A DNA stretch of 64,000 bases from Spirosoma sordidisoli (lineage in GTDB: Bacteria; Bacteroidota; Bacteroidia; Cytophagales; Spirosomataceae). The stretch covers positions 62,001-126,000 of the forward strand of contig NZ_SBLB01000008.1 in assembly GCF_004138325.1 (NCBI RefSeq). The letters are read 5' to 3'. Position 1 is the first letter of the stretch; each line of letters begins with the position of its first letter. The notes under the pieces were generated by a model, which saw nothing but the letters and a program-made list of their open reading frames with translations, was not told the origin of the DNA and did no database searches. This document shows positions 1 to 64,000 of the stretch, one piece after another. The position numbers and the translations under genes were made by a program.

Positions 1-2
1 AA

Positions 3-341
3 CACCGGCGCCGGTTTCTGGTCCGGCATCTGTCGCAGTGGGTACCCATCGAAGTGAGCGATATCGCTTATTTCTATTCCGAAGAAGGCGTAAGCCTGTT
101 TCGTACGCGCAGCAACCAGAAATTCTCCGTCGACTATACCCTCGATGAGCTGGAGTCGATGCTCGATCCCGGCCAGTTTTTCCGGGCCAACCGTCAGTTT
201 ATTGTCGATATCAACTCTGTACAGCAAATCCACCCCTACTTCAACAACAAACTGAAACTGACCCTGAAACCCAGCCCCGACGACGAAGTTCTGGTCAGCC
301 GCGAACGGGCCACTGATTTTAAGAAATGGATGGGCAAGTAA
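3..341 (+). CDS. LytTR-type response regulator, C-terminal part (5' end outside window)
   Basis: The frame is open to the window edge, so only the C-terminal DNA-binding part is present. It has the LytTR pattern: a beta strand ending in VSDIAYFYSEEGVSLFRT, the segment LDELESMLDPGQFFRANRQF, then IVDINSVQQIHPYFNNKLKL and a final strand reading VLVSRERATDFKKWM. A GTG at 54 could be read as a start, but the upstream codons (RRRFLVRHLSQWVPIE) continue the LytTR fold, so the real start lies before base 1. Such proteins are normally the output half of a LytS/LytTR two-component pair; the partner kinase is probably also upstream of the window. Family call is firm, target genes unknown. Confidence 0.9.
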   Translation, partial: HRRRFLVRHLSQWVPIEVSDIAYFYSEEGVSLFRTRSNQKFSVDYTLDELESMLDPGQFFRANRQFIVDINSVQQIHPYFNNKLKLTLKPSPDDEVLVSRERATDFKKWMGK

Positions 342-363
342 GTGTACCTGTACACTCACTTGC
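334..363. terminator. Palindrome between convergent gene ends
   Basis: Two 14-nt arms (334-347 and 350-363) match with one mismatch and begin inside the last codons of the LytTR gene, just before the end of the convergent VOC gene. It has no clear T tract, so it is a hairpin that could act as a bidirectional terminator rather than a proven one. Confidence 0.4.
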
Positions 364-365
364 GC

Positions 366-1064
366 TTACAACGCCGACACGACTTTACCGATCGGCAGCT
401 GGTTCACCTCGTACGACGTCATTTCATGCACCACCCCACCCGGCTCATTCACGAACCGGACCCGGCAGTAGTTGAGCCCCGCCGGTGTATTGGTAAACAA
501 CCAGTTGCGCCCCACTTTTGACAGAATGAACAGTCCGTTATCGTCGCCCAGCGCCGTGAAATCGGCCGTGGGTGCCGACCGGCTGAAAGGCGGTACCCCA
601 AACCGGCGCTGGAGCTGACAGGCGGTACTGGCTACGTCTTCGGTGCCGATGCCGATCTCGCTCACGCCCTGAAACAGGTCATTGATGGTCAGGTTCGGAT
701 CGTCGAGCGGCAGGTCCGTACGGGCAATAAACTCCAGCAGATTGCCCGTACCATCGTAGAAGTAGCAGGCTTTAGCGCGCCAGTCCGGCAAATCGGCGAT
801 GATGTTGTCCGGTCTGTCGGTATCCAGATAATCCAGATCGAAATAATACATGACCACATCGAGCGAGCTACGGGGTACGTTGATCGCCAGGTGGTACGGC
901 GCTACGGGTCGATTGGTCAAGTGAAAGGTCAGTCGGGTCCAGCCGATCATCAGGGTCAGGTGGTCATACGAGCGCGACAGAACGGGCAGGCCCAGCCGAC
1001 GAACGTAAAAGTGCCGGGTGGCGGTCAGATCGGTTGTGTACAGATCAAGATCAAGGAGTTTCAT
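366..1064 (-). CDS. VOC (glyoxalase/dioxygenase) superfamily protein, two domains
   Basis: 232 residues with two vicinal-oxygen-chelate modules. The first starts MKLLDLDLYTTDLTATRHFY with the usual beta-alpha-beta entry and a strand ending TRLTFH. The second begins near residue 135 (GVSEIGIGTEDVASTACQLQ) and carries phenylalanine-rich strands (DFTALGDDNGLFILSK). The acidic end of the first domain (YFYDGTGNLLEFIAR) fits a metal ligand of glyoxalase/bleomycin-resistance proteins. The substrate cannot be read from sequence. It is monocistronic, facing the LytTR gene tail to tail. Confidence 0.8.
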   Translation of the reverse strand: MKLLDLDLYTTDLTATRHFYVRRLGLPVLSRSYDHLTLMIGWTRLTFHLTNRPVAPYHLAINVPRSSLDVVMYYFDLDYLDTDRPDNIIADLPDWRAKACYFYDGTGNLLEFIARTDLPLDDPNLTINDLFQGVSEIGIGTEDVASTACQLQRRFGVPPFSRSAPTADFTALGDDNGLFILSKVGRNWLFTNTPAGLNYCRVRFVNEPGGVVHEMTSYEVNQLPIGKVVSAL

Positions 1065-1183
1065 AAGGGAAGAGGCAGCCTGCGCGACAGCCTGTTTAGG
1101 AGTTGTTTACTATAGTAAAGATCAGCCTTTGGGCGCCAGCTATCAATGAGTTACCGGATGAAGCGCCGAAAACCACGGATGAA

Positions 1184-1480
1184 GTGAAGTCTCCTCTCCA
1201 CACCCGTCGCGGTGTCCCCACCGGGACGCGTAGTCCGCGACCTGACCGGAGGGGTTTTCCGGCTGACGCATAGGTGTCCGTGGGGACACGGACACGGGTG
1301 GCGGGACACGGGCACGGGTGAGTGAAGTCTCCTCTCCACACCCGTCGCGGTGTCCTCACCGGGACGCGTAGTCCGCGACCTGACCGGAGGGTTTGTCTAG
1401 CTGACGCATAGGTGTCCGTGGGGACACGGACACGGGTGACGACACGGACATGGGTGGCGGGACACGGGCACGGGTGGCGG
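1184..1480. repeat. Tandem duplication of a 138-nt palindrome-rich unit
   Basis: A unit starting GTGAAGTCTCCTCTCCACAC at 1184 begins again at 1322, giving a 138-nt period; the second copy decays after about 1440 into more CACGGAC/CACGGGT motifs. Each copy holds a perfect hairpin (GTGTCCGTG, loop GGGA, CACGGACAC). The gap between the VOC and lipoprotein genes (1065-1539) contains nothing else convincing except the terminator at 1485-1524. Related GTCCGTG palindromes occur near 16.2 and 29.5 kb. Confidence 0.85.
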
Positions 1481-1484
1481 AAAT

Positions 1485-1524
1485 AAAGAGGCCAGGAACC
1501 ACCCGTTAGGGCAGCGCCTGGCCT
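1485..1524 (-). terminator. Rho-independent terminator of the PKD lipoprotein gene
   Basis: Read on the minus strand, AGGCCAGG and CCTGGCCT form an 8-bp stem followed by CTTTATTT. It lies 16 nt past the stop codon of the lipoprotein gene. Confidence 0.65.
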
Positions 1525-1539
1525 GTTTCGTTGATCCGG

Positions 1540-3069
1540 TTATTTTTCGATCAGGACGTTGGTCTGGGCGTTGGTTTCGAAGGTATTGACCGTCATCAGG
1601 TCGGTGTTGGCCGATGCGCCGTAGCTCACGAAGACGCCGTAGCCACCGCTGCCGCTGATGCGGGTGTTGCGGATCGTCATGGCCGCTTTTGTGCCGTAGA
1701 TGGCCACATTCGCCTTTTTACCCGACACAATGATGCCACTGCCGGCATTGGTTACTTCGGCGTTTTCGAGTACGTTTTTCGAATCCTGCGAGTAGCAGAT
1801 GAGGCCCCGCCAGTACCCGGCCGTGCGCTCGGCACCCGTCAGCACGACTTTCTCAGTAGCCGTTCCTTTGGCACTCAGGTACCCACTGCTGTTGACCCGA
1901 ATAACGGCGTCGCGGTTCATTTCCATCGTAACCCCCGGACTCAGCCGGAAGCCCGTATTGATCGTGAACTCCCCATTGATGCGGTAAGGCGTTTTGTCGG
2001 CGAAGGCCATCCAGGTTACCTCGTTGGTGCCGTTGACCGAGGAGGGCGTGACCTCGACTACGTTTCGGCCGTTCCCCCCCGTGAAGGTCGAGGCCGCATC
2101 CAGCTTCCGCACGTTTTCCGCATCCAGCAGCATACCTGCTTCGGTATGGCTGGTAAACGTATTCTTCTCGAACTCGCGCAGGATACCGCCGTCGTAGACG
2201 TAAACCCCATAGCCGTCGTTCTGGGTAAACAGGCTGTTTTTCAACGCTATCTGGGCCCGGCTGCCGCCCGACAGGAACAGGGCCGCTTTGGTGGTGCTGT
2301 AGATAGGCCGGCTTCCCGCATGCATCACCTCTACGTATTCCATCAGGTTGGCGTTGCTGCCCGAATAGAGCGCTATACCCAGCCAGTAACCTTTGATTTT
2401 CTGCACCCCAACAAACCTGATTTTTCGCTCGGGCTCGCCTTTGGCGATGAGCAGGCCGCCGTTGTCATTCACGTTCAGACGTACGTCGCGTTCGAAGGCG
2501 ATAACCACGCCGGGGTTGATGGTCAGTTCATGGCTGACATCGACGGATTTGGTCACAATATAGTCGGGCAGGTCGGGGTTGACGATCCGGTCGACCAGCA
2601 CGGTTTTGACCGTGATGTTGGCGCTGATGGCGATTGGCTCGGCCACCGAAGCCGCCACGATTACCTTGTCGGTGCTTTTGCCGTTGGCGCTCGTAACGGT
2701 CAGCTCCAGCTCGTACTCCCCTACCTCGTCGGGTCTGAAAGTCGGTTTGGCGGTGGCGGGGCTGCTCAGCGCTGCGCTGCTTTTGGCGGGTCGACGGATC
2801 AGGGTCCACTGGTAGGTCAGCGGCTTGCCATCGCTGTCGAGCGAACCGGCGCCATCGAGGGTAACGAGCTGCCCAACCTGCACCGACTGGTCGGGCCCGG
2901 CGTTGGCCACGACCGAGCCGCCTGGCGTTACTTCGGTATCTTTCTTACAGCCTGTCATCAGAAACAGACTGGCTATCAGGGCGATAAATACGAATCTCGA
3001 TGCGTACGAGACAGCAAGCGAGGCAACAGGAACGGGAATGTTCAGGGCGATGTATTGACTGGTTTTCAT
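1540..3069 (-). CDS. PKD-domain lipoprotein with duplicated beta-helix-like repeats
   Basis: 509 residues. The N-terminus has a hydrophobic stretch ending in a lipobox (SLFLMTGC, Cys 41), so it should be an outer-membrane or surface lipoprotein. Residues about 53-145 are a PKD/Ig-like domain (ANAGPDQSVQVGQLVTLDG, YQWTL, YELELTVTSANG). The rest contains two clearly related blocks of about 165 residues, each with TINPGV/LSPGV, GYWLGI/GYWRGL, and DGYGVYV/GGYGVFV, which looks like an internal duplication of a right-handed beta-helix-type region. No catalytic residues are evident. A cell-surface adhesion or glycan-binding role is plausible but not shown. Confidence 0.8.
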   Translation of the reverse strand: MKTSQYIALNIPVPVASLAVSYASRFVFIALIASLFLMTGCKKDTEVTPGGSVVANAGPDQSVQVGQLVTLDGAGSLDSDGKPLTYQWTLIRRPAKSSAALSSPATAKPTFRPDEVGEYELELTVTSANGKSTDKVIVAASVAEPIAISANITVKTVLVDRIVNPDLPDYIVTKSVDVSHELTINPGVVIAFERDVRLNVNDNGGLLIAKGEPERKIRFVGVQKIKGYWLGIALYSGSNANLMEYVEVMHAGSRPIYSTTKAALFLSGGSRAQIALKNSLFTQNDGYGVYVYDGGILREFEKNTFTSHTEAGMLLDAENVRKLDAASTFTGGNGRNVVEVTPSSVNGTNEVTWMAFADKTPYRINGEFTINTGFRLSPGVTMEMNRDAVIRVNSSGYLSAKGTATEKVVLTGAERTAGYWRGLICYSQDSKNVLENAEVTNAGSGIIVSGKKANVAIYGTKAAMTIRNTRISGSGGYGVFVSYGASANTDLMTVNTFETNAQTNVLIEK

Positions 3070-3148
3070 AAAAAAGAGGGGTGATTTGTGTTTACCTGCC
3101 CAAAAGTATCCGGCCCCGTTGGGCTCCGAAACCAGCAGTCGGCTGAAA

Positions 3149-3180
3149 CGGAAAAAGCCGCTGGTGAAGCGGCTTTTTCG
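3149..3180. terminator. Bidirectional terminator hairpin
   Basis: Perfect 11-bp stem AAAAAGCCGCT (3152-3162) with AGCGGCTTTTT (3168-3178) and a 5-nt loop. It lies just downstream of the minus-strand histidine kinase gene. Confidence 0.85.
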
Positions 3181-3204
3181 GCAAACGTTAGCGGGCAGGC
3201 GGTC

Positions 3205-4302
3205 CTAAGGCGTAGCGCCAACCAGCGGCAGCGTCACCACAAACTGCCCTTCATCTTCGCGGATGGTTGGCTCGGGCAGGTTCAGCATCTGGTACTTCGA
3301 CCAGATGTTCGACAGGCCGACGCCGGTCGACGCCACCCGTACAGTCTTACGCTGTACGTTATTCCGCACCTGTAGCTGCGCCTGCGCATCGGTTTGTATG
3401 TTGATTATCAGCGGCTGATCGGGCAAAACGACGTTGTGTTTAACCGCGTTTTCGACCAGCAGTTGCAGCGTCAGGGGAGGCAGCCGGTAGGTCTGGTAGC
3501 GCGCATCGACGTTTACGTTCATGGTCAGGCCCGAGCCGTGGCGGGTTTTGAGCAGATGGTAGTACGACTGAATGAAGGCCAGTTCAGAGTCGAGTTCGGT
3601 TAGGTGCTGGTCGTTCGAGCGCAGCAGGTAGCGATAGACCGTGCTCAGCTCGTCGAGGAAAACGCGGGCCTGCTTCGGGTCCTCTTCGATGAGCGAGTCG
3701 AGTACGTTCAGGCTGTTGAACAGAAAGTGGGGATTGACCTGCTGCTTGAGCGCATCGAGCTGGCTTTGCAGATTGGCGGTCCGGAGCTTTTCTTTCTCGA
3801 CCTCGGCCTGCTTGAGCCGTTTCTGGTACTGCGACGAATCCCGGGCAAAGAACAGCGTTTCGTAAATGGCCTGAAAGAAAATGAAGTTCGTGGTGGCCTG
3901 CACAAAGTCGAACCCGTACAGATTCAGCGCAATGGTCATTTTGTTGACCGTTATGCTGGCCATCTGCCCCGAATCCCGGAAGTTGTCCAGGTTACCATGC
4001 AGCGCCAGGTACCGTAGCGCACTGGTTATCCAGGTAATAACGGTACTGGCTATACTACCGGCCAGAAACGTCAGGAGCAATCGCTTGCCGGTGTCGTGTC
4101 TGGCAAAAAACCGCCGTCGGAAATAGATGATCAGCGCCCGGATCACATGCCAGGTAACGGTAATCGACACGAGGCTGATCAGCATACGGAGCAGGACAAA
4201 GCCCGTCAGCGGTTGCTCGTGGAAGCCGTTGCCCAGTACGCTCATCAGAAACAGCAGCGTAATGCCGATCACACGCAGCCATTTATCGTTAACAGTATCC
4301 AA
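3205..4302 (-). CDS. LytS/YehU-type sensor histidine kinase
   Basis: 365 residues. Four likely membrane segments in residues 10-150, then a coiled-coil linker (160-187) and the His_kinase module with the phospho-acceptor in LKQQVNPHFLFNSLN (His 192). The ATP-binding N box reads LQLLVENAVKHN (Asn 285) and the G box is STGVGLSNIWSKY. This class pairs with LytTR response regulators in Bacteroidetes. The LytTR gene at the left edge of the window is 2.9 kb away on the other strand, so it is not an operon partner; no cognate regulator is adjacent. The signal sensed is unknown. Confidence 0.9.
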   Translation of the reverse strand: MDTVNDKWLRVIGITLLFLMSVLGNGFHEQPLTGFVLLRMLISLVSITVTWHVIRALIIYFRRRFFARHDTGKRLLLTFLAGSIASTVITWITSALRYLALHGNLDNFRDSGQMASITVNKMTIALNLYGFDFVQATTNFIFFQAIYETLFFARDSSQYQKRLKQAEVEKEKLRTANLQSQLDALKQQVNPHFLFNSLNVLDSLIEEDPKQARVFLDELSTVYRYLLRSNDQHLTELDSELAFIQSYYHLLKTRHGSGLTMNVNVDARYQTYRLPPLTLQLLVENAVKHNVVLPDQPLIINIQTDAQAQLQVRNNVQRKTVRVASTGVGLSNIWSKYQMLNLPEPTIREDEGQFVVTLPLVGATP

Positions 4303-4456
4303 GGGGTTAAGGCTTTAAGTCAGGCAGGTTAAATATACGACTCCCCTGGTCAGGTACTCAACTATACTTCATAATCGGTCACTACGCCCAGCCGTGGTGT
4401 ACTCCCTCCGGCCCGCTGGCAGGTTGAAGAAACCGAACCGATTCGGAGTCAGTTCT

Positions 4457-5425
4457 TTACGACAAATCCTTCAGCCAGGCGCGGGCCATGTCGCGGGCCG
4501 CCATCACCGGCTCGCGACCGATCCGGTAGAGCAGTTTCCAGTCGTCGGACTGCTGGCGGTAGTCGGCCCGGACAAATTCCAGCTTATCGCCCTGTCGACT
4601 GACCTTCGCATCGAAATCTACCGACTCGGCCAGGGCGACGAATGCCGCCAGCCGTTTTTTGAGGAGCGGGTTGGGATTGGCGTTGGCCTGGTACTGCGCC
4701 AGACGGCTGCGGTAATCGGCGGCTTTGGCTTTGCTGTCGGCCAGGCGCGTTTCTTCGTTGTCCAGCCCGTGGCTCATCTGGCGGGCCATATACCGGTTCA
4801 GGAAAGCCATGTACTGCGTTTTAAACTCGGCCGGTTTGGTAGTTGCCAGCGGCTGTAGCTGCCGCAAGACCATCAGGTCGCGGGTCAGGGCGGCTTTGGC
4901 GGGTGCATCGGCGTCGGCAATCTGCTGCTGCAGCTGGGTCATCTGTTGCTGAAGCATCATGGCCAGCGTAGCCGGTGGCATCTGCGCAAAGGCCGCGTTG
5001 GTCTGCCCTACCTGCTGGTCGGCCAGGGCGCGAACATTGGCCATGGAGGTCTGTTCCGTCTGGCGGGCGTCGGCGGTCTGCTGATCGCTGACCTGGTACT
5101 GCTCCTGTAGCCAGCGATCGTAGCGGCTCCGGAACCCGGCCGATTGAACATAGGTCCGAACTACAGCCCCCATGGCCCGAACCGCCGAGGTACGGGCACT
5201 GACCGACAGCCGTTTGCCAACCTGGCGGGCTTCGTAAGGCAGATCGACCGACGCGGCTTCGGTCGTTAGCTGATAAAATGTTTGATCGTGTACCGCTTCG
5301 GTGGTCAGTTTCAGCTCGGTCAGTACGTCAGCGGGGCGGGCCGCCAGCCAGAGCGTAGCGCCAGCCAGCAGCAGCAGGGTCGCATTGCGGGGTGTCATGG
5401 GTAGATGTTGTTTGGGTTGCTGCAA
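4457..5425 (-). CDS. Uncharacterised secreted helical protein
   Basis: 322 residues as given; an internal ATG at 5396-5398 (MTPRNATLLLLAGATLWLA) gives a cleaner signal peptide and may be the real start. After it comes a mostly alpha-helical, Gln/Ala-rich protein with a likely coiled coil around residues 150-185 (LQQQMTQLQQQIADAD). The C-terminal segment (SRQGDKLEFVRADYRQQSDD) looks more beta. I do not recognise the family. It lies between the kinase and the cytochrome gene, all on the minus strand. Confidence 0.6.
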   Translation of the reverse strand: MQQPKQHLPMTPRNATLLLLAGATLWLAARPADVLTELKLTTEAVHDQTFYQLTTEAASVDLPYEARQVGKRLSVSARTSAVRAMGAVVRTYVQSAGFRSRYDRWLQEQYQVSDQQTADARQTEQTSMANVRALADQQVGQTNAAFAQMPPATLAMMLQQQMTQLQQQIADADAPAKAALTRDLMVLRQLQPLATTKPAEFKTQYMAFLNRYMARQMSHGLDNEETRLADSKAKAADYRSRLAQYQANANPNPLLKKRLAAFVALAESVDFDAKVSRQGDKLEFVRADYRQQSDDWKLLYRIGREPVMAARDMARAWLKDLS

Positions 5426-5472
5426 AAGTGGGCGGTGGCGGGCGCTGGCCCAATACCCGACCTGCCGAAACG

Positions 5473-5508
5473 GAAAAAGCCCGCCATGAACCGAATCATA
5501 GCGGGTTT
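5473..5508 (-). terminator. Terminator after the cytochrome c gene
   Basis: On the minus strand CCCGCTATGA pairs with TCATGGCGGG around a 6-nt loop with one mismatch, followed by CTTTTTCC. It lies 18 nt past the cytochrome stop codon. Confidence 0.75.
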
Positions 5509-5525
5509 GAACAGACGCAACTCGT

Positions 5526-6506
5526 TTACTTCTTCGCCAGCTGCAGTTCCGCGGTTTTCCGGGCGATATCGTTCTGGATTTTGGGCACCGTTTTCAGGTA
5601 CTCGTAAATGGCGCCGACTTCCCGGTCAGACAGCATCGGTTTGGGCTCCATCGGGTATCTGATTACGCTCCCGTCGGGACGAACCCCGGCTTTTACCATC
5701 CGGATAAACTGCTCTTTGGTATATCGGGCCACGGCGCCGGTTTTCTGATCGGCCGTCAGGTTGGCCGTGATAATCGGCTGTCCTCCGTCGCCGGTCATCT
5801 CGATACCGCCCCCATAATACCCCTTGGTTTTTTCGGGATGTACTTTATCCTGGTCGATCAGATCGCCCGAATGGCAGGCGTAACAGTCGCCGATGGCATC
5901 GGCCGTATAGCGACCCAGCGCAATGGGGTTGGTACTGTCGGGGAAAGCGATCAGCTGCTGCGGATACGGCAGCGGTTTCATCAGCGTATGGGTCAGCAGT
6001 TTCGAGACAAAGCTCAGTTCGGAAGGGGGCGCTTCCCGGCTCGACGGCTGCACCGGGAACCGGTCTGAGCGCAGCCAGGCCACCACCGCTTTCAGGTCTT
6101 CGTCGGCCATGTTGGGGTACTGCGGCATGATGGGCGCAAAGGAACCGTCGCGCCGAACGCCCGTCCGCAGGAAGTAGAGGATCTCACCGTCGGTCCAGCT
6201 ACCGATACCTTTCTGTTTGTCCTGGGTAATATTTTTGGTGTAGATTTTTCCGAACATAGCCGGTACATCGGCCATGTGTTTACCCGTGAGCCGGTTGTCG
6301 CGGTCGGCATGGCAGGCTGCGCACTGAATCTGGGCTATGACTTCGCCCCGGGCAATGCGCGCTGGCGTACGTTCGACGGATAGCTCCGGAATCGTTGGCG
6401 GATCGTAGGTAGGCACCCCCGACAGGGCCACGTAGGCGCAGAAGCCAGCTACCATCAGCAGCAGCCCACCCAGGAACAGACCGGTTAGTTTGAGCAGTTT
6501 TTTCAT
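5526..6506 (-). CDS. Diheme cytochrome c, membrane-anchored
   Basis: 326 residues. An N-terminal hydrophobic segment (LLKLTGLFLGGLLLMVAGF) exports or anchors it on the periplasmic side. Two heme c sites are visible: CAACH at 62-66 and CYACH at 208-212, each heading a cytochrome c domain, with candidate Met axial ligands in APIMPQYPNM and YPMEPKPM. This matches the two-domain cytochromes that pass electrons from periplasmic dehydrogenases to terminal oxidases. No dehydrogenase is adjacent, so the electron donor is unknown. Confidence 0.9.
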   Translation of the reverse strand: MKKLLKLTGLFLGGLLLMVAGFCAYVALSGVPTYDPPTIPELSVERTPARIARGEVIAQIQCAACHADRDNRLTGKHMADVPAMFGKIYTKNITQDKQKGIGSWTDGEILYFLRTGVRRDGSFAPIMPQYPNMADEDLKAVVAWLRSDRFPVQPSSREAPPSELSFVSKLLTHTLMKPLPYPQQLIAFPDSTNPIALGRYTADAIGDCYACHSGDLIDQDKVHPEKTKGYYGGGIEMTGDGGQPIITANLTADQKTGAVARYTKEQFIRMVKAGVRPDGSVIRYPMEPKPMLSDREVGAIYEYLKTVPKIQNDIARKTAELQLAKK

Positions 6507-6545
6507 GATTTTCGGGTGAAAGAGGATCGTTGGCCTAGACAGAAA

Positions 6546-7871
6546 CTAGTAACTAACCAGCGTAGCCGATGCCGCCGGGGTCCCGGTCAGCGCCTGGATA
6601 TACTGCCCGGCCAGCTGGTTAGGCTGGTAGGCGCTGAACTCGAGGCCCAGCGTATGCACGGCCTGGCGGTAGTGCCCATCGGCCAGCACCGTATGAACCG
6701 CTTTCTGAATCTGCGCCGAGCTGGGCGTTTCGGTCTTCAGATCAATTCCGACCTGGCAGTAGCCGATCCGGGCTGCGATTTCATTTTTGCCTTCGTGAAC
6801 CCCGGCCGCCACGACCGGCAGTTGGTGTTGCAGAGCCAGCATAACGCCCCCGTAGCCCCCGTTGGTTACGTACACATGCGCATAGGGCATGACGGCGTTG
6901 AAATCGATAAAATCGTCGATGATGAGGTTGTCCTGCGGAAATCGCCGGCGGAGTTCGTCGGTCTGCGAGCCGCCCGTTGTGGCAATGACCAGCGTCGACG
7001 GATCGTTCTTAAAGGCCTCCAGCGCCGGAACGAGGATTTTCTCTACGTTTCGTTCTACGGTACCCTGTGTTACCAGCACAACCCGTTTGTAGCTCAGCGC
7101 TTTGGCGGCATACTCGAACGGCTGTTTCCGGCCCGAGCTGTAAGGCAGCAGCGGCCCCACGAACCGAACGTTCGGGCTGATGCGTTTGCGCGGAAACTCG
7201 AAGCCCGGCACCCCGCTCTGCAGGTACAGATCAGCCGACCGAACCATGGTGTCGAACATGAAGCCCGGCACCGGCTGCAGTCCGTACTGCTGACGAAGCT
7301 CGTTGTGCAGGTCGTTGCAGGGCTTGAACAGAATCCGTTGTACAACAAACCGCGACAGGCTCTGCAGCCAGCGCCCCACCATCCCCTTGGCGGGTAACTT
7401 CCCCATACCCGAAGGCGGCACCAGCTCGTCCGATTCGGCCAGCGGCACCACCCCAACGGCAACGGCTTTGACCGGCAACAACTCCTGCAGGAACGACCCA
7501 GCCATAAAGGCCACGTCATGAACGATCAGGTCGAACGGCCAGCGGGCGTGAATCTCGCGCAGGTCGTCGATAAACTCCGGTACGCGCAGCAGAAACACCT
7601 GGCTGATGTCGAAGCGCAGGCGGGCTACGGTGCCTTTGATGGCCGACCGTTCGGGAAACAGGGCTTCGAGGTTCTCCTGATTGACGGTTTTGGCCCGAAC
7701 GGGTTGGTAGTGGTGCAGGCCCAGTTTCTTTACCTTGTCGCCGTAGTGTCCGCCTACGTACCAGCGGACGTCGTAGCCCAGTTCGCGAAGGTGAACGGCA
7801 AGGCCCGTCAGGGGGCTGAAATGGCCATCCATCGGCATGGTGGCAAAGAGGATGCGTGGGGGTGTTGTCAT
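6546..7871 (-). CDS. UGT/MGT-type glycosyltransferase (GT1-like)
   Basis: 441 residues from the ATG at 7869-7871, whose product begins MTTPPRILFATMPMDGHFSP, the classic N-terminal acceptor-domain motif; a longer frame upstream lacks family similarity. The C-terminal nucleotide-sugar domain has VTQGTVERN, LVIATTGG and VTNGGYGGVMLALQHQLPVV, the counterpart of the THGG...E...P signature. It should transfer a sugar from a UDP- or dTDP-sugar to a hydrophobic or macrolide-like acceptor. The usual acidic DQ near the end of the signature is EGKNE here. Acceptor unknown; no biosynthetic cluster surrounds it. Confidence 0.85.
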   Translation of the reverse strand: MTTPPRILFATMPMDGHFSPLTGLAVHLRELGYDVRWYVGGHYGDKVKKLGLHHYQPVRAKTVNQENLEALFPERSAIKGTVARLRFDISQVFLLRVPEFIDDLREIHARWPFDLIVHDVAFMAGSFLQELLPVKAVAVGVVPLAESDELVPPSGMGKLPAKGMVGRWLQSLSRFVVQRILFKPCNDLHNELRQQYGLQPVPGFMFDTMVRSADLYLQSGVPGFEFPRKRISPNVRFVGPLLPYSSGRKQPFEYAAKALSYKRVVLVTQGTVERNVEKILVPALEAFKNDPSTLVIATTGGSQTDELRRRFPQDNLIIDDFIDFNAVMPYAHVYVTNGGYGGVMLALQHQLPVVAAGVHEGKNEIAARIGYCQVGIDLKTETPSSAQIQKAVHTVLADGHYRQAVHTLGLEFSAYQPNQLAGQYIQALTGTPAASATLVSY

Positions 7872-8130
7872 GAGTAGTCGTTGTTTGGTGGAACAAAGTT
7901 GTCCAACGCCCCCCCTGCGCTCAACCCCTTCCCCGATGAACAGGAAAAAGCGGCCAGTCAACCGTTATTTTCAGCGGCTTATACCAGTGCCAGTAATTTC
8001 TAATCGTTTTCTAACCATCTCCTAATTTCCCTCTTACGCTTGTTACGCACCTTTGCTCCACAACAAAACAGGTAAGGCTAAAAGAAAAGTGTAGGACCAT
8101 CAGTGTGAACTGATATTGGGGTGTTAACGG

Positions 8131-8163
8131 AAACAGCCAGGCTTCTAGCCCGGCTGTTTTTAT
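8131..8163. terminator. Strong hairpin with T tract in the 7872-8195 gap
   Basis: AAACAGCCAGGCT (8131-8143) and AGCCCGGCTGTTT (8147-8159) form a 13-bp stem with one mismatch, followed on the plus strand by TTTATAT. It can end the minus-strand transglutaminase-like transcript, but the better T tract is on the plus strand, where a second perfect hairpin (ATCAGT, GTGA, ACTGAT, 8099-8114) precedes it. Otherwise the 325-nt gap holds no gene I can support. Confidence 0.7.
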
Positions 8164-8195
8164 ATACATCCTGCTGATTTTTAAAAGACTACCAG

Positions 8196-9353
8196 CTACT
8201 TCGGAGCAACGTAGCTAATGGGCACGATACCGGCCGCACGCGCTACCCCGATATCGACCAGCGCATAGCCCGTTTCTTCATTCTCGATCGAATCCTGGTG
8301 GTTGACAAACGTACGGTTGCCGGCTTCGACAGCCGCCACGAACGACTTCATGGCCAGCTGCGCACCCAGCGTGGCCTGGCCGTTCAGCAGGGTTTTATAA
8401 AGCGCATTGTTCTGGATGGCGGTTCGGCGGGTGTCGGCCCCCAGGAGCGTTGTTTCCAGATACGCCTGCTGTTCACCGTCATCGTCGAGGTCGAAGCCGA
8501 GAAACATGTGCCCCGGCACCACCACCAGCGTAGGGTTCAGCCCCACCCGGCGCAGCACCGACGCCAGCAGCACACAGCCGTCGGCACAGTTGGCCTGGGT
8601 ATACTGCGCCATGTCGTCGATGAGCCGAACCGGCTGCGAGGCAACCCCTTTCTGCACCGGAACGACCGCCGGACTGCTGCTGTACCGAATACCCCGCTCC
8701 TGCAACACCCGCCAGATAGCCGCCACCTGCCGGTAAACGGCGCTCGGTCCGGCCTGGTAGCCAACAAATGCATCGACGTATTTTTTACGCAGAGCTTCCT
8801 GGAGGAGTTCCTGAATCCAGGGGTGGTCTTCGTTCACATAAGCCGCAAACATGAAGTCGATAGCCAGCTCGTCGTCATCGCCGACCACCGCAAACGGACA
8901 GTCGTTGATGGACCGGACGCGGAGCCGTTCGGTACGGGGCGGCTGGGGCTGGTCGTTGATGGTTACATGGTAGGTAACATAGGTCGTTGTAGCCTGCCGC
9001 AGCGCGGCCAGCCGGTTGGGGCTGAACGGGATCAGGGGCGTTATCAGATACTCCTGGCCCGCTTCGGGAGCCGTAACCTCCAGCACCACGGGCGCAAACA
9101 GGTTCAGGGCATCGTCGGAGCGGAGTTCCAGCCGCACCTTCGTGTTGGGCTGGTTCGTGGTCAGGGTAATGCCCATAAACCCGTTCGGATCGCCCAGCGA
9201 GTAGGCCCGTTTGTCTTCATCAGGAACCAGGTTCGCCACCGCTATGGCATAGGATGGGTACAGGTCGCCGAGTTCGTGATACGGTTTCCAGGATTGAGCC
9301 AGCGCGGGCCACGAAGCCAGCAGGGCCATGAACAGAGGAAATAGGCGGAGCAT
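8196..9353 (-). CDS. Secreted transglutaminase-like cysteine protein
   Basis: 385 residues with a signal peptide (LFPLFMALLASWPALAQ). The N-terminal half is beta-rich. The C-terminal half has a transglutaminase-like core: Cys 256 in QANCADGCVLLASVLRRVGL, His 282 in VVPGHMFLGFDLD and Asp 288, in the order Cys-His-Asp expected for the family. Such periplasmic proteins act as peptidases or amide-bond enzymes, but the spacing is not diagnostic of any characterised type. It is upstream of nothing obvious; its stop is 27 nt from the hairpin at 8131-8163. Confidence 0.7.
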   Translation of the reverse strand: MLRLFPLFMALLASWPALAQSWKPYHELGDLYPSYAIAVANLVPDEDKRAYSLGDPNGFMGITLTTNQPNTKVRLELRSDDALNLFAPVVLEVTAPEAGQEYLITPLIPFSPNRLAALRQATTTYVTYHVTINDQPQPPRTERLRVRSINDCPFAVVGDDDELAIDFMFAAYVNEDHPWIQELLQEALRKKYVDAFVGYQAGPSAVYRQVAAIWRVLQERGIRYSSSPAVVPVQKGVASQPVRLIDDMAQYTQANCADGCVLLASVLRRVGLNPTLVVVPGHMFLGFDLDDDGEQQAYLETTLLGADTRRTAIQNNALYKTLLNGQATLGAQLAMKSFVAAVEAGNRTFVNHQDSIENEETGYALVDIGVARAAGIVPISYVAPK

Positions 9354-9380
9354 GATAACAGGTTGAGTAGAGACCAGACG

Positions 9381-10349
9381 TTATTCGTAAACTATACCGG
9401 CCTCGGCCCGAACGCTGTCCAGCAGGCTCATCAGGTTCAGGCTGTCGGTCAGCGACCAGAGGGGGCTTTCGGTACGGCCGTCGCGCAGACACTGCATCAC
9501 GTGCTGGGCTTCGTACTCGTAGCCGAAGGTCGAACGGGCAGCTGTAAACGTTTCGGGTTCGTGTCCGTTCCGCACCAGCGTAAGCCCCTCGGTTTCGTGC
9601 CAGCGGCCGTGTACGCGAATCTGCCCCTCGGTACCGTGGATGAATGCTTCGCAGGGCGTTTTTGTACGCAGGGTGCTATCCAGCAGGGCCAGTTCGCCGT
9701 TGGGATAGGTCAGCACCATGCCGCATTGTTCGTCAACGCCCGTTGTTCCGAACGTTGCCGAGGCTTTGATCGAAGCCGGCATACCCAGCATCAGGTACGA
9801 CCAGAACAGCGGATAAATACCGATATCGAGCAGCGAGCCGCCCCCCAGTGCCTTGTTGTATAGCCGGCCGTCGGGCGTAAACGGAGCCGCAAAGCCGAAA
9901 TCGGCCCGCACGCCCGTAACCGTTCCGATGGCGCCGTCGTCGACGAGCTGTTTGGCCCGCAGCAGGACCGGCATGAACCGGCTCCACAACGCTTCCATCA
10001 GAAAAACCGACTTCGACCGGGCCGTATCGACCATTGTCTGCACCTGCTGGCTGTTCATGGCGAATGGCTTCTCGCCCAGCACAGGGATGCCCCCGTTGAG
10101 CAGCATCATCACGTTTTCATAGTGTTTAACGTGGGGGGTAGCCACGTAAACCACGTCCAGATCGGGTAACGTCAGCAGGCCTTCGTAGCTATCGAGTGCA
10201 TGCGGAGCGCCATACTGCCCGGCAAAGGCCTCGGCCCGCTGCTGATCGGTAGACGCTACGGCGTAGAGTTGTGCGTCGGGTACGGTTAGCAGGTCCTGCG
10301 CAAATTTGTGGGCGATGCGCCCGGGTCCCAGAATTCCCCAGCGGGTCAT
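9381..10349 (-). CDS. Gfo/Idh/MocA family NAD(P)-dependent oxidoreductase
   Basis: 322 residues. The Rossmann entry is WGILGPGRIAHKFAQDL, followed by DVVYVATPHVKHYEN and the family EKP motif in PVLGEKPFAMNS. The C-terminal half has the expected beta-sheet domain with GGGSLLDIGIYPLFW. It resembles dihydrodiol or sugar dehydrogenases (about 320-330 residues). Lacks a signal peptide, so cytoplasmic. It diverges from the DUF481 gene. Substrate not predictable. Confidence 0.9.
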   Translation of the reverse strand: MTRWGILGPGRIAHKFAQDLLTVPDAQLYAVASTDQQRAEAFAGQYGAPHALDSYEGLLTLPDLDVVYVATPHVKHYENVMMLLNGGIPVLGEKPFAMNSQQVQTMVDTARSKSVFLMEALWSRFMPVLLRAKQLVDDGAIGTVTGVRADFGFAAPFTPDGRLYNKALGGGSLLDIGIYPLFWSYLMLGMPASIKASATFGTTGVDEQCGMVLTYPNGELALLDSTLRTKTPCEAFIHGTEGQIRVHGRWHETEGLTLVRNGHEPETFTAARSTFGYEYEAQHVMQCLRDGRTESPLWSLTDSLNLMSLLDSVRAEAGIVYE

Positions 10350-10446
10350 AACGAATAGGGTTAGTGCTGAATCTTCAGTCGATAGGTTTTACCGGCTGAA
10401 TTTATCCTTTTTTCCTAAGTTGCGGCCTGTACCATTGGCTTCCGTT

Positions 10447-11295
10447 GTGAAAAAACGTCATTATCTGCTTCTCCTGCTTGTTTTCTTACTGAGCCCGATC
10501 CTGACCCTGGCCCAGATTGTGGAACAGCCCGACCCGCTTCGCCCCTCTACGCCCGACAGTACCCAGGCCACCGCCGATTCGGTTCAGACCGACAGCACAC
10601 TGGCCAAAACGCCCGCTCCAGCCGCCCCCAAACCGGTTACCCGGATTGTCCGATATCGCCTGGCGGCCGACGGGACCCTCACGGCCGGCAACATCAACCG
10701 GGCGCTGGTGCAGCTGGCGGGCGCTGTCGATTATCAGCTGAGCAATCTGTTCAAACTATCGACCACCCCCTCGTTTGTATACGGGCGGCAGAACGGCATC
10801 CTGGCCGAGCGCGAATGGTTCGGCGATTTCCGGGCTACGTACCGACCCGAAAAACGCCTGTATTACCTGGCCTTCGGCTCCTACGAGCGCAGTAACCTGC
10901 GGCAGATCAGCCACCGCTGGACCATTGCGGGCGGGGCCGGCTACAAACTCGTTGACCGCAAACGGGCTTATCTGTCGGTTACCAACGTGGTGCTGCAGGA
11001 GTACACCAATTTTGTCGAGCTGGCCAACATCAACGTCATCCGGAATTCGACGCGGCTGTTTGGCGAATACACCTTCGGGAGCGACCGCTGGACCCTGACG
11101 CATACGGCTTTTTACCAGCCCGCCCTCAACCAGCGGAACGTTCGCTGGAATGCCAGCCTGAGCCTGTCCATCAAGCTGAATACCGTTATCAGTCTGCGCT
11201 CGTCGCTGGCCAATGCCTACGAGAGCGTCGTGGCCCCCGGCCGTCAGAACAACGACCTGCGCTTCACGGCCGGGCTCGTCTACGAACGAAAATAG
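10447..11295 (+). CDS. DUF481-type outer-membrane beta-barrel protein
   Basis: Starts most likely at GTG 10447, giving VKKRHYLLLLLVFLLSPILTLAQ, a typical signal peptide; the frame continues upstream to 10306 without a sensible signal. After a Pro/Thr-rich linker (residues about 25-60) the chain alternates aromatic beta strands (YLAFGSYERSN, WTIAGGAGYKLVDRKRAYLS, WTLTHTAFYQPALN), like the DUF481/YdiY family of outer-membrane barrels. 282 residues. Function of the family is poorly known. Ends 21 nt before the convergent LysM gene. Confidence 0.75.
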   Translation: MKKRHYLLLLLVFLLSPILTLAQIVEQPDPLRPSTPDSTQATADSVQTDSTLAKTPAPAAPKPVTRIVRYRLAADGTLTAGNINRALVQLAGAVDYQLSNLFKLSTTPSFVYGRQNGILAEREWFGDFRATYRPEKRLYYLAFGSYERSNLRQISHRWTIAGGAGYKLVDRKRAYLSVTNVVLQEYTNFVELANINVIRNSTRLFGEYTFGSDRWTLTHTAFYQPALNQRNVRWNASLSLSIKLNTVISLRSSLANAYESVVAPGRQNNDLRFTAGLVYERK

Positions 11296-11316
11296 GCGAC
11301 CAATGGCCGCCTATCG

Positions 11317-12162
11317 TTACTGTTTTTCGGGGAAGGGGATGATTAGTTTCTCACCCCGGGTGGCTATGTCCTTGTCTTTTCGGTTGGCCCGCATGAGGGC
11401 TTCCTTGCTGACGCCGTATTTCTGCGCCACCACCCGCAGCACGTCGCCCGGCCCGACCGTATGGACGGCCATGACCTTCACGTTCAGTTTGGTCACGCCG
11501 GCCTTGATCTGCTGCTCCGTAACGCCCGGGTTCAGCTCTTTCAGGGTGTTGATCTTCATGTTGTAGCGGTTGGCCACCCCATAGAACGTCTCGCCCGACC
11601 CGACGGTATGCGTGTTGGTAACGCCCCCGGGTTTCACTTTAGGCTTCTCCACGACGGCCACTTCGGTCTTCGGCTTTTCTACCTTTTTCTCTTCCTTAGG
11701 CTTTTCGTCTTTCGGCTTCTCGTCCTTCGGTTTCTCGACTGGTTTTTCGGGCTTCGGCGCAGCGGCTGCCGGCTTCTCGTCGGCCGGAGCGGGTTTGCCG
11801 GCCGTGGTTTCGCGGTTGTCTTCGGCCACTTCTTCGGGCTGGGCACTGGCATCGGCCACCCCGGCAGGCGGCTCGGCCTGCGACAGATCGACCGGCGCGG
11901 GCTGCGACGAGGTATCGACTTCTTCGGGAGCCATCAGCATGTCCGGATCGGTCTGCGCCAGGGGCTGCTGCGAGGTCGTGTCCAGCGCCACATTGGTCAG
12001 CTCGTCGGAGCCGTCGGTATTGTCGACAAAATAATCGTAGCCTACGTACAGCAGAGCAGCAATCAGCCCCACCAGCACGACCAGAGTCAGCGCCGGCAAA
12101 CTGTTACTGCCCGTAGGCCGGGGATTTTTGGGTTGTTCTTCCATAGCCTTGTTCGTTTTCAC
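11317..12162 (-). CDS. Membrane-anchored protein with two LysM domains
   Basis: 281 residues: one membrane helix at about 22-43 ([20 protein letters not shown]), a long acidic then Lys/Pro/Glu-rich linker ([18 protein letters not shown]), and two LysM peptidoglycan-binding domains ([40 protein letters not shown]). The cytoplasmic tail is short, so the LysM part is periplasmic. The GTG start at 12160-12162 overlaps the purE stop (GTGA), which suggests translational coupling; an ATG at 12142-12144 is the alternative. Likely a cell-wall-tethering protein. Confidence 0.85.
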
Positions 12163-12644
12163 TTGGTTGCCAGCAGCTGCTGGCTCATTTCGGCCACTTT
12201 TGCTTTCAGCTCTTCTTTAAACCGGGCCAGGTTCTGCGCCACCGTCTCGTCGGCGGTACCGATGATCTGCGCAGCCAGAATACCGGCGTTGCGGGCCCCG
12301 TTGAGGGCCATTGTCGCTACCGGAACGCCCGCGGGCATCTGTAGAATCGACAGCACTGAGTCCCAGCCATCGATGGAGTTACTCGATTTGACCGGTACAC
12401 CAATAACGGGCAGGGTAGTCAGCGACGCTACCATACCGGGCAGATGAGCGGCCCCGCCCGCCCCGGCTATGATCACGCGCAGCCCGCGATCCCGGGCGCT
12501 CTGGGCGTAGTCGACCATTTTTTCGGGCGTGCGATGTGCCGAAACGATGTCCATTTCGTAAGCAACGCCCAGGGTGTTCAGAATGTCGGCGGCCTCCTGC
12601 ATCACGTTTCGATCGGAGAGGCTGCCCATGATAATACCTACCAT
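12159..12644 (-). CDS. purE: N5-carboxyaminoimidazole ribonucleotide mutase
   Basis: 161 residues, the normal size for class I PurE. It converts N5-CAIR to CAIR in purine synthesis. The active-site loop is [13 protein letters not shown], followed by [13 protein letters not shown] and [18 protein letters not shown], all diagnostic. No purK is adjacent, which is unusual because purEK are often paired; instead the gene overlaps a LysM protein gene by 4 nt. Confidence 0.97.
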
Positions 12645-12732
12645 TGGGGGTGGATAAAGTTGACTGTCTGCGAAATAACGCAGATTGCGGCACAGTATGA
12701 CAGAAAGGCCCCTAATTTTTATCGGATTGCCT

Positions 12733-12752
12733 GTAGAGACGCGAGGGGTCGC
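12733..12752. repeat. Solitary half of the GTAGAGACGCGA palindromic repeat
   Basis: GTAGAGACGCGAGGGGTCGC just beyond the treY stop matches one arm of the paired repeat at 27478-27582. The second arm is absent here. Confidence 0.6.
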
Positions 12753-12771
12753 CGTAACAACGGACCGGGCC

Positions 12772-15486
12772 CTACGATGTCAACACCGATATGGGCAGGG
12801 CGCGGAACAGGGTTTGCAGAGATAGCTCCGATACGGACTCGCCCGTCAGGCGGCTTGTCCAGCTAGAGGGGGCGTCGGCAGGCAGGGTGATGCGGGTGTC
12901 CTGCCAGTCGAGCAGCCGGGCATCGGGCTGCTGCTGTTGCCGAACCAGCTGGGCTACGTGCAGCGGCACGACAACCACGCACCAGTCGGTATCCAGCTGC
13001 CGCGAAAAGGCCAGCACGTGGTCACTATACGTACCCGCTACGGGTAACGGCAGATAGGCACCCTCGGCAAACAGCGTTTCGTGCTCACGCCGGAGATGCA
13101 GCAGCGTCCGGAGCAGCGCCAGCTTGATACGACTGTCGAACCGGTTGGCCCAGAGGTCGGCCCAGTCGGCGGAGCTGGGTTCGCCAAGCGCGTCGAGGAA
13201 CCTCAGTCGACGGTCAAAATCGATGGGTCGGCGGTTGTCGGGATCGACCAGGCTCAAATCCCAGTTTTCGGCCCCCTGGTACACATCGGGCACCCCGGGA
13301 CAGGTACATTTCAGCGTAGTTTGTACCAGGGAGTTGAGCACCCCCAGGTCGGCCACGCGCCGGTGAAACGGCTCGAACCGCTGCCAGAACTCGCTCTGCT
13401 GATCGAACATCCGGTCAATAAACCGCCGGATTCCCTCGTGGTAAGTCTCCTCAACCGTCCAGCCCGTCGTATGGCGTTTGGCTTCCTGAAGCGCTTTTCC
13501 CATGTACAGCCCGAAGCGGTTCCGGAAGTCGTCGTCGTGCTGACCGGGCATGGGATAGCCGCCAATCATGTTTTGCAGCATAAAGTACGCATCGTTCGCA
13601 TCGGGCACACCGGCATACGCATCGGCGCTGGAGTTTGTTTCGGCCAGTATCGCCAGCCACTGCTGCACCTCGGTCAGCCATTCGTCCGACAGATCGGTCA
13701 GCACGTTGAGCCGGGCCCGCACGTCCTCGCCCCGTTTGGTATCGTGGGTCGTGGTCGTATTCATGGCCAGTGGCCAGTGCTGCTGCCGGTGCTGCATGAG
13801 CTGGTGGAAGGCGTCGGGCCGCATACCGTGCCGCTCGGGCGCGTCGCCCACTTCGTTATGACCCACGAAAGCGTTGTAGGTATAGAGCAGCGTATCCTCA
13901 ACGCCCTTGGCCATGAGCGGACTCGAAAACTGCATCAGCCGCTGGTAGAACCGCCGGGCGCGCCCGTTATAATCCGCATCGGCCGTTTGGGGGCGGGTCA
14001 GCAGAACGTCGTCGAGCAGCGCAGCCGCGTCGGTCAGTTCGGGTCGTTTCTCGAGCGTTTCGGCCAGAATAGCGCGCAGGGCGTTGGCTTCGTCGGTCGG
14101 CAGGGGCAACTGGTTGCCGTAGTACCGGTAAACGGGACAGCGTACCAGCACCTCCCCGATGGTTTGTTTCAGCTGGCCCTCGCGCAGCTGAGCCAGGGCA
14201 GCTTCGTCAGCCAGATTCAGCGACCGGAAATAATGGTACAGATTATCGAGTTCTCCGCCCATGTACTGCGCCAGAAAAAACGCCTTGCGGTCCCGAACCT
14301 GATCGTGTACCGACGTTTCGTTGCCGACCAGCTGCCGGTAGAACGCCCGGAAAGCCGGTTCGCTGCGGGTGTCGGTCAGGAGGTTGTTGACCATAGCCAG
14401 AAACTCGTAGCCCGATGCCCCTTCGATGGGCCAGTGGTGGGGCATGTCTTCGTCGGCCTGCAAGATTTTCTCGACGATCAGGTACGTGTCAGGCCCCATT
14501 CGTTCCCGCAGCCGGTCGAGGTATTGCGTCGGGTCATAAAGACCATCGACATGGTCGACCCGCAACCCCTGAAACAGGCCCTCGTCGACCAGTCGCTTGG
14601 TGAGCGCATGGTACGCATCAAAGACAGCCTGGTCGCGCATGTTAAGGCAGATCAGCCCGTTTACGGTGAAAAACCGCCGGTAGTTCATCTCCCGTCGCGT
14701 TTCCGGTTCGGTCCGGAACTGATAATACTGGCTGGTGGCCAGGTCGGTCATCAACTCCGAGGATTCGTTGATCTGATCGATAGCTGATTGTATATAGGTC
14801 GCCGTAGCTTCATTTTTCATCAGCGCCACCAGCTGCTGCCGGAACTCATCCCAGGCCACCGCGTAGGCTTCCGGTTCGTCGTTATGTTTCAGCTGATCGA
14901 TCAGGTCGAGCAACTGCTGGAGGGCCGTATTGGGCTCACCCGCCCCGGCTCGTATAACTTTCGCATAGCCCCCCGGATTGAGTGGCAGCGTGTTGCCCTG
15001 CACCTGAAGCACCAGCCGATCGTCGACATAGGCCAGCGTCAGCGCCCCGTCGGCAATGCTCTGATCGAGCGGGCCGGGCAGAAAAGGTGCTTCGATACGA
15101 CCCCGAAAGAACGAGCTGCTCAGCGATGTTTCGAAAAAGCGGGCGTAGCGCGACATACCGCCTTTCTCCAGCATGTCCATCAGCCATTCGTTGGTCGGAT
15201 GGTAGGCCATGTGGTTAGGCACGATATCCTGAAACCAGCCCATGCCGGCCGCCCGAAGCCGCTCGCTAATAGCGCGCAACTCGGCTTCCGTACCTATTTC
15301 GGGATTGATGCGGGTGGGGTCTACGGCATCGTACCCGTGCGAACTCTGCGGAGTCGATACATAGATCGGCGATCCGTATATGGTTTTGATACCCAGGGCT
15401 TCGAGGTAGGGCAAAAGGCGGTCGAGCTTGCTGAGCGTGAAGGTGCTGTTGAACTGAAAGCGGTACGTAGAGACCGGGTTATACAT
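12772..15486 (-). CDS. treY: Maltooligosyl trehalose synthase
   Basis: GH13-family enzyme that isomerises the reducing-end glucose of a maltodextrin to a trehalose linkage. About 904 residues from the ATG at 15484-15486 ([16 protein letters not shown]), which fits the conserved TreY N-terminus better than the frame start 21 nt upstream. Typical motifs: [55 protein letters not shown] with the nucleophile Asp, [11 protein letters not shown] with the acid Glu, and [16 protein letters not shown]. The partner treZ is not in the window, so trehalose release must be encoded elsewhere. Confidence 0.96.
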
Positions 15487-15678
15487 AATGTTGAGTCTGT
15501 TAAACAACCGTTGAGGAGGGAGCCAACGAACCGGAGCCCCTTACCCTACAACACGCAGCCCCGGACTTGTGTTGGATTTTAGCGTTGCCCGGCGCGAATC
15601 TGTCCCGCACAATAATATACCCGTGTTCATTCGGGGCTACGCTGGTTTGACTCTTATCAACCCGACTACTCATCCCCT

Positions 15679-16203
15679 ATGCTAACGGAAACGCTGCCCG
15701 TGGCCAACGCGCCCGACGCCCTGCCCGCCACCCGGCCTATCGAGCTGACTATCAACGGCAAAAAACGTCAGTTCAGGCTCGCACCCTGGACAACCCTCCT
15801 CGACGCCCTCCGCGAATACGCCAACCTGACCGGCACCAAAAAAGGCTGCGACCACGGCCAGTGCGGGGCCTGTACGGTACTGATCGACGGAAAGCGGGTG
15901 AACGCCTGCCTGACCCTGGCCGTCATGCACGAAGATCATACCATCACCACCATCGAGGGCTTAGCCGACTCCGCCACGGGGCAGTTTCATCCACTGCAAC
16001 AGGCGTTTATCGACCATGACGCCTTTCAATGCGGCTACTGCACGCCCGGTCAGATCTGTTCGGCGGTTGGTATGCTGAACGAAGGCAAAGTCGAAAACAA
16101 AGCCGATCAGATTCGCGAGCTGATGAGTGGCAACCTCTGCCGGTGCGGAGCCTATCCCCACATCGTCGATGCCATTCAGGAGGTAATGAACAAAGACCGG
16201 TAA
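15679..16203 (+). CDS. Molybdenum hydroxylase iron-sulfur subunit (PaoA/YagT-like)
   Basis: 174 residues. The plant-type [2Fe-2S] ligands are in GCDHGQCGACTV with a fourth Cys in VNACLTLA; the second [2Fe-2S] cluster is bound by CGYCTPGQ and GNLCRCGAYPH. This is the small electron-transfer subunit of a three-subunit xanthine dehydrogenase/aldehyde oxidoreductase. PaoA of E. coli carries a Tat signal, but this protein starts MLTETLPVANAPDALPATRP with none, so the complex is likely cytoplasmic. First gene of the operon; 154 nt of palindromic repeat separate it from the next. Confidence 0.93.
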   Translation: MLTETLPVANAPDALPATRPIELTINGKKRQFRLAPWTTLLDALREYANLTGTKKGCDHGQCGACTVLIDGKRVNACLTLAVMHEDHTITTIEGLADSATGQFHPLQQAFIDHDAFQCGYCTPGQICSAVGMLNEGKVENKADQIRELMSGNLCRCGAYPHIVDAIQEVMNKDR

Positions 16204-16330
16204 GATCGTGGTCCCTGCGGTCGGCGCTGTGCCACCGTGGTCCGTGTCCCCACGGACCGCTTGTCCGGATGGTGTTTTGCCGTGTCACCATGGTGATAAG
16301 AGCGGTAAGACCACGGCCAGGAAACCAATA
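16204..16330. repeat. GTCCGTG palindrome insertion between hydroxylase genes
   Basis: Contains the perfect hairpin GGTCCGTG, loop TCCC, CACGGACC (16239-16258), a 12-nt palindrome TCACCATGGTGA, and flanking GTGGTC/GACCAC motifs. It belongs to the same family as the elements near 1.2 and 29.5 kb. Confidence 0.7.
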
Positions 16331-16357
16331 TACCGTACACGCAAACTCAACATACTT

Positions 16358-17386
16358 ATGAATCCATTTGCATACAGTCGGCCTGCGTCGCTGGCGGATA
16401 CGGTCAACGAGCTGGCCGGGAGCAGCCGAAGCCGGATCATTGCGGGCGGCACCAACCTCATCGATTTGATGAAGGAGAACGTGGAGCGGCCCGCCCAGCT
16501 TATCGACATCAACCGGCTTCCGTTCAGCACCATCGACGAACTACCCGACGGCGGTTTGCGGCTGGGCGCCCTCGTCACCAATGCCGACACGGCCTATCAC
16601 CCACTGGTCGAGCAGCGGTATCCGCTCCTGTCGCAGACGATCCTGGCCGGTGCTTCGCCCCAGTTGCGGAATATGGCTACGAACGGCGGCAACCTCTTTC
16701 AGCGAACCCGCTGCTATTACTTCTACGACACCTCCATGCCGTGTAACAAACGGGCCGCTACCAACAACGGCCCGGGCGGCTGCGCAGCTTATGGAGGCTA
16801 CAACCGAATCCACGCCATCCTGGGTACAACCGACGACACCAACGGGCAGTCGTCCTGTGTGGCTACCTACCCATCCGATATGGCCGTAGCCCTGACCGCG
16901 CTCGACGCCGTGGTGCAGGTTACCGGCCCCAACGGTGACCGGAGCATTCCTATGGCTGACTTTCACCGGCTACCCGGTGCCGAGCCCTGGCGCGACAATA
17001 CGACCCAGCCCGGCGAAGTGGTCACGGCCATCGACCTGCCCACTCGCGGGTTCCCGGATCATTACACGTATATAAAAGTGCGCGACCGATCTTCCTATGC
17101 CTTCGCCCTCGTATCGGTGGCCGTAGGACTGGAGATGGACGGCGATGTTGTCCGCGACGCCCGCATTGCCCTCGGCGGAGTGGCCCATAAGCCCTGGCGT
17201 AAGTCCGAAGCCGAGCAGCTCCTGATCGGCAAAACGCTTTCGCCCGAAACGATCCGTCCCGTGGCCGACGCGCTGCTGGCCGGTGCCCGCGGTTACGGTC
17301 ATAACGACTTCAAAATCGAGCTGGCCCACCGCGCCATCATCCGGGCCGTACTGAAAAGCGGATTGGATAATGGTGCGGTAGAGTAA
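16358..17386 (+). CDS. Molybdenum hydroxylase FAD subunit with [4Fe-4S] loop (PaoB/YagS-like)
   Basis: Start at ATG 16358 (MNPFAYSRPASLADTVNEL); 342 residues. FAD contacts are seen in IIAGGTNLIDLMKENVERP and NMATNGGNLFQRTRC. The insert CYYFYDTSMPCNKRAATNNG and GGCAAYGGYNRIHAILG with a later SSCVATYPSDMAVAL gives the Cys set that binds an extra [4Fe-4S] cluster in PaoB-type subunits. Middle gene of the operon, relaying electrons between FAD and the iron-sulfur subunit. Confidence 0.93.
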   Translation: MNPFAYSRPASLADTVNELAGSSRSRIIAGGTNLIDLMKENVERPAQLIDINRLPFSTIDELPDGGLRLGALVTNADTAYHPLVEQRYPLLSQTILAGASPQLRNMATNGGNLFQRTRCYYFYDTSMPCNKRAATNNGPGGCAAYGGYNRIHAILGTTDDTNGQSSCVATYPSDMAVALTALDAVVQVTGPNGDRSIPMADFHRLPGAEPWRDNTTQPGEVVTAIDLPTRGFPDHYTYIKVRDRSSYAFALVSVAVGLEMDGDVVRDARIALGGVAHKPWRKSEAEQLLIGKTLSPETIRPVADALLAGARGYGHNDFKIELAHRAIIRAVLKSGLDNGAVE

Positions 17387-17396
17387 CGGTCTTCGG

Positions 17397-17502
17397 CCAC
17401 CGCCAGCACCCCGTCAGTGGTCGAAGACCCTGGCGGTGGTAAGGCGGTGGTAAATCGCCACGCGGGTACATCCACCCTCAGGGTCTTCGACCACTGACGG
17501 GG
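17397..17502. repeat. Large inverted repeat between hydroxylase FAD and Mo genes
   Basis: A 24-nt arm at 17409-17432 is matched perfectly by its reverse complement at 17479-17502, and the match extends inward (GGTGG/CCACC) past a 2-nt mismatch. A second palindrome, CCACCGCCAG (17397-17406) with CTGGCGGTGG (17430-17439), competes with it. Transcripts should fold into a long stem here inside the operon. Confidence 0.85.
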
Positions 17503-17546
17503 ATGTGCCCATACGCCAAACAAATCATCCATCTACTCTTTATCTT

Positions 17547-19772
17547 ATGATCGGAAAACCCATAAGCCGCGTCGACGGTCCTGAAAAAGTGACCGGACAG
17601 GCTAAATATGCCGCTGAATTTAACGTGCCTGACCTGACCTACGGCGTCGTTGTGTCGAGCACCATCACCAAAGGCACCATTACCCGTATCGATACCAGCA
17701 AAGCGCTGGCTCTTGATGGCGTTCTGGAGGTCTTCACCCACAAGAACCGTCCCAAAACGGCCTGGTTCGACATGAGTTACAAAGACCAGGATTCCCCACC
17801 GGGTTCGCCTTTCCGGCCGCTGCACAACGACCAGGTGAAGTACAACGGTCAGCCCATTGCGCTGGTCGTGGCCGAAACCTTCGAGGTAGCCCGCTATGCC
17901 GCCACGCTGGTTGAGATCGACTACGACCCGGAACCCTGCGAAACGGATCTGCTCAAGCACCTGCACGAAGCCCGCGACCCGAAGTCAGGGGTAGCCAATC
18001 TGTTCAAACCGCTCCCGCCCAAACCCCGGGGCGATTCGGCTGCGGCCTATGCCAATGCGCCGGTCAGCATGTCGGCCCGGTACATTCATGGTATGCAGCA
18101 TCACAACCCCATGGAGATGTTTGCGACCACGGTGGAGTACGGCCGAAACGGCCACCTCACCATCTACGACAAAACGCAGGGCGCTACCAACAGTCAGCTG
18201 TACGTTACGCAGGCCTTCAACCTATCGTTCGACCAGGTGCGGGTCATATCACCCTACGTCGGGGGTGGATTCGGGTCGGGGCTACGACCGCAGTATCAGC
18301 TGTTTCTGGCCGTTATGGCGGCCCGTGCGCTGGAACGCTCGGTTCGGGTATCGCTGACCCGCCAGCAGATGTGGAGCTTCGGCCACCGCCCCGCCACGGT
18401 ACAAAACATCCGGCTGGCCGCCAACGCCGACGGTACGCTGGCCGCGGTAGAGCACGAAGCCATTGCCGAAACCTCGCAGTTTGAAGATTATACCGAAACC
18501 GTGGTGAACTGGACAGGTAAGCTCTACGACTGCGCCAACTCAACGCTGAGCTACAAGGTAAAGTCGCTGGATATGTACTCCCCCCTCGATATGCGCGCAC
18601 CGGGTGGCGTAACGGGAGTTCACGCCATCGAATGCGCCATCGACGAACTCGCCTACAACGCCGGTATCGACCCGCTCGACTTCCGGTTCAAAAACTATTC
18701 GGAAAAGGACTGGACCGAGAAAGATAAGCCCTTCTCGAGTAAAGAGCTGCGGGCTTGCTTTACCCAGGGAGCCGAACGATTTGGCTGGAGCAACCGTACG
18801 CCCGAACCCCGCTCCATGCGTCGGGGCCATACGCTCATCGGCTGGGGCATGGCAACCGGTATCTGGGACGCCAACCAGGTACCCGCCCGCGCCGAGGCCG
18901 TACTGACCGTGAATGGAAAACTGCGCGTCAGCAGCGCTACCGCCGACATCGGCACCGGCACCTATACGATTATGACCCAGATTGCGGCCGAGCTGCTCGG
19001 TATGCCCCTGGAAAACGTAATCTTCCGGCTCGGCGATACCGATATGCCACTGGCCCCCATCCAGGGCGGGTCGTGGACCGCAGCCACCGTAGGATCGGCG
19101 GTAAAAGTCACCTGCGAAGCGCTCGCCAAAAAGCTCTTTAAACTGGCCAGAAAGATGCCCGGCTCGCCCCTGGCCAGCGCCGACTTCACCGATGTGTTCT
19201 TTGCCAACAGCCACATCCGGCTCCGGCGCGACCCCAGTGTAGCGGTTCCGCTGCAGGCTATCGTAGACCAGAACGGCGGCCGGGCCATCAGCGAAACGGG
19301 TACCTCGCTGCCTAACATGCTCAAACAGAAAGACTATTCGCGCAGCGCACACGCAGCCGCTTTTGTCGAAGTAGAAGTCGATGAAGACTTCGGGACGGTG
19401 GTAGTTACGCGGGCGGTGAGCGCCGTAGCGGCCGGTCGGATTCTGAACCCTAAAACGGCCCGCAGCCAGATCATCGGCGGCATGGTCTGGGGCATCAGCT
19501 CGGCCCTGCAGGAAGAGAGCGTCATGGACCATCGCTACGGTCGCTACATGAACCAAAACCTGGCCGAATACCACATTCCGGTCTGCGCCGATGTGCGCGA
19601 CCTCGACGTCATTTTTGTCGAAGAAGTCGACGATATCGTGAATCCGCTCGGGGTAAAAGGGGTGGGCGAAGTGGGTCTGGTAGCCATGCCGGCCGCCATT
19701 GCCAACGCCGTTTTCCACGCCACCGGCAAGCGCATCCACGACCTACCGATCCAGCTCGACAGGCTGCTGTAG
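17547..19772 (+). CDS. Molybdenum hydroxylase large subunit (PaoC/YagR-like)
   Basis: 741 residues from ATG 17547 (MIGKPISRVDGPEKVTGQAK); a GTG 42 nt upstream lies in the inverted repeat and is unlikely. Family marks: YVGGGFGSGLRPQ, MRAPGGVTGVHAIECAIDEL, TADIGTGTYTIMTQIAAELL, QGGSWTAATVGSAVKVTCEA, and the active-site Glu in GVKGVGEVGLVAMPAAIANA. It binds the molybdopterin cofactor and oxidises an aldehyde or heterocycle. Last gene before a strong terminator. Substrate unknown. Confidence 0.93.
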   Translation: MIGKPISRVDGPEKVTGQAKYAAEFNVPDLTYGVVVSSTITKGTITRIDTSKALALDGVLEVFTHKNRPKTAWFDMSYKDQDSPPGSPFRPLHNDQVKYNGQPIALVVAETFEVARYAATLVEIDYDPEPCETDLLKHLHEARDPKSGVANLFKPLPPKPRGDSAAAYANAPVSMSARYIHGMQHHNPMEMFATTVEYGRNGHLTIYDKTQGATNSQLYVTQAFNLSFDQVRVISPYVGGGFGSGLRPQYQLFLAVMAARALERSVRVSLTRQQMWSFGHRPATVQNIRLAANADGTLAAVEHEAIAETSQFEDYTETVVNWTGKLYDCANSTLSYKVKSLDMYSPLDMRAPGGVTGVHAIECAIDELAYNAGIDPLDFRFKNYSEKDWTEKDKPFSSKELRACFTQGAERFGWSNRTPEPRSMRRGHTLIGWGMATGIWDANQVPARAEAVLTVNGKLRVSSATADIGTGTYTIMTQIAAELLGMPLENVIFRLGDTDMPLAPIQGGSWTAATVGSAVKVTCEALAKKLFKLARKMPGSPLASADFTDVFFANSHIRLRRDPSVAVPLQAIVDQNGGRAISETGTSLPNMLKQKDYSRSAHAAAFVEVEVDEDFGTVVVTRAVSAVAAGRILNPKTARSQIIGGMVWGISSALQEESVMDHRYGRYMNQNLAEYHIPVCADVRDLDVIFVEEVDDIVNPLGVKGVGEVGLVAMPAAIANAVFHATGKRIHDLPIQLDRLL

Positions 19773-19802
19773 ATCGGCATATAGAAGTTTATTGTCTATA
19801 GA

Positions 19803-19857
19803 AGAAACGGTATTTGTCGGATAAAACCCGACAAATACCGTTTCTGTGTTTATTTTT
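19803..19857 (+). terminator. Strong terminator of the hydroxylase operon
   Basis: Perfect 18-bp stem (19803-19820 with 19828-19845), 7-nt loop, followed by GTGTTTATTTTT. Confidence 0.93.
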
Positions 19858-19858
19858 G
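19851..19858 (+). promoter_or_regulatory. Candidate -7 box TATTTTTG ahead of the B12 riboswitch
   Basis: TATTTTTG matches the Bacteroidetes TAnnTTTG -7 element and sits just before the riboswitch, overlapping the T tail of the upstream terminator. No good -33 TTG is seen at the right spacing. Confidence 0.4.
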
Positions 19859-19867
19859 GGCCACGTT

Positions 19868-20032
19868 TACGGTTTGCCCCCTCAACAAGGGCAATTAAAA
19901 GGGAACACCGGTGCAAAACCGGGGCTATACCCGTAGCTGTAAGTTCTAGTACCAGGCCGACAACAACAAGCCACTGCCACCAGCGGGAAGGCGTTGCCGG
20001 TAGAACAAGCCAGAAGACCTGCCGCCAGCGAA
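19868..20032 (+). promoter_or_regulatory. Cobalamin riboswitch
   Basis: Shows the conserved core in order: AAAAGGGAACACCGGTGCAA, a CCGGGGCTATACCCGTAGCTGTAA stretch, GCCACTGCC, GCGGGAAGGCG, and GCCAGAAGACCTGCC. This is the B12-box layout. It lies 150 nt upstream of a TonB receptor start, so adenosylcobalamin should switch off expression of the uptake and salvage genes that follow. Confidence 0.95.
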
Positions 20033-20181
20033 TTCATGATCGAGCTTTCGGGTAAAAAGCCGGGAATGAAAGACGTTTTTCGGTAGAATGGCGTGGCCGC
20101 CCGGCGGTCACCGATGGGCGTTTGGCCTGTCTGTCTTTTATTTTCTCTTTCCGACGGCTCATTACTTAATCCATCCGATTA

Positions 20182-22182
20182 ATGATGAGCAAGTTTACCA
20201 CCCTGATGTCGGCCGTATGGGCCGCATCCGCCCTGCCCGCCCTGGCGCAAGACAACCCCACTCCCCCCCTAGCACGCGCCCTGCAACTGGACGCGGTCAC
20301 CGTTTCGGCCAACCGCATCGGGCAGAAACTTTCCCAGACGGGCAAGGTCGTAACGGTACTGCCCGACTCGGTGCTGCAGCGCTACGCCACCCAGTCGGTG
20401 AGCGAGCTGCTGACGCGGCAGGCTGGCCTCCAGATTGTTGGCGCCAACGGTCCGTTAGGTACCAACCCCGACATCTACCTGCGGGGGGCGTCGGCCGGGA
20501 ACACCCTTATTCTGCTCGATGGCATTCCGGTCTACGACCCGTCGGGCACGGCCAACACCTTCGATCTGAACCTGCTGACGGTGGGCGAATGCGAGCGTAT
20601 CGAGATTCTGCGGGGCGCTCAGTCTACCCTCTACGGGGCCGACGCCGTTGCGGGAGTCATCAGCATCTCGACCCGGCAGGCCAGCACCGAAGCAAATGCC
20701 CGGAAGCCGCTGGGCGTAACGGCTTCGCTGAACTACGGCACCTACCAGACGTTTCGCGGAACGCTGGGGCTGACCGGCCAGACCGACAAACTCTCCTACG
20801 CCGTTCAGTACACTCGGCTGTCGTCGGCGGGGTTTTCGGCGGCTACGGACCGGACCGGCCAGCAGGCTTTCGACCCCGACGGCTACCGGCAAAACGCGGT
20901 GCTGGCCAATCTGAGCTGGCAGGTCAGTCCCCGGCTGAGCTGGAAACTGCACGGCATCACAACCGCCTATTCGGCCGATCTGGATGCCGGTGCCTTTGCC
21001 GATGAGAAAGACTTTACTTACCGCAATCAGTTTAAGCAGCTGGCTACGGGCTTCGACTATCGGCATAACCACGGCAGGCTGACGGTCAACTACGGCCTCA
21101 GCGACAGCCGCCGTACCTACCGCAACGACTCGACGGCCATCGAACCCAACGCGTCGGAGCGGTATTCGGAGCAGGCCTATGGCGGGCTGGCTCATTTCGC
21201 CGAAGCTTACCATACGCTGACCGTAGGGCGCTGGGGCGAACTGCTGACCGGGGCCGACTACCGGTTCAGCAACACCGATCAGACCTACCGGTCCATCAGT
21301 TCGTTCGGCCTCTACGAAGCGCCCCCAATCGGAGCCGACACCGCCCGCATCGGGCAGCTGGGCCTGTATGCCACCGCCATCCTGACGCCCTACCGGGGTC
21401 TCTCGGTCGAGCTGGGTGGTCGTTACAACCGCAACTCGCTCTACGGCAACGTGTTCACCTATTCGATCAACCCCTCCTATCTGCTGGCGGACCGCGTCAA
21501 AGTGTTTATCAATGCATCGTCGGGGTTCCGGGCGCCTACCCTCTACCAGCTTTTCTCGCCCTACGGCAACAAGGCGCTCCGCCCCGAGCGTAGCCGGTCG
21601 ACGGAGGTAGGTCTGCAACTGTTCAGCAAAAGCCGGAACGCCTGGGTCAGGGCCGTTTACTTCGACCGACAAATTCAGCAGGCTATCTTTTTCGAGTCGC
21701 TGAATACGGCTCCTTTTGGCCGGTATATCAATTTTGACCGGCAGCACGATCGCGGCTGGGAGTTCGAAGCGCAGACGCAGCTCAGCCGACTGTCGGTAAC
21801 GGGTAACCTGACCCTGCTTACGGGCGCTGTCACCACCCGGGCAGCCGGCCGGGATACCACGTACAACAACCTGTTCCGGCGGCCCAGAACCCAGCTTAAC
21901 ATCAGCCTGGGCTACCAGCTCACGCCCCGGCTGTTTGTCAGCGTGGCGGGCCGGTCGGTGGGCGCGCGTACCGACCGGTTCTACAACGACGAAACCTTCC
22001 GGACCGACAACGTAACCCTGGCGGCTTACACTACTATCGATCTCTACGCCGAAGGCAGGCTGACGCCCCACCTCCGGCTCTATGCCGACGTTCGGAACAG
22101 CCTCAACACCACCTACTTTGACATATACGGCTATAATACCCGCGGCCGCAACGCCAACGCGGGTATTCGATTTACCTGGTAA
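20182..22182 (+). CDS. btuB: TonB-dependent outer-membrane cobalamin receptor
   Basis: 666 residues with a signal peptide (MMSKFTTLMSAVWAASALPALAQ). TonB box region LDAVTVSANRIGQK, then a plug domain (VSELLTRQAGLQIVGANGPL, DIYLRGASAGNTLILLDGIP, IEILRGAQSTLYGADAVAGV) and a 22-strand-type barrel ending ...NAGIRFTW with terminal aromatic residue. The riboswitch directly upstream supports cobalamin as ligand. Two adjacent ATGs begin the frame; either could serve. Confidence 0.92.
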   Translation: MMSKFTTLMSAVWAASALPALAQDNPTPPLARALQLDAVTVSANRIGQKLSQTGKVVTVLPDSVLQRYATQSVSELLTRQAGLQIVGANGPLGTNPDIYLRGASAGNTLILLDGIPVYDPSGTANTFDLNLLTVGECERIEILRGAQSTLYGADAVAGVISISTRQASTEANARKPLGVTASLNYGTYQTFRGTLGLTGQTDKLSYAVQYTRLSSAGFSAATDRTGQQAFDPDGYRQNAVLANLSWQVSPRLSWKLHGITTAYSADLDAGAFADEKDFTYRNQFKQLATGFDYRHNHGRLTVNYGLSDSRRTYRNDSTAIEPNASERYSEQAYGGLAHFAEAYHTLTVGRWGELLTGADYRFSNTDQTYRSISSFGLYEAPPIGADTARIGQLGLYATAILTPYRGLSVELGGRYNRNSLYGNVFTYSINPSYLLADRVKVFINASSGFRAPTLYQLFSPYGNKALRPERSRSTEVGLQLFSKSRNAWVRAVYFDRQIQQAIFFESLNTAPFGRYINFDRQHDRGWEFEAQTQLSRLSVTGNLTLLTGAVTTRAAGRDTTYNNLFRRPRTQLNISLGYQLTPRLFVSVAGRSVGARTDRFYNDETFRTDNVTLAAYTTIDLYAEGRLTPHLRLYADVRNSLNTTYFDIYGYNTRGRNANAGIRFTW

Positions 22183-22200
22183 TTTTTTCGCTTCGTACGT

Positions 22201-22788
22201 ATGAAACAATCCCTCAATCCCCGCTCGCTGGTGCTGCTGCTGTTCATTGGTCTGGCGGCATCCCTGCGCATCGCCAACTCGACCGACTGGTCGCCGATGG
22301 CGCATTTCACTCCGCTGGGCGCCATGGCCCTGTTTGGCGGCTCGTACTTCAGCAACCGCTGGAAAGCATTTGGTCTGCCACTGCTGACGTTATGGATCAG
22401 CGATCTGGTTATCAACGGGGTGCTGCTCGGGGGCCGGTACGGCATCATGTATGACGGCTGGTACTGGATCTACGGCATCTTTGCCCTTTTAGTCTGGTAC
22501 GGGCAGGTGCTGCTGCGGACCGTGTCGATTCGGAACGTGTTGCTGGCCGCCCTGGTGGCTTCGGTTTCGCACTGGGTCCTGGCCGACACCAGCGTATGGC
22601 TCACGGGCGGAATCGACCTGCGCACCCAGCTCCCGCTCAGCCGCGATCTGGCTGGCTGGCAGCAGTGCCTGCTACAGGGTTTTCCGTTCATGCGCAATTT
22701 CCTGGCCGGTACACTCGTCTATAGTACGATCCTGTTTGGCGGGTTCGAGTGGCTGCAGACGCGCTACCCCCGGCTGGCCCTGGCCTGA
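22201..22788 (+). CDS. Small integral membrane protein of the B12 operon (DUF6580-like)
   Basis: 195 residues with about five or six membrane segments. The motif FTPLGAMALFGGSYFSNRW followed by LLTLWISDLVINGVLLG resembles a family of S-component-like membrane proteins often annotated DUF6580. It starts 18 nt after btuB and is under the same riboswitch, so a role in moving cobalamin or a precursor across the inner membrane is a reasonable inference. No ATP-binding partner is encoded beside it. Confidence 0.75.
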   Translation: MKQSLNPRSLVLLLFIGLAASLRIANSTDWSPMAHFTPLGAMALFGGSYFSNRWKAFGLPLLTLWISDLVINGVLLGGRYGIMYDGWYWIYGIFALLVWYGQVLLRTVSIRNVLLAALVASVSHWVLADTSVWLTGGIDLRTQLPLSRDLAGWQQCLLQGFPFMRNFLAGTLVYSTILFGGFEWLQTRYPRLALA

Positions 22789-22818
22789 TAGCGGCTGTTC
22801 TCTGATATTTAGTTCATT

Positions 22819-22850
22819 CGCCGGTTTCCACTACGGAAACCGGCGCTTTT
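22819..22850 (+). terminator. Intercistronic terminator inside the B12 operon
   Basis: Perfect 11-bp stem CGCCGGTTTCC / GGAAACCGGCG with loop ACTAC, followed by CTTTT. It sits between the membrane protein and the BtuF-like gene and may reduce expression of the distal genes. Confidence 0.75.
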
Positions 22851-22860
22851 CCGACTCACG

Positions 22861-23829
22861 ATGAAAGCCTGTTCATTTTTGCCGGCCGCTACCCAGATGA
22901 TCTACGACATGGGTCTGCAGGATCTGCTGCAGGGGGTTACGTTTGAATGCCCCGAACCAGCCCGGGCCGACCATCCTGTTCTGGTGCGATGCGTGCTGGA
23001 AGGTCACGACTACAGCAGTCAGGAGATAGACCGCATTTTCTCGGCCTCGAAAGCCGAAGGGCGCAGCCTCTATTACGTGGACGAAGAAGCGCTGCACGCC
23101 ATCGCCCCCGACCTTATCTTCACCCAGGACGTCTGCGAAGTTTGTCAGATCGACACCAAGTGCACGCAGGCGGTGCTGGACCGGCTTCCGAAGCAGCCGA
23201 CCGTCGTGGCGCTGACGCCCCAGAGCCTGAGCGATGTCTTCGATTCGGCCATCACCATTGCCTCGGCTCTGGGCCGTGAAGAAGCTGCCTATACCTACCT
23301 TCAGCAGCTGCGTAGCCGCATCGACGCGGTAGTCGATCGGCTGCGGGCCAGCCGGGCCCTGCCCAAACGGGTCATGGTTATGGAGTGGATGGCGCCGATT
23401 TATAACTGTGGCCACTGGATTCCGCACCAGATCGCCTATGCGGGTGGCGTCGACATGCTGGGCAACCCCTCGGGCGACAGCATCGTAACGATCTGGGAAA
23501 AGGTGCGCCGGTACGACCCCGAAGTTCTCGTCGTAGCGCCCTGCGGGTTTGCCATCGAACGGACGCTCCAGGAATTTCCGCTGCTCGAGCACCTGCCCGG
23601 CTGGAATGAGCTACAGGCCGTAGTCGACCAGGCCGTTTACGTTGCCGACTTCGACCTGTTCACCCAGCCCTCGGCGGCTACGCTCGTCGACGGCATCGAA
23701 CTGCTGGCGTCCTGTTTTCATCCCAACCTGTTCAGCGTGCCAACGGCGTTGCAGGCCAAAATCCATCCGGTTTATGCCACATCAACCCACTTTTCTACAG
23801 CTGATTACGGGTGGAGCCCGCAGCGGTAA
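22861..23829 (+). CDS. Cobalamin-binding BtuF-like protein without signal peptide
   Basis: 322 residues of the periplasmic-binding-protein fold of COG0614. Typical motifs are ATQMIYDMGLQDLLQGVTFE, APDLIFTQDVCEVCQID, and NCGHWIPHQIAYAGGVDMLG. It begins MKACSFLPAATQM, directly with the first beta strand, so there is no export signal and the protein should be cytoplasmic unless the start is wrong. No btuC or btuD follows. Its last 56 nt overlap cobU. It may bind corrinoid inside the cell for the salvage enzymes downstream. Confidence 0.85.
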   Translation: MKACSFLPAATQMIYDMGLQDLLQGVTFECPEPARADHPVLVRCVLEGHDYSSQEIDRIFSASKAEGRSLYYVDEEALHAIAPDLIFTQDVCEVCQIDTKCTQAVLDRLPKQPTVVALTPQSLSDVFDSAITIASALGREEAAYTYLQQLRSRIDAVVDRLRASRALPKRVMVMEWMAPIYNCGHWIPHQIAYAGGVDMLGNPSGDSIVTIWEKVRRYDPEVLVVAPCGFAIERTLQEFPLLEHLPGWNELQAVVDQAVYVADFDLFTQPSAATLVDGIELLASCFHPNLFSVPTALQAKIHPVYATSTHFSTADYGWSPQR

Positions 23830-24307
23830 GAGCCGGTATGCCCAGCAACTCGCCCGGGCCTGGAGTCCCAATCCGGTTTATGTAGCGACTGCCCAGGTCT
23901 GGGACGATGAGTTTGCCGGGCGCGTCGATCGCCACCGGCACGACCGCGGCCCGGAATGGACCGTACTCGAAGAACCCCGACACGTTAGCCGGTTACCCCT
24001 GGCCAGCCGGGTTGTGCTGATCGACTGCGTAACGCTCTGGCTGACTACGTTTTTCGTGGATACCCGGCAGGATGTGGATGAATCGCTGGCCCTGTTCCGG
24101 CAGGAGATCGACGCGCTGCTGACCTTACCCGGACAGTTTATCATCGTCACCAACGAACTTGGTATGGGCGTTCATGCCGAAACCGCCGTGGGCCGGGCGT
24201 TCACCGACCTGCAGGGCTGGGCCAACCAGTACGTAGCCAGCCGGGCCGACGCCGTTACACTCATGGTCAGCGGTTTGCCCCTGGCCGTTAAACAACCGCT
24301 ACTATGA
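23774..24307 (+). CDS. cobU: Adenosylcobinamide kinase / guanylyltransferase
   Basis: 177 residues from ATG 23774 (MPHQPTFLQLITGGARSGKS), overlapping the previous gene by 56 nt. The P-loop is TGGARSGKSRYAQ; further CobU marks are YVATAQVWDDEFAGRVDRH with the His-containing RVxxHxxxR segment, VVLIDCVTLWLTT and VTNELGMGVHAETAVGRAF. It phosphorylates adenosylcobinamide and adds GMP, the first steps of nucleotide-loop assembly in corrinoid salvage. cobS, cobT and cobC are not in the window. Confidence 0.95.
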   Translation: MPHQPTFLQLITGGARSGKSRYAQQLARAWSPNPVYVATAQVWDDEFAGRVDRHRHDRGPEWTVLEEPRHVSRLPLASRVVLIDCVTLWLTTFFVDTRQDVDESLALFRQEIDALLTLPGQFIIVTNELGMGVHAETAVGRAFTDLQGWANQYVASRADAVTLMVSGLPLAVKQPLL

Positions 24308-25011
24308 ATCGGGCACTAATGAACTGGAGTGGTGGTAAGGATTCGGCGCTGGCGCTGTGGCAGGTACAGCAGAGCGGCCAGTATCAGGTCGAAACGCTGC
24401 TGACCACGCTCAACGCGGCCAACCGTCGTATTTCCATGCATGGCGTACCGGAAGCGCTGCTCGATGCGCAGGCCCGGCGAATCGGACTGCCGCAGACCAA
24501 ACTGTTCCTGCCCGAAGACAGCAGTATGGCCAGCTACCAGGAGCAGATGGGGCTCGCCCTGGCACCGCTGGTCGAAACGGGGATTACGCACGCCGTTTTC
24601 GGGGATATTTTTCTGGACGATTTACGCCAATGGCGGGAGCTGCAGCTGGCCCGCTGGGCACTGACGGCCGTTTTTCCGCTTTGGCAGCAGTCGTCGCTCC
24701 AGCTGCTCGAAACGTTCTGGGCGGCTGGTTTCAGGACAGTCGTTGTCAGCGTCAACAGCCAGTATCTCGATGCGTCGTTCTGCGGCCGGGTGCTCGACCG
24801 GCTTTTTGTCAGCGACCTGCCGCCAGCGGTCGACCCCTGTGGCGAAAACGGCGAGTTCCATACGTTTGTGTACCAGGCCCCGTACTTCAGCGAGCCCATT
24901 CGCTTCCAGACCGGCGAGACGGTAGAGAAGCACTACACCTACCAAACTGACACTGGCGCCGAACAGCGGTCGACCTATTACTTTACGGACCTGCACCTGA
25001 TAGGCCACTGA
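24304..25011 (+). CDS. DUF71/COG2102 ATP pyrophosphatase, B12-linked
   Basis: 235 residues. The PP-loop SGGKDSALALWQV (residues 9-14 SGGKDS) and the C-terminal GENGEFHTFVYQAPYF define the family that includes diphthine-ammonia ligase. Bacterial members next to B12 genes have been proposed from comparative genomics to act in B12 salvage rather than diphthamide formation. Its ATG overlaps the cobU stop (ATGA), so the two are translationally coupled. The precise amide or ester it acts on is not known. Confidence 0.88.
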   Translation: MNRALMNWSGGKDSALALWQVQQSGQYQVETLLTTLNAANRRISMHGVPEALLDAQARRIGLPQTKLFLPEDSSMASYQEQMGLALAPLVETGITHAVFGDIFLDDLRQWRELQLARWALTAVFPLWQQSSLQLLETFWAAGFRTVVVSVNSQYLDASFCGRVLDRLFVSDLPPAVDPCGENGEFHTFVYQAPYFSEPIRFQTGETVEKHYTYQTDTGAEQRSTYYFTDLHLIGH

Positions 25012-25033
25012 TTACCCATGGGCGCACGCTCAG

Positions 25034-25078
25034 CAGCCCCGGGCTGGACGCTGACTACCGGCTTCCAGCCCGGGGCTG
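25034..25078. terminator. Hairpin between convergent genes
   Basis: Perfect 15-bp stem CAGCCCCGGGCTGGA / TCCAGCCCGGGGCTG with a 15-nt loop. No T tract follows on either side, so termination is likely but not certain. Confidence 0.6.
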
Positions 25079-25082
25079 GCCG

Positions 25083-26501
25083 TTAGAGGGTGTAGCCGCC
25101 GTTATACTGGCGTCTGACAAACTGGTTGGCGTAGTCGTAGTTGGTGATTTTCATGGCGTTACCATCCCAGAGGAGTTTCTTCCGGCCGGTGAACTTGCCG
25201 TCTTCGCGGGCCAGGTACGAGCGGGTGGCCAGGTTACCCATCAGTACGGTTTCGGTGAGCGGACCAGCCTCGTCGAACGATGAGGACGTATAGGCGCCGT
25301 AGCCCTGCTTACAGGCTTTCACCCACTGCTGCTGGTGACCCTCGGTTTTACCTTCGACCAGCGGCTTTTCGGGCGTGGGCAGGGCGGTATTGGCGAACTT
25401 GGCCGTGGGCAGCAGCTTCGGTTTTTCGCCGAACAGCCCGCCCGTCAGCATGCCTTTGGTACCGATGAACAGCATACCGCCATCGATGCTCTGGAAAACG
25501 TCTTCGTAGGCCACGCCCTCGGGGAGCTGGGGCCGGATGCCCCCGTCGAACCAGGAAAGCCGGATTTCTTTTACCTTTTTATGATCAGACGGGAACGTCA
25601 GGTGAATGGCCGACGACGGCGGACATACATCGTCGAAGTACGCTTCCTTGAAAAAGTCGGCGTAGACCGAGCCGACACTACACTCTACGGAGGTTGGATA
25701 CTTGAGCTTCAGCGCCCGGAACGGAACGTCCATGAAGTGGCAGCCCATATCGCCCAGCGCGCCCGTACCGAAGTCCCAGTACCCGCGCCACCGGAACGGC
25801 ATGTAGGCTTCGTGGTAATCGCGGGTGGGGGCCGTACCGAGCCAGAGTGGCCAGTTTACCTCGGCCGGAACGGGCTGTTTCTCGCCTTTATCTTTCGGCG
25901 ACTGAACGCCCTGCGGCCATACGGGGCGGTTGGTCCAGCAGTAGACCGTATGCACCGGGCCGATCATGCCTTTCTGAATGGCCGTTTCGATCACGCGGGT
26001 GTCATCGCCCGAGCTGCCCTGATTACCCATCTGCGTCACGACCTTGTACTTCCGGGCCGCTTCGGTCAGCATCCGGGCTTCGTAAATATCGTGGGTAAGG
26101 GGTTTTTCGACGTACACGTGCTTACCGAGCTGCATGGCGGCCATGGCAATGGGCGCGTGCATATGGTCCGGCGTGGTGACGATTAGCGCATCGACGGTCT
26201 TACCTGCTTTATCGAGCAGCTGCCGGTAATCCTGGAAGTAAGGGGCTTTAGGAAACTGGTCGCGGTATTTTTTGGATTGCCGGTCGTCGACGTCGCAGAG
26301 GGCCACGATGTTATCGGTACCGCCGTTGTAAGCCTGATGAATATTGAAATCGGCTTTACCACCGCAGCCGATGGCCGCGATGTTGAGTTTGTCCGACGGC
26401 GCTACAAATCCTTTACCTAGTACATGTCTCGGTACGATATAAAAGGCCGCGGCCGTTAACGCACTGCTTTGCAGAAATTTGCGACGGGTTGGGTTGGTCA
26501 T
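25083..26501 (-). CDS. Tat-exported Gfo/Idh/MocA oxidoreductase
   Basis: 472 residues. It starts MTNPTRRKFLQSSALTAAAF, a twin-arginine signal, so the folded, NAD(P)-loaded enzyme should be exported to the periplasm. Then the Rossmann motif LNIAAIGCGGKADFN, DALIVTTPDHMHAPIAMAAM, the KHVYVEKPLTHDIYEAR motif and a C-terminal domain with WDFGTGALGDMGCHFMD. Such long Tat-type members are abundant in Bacteroidetes and act on glycosides or glycan-derived sugars. Downstream of an SCP2 gene on the same strand, separated by an AT-rich repeat. Confidence 0.92.
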   Translation of the reverse strand: MTNPTRRKFLQSSALTAAAFYIVPRHVLGKGFVAPSDKLNIAAIGCGGKADFNIHQAYNGGTDNIVALCDVDDRQSKKYRDQFPKAPYFQDYRQLLDKAGKTVDALIVTTPDHMHAPIAMAAMQLGKHVYVEKPLTHDIYEARMLTEAARKYKVVTQMGNQGSSGDDTRVIETAIQKGMIGPVHTVYCWTNRPVWPQGVQSPKDKGEKQPVPAEVNWPLWLGTAPTRDYHEAYMPFRWRGYWDFGTGALGDMGCHFMDVPFRALKLKYPTSVECSVGSVYADFFKEAYFDDVCPPSSAIHLTFPSDHKKVKEIRLSWFDGGIRPQLPEGVAYEDVFQSIDGGMLFIGTKGMLTGGLFGEKPKLLPTAKFANTALPTPEKPLVEGKTEGHQQQWVKACKQGYGAYTSSSFDEAGPLTETVLMGNLATRSYLAREDGKFTGRKKLLWDGNAMKITNYDYANQFVRRQYNGGYTL

Positions 26502-26511
26502 TGTACGAAAT

Positions 26512-26606
26512 GGTCATTGAGTGATTGAGCGAATTAGCGAATGTTTCGGCAGGAATCCAACGGATTCTACAAATCATTCAATTAACAACTCGCTCAATCG
26601 CCCAAT
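26512..26606. repeat. TGATTGAG-type imperfect inverted repeat
   Basis: ATTGAGTGATTGAGCGAATT directly before the oxidoreductase start is mirrored by the complement of ATTGGGCGATTGAGCGAGTT at about 26586-26606. The same element type is found at 32995-33069. Confidence 0.6.
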
Positions 26607-26619
26607 AAGTCACTGGGTA

Positions 26620-26916
26620 CTACGCCATCACCTGGCCCATTTTCATGGCAATGCCCATGTCGCCTTTTACCTTGAGTTTACCCGACATGAAGGCCATCAT
26701 CGGGTTGAGATCGCCGGTACCCATCCGGACGAGATCGTTTACGCTCACGTGCAGGTCGCAGTCGGCGGGTTTGTCTTCGTTCGACACCACCGCGGGCGAC
26801 TGGGTAGCATCGATATACACGACACCCTGATCGGTGACGAGCTTGGCCGTCGCGTTGAGGCTGTCGGCGTGGGTGGCTTTGGTCCGAATCTGTTCGGTCA
26901 GTTCCTGTAAGGTCAT
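26620..26916 (-). CDS. SCP2 sterol-binding domain protein
   Basis: 98 residues, essentially one SCP2 domain: ATAKLVTDQGVVYIDATQSP, CDLHVSVNDLVRMGTGDLNP and MAFMSGKLKVKGDMGIAMKM, the last being the family's most conserved part. It should bind a lipid-like ligand in a hydrophobic tunnel. Cytoplasmic; partner unknown. Confidence 0.92.
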   Translation of the reverse strand: MTLQELTEQIRTKATHADSLNATAKLVTDQGVVYIDATQSPAVVSNEDKPADCDLHVSVNDLVRMGTGDLNPMMAFMSGKLKVKGDMGIAMKMGQVMA

Positions 26917-27025
26917 GTTGTTTTCTCGTTTCTTTGTAAACTGTGCCGCGAAAATAAGGTTTTCCGGTTGCGCAGGCGGTCCGCCTGGCTTATTTAAACC
27001 GAGTGGGTAAAGCCGCTCGCTCCCT

Positions 27026-27481
27026 ATGCGTTCTCAATTTCTGACTTTGCTTTGTGTACTGACCTTTCTGAGTTGCGCCTGGGGCCTCGTTGATGCGGTG
27101 GTGTCGTTTGCGCAGACCGATGCCGTCTCCGAAACACCCCTGATCGAGCGTACGCTGACCCCCGAGGAGAAAAAGAACGAACCCAAACAATACTTCGAAG
27201 ACCGCTCGTCGGGCGATGCGCCCATGCCCGGCGACCCTGACCAGATTCGGGCCCTGTCGGTAGCGCAGTTTGCCTATTCGCTGCTGACCCTGCTGGGGGC
27301 GGTGTTGATGTTCAACCTGCGCCGGATTGGCTTCTGGGTTTACCTGGCGGGGGTGCTGGTTGGCATCGTAGCCCCTGTAGCGCTGGCCGGTTTCGGCGCC
27401 CTCAACACCTCGTTCGGCGTTTTCTTCAGCCTCCTCTTCGCCGGCCTGTACTGGCTAAACATCAAAGATTTACACCCGTAG
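27026..27481 (+). CDS. Small multi-pass membrane protein, unknown function
   Basis: 151 residues. One N-terminal hydrophobic helix (FLTLLCVLTFLSCAWGLVDA), an acidic extramembrane loop (residues 33-72), then three more helices (SVAQFAYSLLTLLGAVLMF, FWVYLAGVLVGIVAPVALAG, FGVFFSLLFAGLYWLN). I do not recognise a family. Its stop codon lies inside the palindromic repeat at 27478. Confidence 0.7.
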   Translation: MRSQFLTLLCVLTFLSCAWGLVDAVVSFAQTDAVSETPLIERTLTPEEKKNEPKQYFEDRSSGDAPMPGDPDQIRALSVAQFAYSLLTLLGAVLMFNLRRIGFWVYLAGVLVGIVAPVALAGFGALNTSFGVFFSLLFAGLYWLNIKDLHP

Positions 27482-27582
27482 AGACGCGATCCCTCGCATC
27501 TCATTCGCGTCAGCCACCCAACACTTGAACAGGAGACACCAAATGGCTGGCGCACAGGAGACGCGAGGGGTCGCGTCTCTAC
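27478..27582. repeat. Paired GTAGAGACGCGA palindrome
   Basis: Arms 27478-27497 and 27563-27582 (GTAGAGACGCGA(T/C)CCCTCGC and its complement) match over 20 nt with one mismatch, separated by 65 nt. The left arm includes the stop codon of the preceding gene. Same family at 12733 and 31649. Confidence 0.85.
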
Positions 27583-27593
27583 GTATCATAAAT

Positions 27594-27638
27594 AACTAAT
27601 AAATTAGTTGTAAAACTAAACTATTAGTCATAGCTTTG
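27594..27638 (+). promoter_or_regulatory. Promoter with two operator dyads for the blaI-M56 operon
   Basis: A -33 TTG (27608-27610) and a perfect -7 TAGCTTTG (27631-27638) are 20 nt apart. Dyad 1, AACTAAT-AA-ATTAGTT (27594-27609), covers the -33 box; dyad 2, ACTAA-ACTA-TTAGT (27615-27628), fills the spacer. This is the layout expected for an autoregulating BlaI/MecI repressor. Confidence 0.8.
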
Positions 27639-27667
27639 GGTTAGGATAGAAATTGCACCGTACCATC

Positions 27668-28039
27668 ATGCCAATACGCGAACTGACCAGGGCCGAGGAA
27701 GAAATTATGCGGGTGCTGTGGCAGATCGGCAAAGGGTTCGTGAAGGACGTTCTCGCCGAACTACCCGACCCTAAACCGGCCTATAACACCGTATCGACCA
27801 TTATCCGGATTCTGGAGAAGAAAGAACTGGTAGGCTATACCGCCTACGGGAAAACGCACGAGTATTTTCCGCTGATCAGCGAGGAGCAGTACCGGCGGTT
27901 CCAGACCGAGCAGCTGATGACCAACTACTTCGACGGGTCGCTGAAGAAGCTGGTGTCGTTTTTTGTCAGCGAGAAAAATGTCAGCCTGTCCGAAGCGGAT
28001 GAGATTATCCGGCTCCTCAACCAAAAGAAAGAGTTATGA
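27668..28039 (+). CDS. BlaI/MecI-family transcriptional repressor
   Basis: 123 residues from ATG 27668 (MPIRELTRAEEEIMRVLWQ); a TTG 15 nt upstream is less likely. The winged helix is ILAELPDPKPAYNTVSTIIRI-like with the wing LEKKELVGYTAYGKTHEYFP, and the C-terminal half is the dimerisation helix region. It represses its own operon until the partner M56 protein cleaves or titrates it. The next gene overlaps its stop (ATGA). No beta-lactamase gene is nearby, so the signal need not be an antibiotic. Confidence 0.93.
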   Translation: MPIRELTRAEEEIMRVLWQIGKGFVKDVLAELPDPKPAYNTVSTIIRILEKKELVGYTAYGKTHEYFPLISEEQYRRFQTEQLMTNYFDGSLKKLVSFFVSEKNVSLSEADEIIRLLNQKKEL

Positions 28040-29460
28040 ACGCGCTCCCCTACTTCCTCACAGCCAGCCTGTTTCTGATTCTGTTTTACGGATGTTACTG
28101 GCTCCTGTTACGCCGGAATACTTTCTTCGGGCTCAATCGCGCCTATCTGCTGGCGTCTGTTGCGCTATCGCTGGCATTACCGCTGATCAGCCTGCCCGAT
28201 TCGTGGCTCATGGGTGCCGACAGCCCGGCGGTCATGGAGTCGGTTACCCTGCCCACCTTCGCGGTTAGCCCCGACGCGCCCGACACCCTGTATGGGCTGA
28301 CAGCCGATCAGTGGTTCTGGCTGGTATACGGGCTTGGTGTACTGGCTATGCTCACTCGGCTGCTTATGCATCTGCGGGCCGTGTTTCAGCTCATCCGTTC
28401 GGGCGTGGCGCAAGCCCGAAACGGCTACACACTTGTCCGGTTGCCCGAACATACCGGGTTGGCTGGCCCTCATCCGTCGTTCTCGTTCGGTCGGTATCTG
28501 GTGTTGAATCATGCCGACGCCCTGACCGAACCCAGCGCACTGATGCGCCACGAAGAAGCGCACATCGCCCAGCGTCATACAGTCGATGTGCTGTTTCTGG
28601 AGATTGTTCGAGCCGCTTTCTGGTTCAATCCGATTTTGTGGTTCTACAAACGCGCCCTGCAGGTAGTCCACGAATTTCTGGCCGACCGGGCCGCGTCAGA
28701 ACGAACCGCCGAAGCGCCGGCTACCCTTCAGGCCGACTACGCCCGCGCGCTGGTAGCCTACGCGCTCGATGTTACTCCTACGGCTTTAACTACTCCTTTT
28801 GCGTCTGCGTCAACCCTAAAACAACGTATCCTTATGTTACAGAAATCACACTCCAGCCGCCGGGCTCTGTTCGGTTATGTTCTCGTTCTACCCCTGGCGG
28901 CCCTGCTGAGCTTATGCACGCAACCGGATCACAGCCCCGCCGTTGAGCGAGCCAACGCCCGCCCGATCGAGGGTGAGGTGTTTACCGTTGTTGAGCAGCC
29001 CCCGGTTTTTCCGGGCGGCATGGAAAAACTCAGCGTCTACCTGGGTGAGCATCTGACTTATCCGGCCGCTGCCCGGAAAGCAAAGGCTACGGGCCGGGTA
29101 TTTGTCAGCTTCGTCGTTACCAAAACCGGCGACATTACCGACGTAAACGTGCTGAAAGGCATTGGCTACGGCGCCGATGAAGAAGCGATGCGCGTTGTGG
29201 CCGAGATGCCCCGCTGGGAACCCGCCCGGCAAAACGGTCAGCCCGTCAACCTGAAATTCAACCTCCCCATCAACTTTCAGCTGAACGACACGCCAACGCC
29301 ATCGGCCGGTAAAACGGAGCCGTACGCTGGCATCAGGTACTTTATCGTCGACGGCAAAGAGGTCACGAAAGCAGAGCTGGAAGCAATTCCCCCAGCGACC
29401 ATCGTCCGCATGGACGTCAACAAAGAGCAAGGCACCATCGCCATAACAACTAAAAAGTAG
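28036..29460 (+). CDS. M56 (BlaR1-like) metallopeptidase fused to a TonB C-terminal domain
   Basis: 474 residues. N-terminal membrane helices (5-25, 36-52, 93-112), then the zinc motif HEEAH (172-176) with the third ligand region VVHEFLADRAA. After a further helix (FGYVLVLPLAALLSLC) the periplasmic part is a TonB-type domain (FPGGMEKLSVYLGEHLTYPA, GRVFVSFVVTKTGDITDVNV). BlaR1 of Gram-positives has a penicillin-binding domain there; the swap for TonB is common in Bacteroidetes. It probably senses an envelope signal and inactivates the BlaI repressor. Confidence 0.92.
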   Translation: MNALPYFLTASLFLILFYGCYWLLLRRNTFFGLNRAYLLASVALSLALPLISLPDSWLMGADSPAVMESVTLPTFAVSPDAPDTLYGLTADQWFWLVYGLGVLAMLTRLLMHLRAVFQLIRSGVAQARNGYTLVRLPEHTGLAGPHPSFSFGRYLVLNHADALTEPSALMRHEEAHIAQRHTVDVLFLEIVRAAFWFNPILWFYKRALQVVHEFLADRAASERTAEAPATLQADYARALVAYALDVTPTALTTPFASASTLKQRILMLQKSHSSRRALFGYVLVLPLAALLSLCTQPDHSPAVERANARPIEGEVFTVVEQPPVFPGGMEKLSVYLGEHLTYPAAARKAKATGRVFVSFVVTKTGDITDVNVLKGIGYGADEEAMRVVAEMPRWEPARQNGQPVNLKFNLPINFQLNDTPTPSAGKTEPYAGIRYFIVDGKEVTKAELEAIPPATIVRMDVNKEQGTIAITTKK

Positions 29461-29640
29461 CTCCTCCCCACCCGTGGTCCGCGTCAACAACACATCCGGA
29501 CACGGACTACGGTAGAGACAGCACAGAACACTGTGATAGCGCCCACCACCGTGGTCCGTGAGGACACGGACCACGGTGGTGGACCACTCGTGCGTCAGCA
29601 ACACATCCGGACTACGCGTCCCGGATTACGGCAATGGCGC
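29461..29640. repeat. Palindromic repeat cluster with a perfect 18-bp stem
   Basis: 29543-29560 pairs perfectly with 29565-29582 around the loop AGGA (core GTGGTCCGTG / CACGGACCAC). Flanking diverged copies read CATCCGGACACGGACTACGG and CATCCGGACTACGCGTCCCG. No gene is supported between 29461 and 29716. Confidence 0.85.
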
Positions 29641-29716
29641 CCATCAGCGCATCATCACCATCAAGTAGTTCTTACCGGTTCAGCCGCTTTTGATCGATAG
29701 ATTGTCGTCTATCGAT

Positions 29717-31582
29717 ATGCTTACCCGTCGCAGCTACATCTTCCTCCTGTTGGTTCTTTGCCCGGGGTATTACGCCCAGGCGCAGCGGGCCATTCGTCCG
29801 GTGAATTTTTCGCAGGTAACGATTTCGGATAATTTCTGGCGACCCCGCATGGAGCGGGTGCAGACAGCCACCCTGCCGGTCTGTATCGAACAAACCGAAG
29901 TCAAAACCGCCCGCATGCAGAATTTTGAGCGGGCCGCCGAGAAAATCCGGACCGGCAACGCGGGAAAACACGAAGGCATTTATTTCGACGATTCAGACGT
30001 ATACAAGGTGATCGAGGGCATGGCCTACACCCTCAAAACCAACCGCGACCCCGCGCTCGAGCAGAAAGCCGATGCCTGGATCGACAAGATTGCCGCGGCT
30101 CAGTGGCCCGATGGGTACCTCAACACCTACTACACCCTCGGCGACCTCAGCCAGCGCTGGAGCGATATGGAAAAGCACGAGGACTACTGCGCCGGTCACC
30201 TGATCGAAGCGGCCGTGGCCTACGCTGACGCCACCGGCAAGCGAAAACTACTGACCGTAGCCACCCGGCTGGCCGATTACCTCGACAAGACATTCCGCCT
30301 GGCCAACCGACCCTGGGTATCGGGCCACCAGGAAATCGAACTGGCGCTGGTCCGGCTCTACCAGGCTACCCAGCAGGACCGGTACCTCAAACTAGCCGAC
30401 TGGTACCTCGAACAGCGCGGTCACGGCCATGGCAAAGGCGCTATCTGGAACAACAAAACCTGGGGAGCCGCCTACTGCCAGGACGACGTGCCAGTGCGGC
30501 AGATCAGCGACATCAAAGGCCATGCCGTGCGGGCCATGTATCTCTATACCGGCATGGCCGACGTAGCCGCCGAAACCCGCGACCCCGGCTACATGGCCGC
30601 AACTAGCCGCGTCTGGGACGATGTGGTCGGCCGAAATATGTACGTGACAGGAGGCATCGGCTCGTCGGTTCATAACGAAGGGTTCACCCACGACTACGAC
30701 CTGCCCAACGAGTCGGCCTACTGCGAAACCTGCGCGTCGGTCGGTATGGTGTTCTGGAACCAGCGGATGAATCTTTACTCCGGCAACGCCCGCTACATCG
30801 ACGTGCTCGAACGGTCGCTGTACAACGCGGCCCTGGCGGGGGTGCAGCTAACCGGCGACCGCTTTTTCTACGTCAACCCACTGGCGTCGGCCGGGCAACA
30901 CCATCGCAAACCCTGGTATGGTACGGCCTGCTGCCCCAGCAACGTATCGCGCCTGCTGCCTTCGCTGGGCGGGTATGTCTATGCCGCCGGCCGCGACTCA
31001 CTCTATGTCAACCTCTACGTCGGTAGCGAAACAACGGCCAGCGTGGGCCAGCGCACGGTGCGGGTCCGGCAGGAAACGAACTACCCCTGGGACGGCGCCA
31101 TTACGGTTCGGATCGACCCGGCAACGATGGGTACCTTTGTGCTCAACCTGCGACTGCCCGACTGGTGCCGCTCGCATACCGTTCGCGTAAACGGCCGCAC
31201 CACATCGACCCGAACCAGCCAGGGATATCTGTCACTGAACCGGACCTGGAAAAAAGGGGATGTTGTATCGCTGACCCTCGATATGCCCGTCGAAGTGATC
31301 GAAGACGACCCGCGCGTGCAGGCTAACGTCGGTAAGCGGGCCATCCGGCGCGGGCCACTGGTCTACTGCGCCGAAGCCGCCGACAACCCCGCCGATACCA
31401 GCCTGACCGACGCGATCATTTCGGCCGATACAAAGTTCGTAGCCCAGCGCCAGCCCAGCCTGCTGGGGGGCATCACGACCATTCGGGCCACCAACCCAAC
31501 CGGATCGTTTACCCTCATCCCCTACTATGCCTGGGACAACCGCGAGCCCGGCCCCATGAAAGTCTGGTTCGACTGGCGGTAA
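29717..31582 (+). CDS. GH127 beta-L-arabinofuranosidase-like glycoside hydrolase
   Basis: 621 residues from ATG 29717 with a signal peptide (MLTRRSYIFLLLVLCPGYYA). It has the GH127 (HypBA1) active-site set: acid/base Glu 321 in SVHNEGFTHDYD, then Glu 337 and Cys 339 in NESAYCETCASVG, and Cys 405 and Cys 406 in WYGTACCPSNVSR, where the first Cys is the nucleophile bound to zinc. It would remove beta-L-arabinofuranosyl units from plant glycans or glycoproteins in the periplasm. No SusC/SusD pair is adjacent. Confidence 0.93.
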   Translation: MLTRRSYIFLLLVLCPGYYAQAQRAIRPVNFSQVTISDNFWRPRMERVQTATLPVCIEQTEVKTARMQNFERAAEKIRTGNAGKHEGIYFDDSDVYKVIEGMAYTLKTNRDPALEQKADAWIDKIAAAQWPDGYLNTYYTLGDLSQRWSDMEKHEDYCAGHLIEAAVAYADATGKRKLLTVATRLADYLDKTFRLANRPWVSGHQEIELALVRLYQATQQDRYLKLADWYLEQRGHGHGKGAIWNNKTWGAAYCQDDVPVRQISDIKGHAVRAMYLYTGMADVAAETRDPGYMAATSRVWDDVVGRNMYVTGGIGSSVHNEGFTHDYDLPNESAYCETCASVGMVFWNQRMNLYSGNARYIDVLERSLYNAALAGVQLTGDRFFYVNPLASAGQHHRKPWYGTACCPSNVSRLLPSLGGYVYAAGRDSLYVNLYVGSETTASVGQRTVRVRQETNYPWDGAITVRIDPATMGTFVLNLRLPDWCRSHTVRVNGRTTSTRTSQGYLSLNRTWKKGDVVSLTLDMPVEVIEDDPRVQANVGKRAIRRGPLVYCAEAADNPADTSLTDAIISADTKFVAQRQPSLLGGITTIRATNPTGSFTLIPYYAWDNREPGPMKVWFDWR

Positions 31583-31599
31583 AATCACAGGCCACCCGT

Positions 31600-31760
31600 C
31601 GCTCAAGACTACGCGTCCCGGTGAGGGCATGGAACACGATGAGGCCCGCAATGTAGAGACGCAACCCTTTGCGTCTCCAATCCCTTGCGTCTCTACATTG
31701 CGTCTCCAACCCTTGCGTCTCATACGCGTCAGCAAAACCATCCGGACCACGGTGGTCCCG
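31600..31760. repeat. GTAGAGACGCAA repeat cluster
   Basis: CAATGTAGAGACGCAA (31649-31664) and its exact complement (31685-31700) form a 16-bp stem, followed by further TTGCGTCTC copies and the palindrome GGACCACGGTGGTCC. It fills the space between two convergent genes. Confidence 0.8.
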
Positions 31761-31790
31761 CCAACCGCACATCAAGCCCACACTATAAAC

Positions 31791-32984
31791 CTACACCAGC
31801 TTCAACGCATCGAACCGGCGACCCAGGATGGCTACATCGTCGGCACCGAGGTAGTGGCGGAGGAGCGTAGCGTAGATCTGCCGAAAATCGACCGTGTACT
31901 TCAGGTCGCCTTCGGTAAGGTCGCTGAGGTTGGGAGCCTCGTTCAGCACCCGCTGCGACGGTAAGCCACCGCCAATCAGAAACACGTTGCTGGCCGTACC
32001 GTGGTCGGTGCCGTTGCTGGCGTTCTGCTTCACGCGCCGGCCAAATTCCGAAAACGTCATCAGCATCACATCGTTTTGCCGACCGGCCGCTTTCAGGTCG
32101 GCCATGAACGCGCCAACGGCTTCGGCATATTGCTTCAGCAGTCGCTCCTGCTGCCCCGGCTGGTTGATGTGCGTATCGAACCCGCTGATCGAGACGTAGT
32201 AGACACTCGTAGCCACGCCCGACTGAATCAGCTGCGACACCGTCTTGAGTCGGTTCCCCAGCTCATGGGCTGGGTAGGTTGCCATCGTTGACCGTACCGT
32301 TGCCTTGTCGAACACGTACTCCGCCGACGATACCGTTTCGGCCAGGGTTTTGTAGAGGTAGCCTACCGTTTCGTGGTCGTGGTCGTGCTGCTGGCTCAGG
32401 TTCCGGACCAGGCCGCTACGGGTTTGGTTGTAGAGCTTTTTGGGATCCAGCACCGCCAGTCCGTTCAGCCGGTCGCCTTTCAGAGCCAGGCTCAGCGTAT
32501 CGTCGACCTCCAGCGCGTTATAGGGTCGGGCCTTGTCGGTTTTATCCAGATAACGACCGAGCCAGCCCGTTTGCAAGTACTGGTCCGAGTCGCTGCCGGT
32601 TTGCCAGATGTCCATCGACCGGAAGTGCGACCGGTCGGGGTTGGGGTAGCCAACGTTGTTGATCACCGTAACAAGTCCCTCGTCATAGAGCGCTTTCAGC
32701 GGGGTCATGGCCGGGTGCAGGCCTATGTCATCGTTCAGCTTCAGCACGTTCTCGGGCCTGATCGCGATGGTCGGGCGTTCGCGGTAGTAGATATCGTTGC
32801 GGAAAGGGACCACCGTATTGAGCCCGTCGTTTCCGCCCGACAGTTGTACCACCACCAGAATTTTACCCGACGGCGCCATGGTCTGGCCCATCGCCTGGGC
32901 TTCGTACGCCTTCAGAAATTGCGGGATCAGCATCGTTCCCGCCGTCGTAAAAGCCGATTGTCTGATAAAATCGCGTCGGTTCAT
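31791..32984 (-). CDS. DUF1501 protein with Tat signal
   Basis: 397 residues. Starts MNRRDFIRQSAFTTAGTMLI, a twin-arginine signal. Family marks are VVVQLSGGNDGLNTVVPF, DRSHFRSMDIWQTGS, and a late MTFSEFGRRVKQNASNGTDHGTASNVFLIGGG, which resembles the metal site of alkaline-phosphatase-like sulfatases. DUF1501 genes are nearly always paired with DUF1800, as here. The role of the pair is unknown; exported metal-dependent hydrolase activity is an inference. Confidence 0.92.
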   Translation of the reverse strand: MNRRDFIRQSAFTTAGTMLIPQFLKAYEAQAMGQTMAPSGKILVVVQLSGGNDGLNTVVPFRNDIYYRERPTIAIRPENVLKLNDDIGLHPAMTPLKALYDEGLVTVINNVGYPNPDRSHFRSMDIWQTGSDSDQYLQTGWLGRYLDKTDKARPYNALEVDDTLSLALKGDRLNGLAVLDPKKLYNQTRSGLVRNLSQQHDHDHETVGYLYKTLAETVSSAEYVFDKATVRSTMATYPAHELGNRLKTVSQLIQSGVATSVYYVSISGFDTHINQPGQQERLLKQYAEAVGAFMADLKAAGRQNDVMLMTFSEFGRRVKQNASNGTDHGTASNVFLIGGGLPSQRVLNEAPNLSDLTEGDLKYTVDFRQIYATLLRHYLGADDVAILGRRFDALKLV

Positions 32985-32994
32985 GTTAGTGTGT

Positions 32995-33069
32995 TATTGA
33001 GCGATTGAGTGAATGGCGATTGAGTAAATTAATCAGTCACTCAATCACCAATTCACTCAATCACTCAAT
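32995..33069. repeat. TGATTGAG-type inverted repeat in the DUF1800-DUF1501 spacer
   Basis: An ATTGAGCGATTGAGTGAAT... stretch is followed by its imperfect complement ending ...AATTCACTCAATCACTCAAT, giving arms of about 35 nt. Same type as at 26512. Confidence 0.7.
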
Positions 33070-33072
33070 ATT

Positions 33073-34509
33073 TTACGTTAGTTGATATTCGGGCAGGCTC
33101 ATGAGGGCGGTGGTGAGGGCACGGATGCGTTCGGAGCGGGTCTGGCCGGGCTGGTTCGGCTTCCCGATCAGGCTGCGTTGTTCGGCGCGGAGCGGCAGGG
33201 GCAGCAGTACGGCCGCCAGCGCGTCGGGCAGGTCAGCGTCGGGGGTTTTGGCAAACGACTCCTCGAAACCCGCCCAGTCGACCGTAGTGCGAAAGGTTTG
33301 GCCTCCTTTGCGGGCGAGGGCTTCGGTATTCACGTCGCCGTCTTCTTTCGGACGAACGGGTACGTCGGCGGCTTTCAGCACGTAGTTGGGCAGCTGCATC
33401 CGGAACAACAGGCTCGACGAATCGATCCAGTTTTTTCCGCCGGGCCAGCCCGCTACGTTGGGCGGATAAAACAACACCTGCCCCAGCGTGCGCTGAACGA
33501 AGAGTTGCGGCTGCGGCTGATCGAAGGTGATGTTTAGCGTGTGGCGCATCCCGGCCAGCAGCTCAACCGGCGATTTGATGTGCGTCCCTACGTTCTGGGG
33601 CTCGTAGAACCAGTCGGCGGTAAAGATATGCGTCATCAGATCGGCCATGTCGTAGCCGTTTTTCCGGAACCGGGCGGCCAGTTCGTCGACCCGTTTTTTG
33701 TCTTCGGTTTCGTTGACGAAGAAACGGTAAATTTTGGCGGTGATGTGGCGGGCCGTCTGCGGTTTGTCGAGCAGCATCCTGATCACGTCCTCGCCCCGGA
33801 ACGCCCCCGTCTGGCCAAACAGCGTTTTTTCACCCTCGTCGTGTACCCGTTCGCGAAACACGAACTGCCCGTCGAGGGTAAACTGCCAGCCCGTAAAGGC
33901 GCGGGCCGCTTCTTTAATATCCTGCTCGGTATAGTTGCCCCGGCCCAGGGTAAACAGCTCCATGACCTCGCGGGCAAAGTTCTCGTTGGGCGCGTTTTTG
34001 CGGTTCTGCTGGTTGTTCAGAAACTGGAGCATGGCCGGTTCTTTCGATACCGCCATCAGCAGGTCGCTGAACGTACCGAGCGCGTGCTGGCGCAGGGTGT
34101 TGGCATACAGCTGCATGAACAGGGGGTTCTGGCCCATGGTCCGGCACGCAAAATGGCCGTGCCAGAACAGCGCCATTTTCTCGCGGAGGGCGTTTTCGCC
34201 GGAGGCCATCCGATCCAGCCATTGCAGGTTGAGGTCGCGCACTTTTTCGGCATTCATCCGAATACGTTCCTTCAGCGCATCGCGGTCGAGTTGCCCATCG
34301 CGCACCATGCCCCGCAGGCCCCGCTTCGTTACGGCCGTCTCGGGGTCGACTACCTTCAGTTCGGGCAGGGTATCGGGCCGTCCCATCAGCCGACGCACTA
34401 CCGCCGGGAGCGACTGTCGGCTGGCTTCGGCCAGTTCGGCGGGGGTAGCCCCAAACGCGGCCCGATCCAGCAGATGTTTCCGTTGCTGCTGTTTGGTAAG
34501 TTTATCCAT
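33073..34509 (-). CDS. DUF1800 protein
   Basis: 478 residues from ATG 34507-34509 (MDKLTKQQQRKHLLDRAAFG); a TTG 33 nt upstream is the alternative. The family pattern is clear: HLLDRAAFGATPAEL, MALFWHGHFACR, PNENFAREVMELFTLGRGNY, EAARAFTGW, and PPNVAGWPGGKNWID. Precedes the DUF1501 gene on the same strand with 88 nt of repeat between. Function unknown; mostly helical. Confidence 0.92.
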   Translation of the reverse strand: MDKLTKQQQRKHLLDRAAFGATPAELAEASRQSLPAVVRRLMGRPDTLPELKVVDPETAVTKRGLRGMVRDGQLDRDALKERIRMNAEKVRDLNLQWLDRMASGENALREKMALFWHGHFACRTMGQNPLFMQLYANTLRQHALGTFSDLLMAVSKEPAMLQFLNNQQNRKNAPNENFAREVMELFTLGRGNYTEQDIKEAARAFTGWQFTLDGQFVFRERVHDEGEKTLFGQTGAFRGEDVIRMLLDKPQTARHITAKIYRFFVNETEDKKRVDELAARFRKNGYDMADLMTHIFTADWFYEPQNVGTHIKSPVELLAGMRHTLNITFDQPQPQLFVQRTLGQVLFYPPNVAGWPGGKNWIDSSSLLFRMQLPNYVLKAADVPVRPKEDGDVNTEALARKGGQTFRTTVDWAGFEESFAKTPDADLPDALAAVLLPLPLRAEQRSLIGKPNQPGQTRSERIRALTTALMSLPEYQLT

Positions 34510-34590
34510 ACGGTTCAGCGAGTAGCTATGCTGATAGGACAAACCGGCCTGAGCAAGGTTTAGACGCTGTTCAGAATTTTCTTTTTGTCA

Positions 34591-34630
34591 GGGATGTAGG
34601 GGCGCCATCCGATAATCACCCCTACATCCC
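34591..34630. repeat. 12-bp inverted repeat
   Basis: GGGATGTAGGGG (34591-34602) and CCCCTACATCCC (34619-34630). On the minus strand it is followed by TGACAAAAAGAAAA. Confidence 0.6.
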
Positions 34631-34686
34631 CTGAGAGCTCGTTTGGGGAACATACTTGCGGACGTTAGTCGGCTAGATGGGCTGCC

Positions 34687-34766
34687 TTTTACACCCCCCA
34701 GCCCCCTAAAGGGGGAGTTAACCCCGCCGTTTTTTCTCCCCCTTTAGGAGGCTGGGGGGTGTAAAA
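34687..34766. repeat. 30-nt inverted repeat of the CCCCCTAAAGGGGG type
   Basis: Arms 34687-34716 and 34737-34766 match over 30 nt with one mismatch around a 20-nt centre, and each contains its own small palindrome CCCCTAAAGGGG. With the element at 34591 it fills the gap 34510-34987, in which I see no supported gene. Confidence 0.85.
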
Positions 34767-34987
34767 TCGGGTCTCTTCACGGTTTTATCTTTTTAACAAC
34801 TCTTCACTAAACATCCCTTGAAGGGGGCTTTTCGGATCCAGATCAGGTCCGATCAAGTCTTCTTTGCGGATTTGGGGGTCAGTACGAACCGGTAAACAGG
34901 TCTGTAAACGTAGGCTGTTTACAAAGCAACAGAGCAGAGAACGAGTTTCTATCTTCCTATTCCGTGGCCGGTTTGTCAACCAACGCA

Positions 34988-35527
34988 TTACCGCTCTCCC
35001 TCCCAGGGCTTGGGCCGCCAGCAATAGACAAGGCTGTGAAGTTCAGTGATACTCTCAAGATCACTCCTAACCGAGTAAAGCCAACCGGCCCGGGTGAACC
35101 GATTGATGGCCCGCTGCAAACTGCGCTGAGACAGGCCCACCAGCGAGCCCGTCCACTCGTCGCACACCACCACATACCGACCCATGATCTGCGTGTAAAA
35201 CAGCGGGTGAGCCAGCGAAGCTGATTTTAGAAAACCATAATTTTCATATGTCGTATAAAGCCGGTAACACACCATGGTATCGCGCCTGACCCGGGGCACA
35301 ATTACAAAAATCACCCCTTTCTGATGGAATCGCTTATCCCTGGGCTCGTTCATTCGACGGTTGATGTAGTCAGGGATGATGCGCAGCAGAAACGTATCCT
35401 GGATAGCCGCCTGCTGCAGTTGCAGCGAGTCAGCGCGCTGGGCGGTGGCCCGGTTGGCCAACAGCAGCCCCAGCAGGGCCACCGCCAGGCCCCACCTACA
35501 AACAGACATGGCCAGGCTTATCTTCAT
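34988..35527 (-). CDS. Secreted protein of unknown family
   Basis: 179 residues from ATG 35525-35527, giving MKISLAMSVCRWGLAVALLG and a signal peptide ending ATAQ. The mature part has alternating strands (GVIFVIVPRVRRDTMVCYRL, RYVVVCDEWTGSLVGL). Not recognised. It follows the similarly small secreted gene at 35568 by 40 nt on the same strand, suggesting a two-gene operon. Confidence 0.65.
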   Translation of the reverse strand: MKISLAMSVCRWGLAVALLGLLLANRATAQRADSLQLQQAAIQDTFLLRIIPDYINRRMNEPRDKRFHQKGVIFVIVPRVRRDTMVCYRLYTTYENYGFLKSASLAHPLFYTQIMGRYVVVCDEWTGSLVGLSQRSLQRAINRFTRAGWLYSVRSDLESITELHSLVYCWRPKPWEGER

Positions 35528-35567
35528 AGTGATTTGGTTAGCTGTCAGGCAAGCCATCGGTCTCGCG

Positions 35568-36068
35568 CTACAAAAGAATCTTGATATCAGGCTCTTCGCC
35601 TTGTTTGAAAATCACGCGCCAATTCTCACAGTGGTCAATGGGATACGGACTGTGCTTTTCCAGACGAAGCTTGGCCACGACCTGCTCAAATTTTTTGATA
35701 TACGATTTGGGATACACGATACCCGGACTGGTCTGATACCAGTCAAAATAGATGGCGATACTATACCCATCTACCTCACTGAGGTAAGCCGGAATTTCTG
35801 CCCTCAAGCCCTCACGGCTTTTCGTGGCCCCAATCTGGATCTCATGGTAATCTGGGTTGTTGTACTTATTTGAGATAGCTATCGATATCACCGTCGTGTC
35901 TTTCTGCAGGCCATGCCGTTGATTAGCTTTGATGTAGCGCCTGATCACAGCCGTATGCGCTTTGTCGAGTTGCACTAAGAAGGTCGAATCCACGCGAGGT
36001 GGGGTATCTCGGATCAACGAGGGTTGGCCCGCTGGGAACAGCAGAAGCAGGAACAGGAAAGTAGTCAT
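35568..36068 (-). CDS. Small secreted protein of unknown family
   Basis: 166 residues with an N-terminal hydrophobic segment (MTTFLFLLLLFPAGQPSL). The middle is polar and mixed alpha/beta (ISIAISNKYNNPDYHEIQIG, DGYSIAIYFDWYQTSPG). No recognised domain. First gene of a probable pair with 34988-35527. Confidence 0.65.
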   Translation of the reverse strand: MTTFLFLLLLFPAGQPSLIRDTPPRVDSTFLVQLDKAHTAVIRRYIKANQRHGLQKDTTVISIAISNKYNNPDYHEIQIGATKSREGLRAEIPAYLSEVDGYSIAIYFDWYQTSPGIVYPKSYIKKFEQVVAKLRLEKHSPYPIDHCENWRVIFKQGEEPDIKILL

Positions 36069-36426
36069 CGTTGGACTCGTTTAGGGACAGGTGGCTTGCT
36101 CATGCTGAGTTTTGTCTTGTAGCTGGGAGTTAGACGTGGCAGGAGCGCGTTAGTAGCTGGCAGGATCTGATCTAGTTACCAAGGACCACCTGCCTGTTGA
36201 TCGAATATCGTCGAAATGAAGCTGGTTTAGCCCCAAACACAGCCAAGCCCTGAGAATGCCCCGTCCGACTGAATTAAATTTTATCGGTTCAGTCTGTACC
36301 ATCGATCCACCGGGCAAATGGCTGCCATGCCGAACTGGTTCCCGCCCACTCTCACGGTCGATGCGGCTCGTAGATAGTCGTTTCTACGGTGCCTGAAATC
36401 AGGTAGATAAACTTGGTCTGATCCGC

Positions 36427-36467
36427 AACGATACGACCCGAATTCACGTATCGTTTTCATACCTTCG
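36427..36467 (+). promoter_or_regulatory. Possible promoter/operator before the subtilase pair
   Basis: A perfect 9-bp dyad AACGATACG / CGTATCGTT (36427-36455) precedes TACCTTCG (36460-36467), one mismatch from TAnnTTTG. Otherwise 36069-36513 holds only short CTGGTTCTG repeats near the gene start. Confidence 0.35.
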
Positions 36468-36513
36468 CTAGTCTGGTTCTGCCGGCTCTCTGGTTCTGCT
36501 TGTTCTGGTTACT

Positions 36514-39500
36514 ATGCATCAACGTTTACGGTCTTTGGCCCGGTGGTTTTTTACCGGCTTTGTGGGTATAAGTTTTATGAACAGCGGGTTAGCCCAGCCC
36601 CTGCCTCAGTATAACGCCCGGCAGCAGGCGCAGCTTCAGTCCCTGAAGCAACTGGTTCAGGCAGCGCGCACCGACAACTACAACCGCGCCGTTCAACTAG
36701 CCAACCGGCTGGGCCGACCGCTTGTCCAGACCTCCCGCCGGGGCGAGGTTATTGTTCTCGACGGTCTCGATGATACCGGCAATCTGCGCTACGTCGGTAC
36801 TACCAGCGCTACCCGGGCCGGTAACTCGACCCGCACCTCATCCCTGTATACCGGCGGCTCACTCGGGCTCAACCTGTCGGGCAGCAGCGAATCGGTCCGG
36901 AACCGGCTGGGGATGTGGGAGGTGCGCGGGCTACCCAGAACTACGCACCTGGAAATGGGGGGGCGCATCAACCAGATCGATGTGGGACAGACCACCTCGC
37001 CCGATGAAATACTTCACTCCACCCACGTAGCTGGCATCATGATCGCACAGGGTCGGAATCCGCTCGCCCGGGGTATGGCCTATGGCGCCAATCTCCAATC
37101 GTACAACCAGAGCAACGATGCGGCCGAGATGACCGGCGCAGCCGCGAACCTGCTGGTTTCCAACCATTCGTACGGCACCATAACGGGCTGGCGGTTCAAC
37201 GATAGCCGCACAACCACCACCAAATGGGAATGGTGGGGCGATACGGCCGTTAGCCAGACCGACGATTATAAGTTTGGGTTCTACGAAAGCTCGGTCCGCA
37301 CCTGGGATCAGATCATGGCCAATGCGCCCTATTACCTGATTGTCAAATCGGCCGGTAACAACCACGGCAGCAACGGGCCGGGCGCCGGACAGCCCTACTA
37401 CCTGGGCAACAGCAACACGATCAGTACCGTGGCCCGCGCCAGCCAGAACGGCTACGACAACATTCCGACCCAGGGTACCGCCAAAAATATACTGACCGTC
37501 GGGGCCGTCAGTAACCTGAGTGCGGGCTACAACCAGCCCGGCGATGTACAGATTGCCGACTTCAGCAGCTGGGGCCCCACCGATGACGGCCGCATCAAGC
37601 CCGATCTGGTGGGCGTGGGGGTCAGCGTCTTATCGACCAGCTCGGCCAGCGACAGTGCCTACACCACCCTCAGCGGCACGTCCATGTCGACCCCCAACGT
37701 ATCGGGAACGCTGCTCCTGCTTCAGGAACTGTACGCGCAGCGCAACAACGGGCAGTTCATGCGGGCGTCGACGCTAAAGGGGCTGGCTATCCATACCGCC
37801 GACGAAGCCGGCCCGGCCCCCGGCCCCGACTACCGCCATGGCTGGGGCCTGCTCAACGCCGAACGCGCCGGCCGGGCCATCCTCAACACCGACCGGAATT
37901 ACCTCGTCAGCGAACAGACCCTGACCCAGAGCCAGTCGTACACCCTGGCCGTAGTCGCTTCGGGCCGGGGCCCGCTCATGGCAACCATTGCCTGGACCGA
38001 CCCCGCCGGTACCACAACCTCGCCGGTTACGCTCAACGACCGCACCCCCAAGCTCGTCAACGACCTCGACATCCGGATCAGCGACGGGCCGACCAGTACG
38101 CTACCCTGGATACTGGACCCCGCCAATCCGGCAGCCTCCGCAACCCGGGGCGACAACAGCCGCGACAACGTTGAACAGGTGCTGCTGGCCAGTCCGGAGC
38201 CGGGCAAGTCCTACACCATTACCGTGTCGCACAAACGCAGCCTGTCCGGCACCCGGCAGGATTACGCCCTGCTCGTGAGCGGCATTGGCGGCCAGGCCTA
38301 CTGCGCATCGGGGCCCAGTTCGTCGGCCAACAGCAAGATCAGCCGGGTACAGCTCGGCACGATCGATCAGGCAGGCGGCAACGACTGTACGACCTACTCC
38401 GATTTTTCGCAGACCACTACGTCGGTACAGGCCGGTCAGCAACTGCCGCTCACCGTATCGCTGGGTACCTGCGGAGAAGCGCGCACCGTAACCCTCAAAG
38501 CCTTTGCCGACTGGAACCAGAACGGCACCTTTACCGACCCCGGCGAAACCATTGCCCAGTCCGGCACACTGACCAACACGGGCGTTTTCTCGACCACGGT
38601 CGGCATTCCGGCTACGGCGCAGAACGGCCAGTTCATCCGGCTCCGTATCGTGGCCGTCGAAACCGCCGATGCAGCCACCATCAGCGCCTGTGGCACGTAC
38701 GGCAACGGCGAAACGCAGGATTACGGCCTGCGGGTGATACAGACCGTCAACGACATCGGCACCGTGGCGCTGCTATCGCCCCAGAGCGGCTTCTGCGGCC
38801 AAACCAACCGCGAAACCCTGGTAACGGTGCGCATCCGGAACTTCGGCTCGGCAACCCAGCGCGACATACCCGTCAGCGTCACGATTACCGATACCACGAC
38901 GAACACACCCGTTGCTACCCTGACCAGTACGCTACCGCTTTTGTCGGCATTTCGGCAGGCCCAGCTCACCCTTACCCTGCCGGCTACGACCGTACTGACG
39001 CCGGGCCGACCGTATCGGTTTACGGTATCGACGGGGCTGGATACCGACCTGAACCCCGCCAACAACATCCTCTCCGAAACCCGCGTAGTCGCTACCCAAC
39101 CCACTACCGGCCTGTTTGCGGTAGTACGCTGCGGCAGCGATACGGCCATTGCCCTCCGCAACACCGGAGGTGGCACCGCCTTCTGGTACGATGCCCCCAC
39201 GGGTGGCAACCTGCTGGCGGCCGGTAACCGGGCCGACGTAAAGGCCCTGCCAGCAAGCGGCCAGTTCTACGCCAGCCTGAACGAGTTCTCGGGCAGTATT
39301 GGCCCGGTCGAAAAGCGCTCGTTCGGCGGGGGGACCTACGGCACCGGTTTCCAGCCTGCTCCGCTCGTGACTACGGCCGTACCGCTCCTGATCGAAAGTG
39401 CCCGGCTCTACATAGGATCGGCGGGACAGCTGACCTTCACCGTTCGGCGTTACGACGATACCCCCGTGTCGAGCGTGACGCTGGATGTAGTGCCGACCCG

Positions 39501-40572
39501 TGGCCAGAGCGTGACTACCCTCACCGGCGGCACCTACCCCGACGATGCCGCCGACCGGGGTGCCGTTTATCCGCTCAACCTGCGCCTTCCCGAAGCGGGT
39601 CAGTATAAGATCACGATCGACTATGCCGATGGGGCTTCTATCTTCCGGAGTAATCTAAGTGTATCGGGGTTTCCGTTCCAGCTCCGAACCCAGACCGGCC
39701 AGCCCGTCGTGACCATCAGGGGCTCGCTGTTCAACAACGGCACGACTACCGATACCCTGACAGCGGCCTGGTACTATTTCTACGACCTGAAGGTACGATC
39801 GCTCGACTGCCCCGCCCCGGCCCGGGTGGCGGTTACGCCAACGGCTGGTACCACCACCGCGGCCGCCATTACGACCAGTGGCTCTACCAGCCTCTGCGAA
39901 GGAAGCAGCGTTACCCTCCAGGCCAATACGGGCAGCGGACTGGCTTACCAGTGGCTTCGTGACGGGCAAGCCCTGGGCGGAGCCACCAGCAGTACCCTGG
40001 CCGCGTCAACAACGGGAAGTTATGCCGTTCGGGTTACCGGAACCTGCCTCCCGGTCCTTTCGGCTGCGGTGCCGGTAACGGTACGCCCGGCCGAAATTCC
40101 GACGATAGCAACCAGCGGGCTGACCCTGACTACCAATGCCGTCAGCAACATTCAGTGGCTGCTGGATGGCATTCCGATTGCGGGCGCTACGGCCCCGACC
40201 TATACCGCCGTTAGGGCGGGGCGCTACTCGATCCGGGGCGGGGTCAACGGCTGTGGCGAAGGTATCTCCGCCGAAGTCGTGCTGACCATCCTGGCCGAAG
40301 AACCCACCCTCGACGACCTGTCGATACAGGCTTATCCGAACCCGGTTACCCGTCAGCTAACCGTATCGGTATCGGCCGAGGGACTAACCACCCCCCGTCT
40401 TCGGCTCACCGACGGCCGGGGCCTCACCGTTCGGTCGGCCCCGCTGCAACGAGACGGCAACCGATTCAGATCCATTCTGGAGATGGGCGATTTACCCGGC
40501 GGTACGTTTTTTGTAGTAGTCGATAACGGACCCGACCAGCGCGTTCGGGTGAAACGTATTAGTAAGCAATAA
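36514..40572 (+). CDS. Subtilisin-like (S8) multidomain protein with type IX secretion tail
   Basis: 1352 residues. Signal region near residues 10-27, then an S8 domain with His 168 in HSTHVAG and Ser 390 in GTSMSTP. The position of the catalytic Asp, WD in the neighbouring paralogue, is Glu 136 here (LGMWEVRG). Next a beta-sandwich (NDLDIRISDG, NPAASATRGDNSRDNVEQ), a GEVED domain (ADWNQNGTFTDPGETIA, GNGETQDYGLRV), CARDB-like and Ig-like modules (CEGSSVTLQANTGSGLAYQW), and a C-terminal type A sorting domain (IQAYPNPVTRQLTVSVSAEG). It should be exported by type IX secretion to the surface. Confidence 0.93.
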   Translation: MHQRLRSLARWFFTGFVGISFMNSGLAQPLPQYNARQQAQLQSLKQLVQAARTDNYNRAVQLANRLGRPLVQTSRRGEVIVLDGLDDTGNLRYVGTTSATRAGNSTRTSSLYTGGSLGLNLSGSSESVRNRLGMWEVRGLPRTTHLEMGGRINQIDVGQTTSPDEILHSTHVAGIMIAQGRNPLARGMAYGANLQSYNQSNDAAEMTGAAANLLVSNHSYGTITGWRFNDSRTTTTKWEWWGDTAVSQTDDYKFGFYESSVRTWDQIMANAPYYLIVKSAGNNHGSNGPGAGQPYYLGNSNTISTVARASQNGYDNIPTQGTAKNILTVGAVSNLSAGYNQPGDVQIADFSSWGPTDDGRIKPDLVGVGVSVLSTSSASDSAYTTLSGTSMSTPNVSGTLLLLQELYAQRNNGQFMRASTLKGLAIHTADEAGPAPGPDYRHGWGLLNAERAGRAILNTDRNYLVSEQTLTQSQSYTLAVVASGRGPLMATIAWTDPAGTTTSPVTLNDRTPKLVNDLDIRISDGPTSTLPWILDPANPAASATRGDNSRDNVEQVLLASPEPGKSYTITVSHKRSLSGTRQDYALLVSGIGGQAYCASGPSSSANSKISRVQLGTIDQAGGNDCTTYSDFSQTTTSVQAGQQLPLTVSLGTCGEARTVTLKAFADWNQNGTFTDPGETIAQSGTLTNTGVFSTTVGIPATAQNGQFIRLRIVAVETADAATISACGTYGNGETQDYGLRVIQTVNDIGTVALLSPQSGFCGQTNRETLVTVRIRNFGSATQRDIPVSVTITDTTTNTPVATLTSTLPLLSAFRQAQLTLTLPATTVLTPGRPYRFTVSTGLDTDLNPANNILSETRVVATQPTTGLFAVVRCGSDTAIALRNTGGGTAFWYDAPTGGNLLAAGNRADVKALPASGQFYASLNEFSGSIGPVEKRSFGGGTYGTGFQPAPLVTTAVPLLIESARLYIGSAGQLTFTVRRYDDTPVSSVTLDVVPTRGQSVTTLTGGTYPDDAADRGAVYPLNLRLPEAGQYKITIDYADGASIFRSNLSVSGFPFQLRTQTGQPVVTIRGSLFNNGTTTDTLTAAWYYFYDLKVRSLDCPAPARVAVTPTAGTTTAAAITTSGSTSLCEGSSVTLQANTGSGLAYQWLRDGQALGGATSSTLAASTTGSYAVRVTGTCLPVLSAAVPVTVRPAEIPTIATSGLTLTTNAVSNIQWLLDGIPIAGATAPTYTAVRAGRYSIRGGVNGCGEGISAEVVLTILAEEPTLDDLSIQAYPNPVTRQLTVSVSAEGLTTPRLRLTDGRGLTVRSAPLQRDGNRFRSILEMGDLPGGTFFVVVDNGPDQRVRVKRISKQ

Positions 40573-40672
40573 ACCATTACCTCATCTGCGTACCTCAATC
40601 CGGCGGCAGGCAGCTGCCTGTATCAATCGATTAGTCCATCATCCGGTCGGGAGCCGGATCAGGAGTCTCTTT

Positions 40673-43414
40673 TTGCTCAGTTGTTTGCCGGTTCTGCAAC
40701 CGTTCGTTAGCGCCCAGCCGCGTATGGCAACGCGGTCACCTGACTGGCAAACCGACTTACTCCGGCAGTATACGGCCCGGCAGCAGCGGACCGCCCGGCT
40801 GGCGAAACAGCATGGCTGGCCCCTCATCAAACGGTATTCCGGTCAGCAGACCTTTCGCCTTCAGGACGTCGATGATACGGGGCAGCCCGTCTATTACCGG
40901 CTCCATAATGCCGAAGCCGCCGACGCTACCCATACCACGGCCTTATACGGTGGCAGCTCTCTGCCGGTCACGCTAGTGGGCAACTCAGCCCGCATGGCCG
41001 GGCGGCTCGGCTTGTGGGATGGCGGTCGCGTGCTGGCTACGCATCAGGAACTGGGCCCGGTTCGTATTCAGCAAAATAACAACTCGGCCCCACTCAGCGA
41101 CCACGCCACCCACCTCGCCGGAACCCTCATCGGCAATGGAACAGATAGCCGGGCCAGGGGTATGGCCTACGGTGCTCAACTTACCGTCTGGGACTATACC
41201 AATGATCTGTCTGAGTTAACCTCGGCGGCTCCGAAACTATTATTGTCCAATCATGCCTACGGCCCCGTAACGGGTTGGGTCTATAACCCGTCGCGCCCCG
41301 GCACCGACCCTAATCTGAAGTGGGAATGGTGGGGCAACACCGCCATCAGCGCTACCGATGACTACCTTTTCGGTTTCTACACCGCCAAAGCCCGCGACCT
41401 CGACCGGCTCGCCTACAACAATCCGTTTCTGCTCATGGTCCGGTCGGCCGATAACAAACGGGTCGATACCGGCCCACCCGCCGGAACCCCGTATTTCCTG
41501 CGCGATTCCAACAACCAAAGTACCCTGCCCCGCCAACGCAACGACGCCTATGACGTAATTCCAGCCGAAGCCACGGCCAAGAATGTGCTGACGGTAGGCG
41601 CTGCCGATATAAGCCAGGGCGTTCAGCAGGTAACCACAACCGACTTCAGCGGCTGGGGCCCGACCGACGACGGCCGTATCAAACCCGACCTGATGGGTCT
41701 GGGCACCCGTATTTACTCGTCGATGAGTAGTAGCAACGCCAGTTACGGCACCTACAGCGGTACCAGTATGGCCTCGGCCAATGTAACAGGTTCGCTCTTT
41801 CTGCTTCAGGAACTCTACGCCCAGCAGCGGGCCACCAGCCCATCGGCACCGGGTCAGTTTATGCGGTCGGCTACCCTGCGCGGGCTGGCTCTGCATACCG
41901 CCACCCGGCCCAACCCGGCGGCAGGCCCCAACTACCGCATGGGTTGGGGGCTGCTCAATACCGAAGCTGCCGCCCGGGTGCTACTTAATGACGACCTGGC
42001 CCATCTGGTCATGGAACAATCACTGGCGCCGGGGCAGCTGTTTAGCCGCCGACTGGTGGCAGAGGGCAACGAACCGCTCATCGTTACCCTCTGCTGGACC
42101 GACCCCGAGGGGACGGCCAGCCCGGTAGCGCCGGTATCGGTCAACAACCCAACTCCCAAACTCGTCAACGACCTGGACCTGCGCCTGACCGATAGCCAGT
42201 CGACCCTTTTTCCGTTCGTACTGGACCCCGCCAACCCGGCAGCCCCCGCCACCCGGGGCGATAACAGCCGCGACAACATTGAACAGATTTATATTGCAAA
42301 CCCCATTCCGGGCCAGGCGTATACCTTACAGATAGCCCACAAAGCAAAACTGACTTACGGTAACCAGCCTTTCTCCATCATTGTGAGTGGCCTTCGCCGG
42401 GCCAGCTGCGGTCTTACCGCACAGATTAGCCCCAGACGAGATACCATTCTCTGCCCCGGCAGCGACCTGTCGTTACAAAGTGCGGTCGAGTCAGCTTCCT
42501 ATCAGTACCAGTGGCTGCTAAACGGCATCAGCATACCCAATGCCGAGACAGCCCGGTACGTAACAACCCAGCCCGGCAACTATGCACTTCGTATCACTGA
42601 CCAGGCCGGTTGTGTGGCTACTTCGACTCCCGTTAGCGTCAGTGTCCACACGGCAGACGTGCAGATCAGTCCAGCCGGCGAACAATGGCTCTGCACCGAC
42701 GGCAAACCGATTCAGCTACAGGCCAGCGGGCTGTCGACAGCAAATGCCCGCCTGACCTGGCTCCGCGATGGCGAGGTAATTACTGCGGCATCCGGTCCAT
42801 CATTTTCCACAGCCCAGCCAGGCCGTTATCAACTACAGGTCAATATGTTGGGCTGTGACATCCGGTCCGAACCCACTACGATTCGGCAAACCACCGTCGA
42901 CTCCATACCGCTCACTCCCACCGAAACCCAGCTTTTTTTACCGCTCGGAGCCGCCGTGACCCTCCGTGCGCCCGTCGACACCGGCTACCAATACCAGTGG
43001 TATCGGGACTCGACGGCGCTGCCCTATGCAACCCGGGCCCAATTGTCGGTTTCGGAGTCGGGCACCTATGCCGTGCGGATCACGCAGAAAACCTGCATAG
43101 GCTGGTCTTCGACCCGAACCGTACAGCTGATGGTTCTGACGGCTACAACGACCACCGCTGATGCGCAGCTTCGGTACTTTCCCAATCCGGCTCACACTGC
43201 TCTGTCGGTGCAGTATACGAATCCGGTAGCCCGGCAGGTAGACGTTCGGGTGTTCGATACCGGAGGCCGGCAGGTATTACCTGCGCAGCGGCTCAGCCGT
43301 GTCGCCGGAAGCCACGCCGGAACAGTTCCCTTGACCGACCTGCCACCCGGCCCTTACCTGCTGCAACTCCTCGATGAACGGGGTAGCCAGACCATCCGTT
43401 TTGTCAGACAGTAG
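40673..43414 (+). CDS. Second subtilisin-like (S8) protein with type IX secretion tail
   Basis: 913 residues as read from TTG 40673. A paralogue of the upstream gene with an intact triad: Asp 116 in LGLWDGGRV, His 144 in DHATHLAG and Ser 365 in GTSMASA. It lacks the GEVED part and instead has three Ig-like modules (residues about 590-830) before the sorting domain (LRYFPNPAHTALSVQYTNPV). The start is odd: TTG leaves no basic residues before the hydrophobic stretch, while the upstream in-frame codons (RIRSLF) would complete a signal peptide but contain no ATG, GTG or TTG. 100 nt after the first subtilase. Confidence 0.88.
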   Translation: MLSCLPVLQPFVSAQPRMATRSPDWQTDLLRQYTARQQRTARLAKQHGWPLIKRYSGQQTFRLQDVDDTGQPVYYRLHNAEAADATHTTALYGGSSLPVTLVGNSARMAGRLGLWDGGRVLATHQELGPVRIQQNNNSAPLSDHATHLAGTLIGNGTDSRARGMAYGAQLTVWDYTNDLSELTSAAPKLLLSNHAYGPVTGWVYNPSRPGTDPNLKWEWWGNTAISATDDYLFGFYTAKARDLDRLAYNNPFLLMVRSADNKRVDTGPPAGTPYFLRDSNNQSTLPRQRNDAYDVIPAEATAKNVLTVGAADISQGVQQVTTTDFSGWGPTDDGRIKPDLMGLGTRIYSSMSSSNASYGTYSGTSMASANVTGSLFLLQELYAQQRATSPSAPGQFMRSATLRGLALHTATRPNPAAGPNYRMGWGLLNTEAAARVLLNDDLAHLVMEQSLAPGQLFSRRLVAEGNEPLIVTLCWTDPEGTASPVAPVSVNNPTPKLVNDLDLRLTDSQSTLFPFVLDPANPAAPATRGDNSRDNIEQIYIANPIPGQAYTLQIAHKAKLTYGNQPFSIIVSGLRRASCGLTAQISPRRDTILCPGSDLSLQSAVESASYQYQWLLNGISIPNAETARYVTTQPGNYALRITDQAGCVATSTPVSVSVHTADVQISPAGEQWLCTDGKPIQLQASGLSTANARLTWLRDGEVITAASGPSFSTAQPGRYQLQVNMLGCDIRSEPTTIRQTTVDSIPLTPTETQLFLPLGAAVTLRAPVDTGYQYQWYRDSTALPYATRAQLSVSESGTYAVRITQKTCIGWSSTRTVQLMVLTATTTTADAQLRYFPNPAHTALSVQYTNPVARQVDVRVFDTGGRQVLPAQRLSRVAGSHAGTVPLTDLPPGPYLLQLLDERGSQTIRFVRQ

Positions 43415-43425
43415 CCCGAACAGCA

Positions 43426-43471
43426 TCGGCCCCGACCCGACAGAGCGTTTGCGCTGCCAGGCCGGGGCCGA
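43426..43471. terminator. Hairpin between convergent subtilase genes
   Basis: TCGGCCCCG (43426-43434) and CGGGGCCGA (43463-43471) form a 9-bp GC stem; ATAAAATG follows on the plus strand. Confidence 0.55.
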
Positions 43472-43491
43472 CCGAAAATAAAATGTGTTGA

Positions 43492-45099
43492 TTATTTACC
43501 CTTCGTACCTGAACCGGCTTCCTGAGCCATAGCCAGTTTAACGGCTTCGTACAGGTTGACGATACCGCCCGTTTTCGACAGGCTGGCGAAATCGACCGAG
43601 TCGCTCGTTTCGGGTTTGCGCACCTTCGTGCTATACGGCGTGGCCGACTGCATGATGATCCGCTTCAGATCGGCATAGGTCAGCTTAGGGAAATACGACT
43701 TCAGCACAGCCGCCACCCCCGCCACGACCGGCGAGGCCATGCTGGTACCGCTGTTGTTCTCGTACTTGCTGCCCGGCACGGTAGAGTAAATGTCTTTACC
43801 AGGCGCAAACACATCGACCGTTTGTTTACCGTAGTTCGAAAAGCTGGCTATCAGATCGTTCGTGTTTGGCTCGGCGCTGGCGCCTACCGTAATCACGTTC
43901 GGAATCTCTTTGCCATCCAGGAACCGGGGCGACGGATAGTTGGCCGCCGTGTCGATGTCTTTTCCGTCGTTACCGGCCGCGTGTACCAGCAGAACCCCTT
44001 TCGAGAGCGCATACCGCTCGGCTTCTTCAACCACCTCGCGCTGGGGCGAATAATCTTTTCCGAAGCTCATGTTGATGATCTGCGCGCCGTTGTCTACGGC
44101 ATACCGGATGGCATTGGCTACATCTTTATCACGCTCGTCGCCATCGGGTACGGCCCGGACGCCCATAATCTGTACCGCATCGGCAATGCCCATGATACCG
44201 AGGGTATTGGTCCGGTCGGCGCCGATAATACCGGCAACGTGGGTACCGTGGTCAGCGCGCGGGCCCATGATGTCGGCGTTACCGTAGTTCCGCTCTTTCA
44301 GGTCGTTGGGGTTGTCGCCTACAATAGCGCGGCTGTCGAAGTCGGGGTTGTAGTTGTACTCGGCGCGGGCTTTGAGCTGCTCGTTGGCTTTTTCCAGCTC
44401 GGCCGTTACTGCGTCGGCATCGGCCGCACCCTGCTGCCGCAATAACCGCAGAATACCGACCACCGGCCGTTTCAGCGCAGCGTTGGTGATCGTATCCGAT
44501 ACTTTACTGAGCGTAGTAGTGTCGAGTTTGGTAACGTTGAGCGCTTTTTTCAGGGTCGTAACGGCGGTAGAATACTGCTCGTAGAACTGGCTGATTCCCT
44601 GATACTGCGCCTTATACTGTGCCTGGTTTTTTTCTACTTCGGCCTTCGTTTTCACGTACAGATCGTATTCTTTCTGCTCGGCCGGCTTCAGCGAGGCCCG
44701 GCTTTTACCGTCGTATTTAGGCTTCAGCTGGGCATAGAGCCGGGTTACCTCGGCCGTTTCGTAGCTGACATTTCGGCCATCTTTCCCACCGATAAAGTTC
44801 CAGCCGTGAACGTCGTCGACGTAGCCGTTTTTATCGTCGTCTTTCCCGTTACCGGCAATTTCTTTAGGATTGACCCACAGCACCCGGCGCAGGTCTTCGT
44901 GGGTGGTGTCGATACCGCCGTCGATAACGGCTACCAGCACCGGCGTAGGTTTGCGATTTTTCAGGAGTTCGCGGTAAGCGCGCTCCACGCTGATACCGGC
45001 CGAATTATCGGTTTTATCGCGGAGATACCATTGGCTCTCCTGCGCCGATGCTGCCACCGAGAACAGACAAATCGACGCGCTAACAAGGAGTTTCTTCAT
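43492..45099 (-). CDS. Subtilisin-like (S8) protease with long helical insertion
   Basis: 535 residues from ATG 45097-45099 (MKKLLVSASICLFSVAASAQ, a signal peptide). The triad is complete: Asp 60 in VAVIDGGID, His 284 in ADHGTHVAG, Ser 453 in NNSGTSMASP. About 170 charged, helix-forming residues (roughly 115-260) are inserted between the Asp and His, a feature of some Bacteroidetes subtilases. No type IX tail, so probably periplasmic or outer-membrane associated. It is not close in sequence to the two paralogues next door. Confidence 0.95.
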   Translation of the reverse strand: MKKLLVSASICLFSVAASAQESQWYLRDKTDNSAGISVERAYRELLKNRKPTPVLVAVIDGGIDTTHEDLRRVLWVNPKEIAGNGKDDDKNGYVDDVHGWNFIGGKDGRNVSYETAEVTRLYAQLKPKYDGKSRASLKPAEQKEYDLYVKTKAEVEKNQAQYKAQYQGISQFYEQYSTAVTTLKKALNVTKLDTTTLSKVSDTITNAALKRPVVGILRLLRQQGAADADAVTAELEKANEQLKARAEYNYNPDFDSRAIVGDNPNDLKERNYGNADIMGPRADHGTHVAGIIGADRTNTLGIMGIADAVQIMGVRAVPDGDERDKDVANAIRYAVDNGAQIINMSFGKDYSPQREVVEEAERYALSKGVLLVHAAGNDGKDIDTAANYPSPRFLDGKEIPNVITVGASAEPNTNDLIASFSNYGKQTVDVFAPGKDIYSTVPGSKYENNSGTSMASPVVAGVAAVLKSYFPKLTYADLKRIIMQSATPYSTKVRKPETSDSVDFASLSKTGGIVNLYEAVKLAMAQEAGSGTKGK

Positions 45100-45185
45100 G
45101 AATTGTAAACAAATATTCTTCACAAATTACGAAGAAAGCGGTGATTTAAAGCCTTAAAAGTTGTTAAATGGCGCGCTTCGTTGCG

Positions 45186-45461
45186 TTACTTACGAATGTC
45201 AGCAAGCCGCAACCGCTCAACAACGGCTGGCGTCTGGCTGATGATATCAACAAGAGCAACCGAATTCAGATCCACCAATTGCTGGACAGTAAGTCCATAG
45301 AGCGCGGCCAGTTGCTGCAGCCGGGGCAGGTCCAGCCGGGTGGTGCCGCTTTCCAGTCGGCTATAGGCCGACTGCGTGATACCGAGCTGATCGGCAACCG
45401 CTTCCTGAGAGAGACCACAGAACTCGCGCAGCTGCCGGATTCGGGTCATGTAGTTTGGCAT
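45186..45461 (-). CDS. XRE-family helix-turn-helix regulator
   Basis: 91 residues. Residues 5-60 form a Cro/CI-type HTH (IRQLREFCGLSQEAVADQLG, ITQSAYSRLESGTTRLDLPR), followed by about 30 residues that may aid dimerisation. It is divergent from the precursor-peptide operon and faces a region crowded with palindromes, so it is the best local candidate for controlling that operon and itself. Target binding is an inference. Confidence 0.9.
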   Translation of the reverse strand: MPNYMTRIRQLREFCGLSQEAVADQLGITQSAYSRLESGTTRLDLPRLQQLAALYGLTVQQLVDLNSVALVDIISQTPAVVERLRLADIRK

Positions 45462-45536
45462 AGATAGGCAATTTTAAGCTACGGACAGTTTAGACACCAA
45501 AGTTTCGATTAGGAGACTTACCAGTAAAGCTGTATT

Positions 45537-45571
45537 GCGTGAAATCACCTTTTTTATGCGTGAAATCAACC
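45537..45571. promoter_or_regulatory. Paired TGAAATCA(C/A)C direct repeat, 21-nt period
   Basis: GCGTGAAATCACC at 45537 and GCGTGAAATCAACC at 45558 are spaced exactly 21 nt start to start. A nearly identical pair with the same 21-nt period is at 63915-63948. Lies between the XRE gene and the peptide operon. Confidence 0.6.
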
Positions 45572-45717
45572 AAAAAAAATAATTACTAATTCTATAGAAA
45601 TGATAGCTAAAATTACGTTTACGTCTATTTTCTCAGATTTAATTGACACATTTTTATACATATAACTTCTATATTTTATAAAGACTAAACTCTCCAGAAT
45701 CGATACCTATTTTGGTT

Positions 45718-45774
45718 TATGCGTAAAACGCATGACGATATGCACAATTTGCATAAATTATGCATTTTACGCAT
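45718..45774. promoter_or_regulatory. Cluster of ATGC(G/A)T palindromes, likely operator
   Basis: Within 57 nt: ATGCGT-AAA-ACGCAT (45719-45733), TATGCA-CAATT-TGCATA (45739-45755), GCATAA-A-TTATGC (45751-45763) and ATGCATTTTACGCATA (45759-45774). The first and last are near-mirror images. The cluster ends where the -33 region of the candidate precursor promoter would be. Confidence 0.65.
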
Positions 45775-45796
45775 AGCTTCGTATAGAACCTACTAT

Positions 45797-45804
45797 CAAC
45801 TTTG
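45797..45804 (+). promoter_or_regulatory. Candidate -7 box for the precursor operon
   Basis: CAACTTTG is one mismatch from TAnnTTTG, 23 nt beyond the palindrome cluster and 83 nt before the first precursor ATG. No TTG is found at -33, which would fit a promoter governed by the adjacent operator. Confidence 0.35.
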
Positions 45805-45886
45805 TACCAACCAGTCGCTACTTATTCTACTGGCTCGAGACGGTTAGAAAAGTTGAAAGATTGGGAGACTTAAAAACTCAAATCAC

Positions 45887-46069
45887 ATGACTAATATAGT
45901 GCCCTACGATTACAATGTCGTTGAGATATCTAGAACCGAGTGCCAAGAGTTGAATGGAGGCTGGTGGCAGGCTGTCGCTGCTGCTGTCATAATATCAGCT
46001 ATTAATAATTGGGGAGATATTAGGGCTGGATATGATGACGCGAAACACCATCGTGCTCCTCGCTATTAA
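45887..46069 (+). CDS. Bacteriocin-like precursor peptide 1 with double-glycine leader
   Basis: 60 residues. The leader ends SRTECQELNGG (Gly 24-Gly 25), the classic site cut by C39 peptidases; hydrophobic residues at -4 (Leu) and further upstream (Ile 14) fit. The predicted 35-residue core starts WWQAVAAAVIISAINNW, an amphipathic or membrane-inserting helix, and ends in a basic, His-rich tail (DDAKHHRAPRY). No Cys or Ser/Thr-rich pattern suggests lanthionine formation. A C39 exporter is encoded 2.2 kb downstream. The DNA is AT-rich compared with neighbours. Bacteriocin activity is inferred, not shown. Confidence 0.8.
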   Translation: MTNIVPYDYNVVEISRTECQELNGGWWQAVAAAVIISAINNWGDIRAGYDDAKHHRAPRY

Positions 46070-46251
46070 GATGGTTTTGGGTTAGCCACGATTGTAAAGC
46101 TTCCATACAAGGTGGTATATCACCCGTTTATATTGTATGATATAGCAACGAAGACTTCCAACGGAGTTCTCATTCACTGTATGTAGTTGCTATGTGAAGC
46201 TATCTCAACAATCTCGTCCGACTCGAATCACATTTCAACAATTTCTTTCAA

Positions 46252-46377
46252 ATGATAAAATACAAACGGCATTTTATCAAAATGATTTCTGACTTGATTT
46301 TAATCTATGGTGTCATGGCAATCATAGATTTCAGTCCCACGGTTATCAGATTAATAATCAAATTTTTAGCAAGATGA
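46252..46377 (+). CDS. 41-residue cationic membrane peptide, coupled to precursor 2
   Basis: An ATG at 46252 opens a 41-codon frame ending TGA at 46375-46377, which overlaps the ATG of precursor 2 (ATGA). The peptide starts MIKYKRHFIKMISDLILIYG and ends VIRLIIKFLAR: basic at both ends, hydrophobic in the middle, no double-glycine leader. It could be an immunity peptide, a leaderless peptide, or only a translational-coupling frame. The 4-nt overlap and setting are the main support. Confidence 0.45.
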   Translation: MIKYKRHFIKMISDLILIYGVMAIIDFSPTVIRLIIKFLAR

Positions 46378-46571
46378 AAACGAACGATTCGACATTTCAA
46401 CAGGTAATGAAACAGTTAACACTTGAGCCACTTTCTAGTGAGCAGCTGCTCACTATCGACGGTGGAGAGTCAGGTTGGTATTGGATCTCTTACTACGGTA
46501 CTAAGTTTTCGATGGCTGTCCATAGTGGTGTTTCTCACTATAGTGCTCACAGAATGGAATTCGGCAAGTAA
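46374..46571 (+). CDS. Bacteriocin-like precursor peptide 2 with double-glycine leader
   Basis: 65 residues. The leader (31 residues) ends PLSSEQLLTIDGG, the form LSxEQLxxIxGG seen in many double-glycine leaders. The predicted 34-residue core begins ESGWYWISYYGTKFSMAVHS and ends YSAHRMEFGK; it is rich in aromatic residues with no Cys. Its sequence is unrelated to precursor 1, so the two may act as a two-peptide pair or as separate products. A perfect hairpin follows 6 nt after the stop. Confidence 0.8.
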   Translation: MKTNDSTFQQVMKQLTLEPLSSEQLLTIDGGESGWYWISYYGTKFSMAVHSGVSHYSAHRMEFGK

Positions 46572-46576
46572 TATTT

Positions 46577-46606
46577 AGTTTGAGCAGGGAATATCCTGCT
46601 CAAACT
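46577..46606 (+). terminator. Hairpin after precursor 2, no T tract
   Basis: Perfect 12-bp stem AGTTTGAGCAGG / CCTGCTCAAACT with loop GAATAT. Lacking a T run, it may act as an RNA stabiliser or partial attenuator that keeps precursor mRNA above exporter mRNA. Confidence 0.6.
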
Positions 46607-46622
46607 ATTAATAACAATAAAT

Positions 46623-47081
46623 ATGCATCAAAACACTAGTAAATCATTTGACTTCATCTATTGGAAAAAAATTTGTTTTTTATTATTTTTATCTATAACT
46701 AACGGTTATTTGTTCTCATGGATAAATACCTCGCTTTCTATTGACACGAACCAAGATAGCCTTGCGCTGCTATCTAAGAAGGATTTATTTCTAATGATTG
46801 CTTTACACGCTCCGATTATAGAAACTATTGTCTTTCAATACATACCAATAGAGGTAACATTCAAGTATTTTAAAAGAAAATGGTTATCCTCTATAATATC
46901 GGCTTCATTTTTCTCAATAATTCACACATACAGTATATCATATATGTGCATGACGTTTATTGCTGGCATAATATTGAGTGTAGTTTACTTGGAATCGCTA
47001 AAGCATAATAAAATAGCCGTATTATACACAATCCTGTTTCATTCTGTCTATAATATGTACGGATTTTTTTTCGTAGAGTAA
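46623..47081 (+). CDS. CPBP/Abi-like membrane protein with degenerate active site
   Basis: 152 residues, about four membrane helices. It lines up with CPBP (CAAX-protease-like) proteins: motif 1 EExxxR reads ETIVFQ (Glu 67, Gln 72), motif 2 keeps His 101 in FFSIIHTY, and motif 3 is FHSVYNM (His 140, Asn 144). The second Glu and the Arg are lost, so protease activity is doubtful. CPBP proteins next to bacteriocin genes often give self-immunity, which is the likely role here. Strongly AT-rich. Confidence 0.7.
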   Translation: MHQNTSKSFDFIYWKKICFLLFLSITNGYLFSWINTSLSIDTNQDSLALLSKKDLFLMIALHAPIIETIVFQYIPIEVTFKYFKRKWLSSIISASFFSIIHTYSISYMCMTFIAGIILSVVYLESLKHNKIAVLYTILFHSVYNMYGFFFVE

Positions 47082-47089
47082 TTTTATTT

Positions 47090-48274
47090 ATGGACGCGAT
47101 CACCTACCTCCCTACTCTTACCGTTCGTAGCCAGCTCATCTACACGTCCGTGCTAGTAGCGATAGCGGTTGCCCTGGCCTCGCTGCCGTTCATTGTTGTC
47201 GACGTATCGGTGCAGGCCAGTGGACTGGTACGGCCCGTAGCAGAACGGAGCGACGTAAAACCGCTGGTTAGTGGGCGCGTGGCTGCGCTCCTGGTCCGGG
47301 AGAACCAGTCCGTGCAGGCAGGGGCCGTACTGCTGCGGCTGCAAACCCCCGTGCTGGATACCAAACTACACCTGCTGTTGGCACAACAACAGGAGAAGCA
47401 GCAATCTATTCATGATCTAACACTTCTCCTGGATCAAAAACCCGATGAACTTCTGGCTTCAGCTACTTATCCGGCTCTTATGGCGCGGCTCCGCTCCCCG
47501 CTTTACCGACAACAGTTCGAGCAGTTCCGATTAGTGGGCCAGGAAAATCTGCAAACTCAGCAAAAACGCCGGCGCGACGTTGAAACCAGTCAGTTGCTGT
47601 TACGCGATAAGGTCGTAGCCCGGCTCGAACACGAAGACAAAGAGTTTGCGCTGAACAGCGTAGTGACGCAGTATCAGACATTGATGGAGCGGCAGCGCAG
47701 CGAGTGGCAAACGGCCCTGACTCAGCACCAATTGGCCCTCACGGAGCTACGGGCACAGGAGCAACAGCTCCGGCAGGAGCGCGACCTCTATACGGTGCGG
47801 GCGTCGGTCAGTGGCACGGTCAGTCAGGTAGCGGGGCGATATGCAGGAAGCTACATACAGGCAGGCGAGACTATCGGCATCATTTCGCCAGACTCTACAC
47901 TCATAGTCGAGTGCTACGTACCCCCGAAAGACATTGGCCTGCTTCGCCCCGGCCAAGCGGCCCGGTTTCAGGTCGACGCGTTCGATTATAACCAGTGGGG
48001 CCTGATAGACGGACACATACTTGACATCGACAACGATTTTACGATTGTGGAGAACAACCCGTCATCCCGGCAACCCGTTTTTCGGGTACGCTGCCAGCTT
48101 CGGCAAAACTACCTGACTCTACCCAACGGGTACCGGGGTTCGCTGAAAAAAGGCATGACCTTACGAGCGCGATTTGTTGTTACGCAACGCTCGCTGTTCC
48201 AGCTTCTCTACGACAAAGCCGATGACTGGCTCAACCCCAACCGTACGCGCCAAAACCAGGCCGGTTCCGTCTAA
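47090..48274 (+). CDS. HlyD-family membrane fusion protein
   Basis: 394 residues. One N-terminal membrane helix (SVLVAIAVALASLPFIVVDV), first half-lipoyl motif GRVAALLVRENQSVQAGAVL, a long coiled-coil hairpin (residues about 100-240, e.g. LRAQEQQLRQERDLYTV), second half-lipoyl part SGTVSQVAGRYAGSYIQAGE, then a beta-barrel domain. It links the inner-membrane ABC exporter to an outer-membrane TolC-type channel, which is not encoded here. Base composition returns to the chromosomal level within this gene. Confidence 0.93.
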   Translation: MDAITYLPTLTVRSQLIYTSVLVAIAVALASLPFIVVDVSVQASGLVRPVAERSDVKPLVSGRVAALLVRENQSVQAGAVLLRLQTPVLDTKLHLLLAQQQEKQQSIHDLTLLLDQKPDELLASATYPALMARLRSPLYRQQFEQFRLVGQENLQTQQKRRRDVETSQLLLRDKVVARLEHEDKEFALNSVVTQYQTLMERQRSEWQTALTQHQLALTELRAQEQQLRQERDLYTVRASVSGTVSQVAGRYAGSYIQAGETIGIISPDSTLIVECYVPPKDIGLLRPGQAARFQVDAFDYNQWGLIDGHILDIDNDFTIVENNPSSRQPVFRVRCQLRQNYLTLPNGYRGSLKKGMTLRARFVVTQRSLFQLLYDKADDWLNPNRTRQNQAGSV

Positions 48275-48286
48275 ACTATTCATTAC

Positions 48287-50443
48287 ATGAACAAGCGCGT
48301 CAGAATCAAACAGCGCGACATTACCGACTGTGGAGCTGCCTGCCTGGCTTCGGTAGCCGCTCATTACCGGCTGTTGATGCCCGTGGCGCGGGTTCGGCAG
48401 CTGGCCAGTACCGACCAGAAAGGTACCAATGTGCTGGGCCTCATCGAAGCCGCCCACAAAATGGGGTTTCAGGCAAAAGGGGTAAAAGGCCCCTTCGAGA
48501 GTTTGGGCAAGGTTCCCAAACCGGCCATTGCCCACGTAATTGTCAGAAATGGACTTCATCATTACGTGGTTATCTACGACGTAACCAGCAAGTATGTTGT
48601 TGTGATGGACCCCGCCGATGGTCGGCTGCACCGCAAAACACACGACCAGTTCCGGCAGGAATGGACAGGTGTCCTGGTGCTGCTCCTACCCGACAACGGC
48701 TTTCAGACCGCCAATGTGCAAACGTCGGTTGGGCAACGATTCTGGCAGTTGTTACGCCCACACCGGGCCGTAATGCTTCAGGCACTCTTTGGCGCTGTCA
48801 TATACACGCTCCTGGGATTATCTACCTCAATCTACGTACAGAAACTGGTCGACAACGTGCTGGTCGATGGCAATCGCAATCTGCTGAACCTACTGAGCGT
48901 GTTAATGATTGGACTCTTGCTCCTCCAGGTATTCATCGATACGGTCAAAGACTTCTTCAATCTCAAAACCGGGCAGCAAATCGACGCGGCCCTTATTTTA
49001 GGCTATTATAAACACCTGTTGACGTTACCACAGTCATTTTTTGACACCATGCGCGTCGGCGAAATCATTTCGCGGGTTAACGATGCGGTCAAGATCCGGG
49101 CATTCATCAACGATACGGCCCTGGGGCTGGTCGTTAACGGGCTGGTGATACTCTTCTCGTTCGGCCTGATGTTCACCTATTACTGGAAGCTGGCCGTTGT
49201 CATGGGCCTGATTGTACCACTGTATGGGCTTATCTATTATGTAGTCAATCGAATTAACCGGACCTATCAGCGCCGGTTAATGGAAGATAGCGCGGAACTG
49301 GAATCGCAGTTGGTTGAGTCGCTCAACGCCGTATCGACTATCAAGCGGTTTGGCCTCGAAGCGTTCGCCAATGAAAAAACCGAAACCAGGTTTATAAAAC
49401 TGCTGCAGACCATTTACCAATCGGGCAGTATCGGCATATGGGCCGGATCAGCTTCGGAGTTTATCTCGAGACTATTCACGATCATGGTGCTATGGCTGGG
49501 GGCTTCCTTTGTGCTTGACCGGCAGATCACACCCGGTGAACTGTTATCTTTTTATGCCCTGATCGGGTACTTTACCGGCCCGGCTGCCGGCCTGATTGGC
49601 GCCAATCGCAGCATTCAGGATGCTCGCATTGCGGCCGACCGTTTGTTCGAGATCCTGGATCTGGAAAAAGAGCAGACCGACAACAAAGTCTGGCTGACAG
49701 CTGATCTCGTTGGCGACGTTCGATTTATCGATGCGACGTTCCGCTATGGCACCCGCGTAACCGTGTTCGATCGACTTAGGCTCACCATTCCGCACGGGCA
49801 GGTTACGGCCATAGTTGGCGAAAGTGGCTCGGGTAAGAGTACCTTACTGTCGCTGGTTCAGGGTTTGTACCCGCTTCAGGAAGGCAGTATTCATATTGGC
49901 GACTATGACATTAAATACCTGCACCCCGACAGTCTGCGAAAAGTTGTAGGTGTTGTGCCCCAGAAGATCGACCTGTTTGCAGGTAGTGTTCTGGAAAACA
50001 TTGCTATTGGCGAGCCCGAGCCCGATATGCAGCGTATCATCAGCATCTGCAGCGAGTTGGGCATTCTGAACTTTATCGAGAAACTGCCCACTGGCTTTCA
50101 AACCTACCTCGGCGAAAATGGCGTGTCTCTATCGGGCGGTCAGCGTCAACGAATTGCCATTGCCCGAGCCCTATACCGTGATCCGGCTATCCTGATTTTA
50201 GATGAGGCCACTTCCGCCCTCGACTCCGGTTCCGAACAGTTCGTACAACGTACTATTCAGCATCTTCGACAATCGGGCAGAACAATTATCATTATCGCCC
50301 ATCGGCTGAGTACCGTTCGGCAGGCCGATAAAATTATAGTGCTGGAGCAGGGTAAAATTATTGAAGAGGGAAGTCATGCTGACTTGCTTCAAAATGGGCA
50401 AACGTATCGGCACTACTGGCAGCAGCAAACTGAGCTGGTGTAA
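48287..50443 (+). CDS. Peptidase-containing ABC exporter (C39 family)
   Basis: 718 residues. N-terminal C39 peptidase: Gln 9 and Cys 15 in KQRDITDCGAACLASVAAHY, His 92 in GLHHYVVIYD, Asp 108 in VVMDPADG, so the protease is complete. Then six membrane helices (about 160-440) and an ATPase with Walker A GESGSGKST, signature LSGGQRQR and Walker B ILILDEATSALD. It should cut the double-glycine leaders of the two upstream precursors and pump the cores out through the HlyD adaptor 12 nt upstream. Confidence 0.97.
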   Translation: MNKRVRIKQRDITDCGAACLASVAAHYRLLMPVARVRQLASTDQKGTNVLGLIEAAHKMGFQAKGVKGPFESLGKVPKPAIAHVIVRNGLHHYVVIYDVTSKYVVVMDPADGRLHRKTHDQFRQEWTGVLVLLLPDNGFQTANVQTSVGQRFWQLLRPHRAVMLQALFGAVIYTLLGLSTSIYVQKLVDNVLVDGNRNLLNLLSVLMIGLLLLQVFIDTVKDFFNLKTGQQIDAALILGYYKHLLTLPQSFFDTMRVGEIISRVNDAVKIRAFINDTALGLVVNGLVILFSFGLMFTYYWKLAVVMGLIVPLYGLIYYVVNRINRTYQRRLMEDSAELESQLVESLNAVSTIKRFGLEAFANEKTETRFIKLLQTIYQSGSIGIWAGSASEFISRLFTIMVLWLGASFVLDRQITPGELLSFYALIGYFTGPAAGLIGANRSIQDARIAADRLFEILDLEKEQTDNKVWLTADLVGDVRFIDATFRYGTRVTVFDRLRLTIPHGQVTAIVGESGSGKSTLLSLVQGLYPLQEGSIHIGDYDIKYLHPDSLRKVVGVVPQKIDLFAGSVLENIAIGEPEPDMQRIISICSELGILNFIEKLPTGFQTYLGENGVSLSGGQRQRIAIARALYRDPAILILDEATSALDSGSEQFVQRTIQHLRQSGRTIIIIAHRLSTVRQADKIIVLEQGKIIEEGSHADLLQNGQTYRHYWQQQTELV

Positions 50444-50488
50444 ACGCTGGTCATATTATTCTCACAGCCGTTACGTTAAACCTAACCT

Positions 50489-51607
50489 TCACGGTTTCCC
50501 GTGCTGGCTGGCGCGGTAATGTTCCTGGAGCATGTCTTCGCCCCAGTCGTTTGTCAAATCGCGGACAACGGTATGGATGTGGTTGGCACTCGTCTGCGTG
50601 TTATCATACTCGATCAGGATAGTAGGCCCATGAATGCGGTAGTACCAGCCTTTCCCCTCGCCCAGTTCAGGCGTCAGATCACCGGCCCACGCAAACCGCA
50701 GGCTGTCGAGTCCGGCTTTCTCGAGTTTATTCAGCTGCTGTTTGGCCAGGGTGATGCGGTAGTTGGCCAAGTAGGTTTGCAGCAGATCCATGAATAACTT
50801 TTGCTGATCGGCGGTCATATCGGCCAGCTTTAGCCCGTCCATCCGTTCCAGCGAGGCTTTTCGTTTGTTGCTCGTCACAATATCCGGGTAGGCCACGGCG
50901 GCCAGTACAGCCTCTTTCCGCTGGTCGGCCGATAAACTTTTGAGCAGCGCAAAGGCCCGCTCCGTTTCCAGCTTCAGAATTTGCCGGCCTTTCTGGGGTA
51001 GGTCCTTCACCCGTACATCGCCCATCCGTTTGTCGGCCATCTCAGGGTCGTACTGCAAAATGCCCGGATTGCTGCCGAAGAACGTTGGCGTCTGCGCCAG
51101 CACCCGCCCGGTGAGCGACATAAACTGAAGCGATAGGTGGTGCCCTTCCAGCCGCCAGCTCCATGGCTTATCGGTCGATGGGTCGCCGAAGATGCTGAAC
51201 GAGTAGTTCTCGGGGTCGCGGTAGGTGTCGTTGGGCGGGCGGTTGTCGATAACCCGCAACACGTTTTCCATGTCGATGATCGACGTAGCTTTCTCGTAGC
51301 CCTGTTCGCTGAGCCCCGTTTTGAGCAGCGCCATGGCTAGTTTCCGCTGGTTGGTGGTCATCTGCTTCAGCGGTAGTCCCTTGCGTTCGCGTGGCACAAA
51401 ATGCCAGTTGAACCGTTCTTCGTCATCGAAGGTAAACATAATATGCTTCCGCTGATCGGGCGACAAAGCGCTCAGGAACGCCTTTCCGGACTCGCGCATG
51501 TCGTCCAGCACGGCTTTCCGGGCAGCCACTGTCTGCGCCGACGCGCCCATGTATACAACGCTGTGCAAAAACAGCAGCCCCCCCGCGAGTAGTCGGAAAC
51601 AGATCAT
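50489..51607 (-). CDS. DUF3500 secreted protein
   Basis: 372 residues with a signal peptide (FRLLAGGLLFLHSVVYMGASA). Family features: FLSALSPDQRKHIMFTFDDE, FNWHFVPRERKGLPLKQMT, WSWRLEGHHLSLQF, and WAGDLTPELGEGKGWYYRIHGPT. DUF3500 is of unknown function. It is convergent with the exporter gene, 45 nt away, and is not part of that operon. Confidence 0.88.
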   Translation of the reverse strand: MICFRLLAGGLLFLHSVVYMGASAQTVAARKAVLDDMRESGKAFLSALSPDQRKHIMFTFDDEERFNWHFVPRERKGLPLKQMTTNQRKLAMALLKTGLSEQGYEKATSIIDMENVLRVIDNRPPNDTYRDPENYSFSIFGDPSTDKPWSWRLEGHHLSLQFMSLTGRVLAQTPTFFGSNPGILQYDPEMADKRMGDVRVKDLPQKGRQILKLETERAFALLKSLSADQRKEAVLAAVAYPDIVTSNKRKASLERMDGLKLADMTADQQKLFMDLLQTYLANYRITLAKQQLNKLEKAGLDSLRFAWAGDLTPELGEGKGWYYRIHGPTILIEYDNTQTSANHIHTVVRDLTNDWGEDMLQEHYRASQHGKP

Positions 51608-51806
51608 ACCGAATAGAGTTAATAACGTTACGCTAAAGTCCTGATACTAGTGGATTTACTTTCGGTAAATGGCTTTGTTAGGCTCCGGTCGGGAGGCTCC
51701 AGAATTTAACCGCTCAATCAATACAGATGTATCAAATCCGGCCTTTTTGCTAACAACCGCTCCCCTTTACCGGTTGTAGCTATATCTCCACTGTCACTCT
51801 GCACGT

Positions 51807-52919
51807 ATGTCAACCCGGCCACCAAACAATAGCTCAGGACCACTTGATCATCTGGCACTTCGCTATCTGCGTCAGGCATTGGACACGGCACATCCTACCG
51901 ATGAGCCTTATGTACTGAACCCGACTGAGAGCCGCGTCATCCGCCGAACCAAAGTTGTTACGCTCACTATGGCCGCTCTGCTCGGCATACTGGGGGTGTT
52001 GATGTTATACCTGCCCCAGTACAGCTGGCCCGACCTGTTTGTCAGTACGCCCATTACCCTCTTCGGTACTACCTATGCCCTGCCGCTGGTCACGATGCTG
52101 TACGGTCTGCTGCTGGTCTATCTCGAAATCAACCTTCTGATCGCCATCAATTTACGGGGGGTAAAAAATATTATGCAGGTATGTCAGTTTCCGAAGGCCC
52201 ACGATGCTCAGTACGAACGTCACCTGCGTGCACTGGCCGACGCGGCCCTGGAGAAAACGAATCGGGGCGTATTGCGCTTCGGCATAGACCCGTACCTGAA
52301 CCTGCCCCGCTGGGGCCTGACCATGTTCTTTCTGGTCAATATGATTAGGGGGGCGCTGAGCAGCCTCGTACTGAAGTTTCTGCTACGCCGGGTAGCGGGG
52401 CGGTTTGCCCTGCGGCAGGTTACCGATCTGGCCGGCCTGCCAGTATATGCGTTCTGGAATGCGTGGGCTTCGTGGCAGGTATTGCATGAAGCGCAGGTAC
52501 GGGTTATGGCTCCGCTGACAATCCGTGAATTTGTTAATGAGCTCTACGATGAGTGGGGCAACAATCCTCAGTTTAAACCACTCATTCTGGAAGCTCTTCA
52601 GTACGTAGCCATCCTGAAACGGCAGTATAATTACGCTCACTTCCTGCTAACCGAAACGCTGGTGCATCGGTTTGAGTTACAAACCAACGCCACGCTAACG
52701 GGCCATTTTGCCGAACAGGTAGCCAACGCGCCGGTTGAGGTACGCCGGAGTCTGGAACGCCTGCTGGTGTTCGGCGTGCTGGTAGACGGCAAACTATCAT
52801 GGTTCGAAAAACGTCGGCTACGGCAACTCCGCCGGAAAGGACTCCTCAGTAATTACCAGCCCGCAGACATCCAGCGGATCGGCAGCGAATACAATGCCGG
52901 CCGGGGCCTTTGGGTCTAA
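51807..52919 (+). CDS. Membrane protein of unknown family
   Basis: 370 residues. Two clear membrane helices at about 50-70 (VVTLTMAALLGILGVLMLYL) and 92-117 (LPLVTMLYGLLLVYLEINLL), with more hydrophobic helices around 170-215. The C-terminal half is soluble and helical with a basic patch (WFEKRRLRQLRRKG). It may belong to the group annotated LBF_2804-like, but I am not certain. Isolated gene ended by a strong terminator. Confidence 0.65.
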   Translation: MSTRPPNNSSGPLDHLALRYLRQALDTAHPTDEPYVLNPTESRVIRRTKVVTLTMAALLGILGVLMLYLPQYSWPDLFVSTPITLFGTTYALPLVTMLYGLLLVYLEINLLIAINLRGVKNIMQVCQFPKAHDAQYERHLRALADAALEKTNRGVLRFGIDPYLNLPRWGLTMFFLVNMIRGALSSLVLKFLLRRVAGRFALRQVTDLAGLPVYAFWNAWASWQVLHEAQVRVMAPLTIREFVNELYDEWGNNPQFKPLILEALQYVAILKRQYNYAHFLLTETLVHRFELQTNATLTGHFAEQVANAPVEVRRSLERLLVFGVLVDGKLSWFEKRRLRQLRRKGLLSNYQPADIQRIGSEYNAGRGLWV

Positions 52920-52931
52920 AGGCACGACACA

Positions 52932-52987
52932 ACTTATATGAAAAAGGGGAAACGACTATATGGCTGTTCCCCCTTTTTCATATAAGT
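52932..52987. terminator. Bidirectional terminator
   Basis: Perfect 18-bp stem (52932-52949 with 52970-52987) containing GAAAAAGGGG / CCCCTTTTTC between convergent genes. Confidence 0.9.
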
Positions 52988-52998
52988 ATATCAACCAC

Positions 52999-54024
52999 TT
53001 ACAGGGTTTTGCCCGCGTCGAATATGTCTTCCTGGTCAGGCATATGAGGGTTCACGAACACATCGGCCCCATTGATAGTACGGCGGATAGGCTCGGCAGT
53101 TGGTAGTTGCCGGTGATGCCGGTATGCCTTGTCCGATGAATAGTGGCAAACGAATGATTTGCGGGTCAGGGCCGGATTTCGAATTTCATCGCCCCCATGG
53201 GCCAGGGCGGCATGCCACAACAATACATCGCCTTTTTTTATCAGCAACGTTTTCCTCTTGAGACCAGCCTCCTGACATCTCTTGTCGAGGTAGTTGGCGA
53301 AATCGTTGGGATCGCGGGTCGACTGCCCGTTGAAGAAAATACCGTTGCCGAAATTGAATTTATTCAGCGTGTGCGAACCGGGGTAATAGAAAAGCGGGCC
53401 TGAGTCGATGTGAACATCTTCCAGAGCGACCCAGGCAGCGGCCAGATGGCTCGGAATTTCGGAAACAACATAGGCAAAATCCTGATGGGTTGCCTGCTGG
53501 CTACCGTATTTGAACAACAGACTTTGCATACCGATTACCTTGTCGTTAAATACCGCGCTCAGGAACGTTACGATGTTACGGTGCAGCATGATCTTCTTAC
53601 CAATCACCGAGTTGTCGTGAAAATCCATGAACTTGATGTAAGGACCGTTCAGGACCTCTTTCGGCACGTCCCGGACGGGCTGAACCGGTTTCTGCGTGTA
53701 GGCGGGTAGATCGACCCGAACCAGCGTCTGGTGTTTCTGGTGCTGGTCAATCAGCTCCTCTACTTCGCGCCAGAGCTGTTCGACCCAGGCCGTCTGGATG
53801 GCCTGCTCCAGGATCACATAGCCATTGGCTTTCCAGAATCGCATCTTCTCGACCAGGTCATATGGCAGGTCGGTAACGGGTTCGCGTTGCCGCAGAAAGC
53901 CATCGATATCGGCGTCTTTCTTGTCGATCCAGGGGAGGGTTGGGTAATCGAATTCAGTGACAGGTTTAACCGGCGGGCTTATTGTTTGCCGAACAACAGC
54001 CTTCAACTTACTGATCAGACTCAT
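52999..54024 (-). CDS. Phytanoyl-CoA dioxygenase (PhyH) family protein
   Basis: 341 residues. The Fe(II)/2-oxoglutarate facial triad is visible: HQD in QQATHQDFAYVV and a distal His in LLWHAALAHGGDEI, with an Arg (NPALTRKSFVCHY) for 2-oxoglutarate. The fold elements GPLFYYPGSHTLNKF fit PhyH. It would hydroxylate a small molecule or lipid; substrate unknown. It occupies the spot next to gldE where gldD is found in some Bacteroidetes. Confidence 0.9.
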   Translation of the reverse strand: MSLISKLKAVVRQTISPPVKPVTEFDYPTLPWIDKKDADIDGFLRQREPVTDLPYDLVEKMRFWKANGYVILEQAIQTAWVEQLWREVEELIDQHQKHQTLVRVDLPAYTQKPVQPVRDVPKEVLNGPYIKFMDFHDNSVIGKKIMLHRNIVTFLSAVFNDKVIGMQSLLFKYGSQQATHQDFAYVVSEIPSHLAAAWVALEDVHIDSGPLFYYPGSHTLNKFNFGNGIFFNGQSTRDPNDFANYLDKRCQEAGLKRKTLLIKKGDVLLWHAALAHGGDEIRNPALTRKSFVCHYSSDKAYRHHRQLPTAEPIRRTINGADVFVNPHMPDQEDIFDAGKTL

Positions 54025-54163
54025 TAATACTAGTTGGATAAGTACGCGCTAAATATACCAGAAAAATTAGTTCTGATACTTAGTAGGGGGCACTAATCCA
54101 ATCATTTCTATTGGTAGCCATAGGTAACCCATGCTTTTTCGGCAACCTGGCGAACTGGGCATG

Positions 54164-55507
54164 TCAGGAAGGGGTAACGGCAACGCTGTTCCGGATAACC
54201 CGTACTTCGTTGATCCGTTTATCGTCGGCAGATACTATGTGGAAGTTGAACCCGGCATAGCTTGTCTCGTCGCCCGCTTTTGGTAACCGGCTGAACAATT
54301 CGAGCAGCAAGCCACCCAGTGATTCACTATCTCCCTGCACCGCTTCAAAGGTGGTAGCATCTACATTCAGCACACGACAGACGTCTGTAATAGGCACTTT
54401 TCCTTCAAATACAACCGTGCGCTCATCTTCGCGTCGATAGCCGGTAGGCGTGTCATCGTCGAATTCATCGTTGATATCACCAAATATCTCTTCGATGATG
54501 TCTTCCAGGGTTACAAGTCCGCGGGTGCCGCCGTACTCATCGACCACAATTGCCATATGTACCCGTCGCTTCTGAAAGTCCTGTAGCAGGTCGTCGACTT
54601 TTTTGTTTTCGGGAATGAAAAAGGCGGGCCGGAGCAGCGACTGCCAGCGGAACGAATCGTCCTGATGCAGATGGGGCAGCAGATCCTTGATGTACAGTAC
54701 CCCTTCTATTTTATCCAGCGATTCGCTGAAAACCGGCACCCTTGAATAGCCCGATGCGTTGATCTGTTCCATCAGTTCAGCAAACGTCAGATCGTCGGCA
54801 ACGGCCGAAATATCGGGTCTGGCCCGCATCACCTGCCGAGCATTCAGGTTGCTGAAGTTGACAATCCCTTTCAGAATTTCTTTTTCCTCGGTAGTGGCAT
54901 CGGTGCCGGTCAGTTCAACGGCCTGGCTAAGCTCCTCGACCGAGAGTTTGTAGCCCCGGCGCTCAATGCGTTTGTCGACCTGGTTACTCAGGCTCACCAG
55001 CAGCGCTGAGAGCGGGCGAAACAAAACCAAACCGACCTGCGCCAGCGGAGCCGTCCGGCGGGCCACTGTCAGGTTGTTCTGGCTGGCGTATACTTTAGGA
55101 ACAATTTCGCCGAAGAGTACGATGACCAGCGTAGTGAGCAGGGTCACCCCCGACAGAACGAGGCCCGATTCGTGCGAAGCCTGCGAGTAGATCCAGGTCA
55201 GGTAGGTGACGATAACGACGATAGCTATGTTCAGCAGGTTATTGAAAATAACCAGCGAAGCCAGTAACCGCTTGGGCCTGTCGAGCAGGCTCGCTATACG
55301 TTTCTCGTCGGGCTGTACACTATCCCGGCAGCGGGCCCGGTCATCAGGCGAAAGGGAGAAGAAAGCCGCTTCGGAGGCAGATACAAGGCCTGCCAGCGTC
55401 ACCAGAAGTAGCAGCAGGGCCGCATAAGGGCCGTAAAAATCAAAATAGGTGCCCCAGCCTTCTGCGGCTGGGAGCACCTGTCGGGGAAGAGGATCGCTAA
55501 GGTCCAT
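54164..55507 (-). CDS. gldE: Gliding-motility-associated CNNM/CBS protein GldE
   Basis: 447 residues from ATG 55505-55507. CNNM-type membrane domain with SASEAAFFSLSPDDRAR and IVLFGEIVPKVYAS, two CBS domains (VMRARPDISAVADDLTFAEL; MAIVVDEYGGTRGLVTLEDI), then a CorC/HlyC C-terminal domain (LGGLLLELFSRLPKAGDE). Neighbours ssb and mutY match the gldE context in gliding Bacteroidetes, where it supports GldD and the type IX machinery. CorC-like ion transport is the family's general role. Confidence 0.88.
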   Translation of the reverse strand: MDLSDPLPRQVLPAAEGWGTYFDFYGPYAALLLLLVTLAGLVSASEAAFFSLSPDDRARCRDSVQPDEKRIASLLDRPKRLLASLVIFNNLLNIAIVVIVTYLTWIYSQASHESGLVLSGVTLLTTLVIVLFGEIVPKVYASQNNLTVARRTAPLAQVGLVLFRPLSALLVSLSNQVDKRIERRGYKLSVEELSQAVELTGTDATTEEKEILKGIVNFSNLNARQVMRARPDISAVADDLTFAELMEQINASGYSRVPVFSESLDKIEGVLYIKDLLPHLHQDDSFRWQSLLRPAFFIPENKKVDDLLQDFQKRRVHMAIVVDEYGGTRGLVTLEDIIEEIFGDINDEFDDDTPTGYRREDERTVVFEGKVPITDVCRVLNVDATTFEAVQGDSESLGGLLLELFSRLPKAGDETSYAGFNFHIVSADDKRINEVRVIRNSVAVTPS

Positions 55508-55540
55508 GTACGTCAAATCTCGTTCAACAATCGAGCGTGG

Positions 55541-56089
55541 CTAGAATGGAAGGTCATCATCACCACTGTTGCTCTCAAAAGGCATCGGGTCGGGCTCCCG
55601 ACGGCGCTCTGGCGCAGCCGCCTGCTGACGGGCCGGGGCGGCCTGCTGACGGGTTGCGGCCGGTTGCGGAGCGGGGGCCGCCTGCTGACGGGCTGGGGCG
55701 GGTTGTGCCTGCGGAGCGGCAGCCGGAGCGTCATAACCCGTTCCTTCCTGACGGTCGTTCGGTCCGCTCAGGAACTGGAACGTCGTAGCCCGTACGTTCA
55801 GGGCAAACCGTTCTTTTCCTTCCCGATCGGTATAAGTCTCTGTGCGCAAACGGCCTTCAACATAAATCTGCTGCCCTTTGCGAACGTATTTTTCTATAGT
55901 TTTTGCCTGATCATTCCAGACCTCAACCCGGAACCACTCCGTCGATTCAACCTGCTCTCCGGTACGGGTCGTATATCGTTCATTGGTAGCAACGCTGAAC
56001 TTAGCCACTACCGAACCGCCGTCCAAATAGCGCACGTCCGGGTCGCTGCCTACGTTGCCGATAATAATCACTTTGTTAAGACTTGCCAT
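55541..56089 (-). CDS. ssb: Single-stranded DNA-binding protein
   Basis: 182 residues: OB fold starting MASLNKVIIIGNVGSDPDVR with WFRVEVWNDQAKTIEKYVRK, a flexible tail and the acidic tip DDDLPF that recruits partner proteins. The linker is made of AP/RQQ repeats (PARQQAAPAPQPAATRQQAA) encoded by imperfect tandem GCCTGCTGACGGG units, a likely site of length variation. Between mutY and gldE on the same strand. Confidence 0.96.
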   Translation of the reverse strand: MASLNKVIIIGNVGSDPDVRYLDGGSVVAKFSVATNERYTTRTGEQVESTEWFRVEVWNDQAKTIEKYVRKGQQIYVEGRLRTETYTDREGKERFALNVRATTFQFLSGPNDRQEGTGYDAPAAAPQAQPAPARQQAAPAPQPAATRQQAAPARQQAAAPERRREPDPMPFESNSGDDDLPF

Positions 56090-56159
56090 TGTTGTTCTAG
56101 TTGGTTACGTATAAAAATCCAGGGGTTTAAGAGAGATAAAGATACTGAAACAAACGTAC

Positions 56160-57248
56160 TTATCCAAATTCACGGGCCAAATAGTTACTGATCAGAACGG
56201 GCTTCGGAAGCTCGTTTACCTGATCCATAGTGTACCAGTTCAGGCCTGTTGGCAGCTGCTCTAAAAGCCTGTCCGGCAAGTCGATCAGATGGAAAAATGC
56301 CCGAATTCGCTGGTGCGATAAAAGCTGCGACAGTTCAACAACATAGGCCGTCGATACTCCCTGCTGCACCAGTCCGCTCACCGGATCAGGCAACGCCAGA
56401 TCGCGCAGCGTCGTAACAGGCTCGTCGGTTTCCTGAAGGTAGAAATCGAACAGATTTTGCCAGATGTCGCGGGCCGTACGTTCACGAAGGGCGAGCCGGC
56501 CGTTGTTTCTGAACACGAGATAGGAATAATATCGATCCCGCACAGGCGATTTTTTTGCCTTGACCGGCAGACGACTTTGCCGCCCCGTTTGGTAGGCCAC
56601 GCAGTACTGCTGCAGCGGACACAGCAAACAGTCGGGCGAGACGGGGGTACACTGGATAGCCCCGAACTCCATAACGGCCTGATTATAGGTAGCCGGATCG
56701 TTGGCCCGCTCGATCAGGCGGGCGGCCAGCGCGGCAAACGTCTTCTTAGCTGTTGTCGTGGTGATATCCTGATCGATCCCAAAAATCCGGGCCAGCACCC
56801 GGTATACATTGCCATCGACCACCGCTACCCGCTCGCCAAACGCGAACGACGCGACAGCCGCAGCTGTATAGGCACCTATCCCCTTCATTTTCAGCAACTC
56901 CTGATAGGTATCGGGGAACTTACCGGCACAGTGTTCGGTTACGTAGCGGGCAGTCTGGTGCAAATTTCGGGCCCTTGAATAGTAGCCCAGCCCCTGCCAT
57001 AGACGCAGTAAACTCTGCTCGTCGGCACGGGCCATATCGGCAACCGTTGGGTAGGCAGCAACGAAGCGTTCGTAGTAGGGTTTTCCCTGCGCCACGCGGG
57101 TTTGCTGAAGAATTACCTCCGACAGCCAGATGCGGTACGGGTCGCGCGTGTGGCGCCACGGCAGGTCCCGTTTATGGTGGTCGTACCACCCCTCCAGAAC
57201 GGGCGCAAGTATCGTTTCGGTGACGTTAGCGTCTGATTGCCAATTCAA
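56160..57248 (-). CDS. mutY: A/G-specific adenine DNA glycosylase
   Basis: 362 residues. Helix-hairpin-helix LLKMKGIGAYTAAAVASFAF followed by the catalytic Asp in VAVVDGNVYRVLARI; the N-terminal Glu is in WLSEVILQQTRV. The [4Fe-4S] ligands are C-x6-C-x2-C-x5-C in CTPVSPDCLLCPLQQYC. The C-terminal domain is NUDIX-like and recognises 8-oxoG. It removes A opposite 8-oxoG. Confidence 0.97.
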   Translation of the reverse strand: MNWQSDANVTETILAPVLEGWYDHHKRDLPWRHTRDPYRIWLSEVILQQTRVAQGKPYYERFVAAYPTVADMARADEQSLLRLWQGLGYYSRARNLHQTARYVTEHCAGKFPDTYQELLKMKGIGAYTAAAVASFAFGERVAVVDGNVYRVLARIFGIDQDITTTTAKKTFAALAARLIERANDPATYNQAVMEFGAIQCTPVSPDCLLCPLQQYCVAYQTGRQSRLPVKAKKSPVRDRYYSYLVFRNNGRLALRERTARDIWQNLFDFYLQETDEPVTTLRDLALPDPVSGLVQQGVSTAYVVELSQLLSHQRIRAFFHLIDLPDRLLEQLPTGLNWYTMDQVNELPKPVLISNYLAREFG

Positions 57249-57320
57249 AATAAAAGCAGAAAATACAACGTTGGGTAAAGAAATGGGAAAGCCGGGGTTT
57301 TATAATTTACCAGAAACCCC

Positions 57321-57328
57321 TACCTTTG
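57321..57328 (+). promoter_or_regulatory. -7 box TACCTTTG of the HU gene
   Basis: Perfect TAnnTTTG match, 60 nt before the HU start; a T-rich stretch (57298-57301) sits at the -33 distance. Confidence 0.6.
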
Positions 57329-57388
57329 TGTCCCATTTTTGACACCCGAATTTTCAACAATACAGTAAACGTTAAAGTTTAAAAAGTC

Positions 57389-57691
57389 GTGACGAAAGCA
57401 GACGTAATTGCAGAGATCGCCGATAAGACCGGGATTGACAAAGCCGAGGTAACCAACACGCTGGAAACCTTCTTCTCGGTGGTTAAAGACTCATTGGCAG
57501 AGGGGGAGAACATCTACGTGAGAGGGTTCGGCAGTTTCATCAACAAAAAGAGAGCGAAGAAAGTAGCGCGGAATATTTCGAAGAATACCGCTATGGTGAT
57601 CGACGAGCACTATATTCCCAGCTTCAAACCCGCCAAAATTTTTGTTGAGCAGGTAAAAACCAGCGATAAAGCCAAAGTTGCGGCTGAGTAA
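57389..57691 (+). CDS. HU/IHF-family DNA-binding protein
   Basis: 100 residues from GTG 57389. Family marks: MTKADVIAEIADKTGIDKAE, EGENIYVRGFGSFINKKRAK and VARNISKNTAMVIDEHYIPS, with a Lys/Ala-rich tail. It bends DNA as a dimer in the nucleoid. It is divergent from mutY. Confidence 0.96.
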   Translation: MTKADVIAEIADKTGIDKAEVTNTLETFFSVVKDSLAEGENIYVRGFGSFINKKRAKKVARNISKNTAMVIDEHYIPSFKPAKIFVEQVKTSDKAKVAAE

Positions 57692-57748
57692 CTGAAAACG
57701 CCCTGACGTTTCCGGGCGCCTGACGTTTGCGACGCATCATGTAGTCTT

Positions 57749-58633
57749 ATGAATAAGTACGTATTGCTTGTTATCGTTTTGGCAGCGGCTCTGACAGCGG
57801 GCTTATATACCCGACCCAAAGTCGTTGTACGCAACACCGATAAGCAGTTAAGTGAACGAGCGTCGCAAACGTCTGGCAACCGGGCCTCTACTACTGACTC
57901 GCTCAACCAGGCGGCTTCGGTAGGTGCTCCTGATCCGAGCCAGCCCGACCGCTCGTCTATGCACAATGAGCCTTTGTCGGCAGCGGTTCAGCAACGTGTG
58001 GTTGCGTTACAGCAACAGTACGCATCGGCTGATGCCGCCAAACGGCTCACCATTGGCAAGCAGCTGATCGACGTGTTCAGACAGGCCAATCGATTCGACA
58101 GTGCCGCCCACTACGCGGGCCAGCTGGCGCTCGAACAGCCTACCGAACAGAATCTGCTGCAGGCGGGTGATCAGTATTTTGAAGCGTACACGTTTGCCGT
58201 TGATCAGCAGAAAACGGCAGCGCTGGGCCAGAAAACCCGTGATTTTTACCAGAAAGTACTGGCCAAAAATCCGAACCTGCTGGAGGCTAAGGCCAATATG
58301 GCGATGACGTATGTAAATACCGAAACGCCTATGCAGGGAATCATGCTGCTGCGGCAGGTGTTGCAGCAGGACCCTACGAACGAGCTGGCCCTGTTTAACC
58401 TGGGGTTGCTGTCGATGCGGTCAAATCAGTATGAGCGGGCCATTGAGCGGTTCCGGCAGATTCTGATTGTGAATCCCGCGAGTCGTAAAGCCCAGTTTTA
58501 TCTGGGCATCAGTCTGGCCGAAGCCGGTCAGAAGGAAGAAGCCAGAAAGGTGCTGGCGCAGGTGAAACAGCAGGAGAAAGACCCGCAGATTCTGGCTGCC
58601 ATTCGTGAATACGAAGAGCGGCTGTCACAATAA
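57749..58633 (+). CDS. TPR-repeat protein with N-terminal membrane anchor
   Basis: 294 residues. One hydrophobic segment (YVLLVIVLAAALTAGLY), a Ser/Gln-rich linker, then helical repeats; at least three TPR units are seen from about residue 185 (FYQKVLAKNPNLLEAKANMA, LLRQVLQQDPTNELALFNLG, RFRQILIVNPASRKAQFYLG). Likely a periplasmic-facing scaffold. Follows HU by 57 nt and precedes the small ribosomal-type gene. Confidence 0.85.
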   Translation: MNKYVLLVIVLAAALTAGLYTRPKVVVRNTDKQLSERASQTSGNRASTTDSLNQAASVGAPDPSQPDRSSMHNEPLSAAVQQRVVALQQQYASADAAKRLTIGKQLIDVFRQANRFDSAAHYAGQLALEQPTEQNLLQAGDQYFEAYTFAVDQQKTAALGQKTRDFYQKVLAKNPNLLEAKANMAMTYVNTETPMQGIMLLRQVLQQDPTNELALFNLGLLSMRSNQYERAIERFRQILIVNPASRKAQFYLGISLAEAGQKEEARKVLAQVKQQEKDPQILAAIREYEERLSQ

Positions 58634-58735
58634 CAGGTACTACAGGTACATTACCTGTCTGAACTCGTTTATCACTAGTTGGGTCTGCCGGTTGGCTGGC
58701 CGACATTTATTTTCAACCATTAAACACTGTATACA

Positions 58736-58825
58736 ATGCCTTGCGGTAAGAAACGGAAGCGGCACAAGATTGCCACCCACAAGCGGAAAAAACGGCTCAG
58801 AAAAAATCGGCATAAAAAGAAATAG
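58736..58825 (+). CDS. 29-residue AURKAIP1/COX24-domain (small ribosomal) protein
   Basis: ATG at 58736, TAG at 58823-58825. The peptide begins MPCGKKRKRHKIATHKRKKR and ends RLRKNRHKKK: more than half Lys, Arg and His. This matches the tiny COX24-domain proteins annotated in Bacteroidetes and thought to be a small-subunit ribosomal protein. A strong terminator follows at 58949. Confidence 0.9.
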   Translation: MPCGKKRKRHKIATHKRKKRLRKNRHKKK

Positions 58826-58948
58826 TTTACCGTTTTCAGTTCGCCGTTTTCAGTAGCCCGCTACCTCGTACGAGTAGCTGACCAAACCGCCAGTCTGCGG
58901 GAACGTCCCGTGAAAACCAACGATCTGGAAACTGGAAACTCATTTTAT

Positions 58949-58996
58949 AGAAGCCTCGGCCGGCCTGCAAAGTCCGAACGTGGCTTCTTTCTTTTT
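58949..58996 (+). terminator. Terminator after the small ribosomal-type gene
   Basis: AGAAGCC pairs with GGCTTCT across an inner TCGG/CCGA stem, followed by TTCTTTTT. Confidence 0.75.
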
Positions 58997-59026
58997 ACAC
59001 AGCCATTTTAACCGTACATTCATCTT

Positions 59027-60589
59027 GTGAGTAATGAATTAGTTATCAGTTCGACTCAGAAAGGTGATCGGATCGCACTCTTGCAAAACAAGAGGTTGCT
59101 CGAGTATCACGAAGAAGAGTTAGACAGCAGCTTTACTGTTGGCGATCTTTATTTAGGAACAGTCAAGAAACTATCGTCGGGGCTCAACGCAGCCTTTGTG
59201 GATGTAGGCCACGAAAAAGATGGTTTCCTGCACTATCAGGACTTGGGGCCGAATATTAATTCGCTCAACAAGTTTGTCAAAGATGTTATCGCCAAGCGCG
59301 TCACCACCGGTCGGCTAAACGGCAGCAAGCTGGAGCCGGTTATCGAAAAAATTGGGAAGATCGATAAGGTACTGACGAAAAACGCTCCCATCCTGGTTCA
59401 GGTGGTTAAAGAACCCATCTCAACCAAAGGCCCACGCCTTTCCTGCGACATTTCAATAGCAGGCCGCTATCTGGTTCTGGTGCCGTTTTCAGACGGCGTA
59501 AACCTATCGAAAAAAATTACCGACCGTGCCGAACGGTCCAGGCTCCTGCGGCTGATGTCATCCCTGAAGCCCCAGAATTTCGGCGTTATCGTTCGTACAG
59601 TAGCTCAGGAAAAAGACGTAGAAGAACTTGACCGCGACCTGCAGAACTCACTGGCCAAGTGGGAACAGGCAGTCAAAACCCTGTCAGAGGCCAAGCCCCG
59701 CGATCGGGTGCTGGGTGAGATGAACCGGGCGTCGTCGATTCTGCGCGACATGCTCAACGAGTCCTTTGAAAGCATTACCGTCGATACGCGTGAATCGTAC
59801 GACGAAATCCGGAATTACATCCACACGATTGCGCCCGACAAAGAAAAAATTGTTAAGCTCTACAACGGCAAAACAAAGGTATTTGAAGCGCTGGGGCTCG
59901 AGAAACAACTCAAATCCCTGTTTGGCCGATCGGTAAGCTTACCCGGTGGCGGTTACCTGATTATCGAGCATACCGAAGCGCTGCACGTCATCGACGTTAA
60001 CAGCGGCAACAAGTCAAACTCAGAGGAAGATCAGGAGGCTACGGCTATCAGTGTTAACCGCGAGGCCGCCAAAGAAATTGCCCGGCAGCTCCGGCTGCGC
60101 GATATGGGCGGGATCATCGTTGTCGACTTTATCGACATGAAGAAAGCAGAGAATAAAAAGCTCCTGCAAGACATCATGCGCGACGAGATGAAACCCGACC
60201 GCTCCAAGTTTACCATTCTGCCCCTGACCAAATTTGGCCTGATGCAGATTACCCGACAGCGCGTTCGGCCCGAGATGAATATTGTTACCCGCGAGGTTTG
60301 TCCGACCTGCGGTGGCACCGGTACCATCCAGGCCAGTGTGCTGGTTACCGACGTAATCGAGAACAACCTCGACTATGTGCTGACTAAACAGAACGAGCGT
60401 GGTATTTCAATCTCGATGCACCCGTTTCTGTATTCATACTATACCAAAGGCGTTTATTCAAAACAGATGCAGTGGTATATGAAGTACAAAACTTGGGTAA
60501 AACTGGTTAAAGACAGCTCGCTGGGCATTGTTAATTTTAAATTCTTTAACAAATCAGGCGACGAGATAGACCTCGGCGGCATTGTCTGA
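59027..60589 (+). CDS. rng: Ribonuclease E/G family protein
   Basis: 520 residues from GTG 59027. S1 domain near residues 38-125 (FTVGDLYLGTVKKLSSGLNA, AFVDVGHEKDGFLHY), then the RNase E/G catalytic core with YLIIEHTEALHVIDVNSGNK, GGIIVVDFIDMKKAENK (two metal-binding Asp) and the zinc-link CPTCGGTG. Length fits RNase G rather than the longer RNase E. It processes rRNA and mRNA 5' ends. Confidence 0.95.
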   Translation: MSNELVISSTQKGDRIALLQNKRLLEYHEEELDSSFTVGDLYLGTVKKLSSGLNAAFVDVGHEKDGFLHYQDLGPNINSLNKFVKDVIAKRVTTGRLNGSKLEPVIEKIGKIDKVLTKNAPILVQVVKEPISTKGPRLSCDISIAGRYLVLVPFSDGVNLSKKITDRAERSRLLRLMSSLKPQNFGVIVRTVAQEKDVEELDRDLQNSLAKWEQAVKTLSEAKPRDRVLGEMNRASSILRDMLNESFESITVDTRESYDEIRNYIHTIAPDKEKIVKLYNGKTKVFEALGLEKQLKSLFGRSVSLPGGGYLIIEHTEALHVIDVNSGNKSNSEEDQEATAISVNREAAKEIARQLRLRDMGGIIVVDFIDMKKAENKKLLQDIMRDEMKPDRSKFTILPLTKFGLMQITRQRVRPEMNIVTREVCPTCGGTGTIQASVLVTDVIENNLDYVLTKQNERGISISMHPFLYSYYTKGVYSKQMQWYMKYKTWVKLVKDSSLGIVNFKFFNKSGDEIDLGGIV

Positions 60590-60600
60590 ACCAGCAGATA

Positions 60601-60636
60601 ACAAGAAAGGCTTACCAGATGGTAAGCCTTTCTTGT
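60601..60636. terminator. Bidirectional terminator
   Basis: Perfect 16-bp stem ACAAGAAAGGCTTACC / GGTAAGCCTTTCTTGT with loop AGAT, between rng and the convergent acyltransferase gene. Confidence 0.92.
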
Positions 60637-60655
60637 ATCGTTAATATTGTAATAG

Positions 60656-61771
60656 TTAGTAAAGCACTTCCATTTCGACGAGTTCGCCGAATACTTCCTG
60701 TCCAACTACTTCTTCTACTGACTCAACGCTATTCAGGTTGAGCAGCAGATCGCGCAGATCTTCCGTAATCTCATACGTCTGATACAGACGCCGGTCGAAC
60801 AGGATGGGGGCCTGTTCCAGATCGCAAAGCGTATAGCGATCCGCATTGAAGGCCGGTTTTAACATCCGTCTCCGCATCAAATGAGGACGAAATTTCTCTG
60901 GCTCGAGGAAAGAGTGAACAAAATTCCACCCTTCCCATTGTTCCGGATATCGGTTCAGATACGGCCAGAAAGCGTCGTAAAGCTGTTGCATAGCCTCCCG
61001 ACAGTACATTTCCCGGTCACTCTGCCGAATGGGGCGTATTGCACCCAGAAACTGCAACACGTTAGTCAAGTCATCCTGCCGGTAACTCACGACCGGTACG
61101 ATTGGCACGCCAGCAGCATGCGATAGATACCCTACCCCTTTGCGGGTCAATAACCGTCGCTTGCCAAACCTGACTGACAGAAATTGATCTTCCTGGCCCG
61201 GCTCGGGAGCCGTCTCAGGACTTCCATCTACATAAACGATCAGTGATCGCCCGGCTTTCAACTCTCGCAGTACCGTTAAGCCGGCGGTCGGACTCCCCGC
61301 TTCGACTATCCGGAATGAATTGGTCAGTCCATGTTTCTGGCGCAGACCCTCAATGTGTTCAACCATACCATCGCCCTGGCTACGATTCATGTTGTTCCCC
61401 ACCAGCAGCACACAGTCAACTCCTTGTCTGAACAGTACGCTGGTCAACAGCCTGTACGAGCCGAGGTGATAGGTGCAATAAATAGCTGGGGAACTGGCCG
61501 CAAACGACGCCGTACGCGTTCCGTTCAGTTTCACCAGGTCGCCAGCCGTCAGACACTGCTGATCGAAGGTGGCGAAGATCTGCTGCAACAGAAGCTGCCT
61601 GAAAAGGCTTTCGTGTTCGGTTCGGGGGATATGGGGCAGTACGTTCTCTACGTTCGCCGAAAAGGTCGTGAACCTCATCAGATAGCCCCTCTCCCGCTGC
61701 AAGTCGACCCGCTCAAAATGTTCACGACAGCGGGCCAACTCCTGCCTATATAATGTCCGTGGGGTTGGCAT
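60656..61771 (-). CDS. LpxL-like acyltransferase with PqqD/RRE-like C-terminus
   Basis: 371 residues. The central part is like lysophospholipid/LpxL acyltransferases: His 102 in IYCTYHLGSYRLL, SLIVYVDGSPET, and FGKRRLLTRKGVGYLSHAAG followed by VPIVPVVSY. The usual HX4D/E acid is Arg 107 here. The last about 65 residues (RYTLCDLEQAPILFDRRLYQ, TYEITEDLRDLLLNLNSVES, FGELVEMEVLY) have the strand-strand-helix order and ILFDR...YEIT pattern of PqqD-type peptide-recognition domains. It lies 12 nt downstream of a 54-residue peptide gene and may acylate that peptide; this is an inference. Confidence 0.75.
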   Translation of the reverse strand: MPTPRTLYRQELARCREHFERVDLQRERGYLMRFTTFSANVENVLPHIPRTEHESLFRQLLLQQIFATFDQQCLTAGDLVKLNGTRTASFAASSPAIYCTYHLGSYRLLTSVLFRQGVDCVLLVGNNMNRSQGDGMVEHIEGLRQKHGLTNSFRIVEAGSPTAGLTVLRELKAGRSLIVYVDGSPETAPEPGQEDQFLSVRFGKRRLLTRKGVGYLSHAAGVPIVPVVSYRQDDLTNVLQFLGAIRPIRQSDREMYCREAMQQLYDAFWPYLNRYPEQWEGWNFVHSFLEPEKFRPHLMRRRMLKPAFNADRYTLCDLEQAPILFDRRLYQTYEITEDLRDLLLNLNSVESVEEVVGQEVFGELVEMEVLY

Positions 61772-61783
61772 GGTTTGTGCGGC

Positions 61784-61948
61784 TTACAGCGAGAAAACTG
61801 GCTTGTTCTGTCCGTTCATCAGCATGACAGAATCACAGCAGATTGGGCTCTTTACGAATTTGAATACGTTGGCTGATTCGGACTTGGCAACTGATTTCGA
61901 CAAAGATTTCAGAACACTGGCTGGTTTGATGGCAAATTGCTTTTTCAT
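61784..61948 (-). CDS. 54-residue candidate modified-peptide precursor
   Basis: Starts at ATG 61946-61948, inside a longer frame whose upstream part is not conserved-looking. The peptide begins MKKQFAIKPASVLKSLSKSV and has a Cys pair in KSPICCDSV and the end NGQNKPVFSL. Lys and Ser are abundant in the first half, like a RiPP leader. No signal peptide. A strong promoter (62017-62047) drives it and the acyltransferase gene follows after 12 nt, so the two are one transcript. Function unknown. Confidence 0.6.
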   Translation of the reverse strand: MKKQFAIKPASVLKSLSKSVAKSESANVFKFVKSPICCDSVMLMNGQNKPVFSL

Positions 61949-62016
61949 GGTGACTGTCAGTTTGATTGTTTTTTGGTTGTTTGTAAGCCGGCGTTTGTAG
62001 TGCCGTTTTGTTGATA

Positions 62017-62047
62017 CAAAGCTACCAGGTGGCCCAGGGGCTGACAA
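62017..62047 (-). promoter_or_regulatory. Promoter of the peptide-acyltransferase pair
   Basis: On the minus strand, TTG (62047-62045) and TAGCTTTG (62024-62017) are separated by 20 nt, the same layout as the blaI promoter. The leader before the peptide ATG would be about 60 nt. Confidence 0.75.
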
Positions 62048-62128
62048 TCACGAAAAAGTCACAAAAGCATGTTGGAATTAGTTAATTATTACCAGTATCT
62101 TAGTCGAGATTTTGAATAAGGGGACAGC

Positions 62129-63151
62129 ATGAAGGAGATCCGACTCACCCGCAGTTTTCTGAGCAAACCGATCAACAGCATTCTGATTTTGCTGGGTATC
62201 ATTTTGCTCATTGAAGCGGTTTCATGGTCGATTGGCTACGCCATTAAACTTGACAAAGTAGAGAAAGCAGGCGGCTTTCTCAGCTATGTCGGGTTGGTGG
62301 TGCGGGTTTTGTTCCTGCCTGAGTTGGTTACGCTTATCATCACTATTGCACTCATTAACCGCTATCACAAGTGGATAAAGCTGGTTTCGGTCGAAAACGA
62401 CTGGCAGGCTGTAGGGCTGTACGAGCTCAAATTTCTGCCTGTTCTGGGGATGGCATTCTGGATATTCAATCCTTTCACACAAACCGTCCGGTACATACTG
62501 GAACAGTTCCCCACTTATTCGCTATCAGATTATCTCACTTTTTACCTGGTAGGCACCTACAACTGGGCCACTTACTTTAAGTATTTATTCCCAGTCATAC
62601 TAATCGGTTACATAGCCTTAAATATTTCGCTGCTGTCAGACTTTCTGAAACAGCGCCGGGAAGCCCAGGAAGCCGCCGAGGCCAAAGCCACCAAAGCCGC
62701 TCAGGAAGCGCTGGCCCTATCGGCCACGTTTGTACCTAAACCCACTCCTACCACGCCATCGCCTTATCTGACCCAGTTGAAAGGCAAAAATGGCGGTGGT
62801 GAGCTAACTTTTCCGATCAACGAAGTCTGCTTCTTTACGGTAGAAGACCGGAGTTATTACGCAGAGCTGACCAAAGGGCGATATCTGGTGAGCAAAACGC
62901 TGAATGAACTCGAAACCGAAGTCGACCCAAGTGTCTTTTTCCGAATAAAGCGAGACTATATCATCAACCGCCAGGCTGTTCAGCATTACTCATACTGGGA
63001 GAATGGCAAGTATATAGTACGGCTTAATACCCCCGATGCACACGAGATCATTGTTCCCCGGGCTCGTATGCAGGAATTCAGAGAATGGCTGCAAAACACC
63101 CAGTCATCACAGACAGACACCGCTGCGGATTCGTTCGTTCTCACCTCCTGA
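62129..63151 (+). CDS. Membrane-anchored LytTR transcriptional regulator
   Basis: 340 residues. Four membrane helices in residues 15-175 (SILILLGIILLIEAVSWSIG, VLFLPELVTLIITIALI, LPVLGMAFWIFNPF, YLFPVILIGYIALNISLL), an Ala/Glu-rich coiled coil (180-205), then LytTR at about 225-320: FPINEVCFFTVEDRSYYAEL, LNELETEVDPSVFFRIKRDY, IINRQAVQHYSYWENGKYIV. No receiver domain, so DNA binding is tied directly to a membrane signal. Divergent from the peptide-acyltransferase operon. Confidence 0.92.
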   Translation: MKEIRLTRSFLSKPINSILILLGIILLIEAVSWSIGYAIKLDKVEKAGGFLSYVGLVVRVLFLPELVTLIITIALINRYHKWIKLVSVENDWQAVGLYELKFLPVLGMAFWIFNPFTQTVRYILEQFPTYSLSDYLTFYLVGTYNWATYFKYLFPVILIGYIALNISLLSDFLKQRREAQEAAEAKATKAAQEALALSATFVPKPTPTTPSPYLTQLKGKNGGGELTFPINEVCFFTVEDRSYYAELTKGRYLVSKTLNELETEVDPSVFFRIKRDYIINRQAVQHYSYWENGKYIVRLNTPDAHEIIVPRARMQEFREWLQNTQSSQTDTAADSFVLTS

Positions 63152-63154
63152 TCA

Positions 63155-63850
63155 TTACAAGTAGCTCTTGACAGCAATACCATAGCGCGGTAACTGCCTG
63201 CAGCTGCTCAACTCCAGTTTTTTGGCGATATGAGCCTTGTGGTTAATAGCTGTTCTGTAGCTTATGCCCAGTTGCTCGGCTATTTCGGTAGCCGTATGCC
63301 CGTTGGCAACCATCTTTAGTACCTCTCGCTCCCGATCGGTGAGCCGCTTGAGTTCATTGCGTGTACTGTCGGCCAGAATTTCAACCCCGAAATTCTTGAG
63401 CAACGCCATAAATCCCGTACTGTAATAACACCCTCCGCTACTTACCGTCTGGAAACAGCGGTGCAGTTCTTCGAGACCGTCACTGGCGTACAGAAACCCG
63501 AAAAAACCCAATTGCATCGCATTGGCAATCATCCGTAAATCCGGTTTACTGGCGTACAGTATGAACTTGGTTTGCTGGTTCGATTGCCGCATCTGATGAA
63601 CAATATCGAAACTCTGCCGGCCTGATATCTCTGACTCCAGAATAACACACTGCGGACGCTTGACCCGAATCTGCTGTAGTGTATCTTCAACCTCTACCGC
63701 ACGACCTACTACATTATATCCCTGCTCTTTGAGGAGCTGGCTTAATACCTCGCACGTGAACACTTCTGACTGAGCTACGAGTATTGAAAAATCCCGGCGT
63801 CGAATCGCAAAACTTTTGGCGGCTTCCTGGCCGTCGGTTGAGTAGTTCAT
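63155..63850 (-). CDS. LuxR/NarL-type regulator with degenerate receiver
   Basis: 231 residues. C-terminal GerE HTH is canonical (LTDREREVLKMVANGHTATE, IAEQLGISYRTAINHKAHIA). The N-terminal receiver keeps the fold (FSILVAQSEVFTCEVLSQLL, RPQCVILESEISGRQSFD) but the acid pair is Gln 27-Ser 28, the phospho-Asp position is Glu 72 and the conserved Lys (YLLK) reads FLYA. It therefore cannot be phosphorylated in the normal way and may be constitutively active or controlled by a ligand or partner. Its upstream region carries the 21-nt-period repeats. Confidence 0.9.
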   Translation of the reverse strand: MNYSTDGQEAAKSFAIRRRDFSILVAQSEVFTCEVLSQLLKEQGYNVVGRAVEVEDTLQQIRVKRPQCVILESEISGRQSFDIVHQMRQSNQQTKFILYASKPDLRMIANAMQLGFFGFLYASDGLEELHRCFQTVSSGGCYYSTGFMALLKNFGVEILADSTRNELKRLTDREREVLKMVANGHTATEIAEQLGISYRTAINHKAHIAKKLELSSCRQLPRYGIAVKSYL

Positions 63851-63914
63851 AATATACTAGGTTGCATAGGTGCTGAAATCTAAAGCTCACCTGCCCGACA
63901 AGGCAAGGGTCGAT

Positions 63915-64000
63915 GTCTGAAATCACCTATTTTCCGTCTGAAATCACCCATAAAGGTTTGTTGGCGTCTAAAGCCATCCGACTTTATGGGTGATTTCACG
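63915..64000. promoter_or_regulatory. TGAAATCACC repeats upstream of the LuxR-type gene
   Basis: GTCTGAAATCACC at 63915 and 63936 (21-nt period) plus an inverted copy GGGTGATTTCACG at 63988-64000 whose match extends through CCCATAAAG/CTTTATGGG. Further copies may lie beyond the window edge. Confidence 0.65.

Follow-up and report, generated by a model that had tools for sequence, protein, structure and literature searches.

A four-gene unit in Spirosoma pairing a RiPP-like precursor with an RRE-tailed acyltransferase-like enzyme: a candidate lipopeptide cassette with its own regulators

Among the closest described counterparts of the locus studied here are the GNAT-lipidated RiPPs (selidamides, nostolysamides, lipolanthines, goadvionins and lipoavitides), in which, according to passages of one account (PMC13060382), a dedicated acyltransferase lipidates a ribosomal precursor. 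The same transfer of a fatty acyl chain to a ribosomal precursor by a dedicated acyltransferase is what we propose for an enzyme encoded in a 64,000-nucleotide stretch of Spirosoma sordidisoli DNA, hereafter the window. The described enzymes are GNATs that act on lanthipeptides, whereas the window enzyme is not a GNAT but joins a PatA/LpxM fold to an RRE, and no lanthipeptide synthetase was recognised at its locus. The DAG-RiPPs, as presented in excerpts of PMC12636315, are lipidated Cys-containing ribosomal peptides of Bacteroidota, with a cluster named in Spirosoma endophyticum. They carry the signal peptide of lipoproteins and are processed by the general lipoprotein pathway, whereas the window peptide has an acyltransferase-like partner, lacks a strongly hydrophobic stretch (best 15-residue mean 1.0) and belongs to a set in which the sequence before the CC pair varies.

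Individual parts of the locus also have described relatives. PatA and LpxM share the fold of residues 31-290 of the enzyme, which differs from them in the absent HX4D/E acid, the added RRE and the partnership with a peptide gene. The RREs (PqqD, lasso-peptide B1, McbB, TruD) share the predicted fold of residues 304-371, fused in the window to an acyltransferase-like domain. Fusions of an RRE with a glycosyltransferase and with a glutathione transferase are named in the main text of the RRE-Finder paper, where the word "acyltransferase" is absent (PMC7470986). Like agr and ComDE, the locus joins a peptide, a processing-type enzyme and a LytTR regulator in one unit, and some distant loci contain a kinase together with a LytTR response regulator. 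Unlike agr and ComDE, the window locus has its LytTR domain joined to membrane helices and a putatively lipidated peptide, and kinase and response-regulator queries matched nothing in up to 6 kb on each side of 38 closely related loci. With respect to daptides and epipeptides, the daptide_HExxH model matches, at scores under its curated cut-off, the M50-type proteases encoded near distant homologues, whereas no M50-type protease was found in the 38 close loci and the homologous clusters add an acyltransferase and, in eight of 39, an arginase-family gene. Searches of the open-licence literature, with subscription papers outside their scope, found no LPLAT-fold or lipid A-type acyltransferase for RiPPs, no RRE-tailed peptide acyltransferase of LPLAT fold and no Spirosoma peptide signal.

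Organization, conservation and regulation of the locus

The window lies entirely within one contig of a 7.37 Mb genome. Its locus is a four-gene unit of a peptide gene, an enzyme gene, a membrane LytTR gene and a LuxR-type gene (Table 1). The original prediction had described a two-gene pathway, in which a strong promoter precedes a 54-codon peptide with a CC motif, followed 12 nt later by an LpxL-like acyltransferase. The pair is well supported, both genes lying on the reverse strand with the enzyme gene downstream across a gap of 12 nt (61772-61783), and the CC motif is present. As a description of the locus the two-gene pathway proved incomplete, having missed both regulator genes and the operator, and this regulatory half is the part that bears most on function. 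No exporter, leader peptidase, histidine kinase or immunity gene was recognised among the adjacent genes when these were read by eye.

Table 1. Features of the unit, in positions of the window
Feature	Position	Strand	Description and basis
Precursor peptide gene	61784..61948	-	ATG, 54 codons plus stop; F-x-I-K box in leader, AK-x-E motif, CC within a variable core, KPVFSL at the C-terminus
RRE-tailed acyltransferase-like enzyme	60656..61771	-	371 aa
Catalytic-type domain, residues 31-290	60902..61681	-	PatA/LpxM fold; AF2 model and structure comparison
C-terminal RRE/PqqD-like domain, residues 304-371	60659..60862	-	AF2 of the domain alone; best structural matches are RREs
TAGCTTTG promoter box of TAnnTTTG type, serving the peptide and enzyme genes	62017..62024	-	Sequence and recurrence in relatives
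TTG, 20 nt upstream of the TAGCTTTG box	62045-62047	-	Sequence
Operator, imperfect palindrome (core 62079-62092)	62079..62104	-	Conserved; 54 nt upstream of promoter box
Membrane LytTR-type DNA-binding protein, 340 aa	62129..63151	+	About four hydrophobic stretches, then LytTR (PF04397); divergent from peptide
LuxR-type (GerE) regulator, 231 aa, degenerate receiver domain	63155..63850	-	Domain matches and alignment

Conservation was assessed in two overlapping samples, the counts from which are not independent: the genomes of the family, and 77 named loci from the enzyme alignment, gathered through two short peptide patterns and not exhaustive. The named loci comprise 39 distant and 38 close ones (L052-L089), the latter from Spirosoma, Fibrisoma, Larkinella, Runella, Rhabdobacter, Arundinibacter and Persicitalea, with one (L065) labelled Spirosomataceae only. 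The nearest enzyme among the named records, 96% identical, is that of Spirosoma lacussanchae.

In all 38 close loci, and thus across seven genera, the peptide gene has the divergent LytTR gene on one side and the enzyme gene on the other, which bears out the expectation that its frame be conserved beside homologous acyltransferases and rules out a chance open reading frame as its source. Shifted frames of the gene contain stops in 17/17 and 16/17 Spirosoma sequences, and at four loci (L064 and L065, of the Spirosoma oryzae type, and L066 and L067, from Fibrisoma) it is present in two to three copies. After removal of three out-of-frame ORFs, the alignment of 39 distinct rows showed F5 and E27 in every row and I7 in 38, with L in the remaining one. 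The second Cys of the CC/SC pair is likewise present in all 39, the first position being C in 31 and S in eight. Around the Cys the core varies in length and sequence and the leader is conserved; pN/pS across 17 Spirosoma sequences points the same way (0.47 in the leader versus 0.59 in the core), a modest contrast of uncorrected values near saturation, less clear than the alignment itself. A strict peptide pattern matched 28 of 30 loci in the genus genomes, missing L004 and L006; L004 is apparently the same locus as the named record L053, whose peptide has L for I. None of the NCBIfam precursor families matched any of the ten precursors tested. Judged by its sequence, the peptide is a RiPP-like precursor, a small gene conserved in relatives beside a modifying-type enzyme and encoding a conserved leader followed by a more variable core.

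The unit is inherited as a whole. The enzyme search matched 66 of 222 family genomes, closely in 62 of them (E <= 1e-65), and every one of these 62 carries both a LytTR and a LuxR-type match; within the genus the whole unit is present in 35 of 36 genomes. The other four enzyme matches (G039, G046, G110 and G153; best 1e-29 to 5e-60) belong mostly to other locus types and were set apart. LytTR matches (E <= 1e-25) were found in 68 genomes and LuxR-type matches (E <= 1e-40) in 63. Of the six additional LytTR genomes, G170 has a truncated locus, with a LuxR-type gene and a contig that stops within the LytTR match or shortly after it; the matches in the others are weak (E 6e-34 to 2e-39). In the enzyme tree, the LytTR-linked enzymes (27 of 69 rows) form one group with support of 99/97, in a bootstrap that is not fully settled.

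The intergenic region between the LytTR and peptide genes contains a palindromic operator with TAGT-like to ACTA-like ends, perfect in Persicitalea. The TAnnTTTG box is a Bacteroidota promoter element, and the promoter predicted ahead of the peptide is corroborated by the TAGCTTTG box with its TTG and by the fixed distance at which such a box follows the operator. In 37 of 39 intergenic regions (the window and the 38 close loci), the operator ends 54-55 nt before the box (52 as matched in Rhabdobacter); the two that do not fit are from Fibrisoma, where the box differs by one letter. Letter-shuffled regions fitted the pattern at a mean of 0.04 and a maximum of 1 over 50 rounds, a generous control given that the pattern was written after the alignment had been inspected. 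In a whole-genome test, the Spirosoma form of operator, spacing and box occurred exactly once in 31 of 36 genus genomes, in all 31 adjoining the LytTR gene, and the reversed control gave no matches in the same genomes. The five genomes with no match include one (G209) that lacks the locus in a 71% complete assembly. A 26-base form of the operator likewise occurs once in the window's genome at up to three mismatches. In the forms searched, the operator has no second copy in the genome, which gives no sign of a wider regulon under control of a signal. Regulation of the unit looks dedicated and local.

Both regulators accompany the peptide in nearly all close loci, the LytTR gene standing beside it in 38/38 close named loci and the LuxR-type gene being present in 37/38, with a short contig (L086) as the exception. 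In the receiver domain of the LuxR-type protein, Glu occupies the position expected for the phospho-acceptor Asp across 38 compared sequences, the column having been assigned by reading the alignment, so that this regulator is probably not controlled by phosphorylation. Variants of the regulatory genes were also observed. Seven family loci (L160-L166), away from the peptide locus, encode stand-alone proteins of 176-187 aa whose similarity to the LytTR protein is confined to its membrane half, possible receptors or inhibitors devoid of a DNA-binding domain to judge from their sequences. In three genus genomes (L168, L169 and L170) a second LytTR copy, shortened in two of them, lies between the usual LytTR and LuxR-type genes, and L168 and L169 additionally have a small LuxR-like gene and the gene of a large protein in that interval.

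The acyltransferase-like domain and the C-terminal tail

The enzyme was modelled with AF2 from an alignment of 69 sequences, namely the window protein and 68 of the 81 enzyme frames of the named loci, 13 near-duplicate or incomplete rows being excluded (pLDDT 89.7, pTM 0.88). Structure comparison placed residues 31-290 in an LPLAT-type fold, with VIA Z scores of 21.9 against mycobacterial PatA and 21.1 against Acinetobacter LpxM, and the best Foldseek E-value for the enzyme model was 2.5e-11. The LpxL-like character originally proposed is thus supported by the PatA/LpxM fold, together with faint profile matches: NCBIfam returned a weak LpxL-like hit (E 0.014), and Pfam Lip_A_acyltrans (PF03279) matched 43 of the 69 sequences at E <= 0.1 (best 1.2e-8) and gave no match to the window enzyme itself.

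The replacement of the HX4D/E acid by Arg, also predicted, was confirmed and found to be general. H102 is followed by R107 in the window enzyme, and across the 69 aligned sequences position 107 is R in 56, K in five, Q in four, W in two, F in one and P in one, and never D or E. H102, D182, Q278 and W282 are invariant in all 69. Because the acid is missing throughout, ordinary catalysis of the PatA/LpxM type is doubtful, and for the same reason the enzyme is here considered a homologue, not a member, of the LpxL/LpxM/PatA acyltransferases. The absence might be explained by a Cys thiol as acceptor, since a thiol would depend less than a hydroxyl on a catalytic acid.

The C-terminal tail appeared only once (5v1v) in the list of structural matches of the whole protein, and residues 304-371 were for that reason also predicted separately. 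The resulting AF2 model (pLDDT 91.6), from an alignment of the window tail and 51 of 59 eligible tails, has three strands forming a sheet followed by three helices, as in the RRE fold. Its top VIA matches are leader-bound lasso-peptide RREs (6jx3, Z 6.6 with 67 aligned residues and an rmsd of 2.6 A; 5v1v, Z 6.2; 5v1u, Z 6.2), with PqqD 5sxy at Z 5.3, and the tail within the full-length model matches 5v1v at Z 5.8, although Z scores of this magnitude can be reached by chance. Below the RREs and PqqD, the list contains mostly other peptide-binding domains from RiPP or thiazole-forming enzymes. Foldseek E-values for the tail were weak (best 0.11), a profile search of solved chains gave chance-level matches only, and no RRE or PqqD sequence profile of Pfam or NCBIfam matched it. 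The assignment is nevertheless persuasive because a single functional family tops the match list, both for the isolated tail and, through 5v1v, for the whole protein. The PqqD-type tail of the original prediction was accordingly borne out by fold comparison, not by sequence profiles, and in the predicted structure residues 304-371 are an RRE/PqqD-like domain. As stated in parts of the RRE-Finder paper, PF05402 retrieves RREs incompletely and leaders add a strand beside beta3 of the RRE (PMC7470986). We infer that the F-x-I/L box of the leader is the natural ligand of the enzyme's RRE.

Distant homologues and their genomic neighbourhoods

The enzymes of the 39 distant loci, found in Bacteroidota and in some proteobacterial assemblies, are distant homologues at about 17-35% identity. 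Their neighbours, up to 6 kb on each side, were labelled by phmmer searches with example proteins whose domains were checked; the matches to the M50/daptide_HExxH, GRASP_w_spasm and SPASM_w_grasp profiles lie below their curated cut-offs. By these labels, M50-type metalloproteases occur in 15 loci, beta-ketoacyl synthases in 13, FabZ-like proteins in nine, arginase-family proteins in eight, ATP-grasp and SPASM-type proteins in six each (the latter with a TIGR04193 match in four of the six, below its cut-off), AMP-binding proteins in five, and LanB and radical SAM proteins in two each. A histidine-kinase-like protein with a LytTR response regulator is found in nine, adjoining the enzyme in five and 2-5 kb away in four; for L124, where no Pfam or NCBIfam model matches, the kinase label comes from a match to L093's PF06580 kinase at E 2.3e-19. 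Seven loci (L103, L104, L106, L115, L118, L121 and L126), some on short contigs, have no labelled RiPP, fatty-acid or signalling gene, and one of them adjoins a GMC oxidoreductase gene.

Short ORFs in which an ELEERLE-type motif precedes a tail containing Cys occur in 13 of the 39 distant loci and in none of the 38 close ones. The motif was initially matched by 34 peptides in 14 loci, of which four, devoid of Cys and resembling internal pieces of LytTR proteins, were set aside; a few of the remaining 30 overlap or hold masked letters (L101). One precursor, from Arcicella, starts MEKQFEI, similar to the MKKQFAI of the window peptide.

Several of these neighbourhoods are noteworthy as observations in their own right. 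A second homologue in the window's own genome, on another contig (L002, 109-3507), is flanked by a daptide-like M50 metalloprotease on one side and a GRASP_w_spasm-like ATP-grasp enzyme on the other. The operons of L045, L105 and L119 combine two beta-ketoacyl synthases, a reductase-like gene (by eye), the enzyme homologue and a LanB-type dehydratase, accompanied, at least at L045 and L119, by a FabZ-like gene, and are candidate fatty-acid/lanthipeptide hybrid clusters. At L090, L101, L112, L114, L116 and L117 the homologues lie near M50 proteases and arginase-family proteins, accompanied at all of these except L114 by at least two short ELEERLE-type Cys precursors. The beta-ketoacyl synthases had also raised the possibility of an acyltransferase of flexirubin or aryl polyene synthesis, which was set aside on neighbourhood evidence, given the recurrence of LanB, ATP-grasp, SPASM, arginase-family and M50 proteins.

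Proposed mechanism and alternative explanations

The explanation that we favour, with somewhat better than even confidence, is that the locus forms a small, self-regulated cassette for a lipopeptide, in which acylation of the peptide would be guided by the RRE, regulation would be local and the product would most plausibly signal through the membrane LytTR protein. The F-x-I/L box of the leader would dock on the C-terminal RRE, adding a strand to its sheet, and the PatA/LpxM-like domain would transfer an acyl chain to the core, with acyl-ACP or acyl-CoA as donor. The acceptor would most likely be the second Cys of the CC/SC pair, the never-varying residue of the core, while the first Cys or the Lys or Ser residues of the peptide may serve instead. 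Genes elsewhere in the genome would have to provide for export and for removal of the leader. Transcription of both genes would be driven by one promoter through the palindromic operator, bound by the membrane LytTR protein, the LuxR-type protein or both. Acylation by the enzyme, which the original prediction had also put forward, gains indirect support because the distant homologues often have lanthipeptide dehydratases, graspetide-type ATP-grasp/SPASM pairs, daptide-type metalloproteases or fatty-acid-building enzymes in their vicinity, and 13 of the 39 have Cys precursors. The resulting lipopeptide would then plausibly act back on the membrane LytTR protein as a signal, a role favoured because LytTR regulators recur near the enzyme in two different forms.

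A bolder form of this explanation, which we advance tentatively and would not expect to hold in full, is that the locus represents a new mode of peptide signalling in Gram-negative Bacteroidota, with RRE-guided lipidation by an HX4R enzyme of LPLAT fold and kinase-free sensing by a one-component transmembrane LytTR protein, and that the enzyme family constitutes a new class of RiPP lipidation.

An acylated peptide might alternatively act as an antimicrobial or surface lipopeptide, with the LytTR and LuxR-type proteins merely serving as local regulators in the manner of self-inducing bacteriocin loci. The confinement of the operator to the unit's own promoter is compatible with this possibility, variable cores and tandem precursor copies would suit a diversifying product, and 30 of the 39 distant loci, many of them near RiPP genes, are without a kinase/LytTR pair. 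We nonetheless regard it as rather unlikely, as neither immunity nor export genes were recognised beside the unit and its presence in 62/222 family and 35/36 genus genomes resembles a core circuit more than a sporadic bacteriocin.

It seems improbable that the enzyme is a lipid acyltransferase regulated by the peptide as a partner protein, the peptide being no substrate at all. PatA and LpxM, its structural relatives, do act on lipids, as their entry titles also indicate, and the absent HX4 acid suggests an altered activity; but it is hard to see what an RRE tail would contribute to acylating lipids, the leader/core contrast, invariant Cys and tandem precursors are typical of substrates, and several homologues lie near LanB, ATP-grasp, SPASM and arginase-family genes. 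Finally, we give little credence to a different modification of the peptide at the HX4-Arg site (unusual acyl or aminoacyl transfer, or thioester or ring formation at Cys), which would fit a site that is changed yet conserved, the acid missing in 69/69 while H102, D182, Q278 and W282 persist, whereas the beta-ketoacyl synthase, FabZ-like and AMP-binding genes of 13, nine and five distant loci point to acyl chains.

Returning to the RRE-guided acylation that we favour, the dedicated enzymes so far described as fatty-acylating ribosomal peptides are, in the passages of PMC13060382 concerned, GNATs, and genetically encoded lipopeptides would become accessible by a new route if an unrelated fold carrying its own leader-binding domain did the same. 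This proposed route would span Bacteroidota and some proteobacterial assemblies and, being two genes long, would be easy to test and to engineer. If the product is a signal, the unit would constitute a peptide communication system of Bacteroidota with a one-protein membrane receptor-regulator.
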